Source: Oscillospiraceae bacterium (GTDB lineage: Bacteria > Bacillota > Clostridia > Oscillospirales > CAG-272). From it: a DNA stretch of 41,100 nucleotides. How positions within the stretch are numbered: the stretch's first letter is position 1; the number at the start of each line of letters is the position of its first letter. Of the stretch, positions 1 to 41,100 are shown one piece after another. The notes under the pieces are model-generated. The model was given only the letters and a program-made list of their open reading frames with translations, did not search any database and had not been told where the DNA came from. Where the stretch lies: positions 1 through 41,100 of the forward strand of contig SVTP01000021.1 of assembly GCA_015063725.1 (NCBI GenBank). The letters are read 5' to 3'. A program made the position numbers and the translations under genes.

Positions 1-57
1 TCCAAATATGTTTTTTAGTTTTGACTGGCAGGTCTCTTCTATTATAACATATTTGGA
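1..57 (-). promoter_or_regulatory. Promoter region with 12-bp inverted repeat
   Basis: Positions 1-12 and 46-57 form a perfect 12-bp inverted repeat (TCCAAATATGTT / AACATATTTGGA). Read on the minus strand, positions 46-41 are TATAAT preceded by TG one base upstream, an extended -10 element. This would start a leftward transcript for a gene just outside the window. One arm abuts the -10 and the other lies in the transcribed leader, so the repeat could be an operator. A weaker plus-strand promoter is also readable (TTGACT 21-26, 16-bp spacer, TATAAC 43-48). Which direction is used cannot be decided here. Confidence 0.45.
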
Positions 58-87
58 GGATTTCCTCTCACCGGTTAACCTCTTTTG

Positions 88-118
88 AACCCCGCCACTA
101 TGGCGGGGTTTTCGTTTT
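88..118 (+). terminator. Intrinsic terminator-like hairpin
   Basis: A 10-bp perfect stem (AACCCCGCCA / TGGCGGGGTT) with a 3-nt loop is followed on the plus strand by a T-rich tail. It would end a rightward transcript, for example a short RNA from the weak plus-strand promoter near 21-48, or a gene entering from the left. No reading frame precedes it in the window. Confidence 0.55.
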
Positions 119-122
119 GCAA

Positions 123-156
123 AAAAGAGGTCTTGGCATATGCCAAGACCTCTTTT
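123..156. terminator. 34-bp perfect palindrome, terminator-like
   Basis: Positions 123-156 are a perfect 34-bp palindrome centred on GGCATATGCC, with four A at one end and four T at the other. It can fold on either strand and resembles a bidirectional terminator, although a perfect palindrome has no unpaired loop beyond the few central bases. It sits between two other terminator hairpins. Confidence 0.5.
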
Positions 157-171
157 GATATTTGTAAAAAC

Positions 172-197
172 AAAAAAGCCGCTTATGCGGCTTTTTT
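172..197 (-). terminator. secG terminator
   Basis: An 11-bp stem with a 4-nt loop (AAAAAAGCCGC / GCGGCTTTTTT) lies 16 bp past the secG stop. On the minus strand it ends in a run of six T followed by another T-rich stretch, a canonical Rho-independent terminator. Confidence 0.8.
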
Positions 198-213
198 GTT
201 TCTGCGGTTCTGA

Positions 214-447
214 TTAGTTGGTAACGATAACCAAAGCAATTGTAACAAGAACAACCAGAATGGAAACAACAACGGTCAGCTTGGAGAGCAGCTTATCGAT
301 AGAAGTGCCCTTTGTTTTGCCGAAGAAGGTTTCTGCGCCACCGGCAATGGTACCGGAGAGGCGGCTGTCCTTTGCGGATTGGAAAAGAACCATAAGCGTA
401 AGCGCTACGGATAAAACGATCAGTACGATACCCAAAGCGAGTTCCAT
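214..447 (-). CDS. secG: Preprotein translocase subunit SecG
   Basis: This is the small accessory subunit of the SecYEG protein-conducting channel in the cytoplasmic membrane. The 77-residue product has the family layout: a hydrophobic helix at about residues 3-22, a short cytoplasmic loop containing FQSAKDSRLSG and the Gly-rich stretch GTIAGGAETFFGK, then a second helix at about 53-75. Length matches bacterial SecG (70-80 residues in Firmicutes). The start is fixed by GGAGG placed upstream of the ATG. It has its own promoter at 511-539 and a terminator at 172-197, so it can be transcribed alone, although no terminator separates it from nnr. In many Firmicutes secG is followed by rnr and smpB. 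The minus-strand promoter at the left edge may belong to such a gene, but that is inference. Confidence 0.92.
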   Translation of the reverse strand: MELALGIVLIVLSVALTLMVLFQSAKDSRLSGTIAGGAETFFGKTKGTSIDKLLSKLTVVVSILVVLVTIALVIVTN

Positions 448-510
448 AATTTTATACCTCCAAAAAACATTTCAAGCCCATTTTGATACGAGGGCATAAT
501 CACTTTTCAT

Positions 511-539
511 ATTATAGCATAATTCTTTTGAAATTGCAA
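511..539 (-). promoter_or_regulatory. secG sigma-A promoter
   Basis: On the minus strand: TTGCAA (539-534), a 17-bp spacer, then TATAAT (516-511) with an upstream TG giving an extended -10. Transcription would begin about 60 nt before the secG ATG. The promoter lies in the gap between the nnr stop and secG. Confidence 0.75.
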
Positions 540-560
540 TAGTTTTTTACGATTTTTATC

Positions 561-2072
561 TTATTTTTTTAGATATTTTTGGGAATGTGACAAAATACGA
601 ACAGCATTTGCAAGCTCGTGAGCAGTATCGGATGCAACCATAGAAATCGCACTCCCCTTTTGTTCTGCCAATTCTCCTGCCATTCCCGCAAGATACGCAC
701 CCGATACGACAGTAAGTGCGTCGGGAGTCAAATATCCGCACAGTCCCGCCAGAACACCCGAAAGAACGTCTCCGCTCCCTGCTGTTGCCATGCCCGCAGA
801 ACCGCGGCTTGAAAGATAGGTCACCTCGCCGTCGGTCACGATGGTAGAGCAGCCCTTGAGGAGCAGGATCACGCCGTATTCCTTGGCAAAAGCTTTTGCG
901 TGTGCGATGGGATCGCTTTCGATTTCAGCAATGGAGTGTCCCGAGAGACGGGAAAACTCCATCAGGTGAGGTGTGAGGATGATGGGGGCTTTGGCATCTT
1001 TTAATAGACTTAGGTCCATAGTGGAGAGCGTGTTGAGTCCGTCGGCATCGATGATAAGCGGCTGATGCGCGTGTTGGATAAGATAAGATAGGATCTCTTG
1101 ATAAGAGTCTGATCTTCCCCACCCCATACCAATAGCAACCGATGCGTAGCGCGAGAGGATGCTATCCAAAGCATCGGGAGCGAAGGTCATTTTACCGTGC
1201 TCATCCGAGGGGATCGGCAAAAGCGTGCTCTCCAAAAGATGCGGTGCAACCGCGCCCACGATCGTGTCCGGAACGGCAAGGGTAACAACACCGCATCCTG
1301 CACGCAGAGCGGCAGCGCTCATGTTGGCAAGCTTGGCAGCACCCGCGTATTCCACGCTTCCGCCCATGACGGCAACGTAGCCGTAGTTGCCCTTGTGCGC
1401 GTAATGTTTGCGCGGTGCAAAGAGGGCTGCTACGTCTTGCTCCTCTGGCAGATAAATATCTGCCTTTGGCGTTTGGATGCCGACGTCCACTGCGGTGTGT
1501 GCCCCGATAACATCCTTGGCTTGTGCCAAAAAGTGCCCCGGCTTATAGCTTTGAATGGCTACGGTGAGGTCGGAGCGAATACAAGGCGTTCCAAGCCCGT
1601 TATCGGCATCAAGACCGCTGTTGATATCGGCGCTGATGACGATTTTTCCGCTCTTGTTGATGGCATCTATCAGCGCGGCGGTCGTCTCATCAGGAGTGCC
1701 GCGAAAGCCGATGCCAAAAATGCAATCGACGATTTGATGATAGGGTGAAAAATCAAACGAACCGCTCCAAAAGGTGTACGGGATGCCTTTTTCTTTGCAA
1801 GCTTCAAAATAGTATTGTCCATCCTCGGAGAAGCGGTCACAAAGCAGAAGAAGCTCGCAGGAAAGGTTTGCGTTTTGCATCAGCGTGGCGAGTGCATAGC
1901 CATCGCCTGCGTTATTTCCCACACCGCAAACGATGAGGGTTTTGCCAGCCCAAGCGTAGCTATCAAAAATCCCTTTTGCGGCGCGTAGCATCAACTCGCG
2001 CGAGGAAGTTCCCGCAAAAATGGTCGCACGGTCACTCTCTTGCATGGTCCTCCTATTTACGATCGGTAGCAT
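561..2072 (-). CDS. nnr: Bifunctional NAD(P)HX epimerase/dehydratase
   Basis: This enzyme repairs hydrated, inactive NADH and NADPH (NADHX, NADPHX). The N-terminal YjeF_N-type domain (about residues 1-215) epimerises the R form and carries GNNAGDGYA at about 52-60. The C-terminal ribokinase-like carbohydrate kinase domain (about 225-500) is the ADP-dependent (S)-NAD(P)HX dehydratase and carries AGSGDVLSGVLAG near residue 432. The 503-residue length is typical of the fused bacterial protein. The ATG is supported by a GGGGGAG motif about 9 nt upstream, and a consensus promoter lies at 2103-2131. It is divergent from the mecA-like gene and may read into secG, since no hairpin follows its stop. 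Identification is secure from both signature motifs. Confidence 0.93.
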   Translation of the reverse strand: MLPIVNRRTMQESDRATIFAGTSSRELMLRAAKGIFDSYAWAGKTLIVCGVGNNAGDGYALATLMQNANLSCELLLLCDRFSEDGQYYFEACKEKGIPYTFWSGSFDFSPYHQIVDCIFGIGFRGTPDETTAALIDAINKSGKIVISADINSGLDADNGLGTPCIRSDLTVAIQSYKPGHFLAQAKDVIGAHTAVDVGIQTPKADIYLPEEQDVAALFAPRKHYAHKGNYGYVAVMGGSVEYAGAAKLANMSAAALRAGCGVVTLAVPDTIVGAVAPHLLESTLLPIPSDEHGKMTFAPDALDSILSRYASVAIGMGWGRSDSYQEILSYLIQHAHQPLIIDADGLNTLSTMDLSLLKDAKAPIILTPHLMEFSRLSGHSIAEIESDPIAHAKAFAKEYGVILLLKGCSTIVTDGEVTYLSSRGSAGMATAGSGDVLSGVLAGLCGYLTPDALTVVSGAYLAGMAGELAEQKGSAISMVASDTAHELANAVRILSHSQKYLKK

Positions 2073-2102
2073 ATCACACTCCCCCTTCCTTCCTTTTTAT
2101 AT

Positions 2103-2131
2103 ATTTTATCACATTCGGGGGCATCTGTCAA
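2103..2131 (-). promoter_or_regulatory. nnr sigma-A promoter
   Basis: On the minus strand a perfect TTGACA (2131-2126), a 17-bp spacer and TAAAAT (2108-2103) lie 31 bp upstream of the nnr start codon. This is close to the sigma-A consensus. Confidence 0.82.
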
Positions 2132-2153
2132 CAAATTACCATATTTTTAGGGG

Positions 2154-2182
2154 TTCCCTTTTTGCGCTTTTGGGATTATAAT
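2154..2182 (+). promoter_or_regulatory. Candidate promoter of mecA-like gene
   Basis: A perfect TATAAT at 2177-2182 lies 41 bp before the mecA-like ATG. No good -35 hexamer is present at the right distance, so the promoter may depend on an activator or another feature. It is back to back with the nnr promoter. Confidence 0.4.
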
Positions 2183-2223
2183 GATAGTAATGAAAAATTC
2201 GATACCGAAAGGAGGGACTTTGC

Positions 2224-2838
2224 ATGGAACTGATCCGAATCAGTGACAGCAAGCTGAAGATTATGTTGACTCCTGTGGATATGCGCCAATTTGAGCTGAA
2301 CACCGACAACTTTTATGATGATGGCGAGCAGATGCACCGCTCGTTTCGACTGCTTTTGGATGAGGTAAAGCGGCAAAGCGGATTTGAGGCAGACGATCAC
2401 CGCATATCGGTGCAATACTTCCCCTCTCGCGAGGGGGGATGTGAAATGTTCATCAGCAATCTCTCAGGGGAGCGCGAGCACTCCTCTTGTGCCCTGACGC
2501 CCGCCCTTGGAATGCAGCCTGCGACGCGCACACGCGGAAGCTTTTGCCGCTCGTTTGCCTACCGCTTCGAAGGGCTTGACGAGCTGCTCTCTGTCTGCCG
2601 CAGGCTCTTGCCCATGGATTACATAAGCGCCAGCAGCGCCTGGCGAGACGACATGGGGAGATACTACCTGTTCATCAACACCTTTGCCGCCTCTCCTTTT
2701 GCCACACCCGAGGAGCTTTATTTTGTTGTGGAGTACGGCAGCGTGGAAAACGCCGCGCAGCTCCGCCTCTACCTTGCCGAGCACGGCGCCGTCGTTTGCG
2801 CCGAGGATGCCGTTGGCACGCTTGGAGCGATAGCGTAA
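2224..2838 (+). CDS. mecA: MecA-family ClpC adaptor protein
   Basis: MecA-family adaptors recruit substrates to the ClpC AAA+ unfoldase for degradation by ClpP. In Bacillus this controls competence (ComK) and, through paralogues, sporulation factors. The 204-residue protein has the family two-domain shape: an N-terminal substrate-binding part (MELIRISDSKLKIMLT, about 1-85), a variable Ser/Thr-rich linker (about 85-105), and a C-terminal ClpC-binding part (about 105-204) with ALYKY-like SAWRDDMGRYYLFIN and a terminal EHG..V..EDA stretch. Overall similarity is modest but the conserved positions are in register. The start has a strong AAAGGAGGG Shine-Dalgarno site. The gene is monocistronic, facing polC tail to tail across a shared terminator. 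The actual substrates cannot be inferred from sequence. Confidence 0.78.
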   Translation: MELIRISDSKLKIMLTPVDMRQFELNTDNFYDDGEQMHRSFRLLLDEVKRQSGFEADDHRISVQYFPSREGGCEMFISNLSGEREHSSCALTPALGMQPATRTRGSFCRSFAYRFEGLDELLSVCRRLLPMDYISASSAWRDDMGRYYLFINTFAASPFATPEELYFVVEYGSVENAAQLRLYLAEHGAVVCAEDAVGTLGAIA

Positions 2839-2845
2839 AAAGATG

Positions 2846-2876
2846 AGGACTGACTCAAGCGAGCCAGTCCTTTTTT
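2846..2876. terminator. Bidirectional terminator, mecA / polC
   Basis: An 11-bp stem with one mismatch (AGGACTGACTC / GAGCCAGTCCT) is followed by six T on the plus strand. It lies 8 bp past the mecA-like stop and 12 bp past the polC stop, and probably serves both converging genes, better on the plus strand. Confidence 0.75.
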
Positions 2877-2888
2877 CTTATTCAAAAA

Positions 2889-5800
2889 TCAAAACGTCAT
2901 CGTCATCTGGTCGGTCTCGTTGATGTTATCGAGGACACCGTTTGCGCGGAGCATTTCGATGACGGATTTGGAGATCTTTGCGCGGATCTGCAGGTCTTCT
3001 ATCGAGAAGAAGGGTTCTTCTTCGCGGGCTTTGATGATGTTTTGTGCTGCGTTTTCACCAAGTCCCGGGAGTGAGGAGAACGGCATACGGATAGCTCCGT
3101 TTTCGGGTTGGAAGATGAATGCGTGCGATTTTTCCAGATCGACGGGCAAAAAGCGAATGCCGCGTGCCATGGCTTCCAGCGTCAGCTGCCATACAGGAAC
3201 ACTGCTCTGCTCCTTTTGCGATGCCTCCTTGCCGCGCTTTTGAATATCGCGCAGGAGCGCAACCACGCTCTGTCTGCCCCCCATTGCCACCTGTGCATCA
3301 AAGCCGTTGGGGGCTACGGTGAACATGGTGCAATAAAACGCTACGGGCTGATGTACCTTGTACCAAGCCAGACGGATTGCCGACATAACGTATGCCGCCG
3401 CGTGTGCCTTGGGGAACAAATATTTGATCTTTTTACAGGATGCAATATACCACTCGGGAACGTTGTGCGCGCGCATATCGGCTTCCCACTCGGGAGTAAG
3501 TCCCTTTCCCTTACGAACCGCCTCCATGATTTTGAATGCAGTGGCGTTTTCCAGTCCGTAACGGATCATATCCAGCATGATACCGTCACGCGTACCGATA
3601 ACGCGGGAAATATCGCAAGTGCCCTCTTTGATGAGGTCCTGTGCGTTGCCAAGCCATACGTTGGTGCCGTGTGTCAGGCCCGAGATCTGCAAAAGGTCGG
3701 CAAAGTTGCGCGGCTTTGCATCGAGAAGAACCTGTTGGATAAAGGGGGTTCCCAGTTCGGGAAGTCCATACGTACCGATGGTGCAGCCCTCAATATCTTC
3801 GGGGCGGATACCGAGCGGCTTTGTGGACTCAAAGAGCTCATAAGCCGAGCGATCGTTCATGGGAACATCAAGAACAGACGTATCGGTAAAGCGCTCGAGA
3901 TACTTATATTTGGTAGGAATATCGTGCCCAAGCTCGTCGAGCTTGAGAATGGTATCGTGCAGATAGGAGAACGCAAAGTGCGTTGTGATAATATCGGAGT
4001 TGGGATCGTCTGCAGGGTGCTGAACGGGAGTAAAATCGTAAACGTCATACTGTGAGGGAACTACGATGATACCGCCCGGATGCTGACCTGTGGTCTTTTT
4101 TACGCCCACGCAATTCTTAACCAGTCGGTTCATTTCGGCGCGTGAGAGACTGATGCCCTTCTCTTCCACAAACTTGGCAACATAGCCGTATGCGGTCTTA
4201 TCGGCAAGCGTGCCGAGCGTGCCCGCACGGAACACGTGACCTTCGCCAAAGAGCTCCTCGGTGTATTTGTGGACTCTGCCTTGCACATCGCCCGAAAAGT
4301 TGAGGTCGATATCGGGGGATTTGTCGCCGTAGAAGCCAAGGAAGGTCTCAAACATAATGTCGTGACCGTCAGCCATATACTTTGTTCCGCACTTGGGGCA
4401 ATTTTTGTCGGGCAGGTCAAAACCCGATCCGACAGAGCCATCGGTAAAGAACTCATTGTGCTTGCATGCGGGGTTGGGGCAATAATAGTGCGGCGGCAAG
4501 GGGTTTACCTCGGAGATACCTGCCATAGTCGCGGCAAAGGACGAGCCTACCGAACCACGCGATCCGACAAGGTATCCTTGATCCTCACTATACTTTACCA
4601 AGCGCTGTGCGATGAGGTAGAGAACCGAGAAGCCGTTTTTGACGATGGAGTCGAGCTCACGCGCAAGACGCCCCGAAACAAGCTCGGGGAGCGGATCGCC
4701 GTACATTCTCTTGGCTCTCTCCCAGCACATATCCTGTAGCTCCTGCTCTGCCCCTTCCATCTCGGGGGTATAGTTGCCCTCGGGAATGGGGCGTACGCGC
4801 TCGATCATATCGGCAATTAGATTGGTGTTGGTAACGACCACCTCGTATGCCTTCTCTTCTCCAAGATAGGAGAACTCCGCAAGCATTTCGTCGGTGGTGC
4901 GCAGATAAATGCCGACGTCGCGGTCGAAATCCTTAAACTTCATACCAGCAAGCAAAATCTTGCGGTAGAGCTCGTCCTCCTCATTGAGGAAGTGCGCATC
5001 ACAGGTAGCACAAACGGGCTTGCCGTATTTTTCGCCAAGCTCCACAATGCGGCGGTTGAGGTTGCGCAGTCCTTCATCATCGGCAACGGTGCCCTCGGCA
5101 ATGAGGAAGCGGTTGTTGCAGATGGGTTGGATCTCGAGGTAATCGTAAAAGTTGACGATCTCCTCGATCTCGCTCTCGGGACGGTTTTCCAAAATCGCGC
5201 GGAAAAGCTCGCCTGCCTCGCAGGCAGAACCGATAATCAGTCCCTCACGGTGCTTTTCCAATGCTGTTTTGGGAATACGCGGAAAGCGGCGGTAGTAATC
5301 GAGATAGCTCATGGAAATGAGCTTGTAAAGATTCTTTAGTCCGATCTTGTTCTTGACCAAAATGATTTGGTGATAGGGCTTGAGCTTGAGCGGATCGGTC
5401 TTTTCTGCCATTTCCTGCTGCAGCATACGCCAGTCGCGCAGGTCGGATTTTTCCATAATGTCGATCATATGGAAGAAGATGTGCGCGAGCATTTCGGCGT
5501 CATCACAAGCGCGGTGGTGGTTAAAATCACCGAGGTTATAGGCATTTGCAATGGCATCAAGAGTATGCTTGTTCAGCTCGGGATTGATGTAGCGCGAAAG
5601 CGCAAGGGTGTCAAGATAGGGATTTTCAAAGGGCAAGCCCGCCTCTTTTGCAAAGTGGCGGATAAAGCCGATGTCAAAGTTTGCATTGTGCGCAATGAGG
5701 AGCGGCTGAACCTCTTTTTGGGGATCGTTGCCGACAAATTCAAAGAAGGCTGTGAGTGCCTCGTCATATTTGGGCGCGCCCTTGACCATTTCGTCGGTGA

Positions 5801-7337
5801 TACCTGTCAGCTCAACGATGTCTGCAGGAATCGGGACCTCGGGGTCAACAAAAGTGTTAAATCTGTCCAAGACCTCGCCGTTTTTGATTTTAACGGCACC
5901 GATCTCGGTAATCTTGCAGTTTTGTACCGAAAGACCTGTGGTTTCAATATCAAATACCACGCACTCGGCATGCAGATTGGGGTTATATTTGCCTGTAATA
6001 GCACCTGCGGTGTTGTTGACAAAATATGCCTCCATTCCGTAGATGACCTTGAAGTCACTTCCCTTTGCGGCTTTTTCGAGAGTGAGCATGGCATCCGGAA
6101 AAGCTTGTACGTTGCCGTGGTCGGTAATGGCAACGGCGGGCATCCCCCATTTGAAGGCTGTTTTTACAGCGGCATCGGGCGCAATCAGGGCGTCCATGGT
6201 GGACATTGTGGTATGTAGGTGCAATTCTACACGCTTCTTTTCTGCCGTATCCTTGCGACGGACCTTGGAAATTTTCGCTATATCAGTGTAGTAGAAGGTA
6301 AAATCGGGATCGGTCTTTCCCTTTCTCGTTACGTGCTTGGCATATCCGCGCATGGCAACGGCATCACCGTCATGCAGCATCTCACAAAGCGTGGTCGCCT
6401 CGTCGATATCCAGCGAATAAGAGCGATGCTCGATGGATGCGTTGCCGTCGAAGATAGCAAAGCTGACGTCAAATCGGTCACCGCCGCGGCTTTCCTCGCG
6501 TGTCATATCAAAGATCTCACCAATGATGGTAAGGTTTTTTTGCGGCTTGTCAATGGCACCGATGGGCAGCGGGCGGATCTCAAAGGGCTCGCCGTAAACG
6601 TATTCGGGCTCGCTGATGTCAAATACAGATGCACCGATGCGGCAGGTTCCCTCTCCGTATTCGGGCAGCGGAACCTCACCATAAATGGATGCGGCACGCG
6701 GCAGCATCTCCTGCTCGTCCTCACCTTGCTGAGAAAAAGTTTCAGGCGCGCGGGCAGCTTCTCTTTGATATTGAACCTCGGCGCGTGCGGCATCGCGGCT
6801 CATTTCCTGAATGCGATTTTGCACCGAGTTGTTGTAATCCATGGGATCAAAGCCCTTGATGGTGTGGAGCTTGACCTGCAGACTGACACCGTAGGTATCT
6901 CGTACCAATTTTTCCATCAAGTGAGGTGTGTCGGCACTCTCAATGAGGTTGATACCCGCATTGCCAAACGGAATGTCGATATCCAGTACATTACCGCTCA
7001 GGCGGTACTCGGCGTGATCGAAAAATCCTTTGGCAACGATACCGCGACGGTTGGTCTCCATTAAAAGATCGGGGATCTGCGAGACGTCAAAAAGTGCCGC
7101 ATTGTAAACGGGACAAATGCGGACACCGTTGAGCTCATACGCTACGCGTATCTCTTCCTCGATGCGATAAAGTTCGGCGCGCGGAATGATGCGAGGAAAC
7201 GGAGCTGTGACCTCGATGATGCGTTGCTCCTTATCGGCACGCAGAGAAATACCGCCGACGTCTGCAGAGAGCAGTACCCTTGCAGACGCATCGTCGGGAT
7301 GGTATCGATTAAAAATTTCAAGCAGATTTTTACTCAT
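2889..7337 (-). CDS. polC: DNA polymerase III alpha subunit, PolC type
   Basis: This is the replicative polymerase of low-GC Gram-positives, with built-in proofreading. Order in the 1482-residue chain: N-terminal tau-binding region; OB fold at about 268-365; first part of the PHP domain at about 370-450 (ELHLHTTMS, ITDHGNV); DEDDh 3'-5' exonuclease at about 458-630 (VVFDIETTG, AHNANFDIGF, HRACDDAEM); remaining PHP; polymerase core with SRGSVGSSF, a four-cysteine zinc site (CPNPAC, CPKCG, about 950-980) and catalytic aspartates in SPDIDLNF near 1005; then fingers and C-terminal helix-hairpin-helix. All catalytic motifs are intact, and length is close to Bacillus PolC (about 1440). Its ATG overlaps the ispG stop by 8 bp (ATGAGTAA), so the two are translationally coupled. 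It is the last gene of the operon, as in the cdsA-dxr-rseP-ispG-polC order of other Clostridia. Confidence 0.98.
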   Translation of the reverse strand: MSKNLLEIFNRYHPDDASARVLLSADVGGISLRADKEQRIIEVTAPFPRIIPRAELYRIEEEIRVAYELNGVRICPVYNAALFDVSQIPDLLMETNRRGIVAKGFFDHAEYRLSGNVLDIDIPFGNAGINLIESADTPHLMEKLVRDTYGVSLQVKLHTIKGFDPMDYNNSVQNRIQEMSRDAARAEVQYQREAARAPETFSQQGEDEQEMLPRAASIYGEVPLPEYGEGTCRIGASVFDISEPEYVYGEPFEIRPLPIGAIDKPQKNLTIIGEIFDMTREESRGGDRFDVSFAIFDGNASIEHRSYSLDIDEATTLCEMLHDGDAVAMRGYAKHVTRKGKTDPDFTFYYTDIAKISKVRRKDTAEKKRVELHLHTTMSTMDALIAPDAAVKTAFKWGMPAVAITDHGNVQAFPDAMLTLEKAAKGSDFKVIYGMEAYFVNNTAGAITGKYNPNLHAECVVFDIETTGLSVQNCKITEIGAVKIKNGEVLDRFNTFVDPEVPIPADIVELTGITDEMVKGAPKYDEALTAFFEFVGNDPQKEVQPLLIAHNANFDIGFIRHFAKEAGLPFENPYLDTLALSRYINPELNKHTLDAIANAYNLGDFNHHRACDDAEMLAHIFFHMIDIMEKSDLRDWRMLQQEMAEKTDPLKLKPYHQIILVKNKIGLKNLYKLISMSYLDYYRRFPRIPKTALEKHREGLIIGSACEAGELFRAILENRPESEIEEIVNFYDYLEIQPICNNRFLIAEGTVADDEGLRNLNRRIVELGEKYGKPVCATCDAHFLNEEDELYRKILLAGMKFKDFDRDVGIYLRTTDEMLAEFSYLGEEKAYEVVVTNTNLIADMIERVRPIPEGNYTPEMEGAEQELQDMCWERAKRMYGDPLPELVSGRLARELDSIVKNGFSVLYLIAQRLVKYSEDQGYLVGSRGSVGSSFAATMAGISEVNPLPPHYYCPNPACKHNEFFTDGSVGSGFDLPDKNCPKCGTKYMADGHDIMFETFLGFYGDKSPDIDLNFSGDVQGRVHKYTEELFGEGHVFRAGTLGTLADKTAYGYVAKFVEEKGISLSRAEMNRLVKNCVGVKKTTGQHPGGIIVVPSQYDVYDFTPVQHPADDPNSDIITTHFAFSYLHDTILKLDELGHDIPTKYKYLERFTDTSVLDVPMNDRSAYELFESTKPLGIRPEDIEGCTIGTYGLPELGTPFIQQVLLDAKPRNFADLLQISGLTHGTNVWLGNAQDLIKEGTCDISRVIGTRDGIMLDMIRYGLENATAFKIMEAVRKGKGLTPEWEADMRAHNVPEWYIASCKKIKYLFPKAHAAAYVMSAIRLAWYKVHQPVAFYCTMFTVAPNGFDAQVAMGGRQSVVALLRDIQKRGKEASQKEQSSVPVWQLTLEAMARGIRFLPVDLEKSHAFIFQPENGAIRMPFSSLPGLGENAAQNIIKAREEEPFFSIEDLQIRAKISKSVIEMLRANGVLDNINETDQMTMTF

Positions 7338-8427
7338 AACCTTTTTGTTCCTTTATGGCGCGTACCTCGCGCAAAAGTCTATCTACGATATCCCTCTCAG
7401 GGATCTTTTCAACAATTTCGCCGTGGCGGAAAAGAACTGCCTCGCCCCTGCCGCCCGCAATACCAACGTCAGCCTCTCTCGCTTCGCCGGGGCCGTTGAC
7501 AACGCAGCCCATCAGTGCGACCTTGACGGGGACGCTATCCAGCCCTTCGGCGGCGACTGCCGCTTCAAAACGTTTGACAAGGGGGATCAAGTCGATCTCG
7601 GTGCGCGCACAGGTGGGACAGCTGACAATATCCATGCCGCTCTGCCCTTCAATGCCGAGCGCTTGCAAGATCTTACGTGCGGCGGCAATTTCATGGATGG
7701 GATCATCGGTCAGGGAGACACGAATGGTGTCACCAATGCCGTCGCACAAAAGTGCGCCAATGCCTGCGGTGCTTTTGAGCAGTCCGCGCTCGCCGCCGCC
7801 TGCCTCGGTAACGCCAAGGTGCAAGGGATACTCACACTTTGCGGCAATGAGGCGGTTGGCATCGATCATATCCTTAACGGTGGATGCTTTGATGGAAATA
7901 ACGGTATCGTAAAAACCGAATTTTTCAAGCAGTGCGATATGGTAGAGCGCGCTCTCGCAGAGTGCCTCGGGCGTGGGAGAGCCGTATTTTTTGAGAATAT
8001 GCTTTTCCAGCGAGCCTGCATTCACGCCCACGCGAATAGGAATGTGCCGCTCGCGGCAAGCATCGCAGACTGCCTTGATGCGATCCTCGTCCCCGATGTT
8101 GCCGGGGTTGATGCGGATCTTATCAAAGCCAAGCTCGGCACAGCGTAAAGCGATGCGGTAGTCAAAATGAATGTCGGCTACGATGGGGATATTGATACCC
8201 GCCTCTTTGAGCTTCCAAACGGTGTATGCCGCCTCCTCTGTGGGAACAGACAGGCGCACAACATCACACCCCACGCGCTCCAGTCGGCGCACTTGCTCCA
8301 AGGTTCGTGCGGCATCAACGGTGGGGGTGTTGGTCATAGATTGAATGGCAATGGGGGCTCTTGCACCTATGCGGCACTGCCCCACTGCAACACTCCTTGT
8401 TTTTCTTCTGATATCGTTATATCTCAT
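7330..8427 (-). CDS. ispG: 4-hydroxy-3-methylbut-2-enyl-diphosphate synthase
   Basis: IspG (GcpE) performs the penultimate step of the MEP isoprenoid pathway, reducing 2-C-methylerythritol 2,4-cyclodiphosphate to HMBPP with a [4Fe-4S] cluster. The 365-residue protein has an N-terminal TIM barrel (PIAIQSMTNTPT near residue 25) and a C-terminal cluster domain with three cysteine ligands at about 270, 273 (CPTC) and 308 (GCVVNGPGE), plus the fourth ligand Glu at about 315. This is the short bacterial form. Its ATG overlaps the rseP stop (ATGA), and its own stop overlaps the polC start. Together with dxr in the same run it shows that the organism makes isoprenoids by the MEP route, which feeds UppS encoded upstream. 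Confidence 0.97.
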   Translation of the reverse strand: MRYNDIRRKTRSVAVGQCRIGARAPIAIQSMTNTPTVDAARTLEQVRRLERVGCDVVRLSVPTEEAAYTVWKLKEAGINIPIVADIHFDYRIALRCAELGFDKIRINPGNIGDEDRIKAVCDACRERHIPIRVGVNAGSLEKHILKKYGSPTPEALCESALYHIALLEKFGFYDTVISIKASTVKDMIDANRLIAAKCEYPLHLGVTEAGGGERGLLKSTAGIGALLCDGIGDTIRVSLTDDPIHEIAAARKILQALGIEGQSGMDIVSCPTCARTEIDLIPLVKRFEAAVAAEGLDSVPVKVALMGCVVNGPGEAREADVGIAGGRGEAVLFRHGEIVEKIPERDIVDRLLREVRAIKEQKGYE

Positions 8428-9803
8428 AATGCGATAATATCCTTTATGGCAACCAGCACAGCCAAGGCAAGCATTAAGACAAGACCAACCATATTGATAA
8501 TGCCCTCTAGCTCGCGCTTCATCGGCTTGCGGCGCACGACTTCGATCAGGTAAATAAAGATGTGTCCGCCATCAAGTGCGGGAATGGGCAACAGATTCAT
8601 CACGCCCAAATTAATGGAGATGATGACGATCAGGTTGAGGACGGGAACAAAGCCATACTTTGCCGCCTGCCCTACCACCTTGGTAATGCCAACAGGTCCC
8701 GAAACAGCTTCAACACCGTAGCGTCCCGAAAAGAGACCGAAGAGCGAATCGTAAACCATTTTGACGGTAGAGAGTGAGCGGAACCAAGTGTGCTTGAGAA
8801 CGGTTACAAAATTGAACTCCGGCTCGCGGTAAATGAGAAAATCCAATTCACCGAATACGATACCTTGATCCTCTCGGGAAGGTACCACAACATCCTCAAG
8901 CACAAGCTTTTCGCCATTGCGGAGGATGGTAAGCTTCAGGGGCTTGTAGCCTTGGTTCATAATTTCATAGCTGAGTTCATCATAAGTGTGTACACGGGTA
9001 GAGTTGACCTTGATGATCTCATCCTCGATCATCAGTCCGCAACCGTTGCTCAGAGACCCCGTAAAGAGCTTGAGGTCGCCCTCGCCAAGGATGACGGGAA
9101 TATCGATCATATCATAATTGGTGCCCTCTTCATTCAGGCGTTGAACAGTAACGGTGATCTCTTTGCCGCCTGCTTCCTTTACAAGACCTTCAAACTCGGC
9201 ATAGGAGAGCAAACGCTTGCCGTTGACCGAATAGAGGTGGTCGTTGGGTTCAAATCCGTACTGTGCTTCCTCGGCGGTGTATTGGACGTGGAAGCCTGCA
9301 ACAACGGTGGTTGCGGCGGCGTTCTCGCCTTGCACGAGCACCATCACAAGCATCAAAAGAATACCGAGAATGATGTTCATAGCAGGACCTGCAATGGAGA
9401 TCAGGATTCGTCTCCACACACTTTGGTTACAGTATGCCTGCTTGGCAAGCTCGGGAGTGAGTTCTTGCCACTCCTCGTTTACCGGTCTTGTATCCTCCGG
9501 ATCATCGCTTGGCTTCTCGCGGAACATTGTGGGAGAGTCTTTCTCTTCTCCGTTATCACCTTGCACGACCTCCATTCCGTTTTCGCCAAGCATGTTGACA
9601 AAGCCGCCAATGGGGAAAGCGCGCAAGGAATACACGGTTCCCTTCCTTTTCCCTTTCCATGAGAAAAGCTTGGGGCCCATGCCAATGGCGAACTCCAGCA
9701 CCTTAACGCCGCACAGGCGTGCAACGATAAAGTGACCGAGCTCGTGGATAAAGATCAAAACGCCAAATATCAGGATTGCGTAAATAATAGACAAAGGGTT
9801 CAA
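8424..9803 (-). CDS. rseP: RIP metalloprotease RseP (site-2 protease family)
   Basis: This is an intramembrane zinc protease that cleaves membrane-spanning anti-sigma factors and signal-peptide remnants (Bacillus RasP). The HELGH zinc site sits in the first helix at about residues 20-24, the third zinc ligand is in the C-terminal NLLPIPALDGGH motif, and a PDZ domain lies between helices. I place the start at TTG 9803 because GGAGGA lies six bases before it. A longer frame from TTG 9818 would begin at the Shine-Dalgarno itself and has no site. The 459 residues exceed the usual 420 or so, because an acidic, Pro/Glu-rich insert (about residues 70-115) follows the first periplasm-facing segment. 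It sits between dxr and ispG, the standard order in Clostridia. Confidence 0.93.
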   Translation of the reverse strand: MNPLSIIYAILIFGVLIFIHELGHFIVARLCGVKVLEFAIGMGPKLFSWKGKRKGTVYSLRAFPIGGFVNMLGENGMEVVQGDNGEEKDSPTMFREKPSDDPEDTRPVNEEWQELTPELAKQAYCNQSVWRRILISIAGPAMNIILGILLMLVMVLVQGENAAATTVVAGFHVQYTAEEAQYGFEPNDHLYSVNGKRLLSYAEFEGLVKEAGGKEITVTVQRLNEEGTNYDMIDIPVILGEGDLKLFTGSLSNGCGLMIEDEIIKVNSTRVHTYDELSYEIMNQGYKPLKLTILRNGEKLVLEDVVVPSREDQGIVFGELDFLIYREPEFNFVTVLKHTWFRSLSTVKMVYDSLFGLFSGRYGVEAVSGPVGITKVVGQAAKYGFVPVLNLIVIISINLGVMNLLPIPALDGGHIFIYLIEVVRRKPMKRELEGIINMVGLVLMLALAVLVAIKDIIAL

Positions 9804-9824
9804 ATCGGGTTCCTCCAAAAAAAT

Positions 9825-11006
9825 TTAGAGATTGCTTCTCTTTTCCAAAAATTCGTTTGCCAGAGAGCGCGCAGCGCCGTCAAAGGCAAAAATGTCGTCT
9901 ACCGACCAGATGCGGTTGGCATCCGAAATGGCTTCAAAGGTATCACTTACAACGTCAAAAATGCCCGTAAAGCTGAGCTTTTCTGCTAAAAATGCTGCAA
10001 CTGCGACCTCGTTTGCCGCGTTTAGAACGGCAGGATATGCTCCACCGCGACGGATGGCTTCTTTTGCCAGATCCAAAAGCACAAAGGTCTTGGTATCGGG
10101 CTTTGCAAAGGTCATCATGCCCAATTTGGTAAAATCCAAGGGCTCGATGTTTGCCTCGGCACGTGCGGGATGCGTGAGTGCATACTGCACACAGTGTCGC
10201 ATATCGGGCACCGACATTTGCGCAATAATGCTGTTATCAATGTATTCCACCGACGAGTGCATTATGCTCTCGCGGTGAACCAGCACCTCGACCTGCTCGG
10301 GAGCGACGCCAAAAAGATGGACGGCCTCAATAACTTCAAAGCCCTTGTTCATCAAGGTTGCACTGTCGACGGTGATCTTTGCCCCCATATCCCACGTGGG
10401 ATGCGCCAGTGCGCGCGCAGGAGTGACGTCAGCGAGCTGCTCGCGTGTCATGCCGTAAAAGGGGCCTCCCGATGCGGTCAGCAGCAGGCGCTTGACCTCT
10501 TTTTTGTTCCCTGCCCGCAGGCATTGAAAAATAGCACAATGCTCACTGTCGACGGGAAGAATCTGCGTTTTTTTGCCCTCGGCAAGCTGCATAACAAAAT
10601 CGCCTGCACAAACGAGGGATTCTTTGTTGGCGAGTGCGAGCTTTTTGCCCACTCCCAAAACCGCCAGCGTCGGGCGTAAGCCAGACGCACCGATAATGGC
10701 ATTGAGAACGACCTCTCGCCCGCCGTATTTTTGTGTTGCCATCTCGCAAATGCCGTCGGTACCGACATAGACCTCAATGTTGGTGCCAAACAGGCGGCGT
10801 TTAAGCTCCTTTGCGGCGTCGCGGTCTGCCATTGCGCAGGCGTTCACGCACAAGGCACGCGCCTGGCGCTCGATCAGATCTACGTTGCGGTGAGCCGATA
10901 AGCAGTTGACGCGTATACCGTTTTGCATAGCTACGTCGATTGCCTGTCTGCCGACCGAGCCGGTTGAGCCGAGAATCGAGATGGACGGGTAGGTTACATC
11001 ATTCAT
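9825..11006 (-). CDS. dxr: 1-deoxy-D-xylulose 5-phosphate reductoisomerase
   Basis: Dxr (IspC) converts DXP to 2-C-methyl-D-erythritol 4-phosphate using NADPH and a divalent metal, the first committed MEP step and the fosmidomycin target. Visible motifs are the N-terminal Rossmann GSTGSVGRQAIDV, LALANKESLV, the metal site PVDSEH, the flexible-loop region SGGPF and HPTWDMG, and SATLMNKGFEVIEA. Length (393) is standard. A GAGG motif upstream of the ATG supports the start. The gap from cdsA is 8 bp, and the rseP Shine-Dalgarno lies just after its stop, so the genes are tightly packed in one operon. Confidence 0.97.
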   Translation of the reverse strand: MNDVTYPSISILGSTGSVGRQAIDVAMQNGIRVNCLSAHRNVDLIERQARALCVNACAMADRDAAKELKRRLFGTNIEVYVGTDGICEMATQKYGGREVVLNAIIGASGLRPTLAVLGVGKKLALANKESLVCAGDFVMQLAEGKKTQILPVDSEHCAIFQCLRAGNKKEVKRLLLTASGGPFYGMTREQLADVTPARALAHPTWDMGAKITVDSATLMNKGFEVIEAVHLFGVAPEQVEVLVHRESIMHSSVEYIDNSIIAQMSVPDMRHCVQYALTHPARAEANIEPLDFTKLGMMTFAKPDTKTFVLLDLAKEAIRRGGAYPAVLNAANEVAVAAFLAEKLSFTGIFDVVSDTFEAISDANRIWSVDDIFAFDGAARSLANEFLEKRSNL

Positions 11007-11014
11007 ACGTCACC

Positions 11015-11881
11015 TCAGAAAAAGTCTACAAAAGTCGTCAGGCACATCATGGCGATGGAAACGGCAAGAATAGAGTCGAAACGATCGAGAACACCGCCGT
11101 GCCCGGGGAAAAGTTGGCTGAAATCCTTAATACCATAGTGTCGCTTGACAAAGGACATCAAAAGATCACCTACCTGCGAAACAATAGATGCCAAAATACC
11201 GCCCACTGCGAACATAAGGATGTTGGAATCGTATTTGGTAAGCCAATTGCAAAGCATGCCGAAAATGACCATGCCGATCACACAAAAAACAGTACCGCCG
11301 ATGCTCCCCTCAACCGTCTTTTTGGGAGAGACGTCGGGGATGAGCTTGTGCTTGCCGCCGCGACCGAGCAGCATTCCGCAAAAGTAGGCAAAAACGTCGG
11401 TCATCCATGCGCTGATGAAGATGGCAAGATACAGAACGTGTCCGCCCTCTTCGTTATCGTGCAGAATGATGATCGAGTTAAATCCCATCAGGATGTAAAA
11501 AGACGTAGCGAAAAGAACGCAAACGTTGGAAAGGTCGTACTTTCCCTTTGAAAAAATTGCAATCGTGAAGAAGTAAAACAGGATGATGATCATCAATATG
11601 GCGCCATACTGTGCCAGGTGCCTTGCCGAGTCTGGCTTTGCGTTGGCATTGAGAGAACCCAGCGCCATGAAGCGAGAGAGGAACGGCAGGCTCAAAGCCA
11701 GTGCATAAAGCGGAACGGCAAAGGCATATGCCTTTTGCATTCCAATGCAGCGCATAATTTCAAACATAGCAATCACAGAACCGATTGCTATGGCAACAGG
11801 CAAAACAGGTGTTTGTGCAAACAACAGGATGGGAATCATGATCAAGATCACAATGATGCCCGTTATGACACGTTGTTTCAT
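11015..11881 (-). CDS. cdsA: Phosphatidate cytidylyltransferase
   Basis: CdsA makes CDP-diacylglycerol from phosphatidic acid and CTP, the branch point to phosphatidylglycerol, cardiolipin and phosphatidylserine. It is an integral membrane enzyme. The 288 residues contain about seven to eight hydrophobic segments, and the C-terminal family signature is well preserved: FVKRHYGIKDFSQLFPGHGG followed by VLDRFDS. A GGAGGAG site directly precedes the ATG. The gene begins 16 bp after uppS and ends 8 bp before dxr, as in many bacteria where uppS-cdsA-dxr-rseP are consecutive. Confidence 0.96.
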   Translation of the reverse strand: MKQRVITGIIVILIMIPILLFAQTPVLPVAIAIGSVIAMFEIMRCIGMQKAYAFAVPLYALALSLPFLSRFMALGSLNANAKPDSARHLAQYGAILMIIILFYFFTIAIFSKGKYDLSNVCVLFATSFYILMGFNSIIILHDNEEGGHVLYLAIFISAWMTDVFAYFCGMLLGRGGKHKLIPDVSPKKTVEGSIGGTVFCVIGMVIFGMLCNWLTKYDSNILMFAVGGILASIVSQVGDLLMSFVKRHYGIKDFSQLFPGHGGVLDRFDSILAVSIAMMCLTTFVDFF

Positions 11882-11897
11882 AGTCTCCTCCTATGTG

Positions 11898-12620
11898 TCA
11901 AACGCCGCCAAAGCGACGGTGCCTTGAGTAGAATGCGGCAACTGCCGCGTCAACATCGCTCTCCGAAAGGTCAGGCCAGAGAACGCTTGTAAAATGGTAT
12001 TCTGCATAGGCAGATTGCCAAAGCAAAAAGTTTGAGGTGCGCGTATCTCCCCCCGTGCGCACAACGAGGTCAGGGTCAGGGCAACCTGCGGTGTAAAGAT
12101 GGGCGGCAATATCGGCTTCGCCAATATCCGTTTTGCCCTCGCAAATAAGAGCTTTGCAGGCGTGCACGATCTCCTCTCTGCCACCGTAGTTGATGGCGAT
12201 GTTGAGGTGAAAGGGGTTGCTTGCCGTCTCGCGGTCAAGATTTTCCATCTTTTCTTGCAAATCCTTTGAAAAAACAGAGAGATTGCCGATAAAACGGATA
12301 TGGATGCTTTCCTTCTCGGTCATTTCTGAAAATTTTTGGATATAGTCCTCCAAAATTCCCATAATGGCGCGCACTTCCTCGGGCGGTCTCTTCCAGTTCT
12401 CCGTGGAAAAGGCATAGACCGTCATATAGTGAATGCCGATCTCGCGGCAGTACCCTGCAATGCGGCGAAAGGTCTGTGCCCCTACCGAGTGCCCATACTT
12501 GCGCGGCATTCCCCGCTTTTGCGCCCAGCGGCCGTTGCCATCCATAATGAACGCAATATGCTGCAGGCGCTCATCAACCAAAATGCGCTCCGCGCTTCCC
12601 TTCTCTTTTTTCAAAACCAT
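11898..12620 (-). CDS. uppS: Undecaprenyl diphosphate synthase (cis)
   Basis: UppS adds eight isopentenyl units in cis to farnesyl diphosphate, making the C55 lipid carrier for peptidoglycan and teichoic acid. Family motifs are clear: MDGNGRWA near the N-terminus, YAFSTENWKRP, NYGGREEIV, and the C-terminal RTGGDTRTSNFLLWQSAYAE. The usual SGE of the last block reads GGD here, a mild variation. Two in-frame ATGs occur. I chose 12620 because GGGGAAAG precedes it; the ATG at 12632 has no Shine-Dalgarno and lies just past the 12643-12684 hairpin. MEP-pathway genes follow in the same operon, so precursor and carrier synthesis are co-expressed. Confidence 0.95.
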   Translation of the reverse strand: MVLKKEKGSAERILVDERLQHIAFIMDGNGRWAQKRGMPRKYGHSVGAQTFRRIAGYCREIGIHYMTVYAFSTENWKRPPEEVRAIMGILEDYIQKFSEMTEKESIHIRFIGNLSVFSKDLQEKMENLDRETASNPFHLNIAINYGGREEIVHACKALICEGKTDIGEADIAAHLYTAGCPDPDLVVRTGGDTRTSNFLLWQSAYAEYHFTSVLWPDLSESDVDAAVAAFYSRHRRFGGV

Positions 12621-12642
12621 TGCTTTCCCCATTGATGAACAG

Positions 12643-12684
12643 CAAGGGGTGTGACTGACAACAAAAATGCTGTCACACCCCTTG
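12643..12684 (-). terminator. Stem-loop between frr and uppS
   Basis: A 13-bp perfect stem (CAAGGGGTGTGAC / GTCACACCCCTTG) with a 16-nt loop lies between the frr stop and the uppS start. No T-run follows on either strand, so it is not a standard terminator. It may attenuate transcription, set an RNA processing end, or lower uppS translation, since its base is about 23 nt from the chosen start codon. Confidence 0.55.
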
Positions 12685-12690
12685 TACTGA

Positions 12691-13245
12691 TCAGATTTTC
12701 ATAATTTCCTTTTCCTTCTTGGACGTGATCTCGTCAACCAGTTTGACAAAGCGGTCGGTCAGATCCTGAACGTTCTTTTCACTTGCCTTTTGCTCGTCCT
12801 CTGTCATCAGGCCGTCCTTCTTTTGCTTTTTGATCTCATCGTTGGCATCGCGGCGGATGTTGCGGATAGCAACTCTTGCTTCCTCACCCATTTTTTGAAT
12901 CTGCTTTGCCAAGGTCTTACGGCGCTCCTCGGTAAGAGGCGGGAAAACAAGGCGGATAACGCTGCCGTCATCAGCGGGGTTGATGCCGATGTCGGATGCC
13001 TGAATTGCCTTTACCATTGCCTTGAGAGTGGAACGGTCGTAAGGAGTGATGGTCAGCGTTTTGGGGTCAGTGACCGCAACGCTTGCCATATCGGTCAGTC
13101 TTGTTTGTGCGCCGTAGTAGTCAAAGGTGACTTTGGAAACGATTGCACCGTTTGCCTGGCTTGCGCGGATGGTAGAGAGATTGTTCTCATAAACGTCGAT
13201 GCTCTTTTGCATTCTTTCTTCGGTGGGCTTTGTGTTGAATTTCAT
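12691..13245 (-). CDS. frr: Ribosome recycling factor
   Basis: RRF acts with EF-G to split the post-termination ribosome. The 184-residue product is full length and alpha-helical, with characteristic segments NLSTIRASQANGAIV near residue 23, YYGAQTRLTDMASV, the proline-rich VFPPLTEERRKTL near 120, and the basic RVAIRNIRRDANDEIKK. An AAAGGAC motif precedes the ATG. It follows pyrH by about 37 bp, the usual pyrH-frr order, and is separated from uppS by a strong hairpin. Confidence 0.97.
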   Translation of the reverse strand: MKFNTKPTEERMQKSIDVYENNLSTIRASQANGAIVSKVTFDYYGAQTRLTDMASVAVTDPKTLTITPYDRSTLKAMVKAIQASDIGINPADDGSVIRLVFPPLTEERRKTLAKQIQKMGEEARVAIRNIRRDANDEIKKQKKDGLMTEDEQKASEKNVQDLTDRFVKLVDEITSKKEKEIMKI

Positions 13246-13282
13246 ATTCGTTAAGTCCTTTCTATGTAAAATCTTATGTTTT

Positions 13283-13993
13283 TTAATTGTGGATGGCGGT
13301 GCCTACAGACTCGCCCATGACAACGCGCCAGATGTTTTCGGGATCAGCCAAGCCAAATGCGTAGCTGTTGATGTTATTGTCCATGCAGATGGTAGATGCG
13401 GAAAGATCAAGTGCGCGCAAATTCTTGTCCAGAATTTCTGCGTACGTCAAATCCGTATAGCGGACTGCGTTGGGGTCCTTTTTAGGATCGGCACTGTAGA
13501 TGGCATCAATGTTCTTGGAGAACAGGATGCAATCGGCGCCAATTTCTGCTGCGCGCAGAGCCGCGGCTGTGTCGGTAGAAAAGAACGGGAGACCAAGTCC
13601 GCCGCCAAAGATAACGACCTCACCCGCTTCCAATGCTCTGATAGCATCACGGGCGGTGTAGGTGTCTGCAAAGGCTTTCATTTCAACAGAGGTCATAACA
13701 CGCGCTTTCATTCCCTCACGGATGAACACATCCTCAAGAGCCAGCGAGTTGACAACTGTGGCAAGCATTCCCATATGGTCGGCACGGCATTGATCCATGC
13801 CTGTGCCCTGTCTGCCGCGCCAGATGTTGCCCGCGCCCACGATTACGGCGACCTGAACACCTGCGTTGAGACAACGCTTGATTTGCGTAGCAACTTCTTT
13901 GATAAAATCGAAGTTGAGGATGCCATCCTGCCCCGAGGCAAGCGCCTCGCCGGAAAGTTTGAGCAATATGCGTTGATATTTCGGCTTTTTCAT
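13283..13993 (-). CDS. pyrH: Uridylate kinase (UMP kinase)
   Basis: PyrH phosphorylates UMP to UDP with ATP. It is the bacterial amino-acid-kinase-fold enzyme, a hexamer regulated by GTP and UTP. The 236-residue chain shows LLKLSGEAL at the N-terminus, VIVGAGNIWRG near 55, DHMGMLATVVNSLAL near 75, and DCILFSKNIDAIYSADP near 157. An AAGGAG site is 10 nt before the ATG, and a clear promoter lies at 14043-14071. Elsewhere pyrH often follows rpsB-tsf. Here it starts its own unit next to the heat-shock operon. Confidence 0.97.
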   Translation of the reverse strand: MKKPKYQRILLKLSGEALASGQDGILNFDFIKEVATQIKRCLNAGVQVAVIVGAGNIWRGRQGTGMDQCRADHMGMLATVVNSLALEDVFIREGMKARVMTSVEMKAFADTYTARDAIRALEAGEVVIFGGGLGLPFFSTDTAAALRAAEIGADCILFSKNIDAIYSADPKKDPNAVRYTDLTYAEILDKNLRALDLSASTICMDNNINSYAFGLADPENIWRVVMGESVGTAIHN

Positions 13994-14042
13994 ATTGACA
14001 CGACTCCTTGCTTTTATATAACTATATATTATATTCCCTTAT

Positions 14043-14071
14043 ATTGTACTACAAAACTCCCGATTTGTAAA
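14043..14071 (-). promoter_or_regulatory. pyrH operon sigma-A promoter
   Basis: On the minus strand TTTACA (14071-14066), a 17-bp spacer and TACAAT (14048-14043) precede an AT-rich leader of about 45 nt before the pyrH ATG. It is the only strong promoter seen upstream of the pyrH-to-polC run. Confidence 0.72.
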
Positions 14072-14137
14072 CACCTTTTTTGGAAAAAACGGCTTCTTTT
14101 TCTTGTTTTTTTACAATTTTGCCTTGGTTTTGAAGAA

Positions 14138-14172
14138 AAAAGGAGAGCATTTTAGCAAAACGCTCTCCTTTT
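14138..14172 (-). terminator. prmA / heat-shock operon terminator
   Basis: An 11-bp stem (AAAAGGAGAGC / GCTCTCCTTTT) is extended by an inner TTTT/AAAA helix. On the minus strand it ends in a T-run, 12 bp past the prmA stop. It separates the heat-shock operon from pyrH. Confidence 0.82.
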
Positions 14173-14183
14173 GGGATTTTTGT

Positions 14184-15140
14184 TTACTTTTTCATGACCG
14201 CGAGTCCGCACCAACCGTTCTCTTCCAGACGCTCGACAATGCAAAAACCGTGCTTCTCAAAGCACTCGATAACGTCGTCGCTTCTTTCCATAATGATGCC
14301 CGATGCCAAAAGGACGGTATCCTTGTGCATGAGCGCTCCTACGTCGGGCGTCATGCGGATGATGATGTCCGCCACGATGTTTGCACAGATCAGGTCGTAG
14401 GGTTGGCTCTTGTCAACCTGACGCAAAAGGTCCGAAACCTCGCAGGTGATGTTCTGCAGACCGCTATCCTTGATGTTCTCGTTCGCTACGCGGACCGCCA
14501 TGGGATCGATGTCATAAGCGCGGCATTCGCGTGCTCCCAGCTTGGATGCGCAAATTGCCAAAATGCCGCTTCCTGTGCCTACGTCAAGCATTCTGCAGCC
14601 TTCTTTTGTGTAGGTTTCAAGCAGCTTGATCACAAGTCTTGTGGTCTCGTGCGTGCCCGTACCAAATGCCATGCCGGGATCCATGCGCACAACAAGCTCG
14701 CCCTCTGCAGGCGTGTATTTTTCCCATGCGGGAACGATCACGAGTCTCTCACCGATCTTGATAGGCTTGTAATATGCTTTCCAGGAATTTGCCCAGTCCT
14801 CTTCGTTGACACCGACTGTTTCGATCTTTGCGTCGGTAAGATCCGATGCTTCAAATCTCTCGCGCAAGAACGCGATGCACTCGGCAACGCTTCTCTCAGC
14901 GGGCAGATAGACCGATACCGATGCGATGGTCTTATCGGCGTTGAGGATGCTCTCGTCGATGAGGTCTCCGTAACAGGTTTTGAGGTCGATATCGCTGTAA
15001 TCCTCGATTTGCAGGTTGTTGGAGACCATGCTCATAATGGCTACAAGATCGTCAAGGCGTTCCAGCTTAACTGTGACCTTTACCTGCGTCCATTCTGTTT
15101 CGGTGCCATAGTCACCGCATACGTAATCTTGATCAATCAT
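14184..15140 (-). CDS. prmA: Ribosomal protein L11 methyltransferase
   Basis: PrmA trimethylates lysines and the N-terminus of ribosomal protein L11 using S-adenosylmethionine. The 318-residue protein has an N-terminal substrate-recognition domain (about 1-120) and a C-terminal class I methyltransferase domain with MDPGMAFGTGTHETT near residue 150, motif I LDVGTGSGILAIC near 180, and DLICANIVADII near 240. The start lies 3 bp after the dnaJ stop, and the dnaJ tail supplies an AAGGAT Shine-Dalgarno. Placement directly after dnaJ in the hrcA operon is widespread in Firmicutes. The terminator at 14138-14172 ends the unit. Confidence 0.95.
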   Translation of the reverse strand: MIDQDYVCGDYGTETEWTQVKVTVKLERLDDLVAIMSMVSNNLQIEDYSDIDLKTCYGDLIDESILNADKTIASVSVYLPAERSVAECIAFLRERFEASDLTDAKIETVGVNEEDWANSWKAYYKPIKIGERLVIVPAWEKYTPAEGELVVRMDPGMAFGTGTHETTRLVIKLLETYTKEGCRMLDVGTGSGILAICASKLGARECRAYDIDPMAVRVANENIKDSGLQNITCEVSDLLRQVDKSQPYDLICANIVADIIIRMTPDVGALMHKDTVLLASGIIMERSDDVIECFEKHGFCIVERLEENGWCGLAVMKK

Positions 15141-15143
15141 GTC

Positions 15144-16313
15144 TTATTTATCCTTTGTTCCGAAAATCTTTTTGAAGAATTGCTTATGTTTTGTATAGTT
15201 GCTCTCGCCGCAGCTATCGGCAAAGGCTCTCATCGCCGTCTTTTGCTTTTCGTTCAGTCCGCGTGGAATTTCAACAACGGTACGGAAGATCAGGTCTCCG
15301 CGACGTCCGTTTCCGTTCACGTAAGGAACGCCCTTGCCACGCATGGTGAATTTGGTACCGGGCTGTGTTCCCTCGGGAATGGTATGCTTGATGTTGCCCT
15401 CAAGAGAAGGAACATCGATCTCTGCGCCAAGCGTTGCCTCGGCAACCGTGAGCGGAACCTCGCAATAAACGTTGTAGCCATCACGCTCAAAAATAGCGTG
15501 CGGACGGACAGACACGGTGATGATCAGGTCACCGGCAGGACCGCCGTTGCGGCCATCGTTGCCCTGCCCACGCAAAGCGATGCGCTCGCCGTTATCAATG
15601 CCTGCGGGAATGGAGACCGAGAGGCGTTTGCTCTCGCGCGTCATACCCGAACCGCGGCACTTGGAGCAAGGATTTTTGATGATCTTACCCGTTCCGCGAC
15701 AGTTGTCGCAGGGGGCTGTGGACTGAAAGGACATGCCGCCCATGCGTTGCACGCGACTGACTTGTCCGCGTCCTTGACATACCGAGCAGGTCTCAACACC
15801 GCGACTTCCCTCGCTGGCACCTGTGCCCTGACAATCGTTACAATGGCAAACGCGATTATAGGAAACGTCCTTTTTGACGCCGAAAACAGCTTCTTCAAAA
15901 TCAATGCTGATGGAAGTGCCGATGTCATCTCCCTGAACAGGTCCGCTCCGACGGCGCGAGCTGCTGCCACCGCCAAAGCCACCGCCGAACATGCTGCCGA
16001 GAATATCGCCAAGGTCGCCAAAATCCGAAAATCCACCGCCGAATCCGCCAAAACCGCCAAAGCCGTCACCGCCACCCATGGAAGGGTCAAATGCTGCGTG
16101 ACCGAATTGGTCGTATTTTGCCTTTTTGGTAGCATCGGAGAGGACTTCGTATGCTTCGTTTGCTTCCTTAAACTTCTCCTCGGCTACCTTATCGCCGGGG
16201 TTGGTGTCGGGGTGATACTTTTTTGCCAGTTTATAATATGCTTTTTTGATAGTGCTCTCGTCGGCGTTCTTGTCAACGCCCAGAACCTCGTAATAGTCTC
16301 TTTTGTTAGCCAT
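15144..16313 (-). CDS. dnaJ: Chaperone DnaJ (Hsp40)
   Basis: DnaJ is the type I J-protein co-chaperone that delivers clients to DnaK and stimulates its ATPase. Order in 389 residues: J domain with HPD at about 34-36; Gly/Phe-rich linker (about 70-115); zinc region with all four CxxCxGxG repeats ([32 protein letters not shown]); then the two client-binding domains. The frame is open for 23 codons upstream, but the true start is ATG 16313, preceded by AAAGGA and matching the family N-terminus ([13 protein letters not shown]). A 128-bp gap with two stem-loops separates it from dnaK, suggesting separate control of its level. Confidence 0.97.
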
Positions 16314-16333
16314 AGGTATCCTTTCCGTTTCTT

Positions 16334-16387
16334 GTATCTTGCTTTTCCCTACCCGCTTCAGGAAGTGGACACGGAAAAGCAAAATAC
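16334..16387 (-). repeat. Long inverted repeat in dnaJ leader
   Basis: Positions 16334-16348 and 16373-16387 are 15-bp inverted repeats with one mismatch (GTATCTTGCTTTTCC / GGAAAAGCAAAATAC). The loop holds a smaller stem around CTTC/GAAG. The element ends about 20 bp upstream of the dnaJ ATG and would fold in the dnaJ leader RNA. Confidence 0.6.
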
Positions 16388-16393
16388 ACCCAA

Positions 16394-16422
16394 CGGGAAA
16401 GGCGCAAAATGCGCCTTTCCCG
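16394..16422 (-). terminator. Strong stem-loop after dnaK
   Basis: A 13-bp perfect GC-rich stem (CGGGAAAGGCGCA / TGCGCCTTTCCCG) with a 3-nt loop lies 19 bp past the dnaK stop. On the minus strand the following bases are TTGGGTG, not a T-run. It is more likely a partial terminator or an RNA end-stabiliser that makes dnaK mRNA more abundant than dnaJ mRNA. Confidence 0.6.
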
Positions 16423-16441
16423 ATAACAGTTAAGCGTTTGA

Positions 16442-18268
16442 TTAGTTATTATTAGAGTTATCCTCGTAGTTGGCGTTGTAATAGGTGCCGTCACCGTCGG
16501 TGCCTGCCTGTGCGTTGGGGTCAGCCCCCTGTGCGCCTGCTTGCTGATAGAGCTTTTCGGAGATCTTATAGAAGGACTTTTCAACTGCCTCGGTGTCAGC
16601 CTTAATAGCCTCGATGTCGCCGCCCTTCAGGGTTTCCTTCAGCTTTTCAATGGCAGCCTTTACAGTCTCAACGTCTGCGGGATCTGCCTTGTCGCCAAGC
16701 TCGGTGAGCGTCTTTTCGCTTTGGAAGATGATGCTCTCTGCGCGGTTCTTTACGTCAACTGCTTCGCGTGCCTTTTTGTCTTCCTCTGCAAATCTTTCGG
16801 CATCCTTAACTGCCTTATCGATGTCTTCCTTGCTCATGTTGGTGGAAGAGGTGATGGTGATGTGTTGCTCCTTGCCGGTTCCCTTATCCTTTGCGGTTAC
16901 GTTTACGATGCCGTTGGCGTCGATGTCAAAGGTAACCTCAATTTGAGGAATTCCACGAGGTGCGGGAGTGATACCGTCGAGAATGAAGCGACCAAGTGTG
17001 GTGTTGTTGGCAGCCATTTCGCGCTCGCCCTGCAGAACGTGAATTTCAACAGAGGTCTGACCGTCAGCTGCGGTGGAGTAAACCTGGCTCTTCTTTACGG
17101 GGATGGTGGTGTTGCGGTCGATAATGCGGTTGAATACGCCGCCCAAAGTCTCGATACCGAGGGACAGAGGGGTAACGTCAAGAAGGAGCAGATCCTTAAC
17201 CTCGCCGCCGAGAACGCCGCCCTGAATAGCCGCGCCGATTGCTACGCACTCATCGGGGTTGATACCCTTGAAGGGATCCTTGCCGATGAACTTTTTAACC
17301 GCTTCTTGAACGGCGGGAATTCTGGTAGAACCGCCAACGAGGAGAACCTTGTCGATCTGGTTTACGGAAAGACCTGCATCTGCGAGCGCCTTCTTGGTGG
17401 GAACTATGGTTCTTTCAACGAGGTCTGCGGTAATTCTCTCGAACTCTGCACGAGAAAGGGTTGCTTCAAAGTGGAGAGGACCTGCAGCGGTTGCGGTAAT
17501 GAAAGGCAGGTTGATAGAGGTAGACATCATGCCGGAAAGCTCGATCTTTGCCTTCTCTGCTGCGTCACGCAGTCTTTGCAGAACCATCTTGTCACGGCGA
17601 AGGTCTACGCCGTTCTCTCTTTGGAACTGATCTGCCATCCAATCGATGATACGTTGGTCGAAATCGTCACCGCCAAGGCGAGTGTCGCCGTTGGTTGCGA
17701 GAACCTCGAATACGCCGTCGGAGATCTCCAAGAGAGATACATCAAAGGTACCGCCGCCAAGGTCGAATACCATAATTTTTTGGTTGGCTTCCTTATCCAT
17801 GCCGTATGCAAGTGCTGCTGCGGTGGGCTCGTTGATGATACGCAGAACCTCAAGACCTGCGATCTTACCTGCATCCTTGGTTGCCTGACGCTGTGCGTCG
17901 GAGAAGTATGCGGGAACGGTGATAACTGCCTGATTTACGGTTGTGCCAAGATAGCTCTCTGCATCGGATTTCAGCTTTTGCAGGATCATTGCGGAGAACT
18001 CCTGAGGAGTATAGTTCTTGCCGTCGATTTCTTTCTTGTAGCCCGTACCCATCTCACGCTTGATGGAGATGACGGTGCGGTCGGGGTTGGTGATCGCCTG
18101 TCTCTTTGCGACCTGTCCTACCATTCTCTCACCCGTTTTGGAAAATGCCACAACGGAAGGGGTGGTTCTTGCTCCCTCGGGATTGGGGATAACGATGGGC
18201 TCTGCGCCCTCGTAAACTGCTACACAAGAGTTGGTTGTACCCAAGTCAATACCAATGATTTTTCCCAT
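16442..18268 (-). CDS. dnaK: Chaperone DnaK (Hsp70)
   Basis: DnaK is the ATP-dependent Hsp70 chaperone working with DnaJ and GrpE. The 608-residue protein has an N-terminal ATPase domain ([16 protein letters not shown] at the start, [14 protein letters not shown] near 170, [14 protein letters not shown] near 310), a substrate-binding domain from about residue 365, and a helical lid. The C-terminal tail is rich in Gly, Asp and Asn and ends in three Asn, unlike the usual acidic EEVD-like or DDK tails. The start is ATG 18268, eight bases after GGAGG; an in-frame TTG at 18283 is part of the Shine-Dalgarno. A long open frame on the opposite strand is a known composition shadow of dnaK genes. Confidence 0.98.
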
Positions 18269-18321
18269 AATAATTTCCTCCAATTATATAAAACTAAATT
18301 GTAAACAAATTGATCGCGTGG

Positions 18322-18876
18322 TCAGTTTGCAACCTTGACCATCGCATAGCGGATGACCTTGTCACCCTTGCAGTAGCCTTTTTGGAAGACCTCTACGATC
18401 TCACCGTCGCCATACTGCTCATCCTCCACGTGCATAACTGCGTTGTGGAGATTGGGATCGAACGTTTTGCATTCGATCTCCTTGACGCCCATTTTTTCCA
18501 TGGCATCGTCAAACGCCTTTACCGTCATTTCCAGTCCCTTGGTAACGGCTTCTACGTTTTTGGATTGGCTTGCGCGCTCAAGATTATCGAGGATAGGAAG
18601 CAGGTGTGCGATGCAATCGCTGTAAGCATCTGCCCAAACGCCCTCCTTCTCTTTTGCGCTTCTTTTGCGGAAGTTATCGTACTCCGCCATCATACGCTTA
18701 TATCTATCGCTACATTCCTCACATTCGGCAGTTTTTGCCGCCAATTTTTTGGTGAGCTCTGCGATTTCTGTTTCGGGCTTTTTAACCTTCTTTTTATCGT
18801 TATCAGTCTTTGCGGCAGTCTTTGGAGCTTCGGTATTCACCTTTTTTTCAGCCGCCGCCGTTTTCATTTCCTCCAT
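18322..18876 (-). CDS. grpE: Nucleotide exchange factor GrpE
   Basis: GrpE releases ADP from DnaK, resetting the chaperone cycle. The 184-residue product has a Lys/Ala/Glu-rich N-terminus, a long coiled coil (about 35-95) and a C-terminal beta domain with FDPNLHNAVMHVEDE and a terminal KGYCKGDKVIRYAMVKV. GGAGGAG lies at good distance from ATG 18876; the second ATG at 18867 is too close to its own GGAGG. The start lies 29 bp inside the end of hrcA, in another frame, indicating translational coupling. Confidence 0.95.
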   Translation of the reverse strand: MEEMKTAAAEKKVNTEAPKTAAKTDNDKKKVKKPETEIAELTKKLAAKTAECEECSDRYKRMMAEYDNFRKRSAKEKEGVWADAYSDCIAHLLPILDNLERASQSKNVEAVTKGLEMTVKAFDDAMEKMGVKEIECKTFDPNLHNAVMHVEDEQYGDGEIVEVFQKGYCKGDKVIRYAMVKVAN

Positions 18877-19948
18877 CGGGATCTCCTCCGTTCAGTTGTT
18901 TGTTCGCGTGTATCATATTGGATATGTTGCCGCTGAGCCCTTCAAGCGTTGCCAGCACCTTGGCGTAGTCCATGCGCCGCGGTCCCAAAACGCCAATGGC
19001 TCCCAGTGTTTTGCCATCTTTAACGATGGGCTTGAACACCAATGCGGAATTGTTCATCACCTTGACCTGACTTTCAGAACCGATGAGAACGTTGATATCC
19101 TCCGTTTCGCTTTGTGAAACAAGATTTAAGATGTCTTCTTTCTTTTCAAGCGTTCCCAAAAGACCTTGCAGCTGGGTAACGTCGCTGTATTCGGGATACT
19201 GCAACAGTCTGTCAATACCGCTCACACGCATCTCTCCGCTATCTGACTCATTGAGCAGATCGTAGATGACCTTGATCACGTTGCTGACAATGGCACTGTC
19301 AATTCCCATCTCCTTTTCGATACGCATCATAATGGGGAGCGTGATCTGTTCGGCAGACAGCCCCACAAGTGTGGAATTGAGCACGCGCGCCAGCTTTGTG
19401 ACTGCCGCTTGCGTGAATGCCTGTGCCTCGGAGTGCAGATGCTTGGTTTTTACGTTGCCGTCGGAATCAACTGCCACCAGAATAATGTGATCGTGGTCGA
19501 GGTAAATTGTCTCGAATTTTTCAACGCTGACAGAATGAAGCTTTGGCTTGATGGCAATGCCCGTGTAGTTGGTCATGGCAGATGCCAGATTGGATGCCGC
19601 CAAAAGGATTTGGTCAAGCTCCCCCATTTTTGCCTTGAGAAGCGCATTGATCTGTGCGATCTCATTGGTGGTCATTGCATAACGCTCGATGAGTGCATCG
19701 ACGTAAAAACGGTAGCCAAGCTCACTGGGAACGCGCCCCGCGGATGCGTGAGGCTGCTCGAGATACCCCATTTCCTCAAGCTCTGCCATCTCATTGCGGA
19801 TGGTTGCCGAGGAGCAGTTGATATGCTGACTTTGCAGAATATACTTGGAGCCGACAGGCTCGCCACCCTCAATGTGCGCGTCAACGATTGCTTTTAATAT
19901 TTGCTTTTTTCTTTCGCTTAATCCGCGTTTTTCGGAACTCACAGCCAT
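18848..19948 (-). CDS. hrcA: Heat-inducible transcription repressor HrcA
   Basis: HrcA represses class I heat-shock operons by binding CIRCE; its activity depends on GroE. The 366-residue protein has an N-terminal winged helix (LSERKKQILKAIVDAHI, then CSSATIRNEMAELEEMGYLEQPHASAGR), a GAF-like middle and a dimerising region. It ends in a Gly/Asn-rich tail that overlaps grpE. The start is ATG 19948, with AGAAAGGAG upstream; 13 further codons to TTG 19987 would run into the CIRCE and are rejected. It is the first gene of hrcA-grpE-dnaK-dnaJ-prmA and represses its own operon through the site at 19981-20007. Confidence 0.96.
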   Translation of the reverse strand: MAVSSEKRGLSERKKQILKAIVDAHIEGGEPVGSKYILQSQHINCSSATIRNEMAELEEMGYLEQPHASAGRVPSELGYRFYVDALIERYAMTTNEIAQINALLKAKMGELDQILLAASNLASAMTNYTGIAIKPKLHSVSVEKFETIYLDHDHIILVAVDSDGNVKTKHLHSEAQAFTQAAVTKLARVLNSTLVGLSAEQITLPIMMRIEKEMGIDSAIVSNVIKVIYDLLNESDSGEMRVSGIDRLLQYPEYSDVTQLQGLLGTLEKKEDILNLVSQSETEDINVLIGSESQVKVMNNSALVFKPIVKDGKTLGAIGVLGPRRMDYAKVLATLEGLSGNISNMIHANKQLNGGDPDGGNENGGG

Positions 19949-19980
19949 TTTGCTCCTTTCTGCTACTTTTTTCGTGTTTT

Positions 19981-20007
19981 TTAGCACTCGATTTGCTTGA
20001 GTGCTAA
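19981..20007. promoter_or_regulatory. CIRCE operator (perfect)
   Basis: TTAGCACTC (19981-19989), nine bases, GAGTGCTAA (19999-20007): a perfect match to the CIRCE consensus bound by HrcA. It lies just downstream of the -10 of the hrcA promoter, over the transcription start and early leader, where bound HrcA would block initiation. Confidence 0.97.
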
Positions 20008-20018
20008 CTTACGATATA

Positions 20019-20047
20019 AATTTACCACGTTTTTGCCCGTTTGTCAA
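20019..20047 (-). promoter_or_regulatory. hrcA operon sigma-A promoter
   Basis: On the minus strand a perfect TTGACA (20047-20042), a 17-bp spacer and TAAATT (20024-20019) sit immediately upstream of CIRCE. This is the standard vegetative, repressor-controlled heat-shock promoter layout. Confidence 0.8.
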
Positions 20048-20093
20048 TGGTTTTTTCTAATAAAGTTGTGAACATTTTGTTAATATTGCGTTT

Positions 20094-20102
20094 GAGTGCT
20101 AA
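20094..20102. promoter_or_regulatory. Isolated CIRCE half-site
   Basis: GAGTGCTAA at 20094-20102 is an exact CIRCE half-site, about 90 bp from the complete operator and upstream of the hrcA -35. The expected partner half at nine bases away is absent. It may be a relic or an auxiliary contact, or chance. Confidence 0.3.
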
Positions 20103-20137
20103 AAAAGAGCTCTGCCGAAGCAAAGCTCTTTTTTCTT
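20101..20137 (-). terminator. Terminator of the 20146 membrane-protein gene
   Basis: A stem AAAAGAGCT / AGCTCTTTT with an inner TGC-CGAA-GCA hairpin lies 9 bp past the gene's stop. It is A-rich on one side and T-rich on the other, so it works in both directions, and it insulates the hrcA promoter. Confidence 0.78.
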
Positions 20138-20145
20138 ATTTTCTT

Positions 20146-20940
20146 TTAGGATTCAAACTCGATTTTCTTTTTGGTCTCCTCGGTATAAAACATCTGCATA
20201 AGGTACAAAAGAACGAAATAACCGATGAAGAGCGTGGCGATATCCCCTATATAATAGGTAGCAATCAGGAGCCACTCGGAAGCATCGGTCGGCAGTCCCC
20301 AAAAGAAGATGTCATAATAAAGGCGTGAGAGCACTCTTACTCCGGAAGGGACCAGAGCCGCAAAAAAGCAAAGCTTCGGAAGCGGCTTTTTGAGGCGGAA
20401 AAGACCTTCGATCGGGAAACAGTCGGCAAGCATCTCTTCCCCCTCTGCTCCCTTGGGATATCTCTTGGCAAGCAGCATAGGACGGTGGCAACAGAAGTTG
20501 ATCAAAAGAAGCACAACAAACATTTGCAAGCAGTCCATTCCAATGCTGAACAGCGCGCTTGGAACTTCCTCACTCCAAAAGGCAGTAGAATTCGGGAAGG
20601 ACATCATAAGGTATCCCGCAAGCAAGGTCAAAAGATATTTTGCCAGAACAGCGGCGATATAAATGAGAACAAACTTCCCTATCTTCTTTTTGCCAAAGCG
20701 CAAATATACATAGATCAAGAAAGCAAACGAGCCCCAATAAAAAGCAAAATCGATCAGGGGTTCAAGGAGCTCTGTCATCAAGAACAAAAGCACAGAACCG
20801 CGCCAGACTACGTTGCTGGAAAGCAACAGATAAAGAGGCGTATAAACAACGGACAGGATAGCGACGCAGGCCATTTCAAACATCCAAAAAAGCTTTTTGG
20901 TACGCTTGATGCATAGCTCGTCAAACAAAAGGTTTTGCAC
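20146..20940 (-). CDS. Multipass membrane protein, unknown function
   Basis: I do not recognise this family. The 264-residue product has about six to seven hydrophobic segments, with a short cytoplasmic-looking N-terminus (basic KRTKK), a loop rich in charge around residues 160-195 (AKRYPKGAEGEEMLADCFP), and a charged C-terminus ending KKKIEFES. No enzymatic or transporter motif stands out. I place the start at GTG 20940, because GGAGG lies six bases upstream; a TTG 15 bp earlier has no site of its own. It has a consensus promoter (20969-20998) and its own terminator, so it is monocistronic. It is divergent from the M14 peptidase gene and lies just upstream of the hrcA promoter, without an evident functional link. 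Confidence 0.8.
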   Translation of the reverse strand: MQNLLFDELCIKRTKKLFWMFEMACVAILSVVYTPLYLLLSSNVVWRGSVLLFLMTELLEPLIDFAFYWGSFAFLIYVYLRFGKKKIGKFVLIYIAAVLAKYLLTLLAGYLMMSFPNSTAFWSEEVPSALFSIGMDCLQMFVVLLLINFCCHRPMLLAKRYPKGAEGEEMLADCFPIEGLFRLKKPLPKLCFFAALVPSGVRVLSRLYYDIFFWGLPTDASEWLLIATYYIGDIATLFIGYFVLLYLMQMFYTEETKKKIEFES

Positions 20941-20968
20941 GTAGCACCTCCGCAAAAATAGATACCTT

Positions 20969-20998
20969 ATTATACCACACCAAAAGGGGTTGTGTCAA
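20969..20998 (-). promoter_or_regulatory. Promoter of the 20146 membrane-protein gene
   Basis: On the minus strand a perfect TTGACA (20998-20993), an 18-bp spacer and a perfect TATAAT (20974-20969) lie about 29 bp before the GTG start. It is back to back with the M14 peptidase promoter. Confidence 0.8.
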
Positions 20999-21003
20999 CC
21001 TAT

Positions 21004-21032
21004 TTGTCAATTTTTCATTCCTTTCATATACT
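21004..21032 (+). promoter_or_regulatory. Promoter of M14 peptidase gene
   Basis: TTGTCA (21004-21009), a 17-bp spacer and TATACT (21027-21032) lie 29 bp upstream of the ATG at 21062. The two divergent promoters are only a few bases apart. Confidence 0.7.
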
Positions 21033-21061
21033 GATATAGAAAATTGCGACGGGAGGTTTTT

Positions 21062-21976
21062 ATGCCAAATCAAAAAAACGGGCTCTCTGCCTTTGATTAC
21101 ACCGCTTTAATGGAGCATGTGCACCGCCTTGCGGATACATATTCTTTTTTGACACTTTCCTACATCGGTACATCCATCCTTGACCGCGCCATCCCTATTT
21201 TGCACCTTGGAACCGGAAAGCGGCGCGTGCTTTACGTAGGGGCGCATCATGGGATGGAGTGGATCACGTCCTTGGTGCTTACACACTTTTTGGAAGAGCT
21301 TTGCGAGCTCATAAAAACACAAAGGCGCGTGTACGGTATCTATCCTTGCGACCTTTTGGAAGGCTATACCCTGTCAGTCATTCCAATGCTCAATCCCGAC
21401 GGTGTGGAATATCAAATCCACGGTGTTGACGAGGACAATCCGCTCCGCGATCGCGTGTTGGAAATGAACGGCGGAAGCGAGGATTTTTCCGCTTGGCAGG
21501 CAAATGCGCGCGGTGTTGACCTCAATCACAACTATGATGCCGGATTTGCCGAATACAAGCAATTGGAAAGAGAAAACGGCATCAAAAAAGGCGCGCCCAC
21601 GCGGTATAGCGGTGAGTGTGCCGAGAGTGAGCCCGAGGTGGCGGCGCTTTGCAACCTGATACGCTTTTCTGCCCCATGGCGCGGTGTGATGACCTTGCAC
21701 ACGCAGGGCGAGGAGATCTTTGCACCGCCTTGCAAAGAGGGACGTTCAAATGCGGTAACGGCAGAAAAGCTTTCAAATCTGACGGGCTATCGGCTAGTGC
21801 GTGCCGAGGGACTTGCCGCGTACGGCGGCATGAGTGATTGGTGTGCGGAAAAACTCTCGATCCCATCCTTTACAATGGAATGCGGCAGAGGTAAAAATCC
21901 CCTGCCGACATCGCAATTTTCTTCAATCTATTCCACCGTTCGTGCCGCTCTTTTCCTCTTTCCCACCATCCTGTGA
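21062..21976 (+). CDS. M14-family zinc carboxypeptidase
   Basis: This is a metallopeptidase of the carboxypeptidase A fold, in the branch that includes gamma-D-glutamyl-meso-diaminopimelate peptidases (peptidoglycan peptides, spore cortex). Zinc ligands H63 and E66 are in AHHGMEW. The third His is in TLHTQGEE. The substrate-binding NARGVDLNHNYDAGF is complete, and the catalytic Glu lies in FTMECGRG (about residue 273). The 304-residue chain has no signal peptide, so it is probably cytoplasmic, fitting muropeptide recycling or forespore roles. The start is ATG 21062 after GGGAGG; an upstream in-frame TTG at 21044 is rejected. The neighbour spoIIID is convergent. The exact substrate is inferred, not shown. 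Confidence 0.85.
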   Translation: MPNQKNGLSAFDYTALMEHVHRLADTYSFLTLSYIGTSILDRAIPILHLGTGKRRVLYVGAHHGMEWITSLVLTHFLEELCELIKTQRRVYGIYPCDLLEGYTLSVIPMLNPDGVEYQIHGVDEDNPLRDRVLEMNGGSEDFSAWQANARGVDLNHNYDAGFAEYKQLERENGIKKGAPTRYSGECAESEPEVAALCNLIRFSAPWRGVMTLHTQGEEIFAPPCKEGRSNAVTAEKLSNLTGYRLVRAEGLAAYGGMSDWCAEKLSIPSFTMECGRGKNPLPTSQFSSIYSTVRAALFLFPTIL

Positions 21977-21979
21977 TTT

Positions 21980-22010
21980 TTGCATTCTTTTTTGCAAAAA
22001 AGAATTGCAA
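21980..22010. terminator. AT-rich palindrome between convergent genes
   Basis: ATTCTTTTTT-GC-AAAAAAGAAT is a perfect palindrome (21984-22005), extended by TTGC/GCAA with a one-base bulge. It follows the M14 gene by 3 bp and may end transcripts from either side, though no separate T-run follows. Its right end overlaps the -35 of the promoter at 22005-22033, so it could instead be an operator. Confidence 0.45.
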
Positions 22011-22033
22011 AGCTGTGCGGTATATGATATAAT
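22005..22033 (+). promoter_or_regulatory. Promoter antisense to spoIIID
   Basis: TTGCAA (22005-22010), a 17-bp spacer and a perfect TATAAT (22028-22033) point rightward, opposite to spoIIID. The first plus-strand gene downstream is the SpoU-type methyltransferase at 22444, which would give a leader of about 400 nt covering all of spoIIID in antisense. Confidence 0.6.
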
Positions 22034-22053
22034 ATAATTTAATTGATGGGATT

Positions 22054-22353
22054 TTACTGCTTTTTGCTGCAAACCGTACCTGCGGCATCTCTGACCTCGC
22101 GGCAAGCCGTGTACTTTCTCCGGGTTGCCTCGCCGCCGCGCAAATGCCGCTCCTGCTTGTTTTTGGTCAGGAGCTCCTGCACCTCTTGCCACAGGGCGTT
22201 GTTGACGTGGCGCAGCCTTTCGGTAACGTCTTTATGTACCGTGCTTTTGCTGATGCCAAACACCTGTGCCGCCTGCCGCACGGTGGCAGAATGCTCCAAA
22301 AGGTATTCTCCCAGCACTACACACCTCTCCCTTTGCGTCCAATCAGAGATCAT
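22054..22353 (-). CDS. spoIIID: Sporulation regulator SpoIIID
   Basis: SpoIIID is the small DNA-binding regulator that activates or represses many mother-cell genes after sigma-E and helps switch to sigma-K. The 99-residue product matches the family closely: RCVVLGEYLLEHSATVRQAA, helix-turn-helix at about 24-47 (VFGISKSTVHKDVTERL), and the basic C-terminal DNA contact region RHLRGGEATRRKYT. It has about ten more C-terminal residues than typical (80-93 residues). AGGAGG sits seven bases before the ATG. No clear sigma-A promoter precedes it, as expected for a sigma-E-type gene, but I cannot prove a sigma-E site. Its presence strongly suggests an endospore former. It is unusual in lying fully under an antisense sigma-A-type promoter. 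Confidence 0.95.
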   Translation of the reverse strand: MISDWTQRERCVVLGEYLLEHSATVRQAAQVFGISKSTVHKDVTERLRHVNNALWQEVQELLTKNKQERHLRGGEATRRKYTACREVRDAAGTVCSKKQ

Positions 22354-22443
22354 ACTGTGTCCTCCTATTCGGGTTCTCTCTGTTTGATACTATGCGCAAC
22401 ACGTAAGATTTAGAAGTGAATTGACAAAAAAGGATCTGTTTTT

Positions 22444-23214
22444 ATGTTAAAGGAAGAACAACGCTTTGTCGCCTCTGATATTTTAGAGGGGATGACATCC
22501 ATCTCCGCCCTGCTCAACGCAGGAGAAGGAAATGACCGCAAAATTGAAAAGGTGCTCATTGACCGTGCAAAAAGAAAATCAAAGGCCGCACAAATAGGCT
22601 TTTTGACTGCCAAATCACACGAGCTTGGCTTCCCTGTTGAGTTTGTGGATGCCGAACAGATCGACCGTCTTGCGGTTGGCAATACCCACGGCGGCATTTT
22701 GGCGCTTTGCACCGCTCGAACCATCCCCACGCTTTCAAAAGAGGATATTTGCAAGGATAGCTTTTACGTTTATCTGGAAGGCATTGAAGACCCCTATAAT
22801 TTTGGGTATGCCATCCGCTCGCTTTACGCGGCAGGTGTCAGCGGCGTGATCTTGCCTCCGCGCAACTGGATGACTGCCGCCGGTGTTGTGGCGCGTGCCT
22901 CTGCAGGGGCATCGGAGTCTCTCCCTATTTTTCAAGCCGAGGGGGAGGATGCCGTGGCTCTGTTCCGTGAGGCAGGCTATACCATCCTTTGCGCAGGGAT
23001 CCGCGACTCGGTCTCGGTGTTTGAGCAGCAGTTCTCCTATCCTGTTTTGTTGGTTGTTGGCGGTGAGAAGCGAGGCATCTCCCGTGCGCTTTTGGATGCG
23101 GCAGACCGCATCGTTCGCATTGACTACGGCCGCGAATTTGGCGGTTCCCTTTCGGCGGCATCTGCCGCAACGGTATTGGCGTTTGAAATATTCCGCCAAA
23201 ACCGCAAAGTTTGA
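22444..23214 (+). CDS. SpoU (TrmH)-family RNA 2'-O-methyltransferase
   Basis: This is a SPOUT-fold enzyme predicted to methylate a ribose 2'-OH in rRNA or tRNA using S-adenosylmethionine. It has an N-terminal L30e-like substrate-binding part (about 1-90) and a C-terminal trefoil-knot domain. Motif 1 reads NFGYAIRSLYAAGV (Asn and Arg kept), and motif 2 VVGGEKRGIS (Glu kept). In motif 3 the usual SLNVSVA-type block reads SLSAASA, so the conserved Asn is replaced by Ser. The 256-residue length is normal. An AAGGA motif precedes the ATG by about ten bases. No strong promoter lies immediately upstream; the one at 22005-22033 may serve it. The target RNA cannot be told from sequence. Confidence 0.82.
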   Translation: MLKEEQRFVASDILEGMTSISALLNAGEGNDRKIEKVLIDRAKRKSKAAQIGFLTAKSHELGFPVEFVDAEQIDRLAVGNTHGGILALCTARTIPTLSKEDICKDSFYVYLEGIEDPYNFGYAIRSLYAAGVSGVILPPRNWMTAAGVVARASAGASESLPIFQAEGEDAVALFREAGYTILCAGIRDSVSVFEQQFSYPVLLVVGGEKRGISRALLDAADRIVRIDYGREFGGSLSAASAATVLAFEIFRQNRKV

Positions 23215-23245
23215 ACAAAAAACGCTGTTTTTTTGGCAAAATAAG

Positions 23246-23274
23246 TGGACAAATCAAAAAAAACGTGTTATAAT
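23246..23274 (+). promoter_or_regulatory. Promoter of MBL-fold / gltX run
   Basis: TGGACA (23246-23251), a 17-bp spacer and a perfect TATAAT (23269-23274) lie 35 bp before the ATG at 23310. It probably also drives gltX and glnS, because no terminator separates them. Confidence 0.75.
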
Positions 23275-23309
23275 ATAAGGTAAAGTTGATTTGGAGAGGG
23301 GGCTGAGCG

Positions 23310-23924
23310 ATGGATATTTACAATCTTTTTCCGGGTTCGTTTGGCTCAAACTGTTATCTGCTCATCAGCGGCAACCAAGCCGCGGTGGTAGACCCCTCTG
23401 CCGATGCCGACGTCATTTTGCAAAAGATCGCCGAGAAAGGTGCGACTTTGCAGTATATTTTACTTACACACGGACACTTTGACCACATCTGCTCTCTCGA
23501 TGCCCTGCGTGAGAAAACGGGCGTTCCCGCCTACATTCACAAGGGGGATGCGGATATGCCGTCCGATTCTCTCAAAAATGCGTTTTCTGTCTTTTTCGGT
23601 CAGTCGCGCAGCTATCGCGCCCCCGAAAAGCTCCTTGCCGATGGCGACGTGCTGACGCTTGGCGACGAGGACATTCGCGTGCTCCACACCCCAGGGCATA
23701 CCGAGGGTTCGGTGTGCTATTTGTGCTCTGACAAGCTACTCCTGACAGGAGACACCCTCTTTGACCGCGGATTTGGTCGGTATGACTTATATGGCGGCGA
23801 CCCGTACAAGCTCCGCAATTCCCTTGCGCGACTTGCTCTGCTTGACCGCTCGCTCACAATTTATGCAGGTCACGGCTCCCCTACCGATCTTGGAGACGCC
23901 ACAGACAACTGCCCACTGCTTTGA
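23310..23924 (+). CDS. Metallo-beta-lactamase-fold hydrolase (glyoxalase II-like)
   Basis: This is a binuclear metal hydrolase of the MBL superfamily, in the YcbL/glyoxalase II-like group that hydrolyses thioesters such as hydroxyacylglutathione analogues. Metal residues are complete: THGHFDH (His54, His56, Asp58, His59), HTPGHTEGS, TGDTLF and the terminal YAGHGSPT. Length (204) matches the short single-domain group without the C-terminal helical domain of true glyoxalase II. A GAGGGGG stretch precedes the ATG. It lies 36 bp before gltX and likely shares its transcript. The physiological substrate is unknown. Confidence 0.87.
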   Translation: MDIYNLFPGSFGSNCYLLISGNQAAVVDPSADADVILQKIAEKGATLQYILLTHGHFDHICSLDALREKTGVPAYIHKGDADMPSDSLKNAFSVFFGQSRSYRAPEKLLADGDVLTLGDEDIRVLHTPGHTEGSVCYLCSDKLLLTGDTLFDRGFGRYDLYGGDPYKLRNSLARLALLDRSLTIYAGHGSPTDLGDATDNCPLL

Positions 23925-23960
23925 CAGCTTCAATTTTCCTAAGAAAGGATTTCACATACT

Positions 23961-25640
23961 ATGGATTATCAAAAACTTGCCGAGCTTCTTTTCCCGAGCG
24001 TTACCGAAACACCTGCAGAAGTAGAAGCAAAATTCCCGCCCCGTAACCTCCCTGAGGGCGCAAAGGTCACTCGTTTTGCCCCCAGCCCCACGGGCTTTGT
24101 TCACTTTGGCGGTCTCTTCCCCTCTACCATTGGTGAGCGCCTCGCACACCAAAGCGGCGGCGTGTTCTATTTGCGTATTGAGGATACCGATGCCAAGCGC
24201 GAGGTTGACGGCGCGGCAGAAGGTTTGATTCACACACTGGCTCACTACGGCGTTTGCTTTGACGAAGGTGCTGTGATTGGCGAGGACGGCAAGATCTGCG
24301 ACAAGGGCGCTTACGGTCCCTACAAGCAAAGCCAACGCGGCCCCATTTATCACGTATTTGCAAAGCAGCTTGTAAGTGAGGGCAAGGCTTACCCCGTATT
24401 CACCACCAAGGAAGAGCTTGAGGCTATGAATGCGGTCGACAAGAAAGCCGAGATCAAGGCAAAGGACTGGCACGAGGATCAAACCGAGGCGCGCGAAAAA
24501 ATGCTGGCAGCCCGCAACATCACCATAGAAGAGGTGGAAGCCAATCTTGCCGCAGGCAATCCCTTTGTGCTTCGTCTCTTGGCTGACGGAGATCCTGAAA
24601 AGAAAACGCCCTTTACCGATCTTGTAAAAGGCAAATTGGAGATTCCCGAAAACGATGAAGATTTCGTTCTACTCAAGTCTGACGGAATTCCCACCTACCA
24701 CTTTGCACACGCGGTGGATGACCACCTGATGGGCACGACACACGTTATTCGCGGTGAAGAGTGGCTCCCCAGCTTAGCTAAGCATATTATGCTGTTCCGC
24801 TATCTCGGCTTCAAGCTCCCTAAGTATTTGCACATTGCGCAAATTATGCGCCTTGACGAGAACGGCAACAAGAAAAAGCTTTCCAAGCGCGATATGGGTG
24901 CTAACATGGACGATTACAGCCGTATGGGCTATGCCCCCGCTTGCGTTTGCGAATACATTATGACACTTCTCAACTCCAACTACGAGGAGTGGCACGCACA
25001 AAACGCGGACAAGCCCTACACCGATTTCCCCTTCAACATCAAAAAGATGAGCACGTCGGGCTGTCTCTTTGACTTTAACAAGCTCAATGACGTCAGCAAG
25101 AATGTCATCTCCCGTATGAGTGCCAAAGAGGTCACCGAAGAGGTTACCGCTTGGGCACAGCAATTCGATCCCGACTTTGGTGAAAAGCTCGCACGCGATC
25201 CTGCATTCACAGAATCCATCTTTGCCATCGGTCGCGGCGGCAAAAAGCCGAGAAAGGACCTGGCAACCTGGGCAGATGCAAAACCCTACATGGGCTTCTT
25301 CTTTGATTTCGTTCAAGAGGATCAATATGACGAAAAGTTTGACAAGGCGGACATCAAGACAGCGCTTGCAAACTTTCTTACCACCTATGATACGGCAGAC
25401 GATATGAACGGCTGGTTTGAAAAGGTCAAGGCGGTTGCCCGTGAGATCGGCTACGCCGACGATATGAAAGCTTACAAGGCTGAACCCGAGTCTTACCGCG
25501 GCAGCATTGCCGACGTGAGTATGTTCTTGCGCGTAGCGGTTACGGGTAAGCTCAACGCCCCCGACCTCTACACCGTTATGCAAATTCTTGGACGTGACGA
25601 AACCGTCCGCCGCATCGAAAATATGATTGCTACCCTTTGA
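23961..25640 (+). CDS. gltX: Glutamyl-tRNA synthetase
   Basis: GluRS is a class I synthetase charging tRNA-Glu. The HIGH-type signature is in RFAPSPTGFVHFGG (about residues 38-51), followed by FYLRIEDTDAKREV. The KMSKS-type signature is KKLSKRD near residue 305. The 559-residue chain is longer than the classic 480-490 form, with an insertion carrying many Lys and Glu at about 150-205, and a C-terminal anticodon-binding region. An AAGAAAGGA motif precedes the ATG. Only 21 bp separate it from glnS. With a separate GlnRS present, this GluRS need not mischarge tRNA-Gln, but its discrimination cannot be read directly. No T-box leader is present. Confidence 0.93.
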   Translation: MDYQKLAELLFPSVTETPAEVEAKFPPRNLPEGAKVTRFAPSPTGFVHFGGLFPSTIGERLAHQSGGVFYLRIEDTDAKREVDGAAEGLIHTLAHYGVCFDEGAVIGEDGKICDKGAYGPYKQSQRGPIYHVFAKQLVSEGKAYPVFTTKEELEAMNAVDKKAEIKAKDWHEDQTEAREKMLAARNITIEEVEANLAAGNPFVLRLLADGDPEKKTPFTDLVKGKLEIPENDEDFVLLKSDGIPTYHFAHAVDDHLMGTTHVIRGEEWLPSLAKHIMLFRYLGFKLPKYLHIAQIMRLDENGNKKKLSKRDMGANMDDYSRMGYAPACVCEYIMTLLNSNYEEWHAQNADKPYTDFPFNIKKMSTSGCLFDFNKLNDVSKNVISRMSAKEVTEEVTAWAQQFDPDFGEKLARDPAFTESIFAIGRGGKKPRKDLATWADAKPYMGFFFDFVQEDQYDEKFDKADIKTALANFLTTYDTADDMNGWFEKVKAVAREIGYADDMKAYKAEPESYRGSIADVSMFLRVAVTGKLNAPDLYTVMQILGRDETVRRIENMIATL

Positions 25641-25661
25641 TTTCAGAAAGGTTTAAATACT

Positions 25662-27317
25662 ATGGCAGAACTTGAAAGAAACTTTATTCTTGATATTATC
25701 GACTCCGATCTTGAGGAAAATCCTAACCTTAAGATCCACACCCGTTTTCCGCCCGAGCCCAACGGATATCTGCACATCGGCTCGGTAAAAGCAATTTGCA
25801 TCAACACCGACGTTGCAAACAAGTACAGCGGCTTGTTTAATCTGCGCTACGACGACACCAACCCCGCAAAAGAATCGGATGAGTTTGTCAGATCCATTCG
25901 CGAGGACCTCGAGTGGCTGGGTGCTACCCCCACGGGCGGCGTATTCTATGGCTCGGACTACTTTGGCAAGTGCTACGAATTTGCCGTTCAGCTCATCAAA
26001 CAGGGCGACGCTTACGTTTGCGACCTGACCAAGGATGAGATTGCCGACTACAAGGGCACCGACCGCTCGCAGGCTTCTAAGGAGTCCCCTTACCGCAACA
26101 GAACGGTTGAGGAAAATCTGGATCTGTTTGAGCGCATGAGACAGGGCGAGTTCCCCGACGGTGCGCGCACTCTGCGTGCAAAGATCGATCCCTCGTCGGA
26201 CAACCCCTATCTGCGTGACCCTGTTATTTACCGCATCAAGCACATCCACCATCACCGTCAGGGTGACGAGTGGTGCGTTTACCCGATGTATGACTTTGCT
26301 CATCCCATTCAGGATGCACTTGAGGGCATTACGCACTCTCTGTGTTCCAGCGAATTCCGCAACCACCGTCCTCTTTACGACTGGGTTGTTGAGAAGATCG
26401 GCTTTGCTCAAAAGCCTCATCAGTGGGAATTCGGTCGCATGAACATCACCTACACCGTTATGTCCAAGCGCTATCTGCGTCAGCTCGTAGAAGAGGGCTA
26501 CGTTGATGGCTGGGATGACCCTCGTCTTCCCACTCTGTGCGGTCTGCGCCGCCGCGGTTATACCCCTGCAGCGCTCTTTACCTTCGTTCGCGAGGCAGGC
26601 GTTACCAACACCGACCACACCGTTGACGTCCGTCAGCTTGAAGCTTGCGTACGCAACGATCTAAATGAAAACTCCTTGCGCCGCGTGGGCATTGCCAACC
26701 CCATTCGCGTAGTGATCGACAACTACCCCGAGGACAAGGAGGAAATGATCGCACTCCCCAACCATCCGCAAAAGCCTGAGCTCGGTACACGCGACGTTCC
26801 CATGACGCGCGAGATCTTTATTGATGCCGATGACTTTGCAGAGGTTCCCCCTCCCAAGTTCTTCCGCCTCAAGCCCGACGGCGAGGTTCGCCTGATGGGT
26901 GGCTATATCATCAAATATGCAGGCATTGAGAAGAACGAGGACGGTTCGATCAAGTGCATTCACGCAACTGCAGACCTTGAGACCGGCAACGGCATGCCTG
27001 CCGACGGTCGCAAGATCAAGGGCACTGTGCACTGGCTCTCTGCCAAGTATGCTGTTCCTGCTACCTTTATGCTTTATGAGCGCCTGTTCAACATTGAGAA
27101 TACCGCGGATGTTCCCGAGGGCAAGACCTATCTGGACTTCCTCAACCCCGACTCCTTGATCAAGCTTGAGAATGCGGTAGTTGAGCCTTCTCTTGCCGAT
27201 GCAAAGCCCGGCGAAGGCTTCCAGTTTGTGCGCACCGGTTACTTCTGCAAGGATACCAAGCACCCCAACACCTTTAACCGCGTTGTGGGACTGAAGGACA
27301 GCTTCCCGAAAAACTAA
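25662..27317 (+). CDS. glnS: Glutaminyl-tRNA synthetase
   Basis: GlnRS charges tRNA-Gln directly. The product starts with the GlnRS-specific segment RFPPEPNGYLHIGSVKAI (HIGH motif about 38-41), then LRYDDTNPAKE. The KMSKS-like motif is VMSKRYL near residue 266, followed by WDDPRLPTLCGLRRRGYTP and a two-barrel anticodon-binding domain. The 551 residues match the E. coli enzyme length (554). The family is typical of eukaryotes and proteobacteria, and most Firmicutes lack it and use GatCAB instead. Leucine codons here favour CTG more than in gltX. It follows gltX in an operon and ends at a hairpin at 27325-27348. Identification is firm. Confidence 0.96.
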   Translation: MAELERNFILDIIDSDLEENPNLKIHTRFPPEPNGYLHIGSVKAICINTDVANKYSGLFNLRYDDTNPAKESDEFVRSIREDLEWLGATPTGGVFYGSDYFGKCYEFAVQLIKQGDAYVCDLTKDEIADYKGTDRSQASKESPYRNRTVEENLDLFERMRQGEFPDGARTLRAKIDPSSDNPYLRDPVIYRIKHIHHHRQGDEWCVYPMYDFAHPIQDALEGITHSLCSSEFRNHRPLYDWVVEKIGFAQKPHQWEFGRMNITYTVMSKRYLRQLVEEGYVDGWDDPRLPTLCGLRRRGYTPAALFTFVREAGVTNTDHTVDVRQLEACVRNDLNENSLRRVGIANPIRVVIDNYPEDKEEMIALPNHPQKPELGTRDVPMTREIFIDADDFAEVPPPKFFRLKPDGEVRLMGGYIIKYAGIEKNEDGSIKCIHATADLETGNGMPADGRKIKGTVHWLSAKYAVPATFMLYERLFNIENTADVPEGKTYLDFLNPDSLIKLENAVVEPSLADAKPGEGFQFVRTGYFCKDTKHPNTFNRVVGLKDSFPKN

Positions 27318-27324
27318 CATTTCA

Positions 27325-27348
27325 AAGGCTCGCCCTCGGGCGAGCCTT
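27325..27348 (+). terminator. Hairpin between glnS and cyuA
   Basis: A perfect 11-bp GC-rich inverted repeat (AAGGCTCGCCC / GGGCGAGCCTT) with two central bases lies 7 bp past the glnS stop. No T-run follows, so it probably only partly terminates and may reduce expression of the next gene. Confidence 0.6.
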
Positions 27349-27369
27349 GCTATACGAAAGGAATTTTTT

Positions 27370-28659
27370 ATGCTTTCGAAAGAAATTTGCGCTACTTATC
27401 AAGCGATCCTCATTGAAGAGCTGCAGCCTGCCATGGGTTGCACCGAGCCTATCGCCATTGCCTATGCCGCGGCTCTGATGCGCGATGCCTTGGGAGAGCT
27501 CCCCACCGCGGTTGAGATCTCGCTCAGCGGCAACATCATCAAGAACGTCAAAAGTGTCATCGTGCCCGCAACGGGCGGTATGCACGGCATTGAGGCGGCA
27601 GTTGCGGCAGGCATTATTTCGGGAAGGTTTGATCTCAAGCTCGAGCTTTTATCCATTCTTGGCGAGGATGACCGCATCTCTTTGCGCTCTTATTTGAAGA
27701 AAACGCCCATTCGTGTATCGGAGCTCAAATCCAACTGCACCTTTGACCTTTTGGTAACGGGCAGATGCGGCGAGAACACCGCGCGCGTGCAGATTTCGGG
27801 CTACCACACCAACATTGTGCGTGCCGAGTGCAACGGCAAGAGTGTGATTGATCGATACGTACAAAAAGAGGTTCTTGCCGCAAGCACCAAAAATGCCGCA
27901 AACCGTTCCCTTTTGACGGTTGAGAGCATTATTGAGTTTGCCGACAGCGTGGAGCTTGACGAATTGCGCCCTTATCTCTTGCGACAGATCAAAATGAATA
28001 TGGAGATTGCCGAGGAAGGCTTGCGCAATCCTTACGGTGCATCGATCGGTCAGCTGCTTCTCAAGGATGGCAACGTCAGCATCAAGGATAAGGCACGCGC
28101 CTATGCCGCCGCAGGCTCGGATGCGCGCATGAGTGGATGTGAGTACCCTGTTTGCATTCTTTCGGAAAGCGGAAACCAAGGCATTACGGCATCTGTCCCT
28201 GTGATTGTGTATGCACAAGAGAGCGGCAAGAGCGAAGAAGAGCTTTTGCGCGCACTGATCGTTGCAGATCTCTTAACCGTACATCAAAAAACGGGTATTG
28301 GTTGTCTTTCGGCTTATTGCGGTGCCATTAGTGCAGGTGTTGGCGCAGGCGCAGGTGTTTGCTACCTTGAGGGTGGAAGATTTCATGAGATCGCCCACAC
28401 ACTCGTCAATGCGGTTGCCATTCTTTCGGGCACCATTTGCGACGGTGCAAAGCCCTCTTGCGCGGCAAAGATCGCTATGGCGGTTGAAGCCGGCTTTATG
28501 GGCTGGGAGATGGCAAAATCAGGCCGTGAATTCTTTGGCGGTGACGGCATTGTGACCAAGGGCGTTGAAAACACCATTCGCAACGTCGGTCAGCTCGCTC
28601 GCGACGGCATGATGGAAACCGACCGCGAGATCATTCGCATTATGCTTGGAAAAAGCTAA
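27370..28659 (+). CDS. cyuA: L-cysteine desulfidase family protein (CyuA/YhaM)
   Basis: This family comprises [4Fe-4S] enzymes that degrade L-cysteine to pyruvate, ammonia and sulfide (archaeal CdsB, enteric CyuA), related to the L-serine dehydratase alpha chain. The 429 residues match the family (about 430). The N-terminal GCTEPIAIAYA block is intact, as are the Cys-rich C-terminal blocks IGCLSAYCGAISAGVGAG and GTICDGAKPSCAAK that supply cluster ligands. A GAAAGGA motif precedes the ATG. It is the last gene after gltX-glnS, across the 27325-27348 hairpin, and ends at a strong terminator. Whether it acts on cysteine or another amino acid is inferred from the family. Confidence 0.88.
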   Translation: MLSKEICATYQAILIEELQPAMGCTEPIAIAYAAALMRDALGELPTAVEISLSGNIIKNVKSVIVPATGGMHGIEAAVAAGIISGRFDLKLELLSILGEDDRISLRSYLKKTPIRVSELKSNCTFDLLVTGRCGENTARVQISGYHTNIVRAECNGKSVIDRYVQKEVLAASTKNAANRSLLTVESIIEFADSVELDELRPYLLRQIKMNMEIAEEGLRNPYGASIGQLLLKDGNVSIKDKARAYAAAGSDARMSGCEYPVCILSESGNQGITASVPVIVYAQESGKSEEELLRALIVADLLTVHQKTGIGCLSAYCGAISAGVGAGAGVCYLEGGRFHEIAHTLVNAVAILSGTICDGAKPSCAAKIAMAVEAGFMGWEMAKSGREFFGGDGIVTKGVENTIRNVGQLARDGMMETDREIIRIMLGKS

Positions 28660-28693
28660 ACACGCATCATAAAAGCTTCTTACAAAAATTGAG

Positions 28694-28730
28694 AAAACCC
28701 TCGGCGAAAATCTGCCGAGGGTTTTCCTTT
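28694..28730. terminator. Bidirectional terminator, cyuA / FAD oxidoreductase
   Basis: A 12-bp stem AAAACCCTCGGC / GCCGAGGGTTTT with an 8-nt loop lies between two convergent genes. T-rich tracts follow on both strands, and the second gene's stop codon abuts it. Confidence 0.85.
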
Positions 28731-29850
28731 ATTTGAGGTTACACAGTTCCAATTGATCGCTTTTCTTCTCTTTTTTATATGGGCAAATGCTTTGTATTCC
28801 GCTTTTCATGATCATTTTTCGGATAAACGGGTTACACAAAAGCGCTCTTTTGACCGATTTTAGGCGAAGTTTCCCTCTTAAGGAGCGGGTATTCTTGCGG
28901 TATATTGCTTGAACGTCTTTATAAGCTCTCCCCTTTGCAAAAGCATCGGCAAGAAGCTTTCCGCTGAGCATAGCATAGCTGATTCCCTCAAAGGAGCTCG
29001 CGCTGATAAATCCGGCTGCTTCGCCGACGAGGAAAACGCTCCCCTCTCCCGTGCAAAAATCCTTCATTCTGCGCGGACTTGAAACAAGGCATGCCTCGGT
29101 CTTTTGGGGAATACCGAAAGAATTGCCGAGAAAGGCTTCCAGTCTTTCTTTTTGTTGTTCAAATGCTGCGCGGCACCCTTCCCTTTCAAATGCACCGCCG
29201 AACAGAATGTACTCGCCTTTATGTATCGTCCACGAGCAACTATCACTTGTTTTTGCATCAAATATGCAGGAATAATACGGCAGCTTTTGCCCTTTGTTTT
29301 CAAACCACTGCTGTATTGCCACATATTGCGTTTGCATGGGAATAAAAAAGCTTCGTCTTACAACCGAACCGCCGCCGTCGGCACCTACAATAGCTCGCGT
29401 GTGTATATATATTTCCTTGCTATCTTGGCGAACAGTCAAGCGATAATGCGCGGACTCCTCTTTTATTTCGATGCATCTTCCCTTACAAATTTCAACGCAG
29501 GAAGGAACGAAAGAAATGAGCCACTTATCAAATGCTTGTCTGTTCATGTTCAAATAATGCCTTTGGTAATATCTGACGGTCTTTTGATCAACATCGATGG
29601 TTTCAACGGCAAAAATCTGCGGATCCTCAAGAATGCTCTTGGGAAGAACCAGATCGAATCTTGCCAAGAGCTTTTGTGCATCAGGTGCCAAAAGCCCACC
29701 GCAGGGCTTGGGGGAATCGGGAGTCTCGCCATCGATAAGAACGATTTTGCATTCGGGACGGGCACACGCCAGCTCTCTTGCAAAAACAGTGCCGGCAGGC
29801 CCTGCTCCAACTACGGCAATATCGTAAACGTTATCATTCGTCTGTTCCAT
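28729..29850 (-). CDS. FAD-dependent oxidoreductase, geranylgeranyl-reductase family
   Basis: This is a flavoprotein of the geranylgeranyl reductase / CbrA-like group. It has an N-terminal Rossmann dinucleotide fold (VVGAGPAGTVFA at about 14-25), a central Cys-containing PKPCGGLLAPDA segment near residue 50, VGADGGGSVVRR, and the FAD-contacting GEAAGFISASSFEG near 285. Length 373 is usual. A GGAG motif precedes the ATG. The C-terminal region is basic. It is the last gene of a run with DUF2974, DUF1846 and M18 genes. The substrate is unknown; these proteins reduce isoprenoid chains or act on polyketide- or quinone-like compounds, but nothing here identifies which. Confidence 0.8.
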   Translation of the reverse strand: MEQTNDNVYDIAVVGAGPAGTVFARELACARPECKIVLIDGETPDSPKPCGGLLAPDAQKLLARFDLVLPKSILEDPQIFAVETIDVDQKTVRYYQRHYLNMNRQAFDKWLISFVPSCVEICKGRCIEIKEESAHYRLTVRQDSKEIYIHTRAIVGADGGGSVVRRSFFIPMQTQYVAIQQWFENKGQKLPYYSCIFDAKTSDSCSWTIHKGEYILFGGAFEREGCRAAFEQQKERLEAFLGNSFGIPQKTEACLVSSPRRMKDFCTGEGSVFLVGEAAGFISASSFEGISYAMLSGKLLADAFAKGRAYKDVQAIYRKNTRSLRGKLRLKSVKRALLCNPFIRKMIMKSGIQSICPYKKEKKSDQLELCNLK

Positions 29851-29889
29851 TCAAATCTCCAAAAGCTTTTTTTTCGCTTTGCGGCGGTG

Positions 29890-31023
29890 TTATTTGGCAA
29901 CATCTTCCTCAGTGGAGCCGCGACGGAAGAAATCCTTGATTTTGCTGACCTTGTTGATGCCGATCAGGTCGGAAAGCATTTTTTGTATGGTCTCATGCAC
30001 CTTGGGATCAAGGCTCCTCGTGTGAGAAAACCACTTTTTGCGCGCCGCTACGATGTCGGTCAGCGTTTGTGCGCCGTCCACCGAGAAGAGCTGATAGACC
30101 GCCTCGGCAAATTCTTCTCTTTGCGCCGGTGTCATATCGCGTATCCATTGATTGACGGTGCGGTCAAGCTTTCGGCTCTCGGGATTCACATCCTTGAGGT
30201 GGACAAAGGAATTACCCAGAATCTCCCAAGAAAGTCCGTTATGCTGCAACAGTCCTGTCTTTTGTCGGCTTTTTACGACGGTATAGTTCTCATCGTGCTC
30301 CAAAAGCATGCCAACAACCGAGGACTGCGGAACCAGGTTGCAAATGCGCGGTCGCATTTCTATATAATCGGGGTCATCCAAAATGTTTTTACCAAAGCCC
30401 GGTCCGTCATTGCTGTATACCGCCGTAATGCGCTCGCGAATGGCAGGATCACAATGAACTGCGGCATAAACGGCAAGATTGCCACCCTTGCTATGCCCCG
30501 TGAGGATCAGCTTGCCCGTATGTTTTGCGGCAACAGTATGCAAATATTCCACCGCTTTGAGCTGTGCAGGAACCACCGGCAAAAAGCACATATTCATATC
30601 CTCTTTCCAGCCAACGAGCGTGTCATCTGTCCCTCGGTAGGTCACAACAGCAGTTCCATCCCCCAAAAGGAAGGTAACGGCAGAGAATTGCAGCTCGGTT
30701 TCGGGATCGATCAGGTTGACAAACCCCATCATTTTGATGGGGCCAAAGCGCTTTGTCGAACGCATTGCGCGCATCATTTTGACAATGTCCTTGGGGATCA
30801 AAATACCCATTTTTGCCTTTTTGGGATCGGGATGACGCTCCAGATATTCCTTGGACGCCGCCCAAACGGACGGAAGCTCTACCTCTCTACCGGGATCGGG
30901 GACGATGTCCTTCATATCCAAGTAAGATAACATGGAAAGGATCAGGCTGTCTACCTCACCAAAAGGAACCTTGCGAAAGGTCAGATCTCCGCGCCATGTC
31001 AAATAATCGTATACAGTTCCCAC
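29890..31023 (-). CDS. DUF2974 (Mbeg1-like) alpha/beta hydrolase
   Basis: This is an alpha/beta-hydrolase-fold protein of the DUF2974 or Mbeg1-like family, common in Clostridia and without an assigned substrate. The start MGTVYDYLTWRGDLTF is typical of the family. The nucleophile elbow GHSKGGNLAVYAA places a catalytic Ser near residue 176, with SNDGPGFG shortly after. The 377-residue chain has no signal peptide. A tail ending RRGSTEEDVAK is charged. A GGAGG motif precedes the start. The gap to the DUF1846 gene is 31 bp and to the FAD oxidoreductase 39 bp, so they form an apparent operon. A lipase or esterase role is inference. Confidence 0.83.
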   Translation of the reverse strand: MGTVYDYLTWRGDLTFRKVPFGEVDSLILSMLSYLDMKDIVPDPGREVELPSVWAASKEYLERHPDPKKAKMGILIPKDIVKMMRAMRSTKRFGPIKMMGFVNLIDPETELQFSAVTFLLGDGTAVVTYRGTDDTLVGWKEDMNMCFLPVVPAQLKAVEYLHTVAAKHTGKLILTGHSKGGNLAVYAAVHCDPAIRERITAVYSNDGPGFGKNILDDPDYIEMRPRICNLVPQSSVVGMLLEHDENYTVVKSRQKTGLLQHNGLSWEILGNSFVHLKDVNPESRKLDRTVNQWIRDMTPAQREEFAEAVYQLFSVDGAQTLTDIVAARKKWFSHTRSLDPKVHETIQKMLSDLIGINKVSKIKDFFRRGSTEEDVAK

Positions 31024-31054
31024 AAAGATCCTCCTTTCGTATCAGTCATGTGGA

Positions 31055-32539
31055 TTATCCGTGATAAAGTCTTTTGGTTTCGTAAATGGGATCGCAGGTC
31101 AGGTTGATGCCAAGCTTTTTGAGCGTGTGCTCGTCGCTTGCCGATAAAATGACCGTGGAGTGCATTTCGCAGTGGCACAGACGCGAGAGCTGCTCGGTAG
31201 CCTTTGCCGCAACGGGATCGTGCACGGCACAAATGGAAAGTGCTATGAGGAGCTCATCGGGGTGCAATCTCGGGTTCTTGCTGCCCAGAAGCCCCACCTT
31301 GAGATTGGTGATGGGCTCGAGAATTTCGGGGGAAATGAGATCGACGCTATCATCAATGCCTGCAAGTGTTTTCAAAGCATTCAGGAGTGCCGCCGAAGCC
31401 GCGCCCAAAAGGCGCGAGGTCTTGCCCGTAACAATGGTGCCGTCGGGCAATTCAAGCGCGGTTGCGGGCTTGCCTGTTGCCTCTGCCTTGGCGTTTGCCG
31501 CCACGCACACACCGCGCTCATCGAGGTCAATATTTGCCGTTTGCAAAAGGAGCTTGAGCTTGTCGATCTCGTTTCTGGGGCCATTGTCCTTACGCTGACG
31601 GATGAGCGCTGCATAGTAGCGACGGATGATCTCTTTTTTGGCGGCGTCGCAAACGGCATCGTTATCCACAATGCAGTTGCCTGCCATATTGACACCCATA
31701 TCGGTGGGAGATTTGTAAGGCGATTCCCCACTGATGCGACGGAACATCGCATCCACCACGGGAAAGATCTCTACGTCGCGATTGTAGTTGACGGTGGTCT
31801 GTCCGTAAGCTTCGAGGTGGAAGGGGTCAATCATATTCATATCGTTCAGGTCTGCCGTGGCAGCCTCATACGCCATATTGACGGGGTGCTTGAGCGGCAG
31901 GTTCCAGATGGGAAAGGTTTCAAATTTAGCATATCCCGAGCGGATACCGCATTTGCTATCGTGGTAAAGCTGGCTCATGCAAACCGCCATTTTGCCGCTA
32001 CCCGGTCCGGGGGCGGTAACAACCACAAGAGAGCGTGTGGTTTGAATGTAATCGTTTTTGCCGTAGCCTTCATCGCTGACGATATGGTCAATGTCGGAAG
32101 GATAGCCCTCGATTTCATAATGGCGGTAAACGCGCACACCAAGGGATTCCAGTCGGCTTTGGAATTTGAGCGCCGCAGGCTGATCGCTCCAACGTGTCAA
32201 AACAACGCTACCAACCAAAAGTTCAAGAGCACGGAAAGCATCGATCAGGCGCAGAACGTCAAGGTCATAGGTAATGCCAAGGTCACCGCGCACCTTATTC
32301 TTTTCAATGTCCGATGCGCTGATAACGATAACGATCTCTGCTTCATCCTTGAGCTGTGTAAGCATACGGATCTTGCTATCGGGAGCAAAGCCCGGGAGCA
32401 CTCGCGCGGCGTGGAAATCGTCAAAGAGCTTGCCGCCAAACTCCAGATAAAGCTTATCGCCAAATTGGTCGATGCGGCGGCGGATATGCTCCGATTGAAG
32501 CTCTATATATTTTTCATTATCAAAGCCGATCTTATACAT
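31055..32539 (-). CDS. DUF1846 (UPF0371) protein
   Basis: This is a widely distributed bacterial family of unknown function. The 494 residues carry the family features: YKIGFDNEKYIELQSEHIRR at the N-terminus, VVVTAPGPGSGKMAVCMSQ near 180, LPLKHPVNMAYEAATADLND, MNMIDPFHLEAYG, and a C-terminal GLLGSKNPRLHPDE. The GPGSGK stretch resembles a nucleotide-binding loop but is not a full Walker A. It overlaps the M18 aminopeptidase stop by 8 bp, so translation is coupled. No signal peptide or membrane segment is visible. Proposed roles are not established, and I assign none. Confidence 0.88.
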   Translation of the reverse strand: MYKIGFDNEKYIELQSEHIRRRIDQFGDKLYLEFGGKLFDDFHAARVLPGFAPDSKIRMLTQLKDEAEIVIVISASDIEKNKVRGDLGITYDLDVLRLIDAFRALELLVGSVVLTRWSDQPAALKFQSRLESLGVRVYRHYEIEGYPSDIDHIVSDEGYGKNDYIQTTRSLVVVTAPGPGSGKMAVCMSQLYHDSKCGIRSGYAKFETFPIWNLPLKHPVNMAYEAATADLNDMNMIDPFHLEAYGQTTVNYNRDVEIFPVVDAMFRRISGESPYKSPTDMGVNMAGNCIVDNDAVCDAAKKEIIRRYYAALIRQRKDNGPRNEIDKLKLLLQTANIDLDERGVCVAANAKAEATGKPATALELPDGTIVTGKTSRLLGAASAALLNALKTLAGIDDSVDLISPEILEPITNLKVGLLGSKNPRLHPDELLIALSICAVHDPVAAKATEQLSRLCHCEMHSTVILSASDEHTLKKLGINLTCDPIYETKRLYHG

Positions 32540-33860
32540 TTTTGCGCGCTCCTTTTCTCTTGGGGAATTGCAGGCGATACTGCCCGTCCCCTATGACGGT
32601 CAATGCGGTACTGTAAAAAGCTTTGGATGCGTTGATGAGGTGGTCGATATCCAGGGAGCCTGCCGTTTCATAAGCGGAGTGCATAGCCAATTGCGCCATG
32701 CCAATGTCAACGCTGAGCATAGGCGTCAGGGTGGTTGCAATGCTGCCAAGCGTGGAGCCGCCGGGCATATCACTGCGGTTGGCGTACTCCTGCGTGGGAA
32801 CACCTGCGTGTGCACAGATCTCCTTCAGGATCGATGACGAAATACCGTCGGTTGTGTATTTTTGCGCGGCGTTATTCTTAATGACCACTCCCCCGTTCAT
32901 GTGCGGTGCGTTTTTGGCATCGCTGAGCTCGGGGTGGTTGGGGTGCTTTGCGTGTGCATTATCTGCCGAGAGAAGCATGGACGATGCCAGTGCGCGGCGG
33001 CGGTCGATGCCTATAGTCTCGCAAATGCGATCAATGACGTCCGAGAGGAATACCGAGCCCGCACCTTGCTTGGTCGAGCTGCCCGTTTCCTCATTGTCGG
33101 CGGCATAGAACAGATCGACAGCGTCGGCGTTTTCACTCTTCACAAATCCTTGGAGCGTGCCGAATACCGACATCAGGTTATCAATGCGCGGTGCCGAGAA
33201 AAACTCGCCGTCCACACCAATACGGGTAGCGGGGGTACGGTTATAGACATACAGATCATAACCGAGCAATTCTTCCTTTTTGCATCCCGCCTCAGCAGCA
33301 AGGAATGCGCCAAAATCGGTTTTTACGTCCTGCGAGAGGAGCGGCAAAAGATCGATTGCAGGATTGTACGCACAGCTCGAATTGATGTCTCGCTTCATGT
33401 GGATAGCTACGTTGGGAATGACGAGCAGATCGCGCGCGATATTGACAAGGCGCGCCTCGATCTTATCTCCGTTGGAGACGATGACGCGACCTGCCAGCGA
33501 GAGCGGACGGTCGAGCCATGTAGAAAAGATGGTGCCGCCGTAGGGCTCGGTATTCAGGCGCAGATATTGGTCAAATGCAGGAGAGAGTGCCTCGCTTTTA
33601 AGTTTGAACATTGGCGAGTCGGTATGGCTTGCCGCAACCAAGAAGTTGTGCGGCGTACCCTTCGGGATGCGAAAAGCAATGATTGAGGATTGATTGCGTG
33701 TGAGATAATAGCCTTTTCCTGCTTGCAGATCCCATGCGTCCTGCTCGCAAAGCCGCTGATATCCCTTCTCTTCCAAAATTTCGGCACAGGATGCGACGGC
33801 GTGGAATGCCGTAGGGCTCTTTTCGATAAAATTGATGAGCGCATTGATTGCTGTTGACAT
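32532..33860 (-). CDS. apeB: M18-family aminopeptidase (ApeB-like)
   Basis: This is a cytosolic binuclear zinc aminopeptidase that removes N-terminal residues, usually acidic or neutral, from peptides. Metal ligands fit the family: ASHTDSP near residue 78, SAPRIDN near 230, ADNEETGS near 262, DNAHAKHPN near 310, and the final MHSAYETAG. Length 442 matches the bacterial M18 group (about 430-450). It is first in a four-gene run under the promoter at 33905-33933. A GAGGGAGGG stretch precedes the ATG. It probably forms large (dodecameric) assemblies like its homologues, which I infer from the family. Confidence 0.9.
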   Translation of the reverse strand: MSTAINALINFIEKSPTAFHAVASCAEILEEKGYQRLCEQDAWDLQAGKGYYLTRNQSSIIAFRIPKGTPHNFLVAASHTDSPMFKLKSEALSPAFDQYLRLNTEPYGGTIFSTWLDRPLSLAGRVIVSNGDKIEARLVNIARDLLVIPNVAIHMKRDINSSCAYNPAIDLLPLLSQDVKTDFGAFLAAEAGCKKEELLGYDLYVYNRTPATRIGVDGEFFSAPRIDNLMSVFGTLQGFVKSENADAVDLFYAADNEETGSSTKQGAGSVFLSDVIDRICETIGIDRRRALASSMLLSADNAHAKHPNHPELSDAKNAPHMNGGVVIKNNAAQKYTTDGISSSILKEICAHAGVPTQEYANRSDMPGGSTLGSIATTLTPMLSVDIGMAQLAMHSAYETAGSLDIDHLINASKAFYSTALTVIGDGQYRLQFPKRKGARKNV

Positions 33861-33904
33861 ATCGTCCCTCCCTCGTTGATGGAAAAATGAATATAGATAG
33901 TATT

Positions 33905-33933
33905 ATTATAACACAGTTCCCTTTTTAATGCAA
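33905..33933 (-). promoter_or_regulatory. M18-DUF1846 operon promoter
   Basis: On the minus strand TTGCAT (33933-33928), a 17-bp spacer and a perfect TATAAT (33910-33905) lie 44 bp before the M18 ATG. Confidence 0.75.
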
Positions 33934-33945
33934 TACGAAAACGCA

Positions 33946-33977
33946 AAAAAATCCAATCCCGAAGGATTGGATTTTTT
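33946..33977 (-). terminator. Saccharide-operon terminator
   Basis: A stem AAAAATCCAATCC / GGATTGGATTTTT, with a CGAA tetraloop, has long T-runs on both strands. It lies 9 bp past the SGNH hydrolase stop and upstream of the M18 promoter. Confidence 0.85.
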
Positions 33978-33986
33978 CGTGTGCTT

Positions 33987-34709
33987 TTATTTTTTCAAAA
34001 GTTTTTCAAGCACAGGCGTGATCTGTGCCGTTACAACGGTGTAACCCTCGTGGGTAAAGTGTCCGCCATCAATGGTGTATCCTTCGTAAACTTCGCCAAT
34101 GGAAACATCATAGAGCACGCTATAAAGATCAACAAATTCGTATCCGTACCGCTCGGCAAGAAGTTTAATGGTGACATTATTATAAGCGGCAAGTTGATTT
34201 TTGCGCCCCCAATGCTCGCCGCCCATGGCGGTAAGAGACAGGAGAACAATTTTGCTCTCGGGCAAATTTTCTTGCAAGCCTTTGAGAATAGACTCATAGT
34301 TTTCAAGCATTGAATCCATATTATTTGCACCAATGAGCATGACAACAACCTTGGGTTTGAGGTCATAGAGAGACACCTGCAAGCGTTCTTCAAGTCCGAA
34401 AGTGGTATCTCCACCGATTCCGCGGTTTGCCGTGACATATTGCGGATAGTATTTGGCAAGATCGTAACCGTCGGTTAAACTGTCACCAATAAAGGCAACG
34501 TCAACCTCGTAGTCGTCATATTCGGCATTCTCTTGCTCGTATTGCTCAAGCTTTGCGGCGCGATAGGCGCGAACGGCCTCTTGCAGCTTTTCCTCTTCCC
34601 TCTTCTCAGGCAAAATCACCGTAAAGTAAACGATTGCAAGTGTAATGAGGGCAAGCGCGAGCGCGCAAAGCGGAATCCAAAATCGTTTTTTTAAAATCAT
34701 TTTTTTCAT
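33987..34709 (-). CDS. Membrane-anchored SGNH/GDSL hydrolase
   Basis: This is an SGNH-fold esterase, predicted on the outer face of the membrane. One N-terminal transmembrane helix (about 11-32) follows a KKMILKKR basic start with no lipobox cysteine in place. A Glu/Lys-rich helical stalk spans about 35-65. Catalytic blocks are complete: GDSLTDG (Ser77), RGIGGDT (Gly), IGANN (Asn, about 130) and DGGHFTHEGY (Asp214, His217). It is the fourth gene of the saccharide operon and its ATG overlaps the symporter stop (ATGA). An acetyl-esterase role on acetylated glycans would fit the setting but is inference. A general lipase role is the alternative. Confidence 0.85.
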   Translation of the reverse strand: MKKMILKKRFWIPLCALALALITLAIVYFTVILPEKREEEKLQEAVRAYRAAKLEQYEQENAEYDDYEVDVAFIGDSLTDGYDLAKYYPQYVTANRGIGGDTTFGLEERLQVSLYDLKPKVVVMLIGANNMDSMLENYESILKGLQENLPESKIVLLSLTAMGGEHWGRKNQLAAYNNVTIKLLAERYGYEFVDLYSVLYDVSIGEVYEGYTIDGGHFTHEGYTVVTAQITPVLEKLLKK

Positions 34710-36160
34710 TTGCTCTCAATTTCGGCAGTTTTATCAACTGTTTCATCGCTTTCTTGGTTGGCGGCTTCTTCCCTTGCTTTGAGATCAGCGAGAATGTTTG
34801 CATAGGTCTCCTCGTCGATCTTGAACTTTTTGATGTAGAGGAAGAAACCAACAAGAATACAGATCAGCGGCAGGATCATCATAGAGATCTTCATGATCCA
34901 GATTGCCGACTCGGGCATATTAGCGATGATCTGTGCCTTGTTTGAGGGGTTGGCGGTAATATCGTTGGCGATCATATTGATGCCCGAAATGATCAGCGTA
35001 ATGGAAACAACACCCTTGCTGGCAGCTCCGCCAAACTGATTGATAAAGGGCTGCACCGCAAAGCTTGCGGCTTCGTTTCTCTTGCCAAGCTTCCATTCGC
35101 CGTACTCAACGGCATCGGCAAGGAACAGAAGCATCAAAAGCTGAATGAACGCCTGGGCGAAGAACAGTCCAAGACCTGCAATCACAATCAGGGGCAACCA
35201 CTCAAAGGAGAGGAAGAAGATAACGTAAGAGATGGTTACGGCAATCATCGAGCCCGTATAGAGTTGCTTGCGGCTGAACTTTTTGCGGAAGAGAGGAAAT
35301 ACCGAAAGCGCGGTCAGCTGCGCGACGGCAAGAACGGCGGCAAAGACCATATACATTCCCTCATCGCCGTAGGCATACTTGAAATAGTAGGTACCAAATG
35401 CAGTGGTGGTGCAATAACCGATCATAAACAGTGCCATCGAAACGGCGGTCACCATCAACTGGTCATTGCCAATAAGCGCGCGCCAAAGGTCTTTGAGAGT
35501 GGTTCTCTCCTCTTTTTGGAGCTTGCTTCTATCCTCTTTTACGCCAAAGAGGGTCACGCTCTGGAACACCCACATAATAAGCGTTACGATAATGGCAAAG
35601 ATGAAGTAAACGTCGCGGTCATCCATGCCGAGGAAGGAGAACATCGAGGGGACGTTGAGATAGATGAGAACCATTGCAAACATACCGACGTTTGCGCAAA
35701 TTCTGGCAAAAGCGCCAACACCCTCGCGCACCTTTTGGTCCTTGGAGATGGCAGGCATCAGCGACCAATAGGCGATGTCGTTGAGTGAGAAGAAAATGCT
35801 GAAAAGGAGATAAGTAACGCCAAGGAGAACGATGTGTGCGACCTCGCCCATGCGGAAGTTATGGAACATCAGCACGGTCAGGACACCTGTACCGATCATA
35901 CCAATCAAAATCCAAGGCTTGAACTTTCCCCACTTTGTTTTGGTACTGTCGACGATGGCGCCGACAAAAGGATCGATAACGGCATCAAAAATGCCAAAGA
36001 GCGTCAGCATAATACCAATGGCAAAAAGTCCGCCATCTGAAAAGCCGACAACGTCGGTCAGGTGCACCAACAGATACATGCTGACAAGCGAATAGAGTGC
36101 ATCTCTGCCCACTGTTCCCAAGCCAAAGCATATTTTGTTTCGTTTCATTTGTTTATCCAT
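34706..36160 (-). CDS. GPH-family sugar:cation symporter
   Basis: This is a major-facilitator transporter of the glycoside-pentoside-hexuronide family (MelB/LacS-like), importing oligosaccharides or glycosides with Na+ or H+. The 484-residue chain shows twelve hydrophobic helices. It has the family motif around residues 55-80 (DAVIDPFVGAIVDSTKT, then WGKFKPWIL), which includes the cation-site aspartates, and a hydrophilic C-terminus of Glu and Lys residues. It starts within the last 8 bp of the alpha-galactosidase frame and its stop overlaps the SGNH start. Two cytoplasmic glycosidases in the operon mean that it probably imports alpha-galactosides or alpha-glucosides intact. Confidence 0.93.
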   Translation of the reverse strand: MDKQMKRNKICFGLGTVGRDALYSLVSMYLLVHLTDVVGFSDGGLFAIGIMLTLFGIFDAVIDPFVGAIVDSTKTKWGKFKPWILIGMIGTGVLTVLMFHNFRMGEVAHIVLLGVTYLLFSIFFSLNDIAYWSLMPAISKDQKVREGVGAFARICANVGMFAMVLIYLNVPSMFSFLGMDDRDVYFIFAIIVTLIMWVFQSVTLFGVKEDRSKLQKEERTTLKDLWRALIGNDQLMVTAVSMALFMIGYCTTTAFGTYYFKYAYGDEGMYMVFAAVLAVAQLTALSVFPLFRKKFSRKQLYTGSMIAVTISYVIFFLSFEWLPLIVIAGLGLFFAQAFIQLLMLLFLADAVEYGEWKLGKRNEAASFAVQPFINQFGGAASKGVVSITLIISGINMIANDITANPSNKAQIIANMPESAIWIMKISMMILPLICILVGFFLYIKKFKIDEETYANILADLKAREEAANQESDETVDKTAEIESK

Positions 36161-38501
36161 GATTGTTTATTCCTTTCCCGTTTTCATTTTTTTGAATCAG
36201 ATACAGGGTGCTGCCAAAGTCGCCGAGGATGCGCAATGAGGGATGATATCCCGTTCCGCTATACTGCATAAAGAGCGGAATGCCCGATTGCAAGCCTGCC
36301 CCCGAGACAGTATAGGACTCCTCTCCGTCCTTCATGGAAAAATGACGGTTGACAAAGCGCAAGATCGGTCCGTCGGCTTTGAGCGTAATGGGAAATACGT
36401 GCTTGATAAGAGAGCCGAAGCGCGAAATTTTGAGGCGTTGCTCAACCGTTTGCATGGTGTAAACGGCATCGCGCTCGACGTTCAGCACGCGCAAGGTGTC
36501 GCGTGCGGGGCTTGTGTGATAGTCGAGGTTGTAAATTGCCGCTACACACTCACCGTCGCGGCTGATCTGCCAGCATTCCCTATCCCCGCCTACATTGACG
36601 CGTGCAAAACGTCCGTATTGCAGGGTTTTGCGGTGGGCTTTGTAAAAGGCAATTTGTCTCTTGATCTGCTTGCGTTCCTCGGGTGTCAGCTCGCCAAAGT
36701 CCAATTCGTAGCCCAGCACACCAAAGGTTGCTACGTTAAAGCGCGTGGAAAGCGGCGCATCACGCAGGGTTTGCTGGTTGGGTGTCATGGAGACGTGGCA
36801 GGACACGCAGGATGGCGGATAGAAGCAATAGACGCCGTTTTGAATGTCGATGCGCTCTCTGGCATCTGTATCGTCCGAGGTCCAGATCTGCGGTGAGTAG
36901 CAAAGCATACCAAGGTCAAAGCGGTTGCCGCCCGAGGAGCAGCTCTCCAAAAGGACCTTGGGGTGCTTTTGGCAAAAGATGCGATCAAGAACCTCATACA
37001 GTCCCAAAATATAGCGGTGGAAGAACTCGCCCTGATTTTTGAGGGTGAGTGAATACATATCGCTGATATGTCGGTTATAATCCCACTTGACGTAGGAGAT
37101 GGGAGCCGAGGAAAGCACGGCATCCACAGAGTTTACAATGTAGTCACGCACGTCGGCACGTGTCAGGTCAAGCACCAGTTGGTTGCGCCCGTAGCTTGGT
37201 GCCCGTTCGGGCACGCGGATCGCCCACTCGGGATGTGCGCGAAAGAGGTCGCTATCCTCGTTGACACATTCGGGCTCAAACCAAAGCCCGAATTGCATGC
37301 CCATTTTGTTGATCTTTTTTGCCAAGGCGGAAATGCCGCCCGGGAGCTTTTTGGTATTGACCGTCCAGTCGCCAAGTCCAGCTGTGTCGCTGTTGCGACG
37401 ACCGAACCATCCGTCATCGAGAACAAACATCTCGACGCCCAGCCCTTTTGCTTTCCGCGCAAGGGCCAGGAGCTTGCGACGGTTAAAATGGAAGAAGGTA
37501 GCTTCCCAATTGTTGATGACAACGGGGCGCTCACTCTCGCGAAAATCTTTGCGGATGATATGGTTGTTGACAAAATCGTGCATATTCGCCATCAGCGCGT
37601 TGGTGCCGCCTGCGGTATAGCTCATGACCGCCTGCGGCGTAACAAAGCTTTCGCCTGTTTTGAGCTTCCACAAAAAGCAATGCGGATTGATGCCGCTCAT
37701 CACGCGCAAGGTATCGTGGTTTCCCATCTCGACTGCGGAATAGTGATTACCGCTGTAAATGAGGTTAAAGCCAAATACCTCTCCCCACTCCTCGTTCGCG
37801 CTCTTTTTCTTGAGCATAAAGGCAGGGTTGTGACGGTTGGAAGAGTCACCCGTTGTGGAATCGTTGACGAGGATACCGTAGGAGACAGGGCGTTCGTGGA
37901 TGTGCGCTTCCTTCGCCCAGCCGCCATCCAACGTCAGCATTGTGTAATCGGCACGCGGCAGATCGAACATAAAGCTCATCAGCTTGCGGATGATAACATC
38001 TCCCGCACCGCCGTTGCAAAGGCGTGCGTGACGTGCGATGACGTTGCAATCCTCAAAAACGGTATAATAGAGCTCGAGCTTGAGGTCGGGGTACTTTTTG
38101 TCTGCCAGAATGACGGTCAAGGTCTCTCCCTCTCCTGTGGCAAACGGAAGGGACGCATCGGTGACGGGCGTTTTTGACACACTGTGGCTCTTGTAGACAA
38201 AGTCGGTAACAAAAGAGCGATCGGGGAGAATCAGCTCCATCGGTGTGTGACGGAAATCCCCCTTGCCAATACCCGAATACTCCTGCGGGAGTGTTTCCAA
38301 CGAGTAGGCGGGATTTTCGGCATCGTAAGCCACTGTGGTGCCAAGCATCATATTGTTTTTGAGGCAAAGTGCCTCAGCATCGTCTGCAGACACACGTGCG
38401 CCGTAATAGATATGCTCAAGGTGACCGCGCGACGTTGTACGGAAAAGATAACTTGTGTTTTGCGTATTCAAAGAGAAAACGCCATTCTCTATCTTAATCA
38501 T
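36153..38501 (-). CDS. Alpha-galactosidase, GH36
   Basis: This is a retaining alpha-1,6-galactosidase acting on melibiose, raffinose, stachyose or galactosyl side chains. The 782-residue protein has an N-terminal beta-sandwich, a catalytic barrel and a small C-terminal beta domain. The nucleophile Asp is in YVKWDYNRH (about residue 473) and the acid/base Asp in SDDTDA (about 541). Also visible are FVLDDGWFGRR, LWFEPECV and ESCSSGGNRFD. There is no signal peptide, so it acts in the cytoplasm on imported substrate. It overlaps GH13 (4 bp, ATGA) and the symporter (8 bp). Confidence 0.95.
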   Translation of the reverse strand: MIKIENGVFSLNTQNTSYLFRTTSRGHLEHIYYGARVSADDAEALCLKNNMMLGTTVAYDAENPAYSLETLPQEYSGIGKGDFRHTPMELILPDRSFVTDFVYKSHSVSKTPVTDASLPFATGEGETLTVILADKKYPDLKLELYYTVFEDCNVIARHARLCNGGAGDVIIRKLMSFMFDLPRADYTMLTLDGGWAKEAHIHERPVSYGILVNDSTTGDSSNRHNPAFMLKKKSANEEWGEVFGFNLIYSGNHYSAVEMGNHDTLRVMSGINPHCFLWKLKTGESFVTPQAVMSYTAGGTNALMANMHDFVNNHIIRKDFRESERPVVINNWEATFFHFNRRKLLALARKAKGLGVEMFVLDDGWFGRRNSDTAGLGDWTVNTKKLPGGISALAKKINKMGMQFGLWFEPECVNEDSDLFRAHPEWAIRVPERAPSYGRNQLVLDLTRADVRDYIVNSVDAVLSSAPISYVKWDYNRHISDMYSLTLKNQGEFFHRYILGLYEVLDRIFCQKHPKVLLESCSSGGNRFDLGMLCYSPQIWTSDDTDARERIDIQNGVYCFYPPSCVSCHVSMTPNQQTLRDAPLSTRFNVATFGVLGYELDFGELTPEERKQIKRQIAFYKAHRKTLQYGRFARVNVGGDRECWQISRDGECVAAIYNLDYHTSPARDTLRVLNVERDAVYTMQTVEQRLKISRFGSLIKHVFPITLKADGPILRFVNRHFSMKDGEESYTVSGAGLQSGIPLFMQYSGTGYHPSLRILGDFGSTLYLIQKNENGKGINNHG

Positions 38502-40123
38502 TTTTCAATCTCCAAAAGGCGGAATTCAAAGGGCTTGAGAAGGTTCGCTTCAACATCTTCATAGTTGCAGGCAAGCAGCTTGCCGCCCTTACCCACTACT
38601 GTAGGAAGTTTTGCAGTTTTGCCTGTCATGTTGCAAACGGAAAGCAACGTTTTGCCGTCTAATTCGCGTGCAAAGACGTAAACGGCACGCCCCTCGTAAA
38701 CGGAACGGAATGTGCCATCTATCAGTACAGGGTGCGTTTTGCGCAGAGCGATCATCTGCTTCCAAAAAGCGAGCACACCGTTGGGAACTGCGTTTTCGGT
38801 CTCTACGTTGACCTCGGTGTGGTTTGCGTTGACCTTGAGCCAAGGCTTGCCGCTTGAGAAGCCTGCATTCTCCCCTGCCGTCCATTGCATAGGAGTACGT
38901 CCATTATCACGTGAGGTGCGTTGGATCATCTTCCAGCGGATGCGTTTCGGAATGCCGAGCTTGGTTGCCATTGCCCAAATGTTGTGGCTTTCAATATCCT
39001 CTACCTCGTCAAGATTTGCAAAGTCACCGTTTGTCATACCGATCTCCTGCCCCTCGTGCATATAGGGCGTTCCGCGGAGCGTCATTTGGAGTCCCGCCAT
39101 CATTTTGGAAGCCTCTTTGCGGTAAGGTCCAAGGTCGGAAAAACGCGAGATAAAGCGGGGCTGATCGTGGTTTTCAAAATAACAAGCGTTCCATTCAAGC
39201 GCGGTCTGCCACTTGGAGAGGCACTTCATCAGGCGGCGCGGAACAAGCTTGGTTTTGAACCACTTGACAATGACCTGATCACACTCCATGTGCTCAAAGG
39301 CGAATACCATATCCAGCTCCTTGCGTTCGGGTGCGCAAAGGTCACGTGCCTTGGCAATATCCACAAACACCGTTTCGCCAACGGTGAACGCGCCGTAAGG
39401 CTCCAGGACCTCGCGGCGGAGCGTTTTTAGAATTTCGTGGCAACCCTCGGTGGAAAGATAGTGCTCCTGACCTGTGAGGATCGGGCGCGGACGTCCGTTC
39501 TCGAGCGAGTTTTTGTAAATGATGTTGATAACGTCGCAACGGAAGCCGACCACTCCCTTATCCAACCAAAAGCGCATAATGCGCTTGATCTCCTCGAGCA
39601 CCTCGGGGTTGTGCCAGTTGAGGTCGGGCTGCTTTTTGGAGAACAGGTGCAGGTAGTATTCGTCCTCGCTATCTCCGAACTTCGCCCAGGGACACTCGGC
39701 AAAAAAGTTGCCCCAGTTGTTGGGGATCTTGCCATTCTTCCCTTTTTTGATGATGTAATAGTTCTTGTATTTTTCTTCGCCCGCAAGCGCGCGGCGGAAC
39801 CATTCATGCTCGTCGGACGTGTGATTGATAACGAGATCCATCACAATGCCGATGCCTCTCTCTTTTGCCTTGGCAACAAGCTCCTCAAAGTCTGCCATCG
39901 TGCCAAACTCGGGTTGAATGGCAGTGTAGTCGGCAATATCGTAGCCGTTGTCATCGTTGGGGCTGACGTAGATGGGAGAGAGCCAGATGGTATTGATGCC
40001 AAGATCGGCAAGATGATCCAGTCCCTCAATAATGCCGCGCAGATCCCCCACCCCGTTGCCGGTAGTATCCTTGAAGGATCGCGGGTAAATTTGATATACG
40101 ATCATATCCTTTCGGTAGCCCAT
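38498..40123 (-). CDS. GH13 alpha-glucosidase (oligo-1,6-glucosidase type)
   Basis: This is a retaining alpha-glucosidase of the GH13 oligo-1,6-glucosidase subgroup. Visible regions: DLVINHTSDEHEWF (I), GFRCDVINII (II, nucleophile Asp near residue 197), TVGETVF (III, acid/base Glu near 250), ENHDQPR (IV) and QPDLNW (V). In this subgroup a Val after the nucleophile Asp is associated with alpha-1,6 linkages, as here, though sucrose or trehalose-type substrates remain possible. Its 541 residues lack a signal peptide. It is first in the operon, with promoter 40162-40190 and AAAGGAG before the ATG. It would break down isomalto-oligosaccharides, or the glucosyl part of raffinose-like sugars. Confidence 0.93.
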   Translation of the reverse strand: MGYRKDMIVYQIYPRSFKDTTGNGVGDLRGIIEGLDHLADLGINTIWLSPIYVSPNDDNGYDIADYTAIQPEFGTMADFEELVAKAKERGIGIVMDLVINHTSDEHEWFRRALAGEEKYKNYYIIKKGKNGKIPNNWGNFFAECPWAKFGDSEDEYYLHLFSKKQPDLNWHNPEVLEEIKRIMRFWLDKGVVGFRCDVINIIYKNSLENGRPRPILTGQEHYLSTEGCHEILKTLRREVLEPYGAFTVGETVFVDIAKARDLCAPERKELDMVFAFEHMECDQVIVKWFKTKLVPRRLMKCLSKWQTALEWNACYFENHDQPRFISRFSDLGPYRKEASKMMAGLQMTLRGTPYMHEGQEIGMTNGDFANLDEVEDIESHNIWAMATKLGIPKRIRWKMIQRTSRDNGRTPMQWTAGENAGFSSGKPWLKVNANHTEVNVETENAVPNGVLAFWKQMIALRKTHPVLIDGTFRSVYEGRAVYVFARELDGKTLLSVCNMTGKTAKLPTVVGKGGKLLACNYEDVEANLLKPFEFRLLEIEK

Positions 40124-40161
40124 ATTCGTTCTCCTTTGGGGTAGTATTCTTTCTTATTTCT

Positions 40162-40190
40162 ATTATACCATATCAAAAAAGATATTTCAA
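40162..40190 (-). promoter_or_regulatory. Saccharide-operon promoter with spacer palindrome
   Basis: On the minus strand TTGAAA (40190-40185), a 17-bp spacer and a perfect TATAAT (40167-40162) lie 39 bp before the GH13 ATG. The spacer carries ATATC-N6-GATAT (40170-40185), which could be a repressor site. Confidence 0.78.
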
Positions 40191-40204
40191 CAGTGAATTT
40201 GCGG

Positions 40205-40237
40205 CAAAAAGCCCATTTGCGTTGGCAAATGGGCTTT
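40205..40237 (-). terminator. DUF1622 gene terminator
   Basis: A 13-bp perfect stem AAAGCCCATTTGC / GCAAATGGGCTTT with a 4-nt loop ends in a T-run on the minus strand, 19 bp past the DUF1622 stop. It insulates the saccharide operon from readthrough. Confidence 0.85.
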
Positions 40238-40255
40238 GGGGAATGCGGTGGGGGG

Positions 40256-40696
40256 TCAATCGCCTTTCTCCTCTTTGCTATTGGTTTTTACTTCTTTGGT
40301 TGTAGATTCTCGTTTGAGAGCATTCTCTCGTGCGATAGCGTGTGCTTTTTCTTCCTTTTCCTCGGTGGTGATCTCCCAGTGAATGAGGATTGCAAGGATT
40401 GCACGCAAAATGATGATAATACCTAAAATCAAAAGCTCTTTGAGCTCTCGAACAATAACCGTGTTGACAATTTCGGCACCCATTTTGAATTCCAGTGCCA
40501 AGGAGAGGCTTCTACCCAATACAATAACGGCGTTTTGATGCTCGAGATTCTTATTCTTCAAGCGTTTTAAATAATGCAAGAGAACCTTGATAGATCCAAA
40601 AATAACAATGGATATACCAATGATTTCAAGCGTATGTACCGTTATTTTTGCAAGGATATGGAGCACTTGATCATAGATTTCCAAAAAACGATCCAT
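40256..40696 (-). CDS. DUF1622 small membrane protein
   Basis: This is a small integral membrane protein of the DUF1622 family, function unknown. The 146 residues hold two to three hydrophobic helices (about 17-38, then about 78-105 probably as a pair), a basic loop after the first helix (KRLKNKNLEHQNAVIVLGRS), and a highly charged C-terminal tail rich in Lys and Glu. Family-typical patches are LGRSLSLALEFKMGAEI and TVIVRELKELL. I place the start at ATG 40696, preceded by AGAAAGGAAAG; the ATG six codons earlier lacks a site. It stands alone between a 40714-40731 palindrome and a strong terminator. Confidence 0.82.
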   Translation of the reverse strand: MDRFLEIYDQVLHILAKITVHTLEIIGISIVIFGSIKVLLHYLKRLKNKNLEHQNAVIVLGRSLSLALEFKMGAEIVNTVIVRELKELLILGIIIILRAILAILIHWEITTEEKEEKAHAIARENALKRESTTKEVKTNSKEEKGD

Positions 40697-40713
40697 TTTC
40701 TTTCCTTTCTGCA

Positions 40714-40731
40714 ATATAACAGACGTTATAT
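40714..40731. promoter_or_regulatory. 18-bp palindrome upstream of DUF1622
   Basis: ATATAAC-AGAC-GTTATAT is a perfect 7-bp inverted repeat with a 4-bp centre, about 18 bp upstream of the DUF1622 start. It is the size of a typical dimeric repressor site, and could instead overlap a weak promoter (TATAAC on the minus strand). Confidence 0.45.
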
Positions 40732-40847
40732 CACTGTTTTATCCGTTATTTGATGCTACAATTCATTATACTTCAAAAAACGCAAGAATACAAGTCTTTT
40801 TTTCTATTTTTGATAAAATAACGTCTAAATAGCAAAAAAACAACCTC

Positions 40848-40876
40848 AAAAAACCAAGTCTTGTGACTTGGTTTTG
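40848..40876 (-). terminator. Terminator of a unit entering from the right
   Basis: A perfect 11-bp stem AAAACCAAGTC / GACTTGGTTTT with a 4-nt loop is followed on the minus strand by TT, GAGGTTG and a seven-T run. No gene in the window ends here, so it would end a minus-strand transcript starting beyond position 41100 that runs through the hairpin array. The rest of 40740-40985 is AT-rich and holds no gene that I can support. Confidence 0.65.
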
Positions 40877-40988
40877 TTGCCTTAAACGAGTGAAAAAGGT
40901 GTCCAGACAAAGGAAAAAACGAACCAGAGATGTCTAATTCATATTTTAGAAAACAATTCAAGTGCTTTCCGCCATCTTGCATCCCAAT

Positions 40989-41092
40989 CACGCCGAAGGC
41001 GTGTATATCATCCGCAACTTGTTGCGGTATATCATCAATGCGAAGCATTGTATATCATCAAGCCGCAGGAGAGATACAGCCCCAAAGGGGCT
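40989..41092. repeat. Tandem hairpin array with constant 9-nt linker
   Basis: Three complete units and a broken one. Hairpins: CACGCC-GAA-GGCGTG (40989-41003), CCGCAA-CTTG-TTGCGG (41012-41027), CAATGC-GAA-GCATTG (41036-41050). Each is followed by the identical linker TATATCATC (41004-41012, 41028-41036, 41051-41059), with a period of 23-24 nt. A fourth unit begins AGCC-GCA-GG at 41062 but its arm is broken. A different hairpin, AGCCCC-AAA-GGGGCT, follows at 41078-41092. Stem sequences change while pairing is kept, so structure seems to be what is conserved. The array reaches the window edge and may continue. Confidence 0.85.
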
Positions 41093-41100
41093 GATGAGAT

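Follow-up and report, generated by a model that had tools for sequence, protein, structure and literature searches.

A hairpin array with fixed linkers behind tRNA genes, a candidate module of a mobile cassette with an IVP gene in gut Clostridia

What is a row of hairpins with differing stems and a constant linker doing at the very end of a contig from an Oscillospiraceae bacterium? The window, a stretch of 41,100 nt analysed here (contig SVTP01000021.1, hereafter C19), ends with hairpin 1 at 40989..41003 (CACGCC GAA GGCGTG, 6 bp), hairpin 2 at 41012..41027 (CCGCAAC TT GTTGCGG, 7 bp, loop TT) and hairpin 3 at 41036..41050 (CAATGC GAA GCATTG, 6 bp), with the sequence pattern TATATCATC (GATGATATA on the minus strand) at 41004..41012, 41028..41036 and 41051..41059; none of these features is assigned to a strand. 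A sequence-only reading had described three perfect 6-bp hairpins, each followed by a constant 9-nt linker at a 23-24 nt period, and this row is real and larger than first described. The stem length holds for hairpins 1 and 3, while hairpin 2 pairs over 7 bp around a loop of 2 nt; the linker starts at 41004, 41028 and 41051 give periods of 24 and 23, while the true linker is GTATATCATC. The GAA loops of hairpins 1 and 3 were found as described, and the GCGAAGC of hairpin 3 lies at 41040-41046. Further on, again without strand, come an unpaired half-hairpin AAGCCGCAGG at 41060..41069, the complement of part of the array's first hairpin on contig C18 (P1), the centre hairpin CAGCCCCAAAGGGGCTG at 41077..41093, and the start of a linker GATGAGATAC at 41093..41100, which is interrupted by the contig end.

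The window ends inside an array of about 200 nt and seven hairpins, and the element continues on C18 to about base 240 (L009). The last 122 nt of the window (40979-41100) are identical to C18 bases 2-123, and beyond this overlap C18 carries three further hairpins, whose linker is the reverse complement GATGATATAC, before a terminator and tRNA-Val(GAC) are reached. Within its own genome, a MAG that is 80% complete, the strict linker pair is confined to the C19/C18 site, and judging from these sequences the two contigs are therefore probably adjacent; base 40978 differs from C18 base 1, so the adjacency falls short of proof. Read from the tRNA, which is the direction of the window's minus strand, the order is tRNA, terminator, TATCC, hairpin 7 (CCAAGCCGCAGGCTTGG), CATATCATC, a hairpin, TATATCATC, a hairpin, GTATCTCATC and the centre hairpin, and then the unpaired half-hairpin CCTGCGGCTT, GATGATATAC, hairpin 3, GATGATATAC, hairpin 2, GATGATATAC, hairpin 1 as the last hairpin, GATT and the promoter region. 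The linker sets of the two halves are reverse complements of each other. Of the 38 elements having both, 25 show full 10-base complementarity between half-hairpin and hairpin 7, with three sequence pairs (20, 4 and 1 elements), and the remainder pair over 7-9 bases (n = 12) or 4 bases (n = 1), shifts of up to 3 being permitted in this count. The array folds far below its shuffles, both as RNA (-89.7 kcal/mol, z -7.2) and as DNA (-55.2 kcal/mol, z -9.1). Two loci, L352 and L369, carry a short sequence (TAGGGGTTCCCCGAAGCGAGC...) just 5′ of the first linker, inside the hairpin 7 loop, which might suggest another small element with hairpin loops as its target. In L382, from a related genome, the array has about nine units with linkers in one direction, the second half is absent and no tRNA is in view.

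Two linkers spaced 10-22 nt apart were found in 18 of 98 relatives (reversed control pattern, 0/98), and a looser pattern placed the array family in 16 of the 35 genus genomes (control, 0). Since copies occur in 16 of 35 genomes, the array is neither the local accident nor the simple sequence repeat that a lack of further copies would have indicated. Among named genomes, 41 of at least 117 stretches carry a unit whose stem is 5 bp or longer; among the matches listed (80 stretches) there are 27 such stretches, all from organisms that we take from their names to be Clostridia. Several other identities were tried and rejected. A phage origin of the window copy was dropped because a 228-base relative used as the query had no match in 50,697 phage records, and a viral source is unlikely, as 3 of at least 120 viral-contig stretches with the linker pair had a stem of at least 5 bp. 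No known Rfam RNA fits, with 0 matches over the gathering threshold in the window and the tRNA alone passing on L009 1-320. The neighbouring DUF1622 gene (40256..40714, minus strand; PF07784, E 6e-16) was rejected as a conserved partner, being present in 2 of 35 genus genomes, its own included, and it probably lies outside the element.

We found a partner by position, which the sequence-only reading had not proposed. The genes after several arrays belong to PF05635, 23S_rRNA_IVP (4/4 tested above the cut-off), a small four-helix protein of an Avd-like family with the structural relatives 2rld (E 1.8e-24) and 2gsc (E 0.08). PF05635 is present in 24 of 35 genus genomes and in 0 of 14 control genomes, with no match in the window's own genome at its 80% completeness. 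Among the 62 matches, 55 loci were fetched, and the 46 with at least 420 nt upstream were used, nine being dropped for a short upstream region. At least six perfect hairpins lie in the 400 nt upstream of 28 of the 46 IVP genes, whereas 0 of 53 other ORFs taken from these loci have as many (Fisher 8e-13). By eye, at least six of the remaining 18 loci (L494, L519, L520, L521, L523 and L525) also show an array, and others without the six-hairpin score have linker-only repeats such as TTCACTTTTCAC. A same-strand tRNA ends no more than 560 nt upstream of IVP in 30 of the 46 loci. Arrays with linkers other than those of the window family stand before IVP genes, and in L528 one array is nested within another. 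Within the window linker family, an IVP frame lies no more than 300 nt behind 6 of the 37 clusters that have at least 600 nt behind them (five loci, one of them broken), and array-only copies are the majority (31/37). By genome, IVP occurs in 12 of 16 array genomes and 12 of 19 others (p 0.49). Among the at least 117 named-genome loci, ten have an IVP match, and six of these have at least two linkers in the region from 700 nt before the frame to 60 nt inside it, the records JAFTSW010000058.1, JAFVXO010000003.1 and CAMCPL010000017.1 among them. A link of IVP genes to such arrays was not found in the titles and abstract openings of the open-licence PMC papers listed.

How does the window copy, which has no IVP gene, relate to these longer loci? 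On the minus strand, the array is followed by the 5′ part of an IVP promoter (TTGAAT ... TATGA) at 40939..40961, truncated within its -10 box, then by a first, diverged copy of a 3′ end motif (TTAGACATCTCTGGTTCGTTTTTTCC) at 40912..40938, a second copy (GACACCTTTTTCACTCGTTTAAGGCA) at 40878..40903, and, directly after the motif, a terminator-like hairpin (AAAACCAAGTC ACAA GACTTGGTTTT) at 40850..40875; hairpins follow the motif in other copies as well. The window's minus strand aligns with the IVP-bearing loci of G014, G003 (IVP broken) and G032 up to 40939, where the alignments end, and the match resumes at 40938 or 40937 to sequence 0.6-0.9 kb further downstream in the same three loci. These resumed matches are short (E 0.002, 2e-4 and 0.09), but against the 3′ ends of L514, L486 and L484 this part of the window scores E 3e-13 to 8e-9. 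The window copy keeps the array, a partial promoter and the 3′ end, and is without the promoter end, the IVP gene and the cargo. From these alignments, the most likely reading is a tRNA-side IVP cassette that has been emptied, and we infer that it arose by loss rather than that the longer copies arose by gain. The earlier suggestion of a mobile element end fits in that the array, which is repeated in relatives, resembles one end of such an element.

The strict pattern of the 3′ end had 8 matches in the 35 genomes (control, 0), and 30 of the 35 have none. The window's copy is one of two in its own genome, the second lying behind a tRNA-Tyr array. Among the eight, five show an array on their upstream side, that of L578 has an array directly behind it, and two (G008) have neither. 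In L581, a 3′ end-like sequence and a terminator come before an array, a broken IVP and a cargo lipoprotein, and these are followed by a 3′ end and the start of an array; units can stack, as in L581 and L578. By eye, similar lipoproteins and 3′ ends stand behind the IVP genes of another linker family (L484, L486), and cargo and 3′ end therefore seem to be shared between families.

We further asked whether linker type follows the protein. The IVP tree held 54 proteins (one of the 55 being too short), 45 labelled by linker and nine unlabelled, with labels that were devised after DNA and proteins were both known and assigned from the DNA alone. The linker label changes 16 times on this tree (minimum 12), against a shuffled mean of 33.3 with 0 of 200 shuffles as low, a count that is helped by close copies. 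Five of the 12 listed linker groups fit one branch and seven need two or three changes; L528 carries the label of its other, nested array. The window family's linker, with two labelled rows, gives no test alone (500/500 shuffles as low). Linker type tends to follow the IVP phylogeny, and this joint occurrence could come from shared inheritance alone.

Repeat flanks of IVP genes are also found beyond the genus. PF05635 matched in 24 of 119 phylum genomes (22 above the cut-off), and 30 of the 46 matches were examined, two of the 30 being dropped for broken frames; L550 and L562 are two copies from one genome. Inverted flanks (score at least 12) occur at 17 of these 28 IVP loci against 2 of 40 control ORFs. 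Period-7 repeats (at least 18/21, either side) occur at 9 of 28 against 2 of 40 (p 0.005), and on both sides at 3 of 28 against 1 of 40, and the periods 5, 6, 8 and 9 reach 18/21 at 0 of the 28 loci. Five loci chosen by eye as rRNA-like have the IVP gene inside LSU rRNA in 5/5 and are classical intervening sequences (IVSs), flanked by inverted short tandem repeats. Given these inverted, period-7 flanks, the hairpin arrays appear to be a more elaborate version of the IVP repeat flanks. In L483 and L487, IVP is flanked on both sides by inverted short repeats (ATGCAAA/TTTGCAT and GTGCAGA/TCTGCAC) without a hairpin array, possibly a minimal form of the element.

On balance, we think it somewhat probable that the array forms the structured 5′ part of a mobile cassette, which sits directly behind tRNA genes and whose IVP reads its own linkers. 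In the longest copies, the tRNA and a terminator hairpin are followed by the hairpin array with its complementary linker sets, then by a promoter, the IVP gene (PF05635) and cargo, with a tail of the 3′ end motif (two copies of about RGACACCTTTTRTYCG) and a terminator. The IVP ring protein would recognise the linkers of its own family in the folded array, whether RNA, single-stranded DNA or cruciform DNA, and would flag the element to be copied or joined at the terminators that follow tRNA genes, sites at which an insertion would do little harm. Linkers would stay fixed because recognition requires them, and stems would need pairing alone, so that their sequence could drift, aided by palindrome correction. 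Copies without IVP would rely on an IVP encoded elsewhere or on some other enzyme acting in trans, for which one candidate is a retron-like reverse transcriptase.

The alternative that survives best, though we hold it to be unlikely, is that the array is an operator or leader. IVP would then bind the linkers and so regulate its own promoter or a read-through RNA, and arrays that stand alone would be left over from lost IVP genes. A strong promoter was found at 21 of the 46 IVP loci, and in 12 of these 21, from several array families, the -35 box begins no more than 2 nt from a linker; the clustering of linker labels on the IVP tree would be explained as well. However, 25 of the 46 loci are without a strong promoter and would require read-through across the array, and relics of lost genes sit poorly with an array-only majority that keeps its pairing at many different tRNAs. 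The rare shared 3′ ends and the stacking of units would also be superfluous.

Reverse transcription, which the sequence-only reading had raised, fares less well. RVT_1 is present in 8 of the 35 genus genomes, the window's own among them, and is commoner in array genomes (7/16) than in others (1/19; Fisher p 0.013, one of three tests, uncorrected), an excess that the IVP cassette model does not predict. Five of the eight enzymes were typed: those of G000, G002, G004 and G024, the own-genome enzyme among them, are closest to an Ec107-like retron model, and that of G014 to group II introns. Stand-alone Ec107-like reverse transcriptases were observed in the own genome at C36:68961-69533 (L569) and at L568, L570 and L571, all four genomes being array-bearing. 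PF05635 has been described as resembling Avd of the diversity-generating retroelements (PMC10053308), and the commoner reverse transcriptases in array genomes extend that likeness. In contrast, the typed enzymes are retron-like or group II-like, and none adjoins an array of the searched linkers. Avd works together with a reverse transcriptase. An array RNA copied in trans by a retron-like or group II enzyme acting at a distance, with IVP as passenger or helper, could draw on all of this. However, RVT_1 had no match in 9 of the 16 array genomes, including the array-rich G019 and G029, the surroundings of the eight reverse transcriptases are free of arrays with the searched linkers out to 1.5 kb, and RVT_1 is not associated with IVP (5/24 IVP genomes, 3/11 others). 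The reverse transcriptase partner of the earlier suggestion was thus not rejected and might act at a distance; we regard a reverse-transcribed element as quite improbable.

Position behind tRNA genes speaks for the cassette and bears also on a third explanation. The distance test took in those 51 of 56 array clusters whose tRNA side extends over at least 150 nt; a tRNA 3′ end lies no more than 110 nt away in 29 of them, 27 at 52-65 nt, across many isoacceptors. The other 22 have no tRNA within 110 nt, and nine of these have one 150-350 nt off. About seven clusters (such as L348, L363 and L367) are oriented backwards in the counts, for which the tRNA-distance figures allow, and these have no IVP on either side. 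A tRNA-Thr/Tyr query matched in 35 of 35 genus genomes, in 30 over at least 90 bases, and the sequence beyond tRNA-Tyr is visible in 28 of these 30 loci. Across species, different array families, other sequence or nothing stands behind its terminator (by eye); the tRNA-Tyr arrays, also by eye, have linkers GTGAAATA, GATGAAATC, ATGATG, GTGATG, GTGATAT or ATGAAG in an identical layout, and in the pair L404/L408 the terminator stem is identical and the array different. Many tRNA sites are occupied, and one site (tRNA-Tyr) is re-used by other array families. Terminators with a recurring TTTGTCTACC loop accompany arrays of several families and the 3′ end motif (14 of 56 array clusters; 5′ of the arrays L009, L337 and L346, and 3′ of L578 and L580), and the terminator may therefore be part of the cassette. 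Among the loci compared, neither a clean empty site nor a target duplication was established. At several tRNA genes, what by eye resembles an inverted copy of the gene's own 3′ end stands behind the terminator, in the own-genome loci L436, L440 and L441 (tRNA-Gln, Trp, Gln) and the tRNA-Tyr loci L400, L406, L411, L415 and L418, often with a T-arm-like GGTTCAGA(G/T)TCCC further on; this may be a fold-back duplication or another type of element.

Arrays right behind tRNA terminators, on a constant side and with very stable folds, might serve the host by extra termination, insulation or absorption of supercoils. We consider such a host function likewise quite improbable, since array family and presence vary among species at the same tRNA-Tyr gene, since by eye (30/31 tRNA matches) the window's family stands in its own genome only at tRNA-Val and Tyr and Arg(CCG) bear another, and since arrays precede IVP genes also where no tRNA is in view.

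The stems themselves were compared in 57 fetched loci. Of the 91 distinct units, 67 pair over at least 5 bp and 76 over at least 4 bp, whereas 5′ halves joined to the 3′ half of a different unit reach these lengths in 5.5% and 10.6%, and the stems of at least 4 bp have 40 distinct 5′ arms. Stem sequences vary and pairing is retained, as the sequence-only reading had proposed, and identical stems in all copies are excluded. That reading had also attributed the variation to selection on folded structure or to a copying mechanism that diversifies stems; retained pairing and folds that beat shuffles bear out the structure, and these data do not separate selection from palindrome correction. What the stems show is pairing kept against sequence, compatible with either. 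A role of the array as single-stranded DNA is a possible one. The mostly perfect stems, and the own-genome tRNA genes that by eye seem to precede inverted copies of their own 3′ ends, could also be read as purely mutational, with hairpin-primed template switching behind terminators making and correcting palindromes without selection or any protein. However, identical linkers and position-specific stems recur across many loci, genera and families, which requires inheritance as a unit, and this explanation is very improbable.

The Y1-type transposase (PF01797) named by the earlier reading was rejected as a partner: it occurs in 6 of 35 genus genomes, only two of which have the array family (G014, and G006 below the cut-off), so that it does not go with the arrays. 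A REP-like miniature element mobilised by a Y1/RAYT transposase encoded elsewhere, which the small intergenic, multi-copy hairpins with a fixed flanking tag might recall, is hardly credible, as Y1_Tnp has no match in the own genome or in 29 of the 35 genus genomes overall, is found in 2 of 16 array genomes against 4 of 19 others, and the GTAG or CGTC tag is absent. REP/BIME-RAYT systems, as described in PMC3733652, likewise have short intergenic hairpins with a constant tag in many copies and stems that vary between families. The array differs from them in its constant linker GTATATCATC in place of GTAG/CGTC, in the lack of a matching Y1 transposase, in its ordered seven-hairpin layout behind tRNAs and in IVP as the positional partner; the earlier view that it is not of REP type stands. 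It is not a CRISPR either, as already suspected, since its variable parts are hairpins, many of them recurring, rather than unrelated spacers.

Among known systems, the rRNA IVS comes closest, but the window element is not a member, as it lies outside rRNA and has no IVP in its copy. IVSs are described as selfish elements, bordered by complementary sequences, that replace the loop at a hairpin (PMC4990558). The 23S rRNA IVSs share the S23/IVP protein family with the longer cassette copies, and inverted short tandem repeats flank the IVP loci inside LSU rRNA (5/5, chosen by eye). In contrast, the window element stands behind tRNA-Val, and its own genome is without S23/IVP, although some relatives in its linker family have it. 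Reverse-complementary linker sets are shared with the IVS borders, whereas the longer copies hold both sets on one side of the gene, the array repeats contain a hairpin per unit, and the cassette adds cargo and a separate 3′ end. With integron cassette arrays and tRNA-linked genomic islands, the cassette has in common its stacked units, cargo and tRNA site. Intergenic seven-base repeats of unknown origin are described in Beggiatoaceae (heptamer direct repeats, TAACTGA; PMC4679880), and the IVP flanks of the phylum likewise show a period of 7, and not 5, 6, 8 or 9. The available text of PMC4679880 makes no mention of four helix, 23S, S23 or intervening, and from the shared period we infer that those heptamers are linked to the repeats of IVP flanks.

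More tentatively, the mobile cassette with an IVP gene may represent a new class of mobile element in gut Clostridia, in which cassettes form tRNA-anchored chains, array ends are read by IVP in a clade-specific linker code, cargo is exchangeable and many copies are emptied, with the 23S rRNA IVSs as a reduced branch; we regard this as possible and rather doubtful as a whole. Structures of S23/IVP proteins have been solved, yet these have "no known function" (PMC4990558), and if this wider reading is true, an orphan family gains one. IVP clades that stand behind arrays with different fixed linkers are a testable partner, for which a binding test would be direct. The array context might also account for the short inverted repeats around IVP genes, both within rRNA and elsewhere, and the data point to a tRNA-side cassette system in gut Clostridia.
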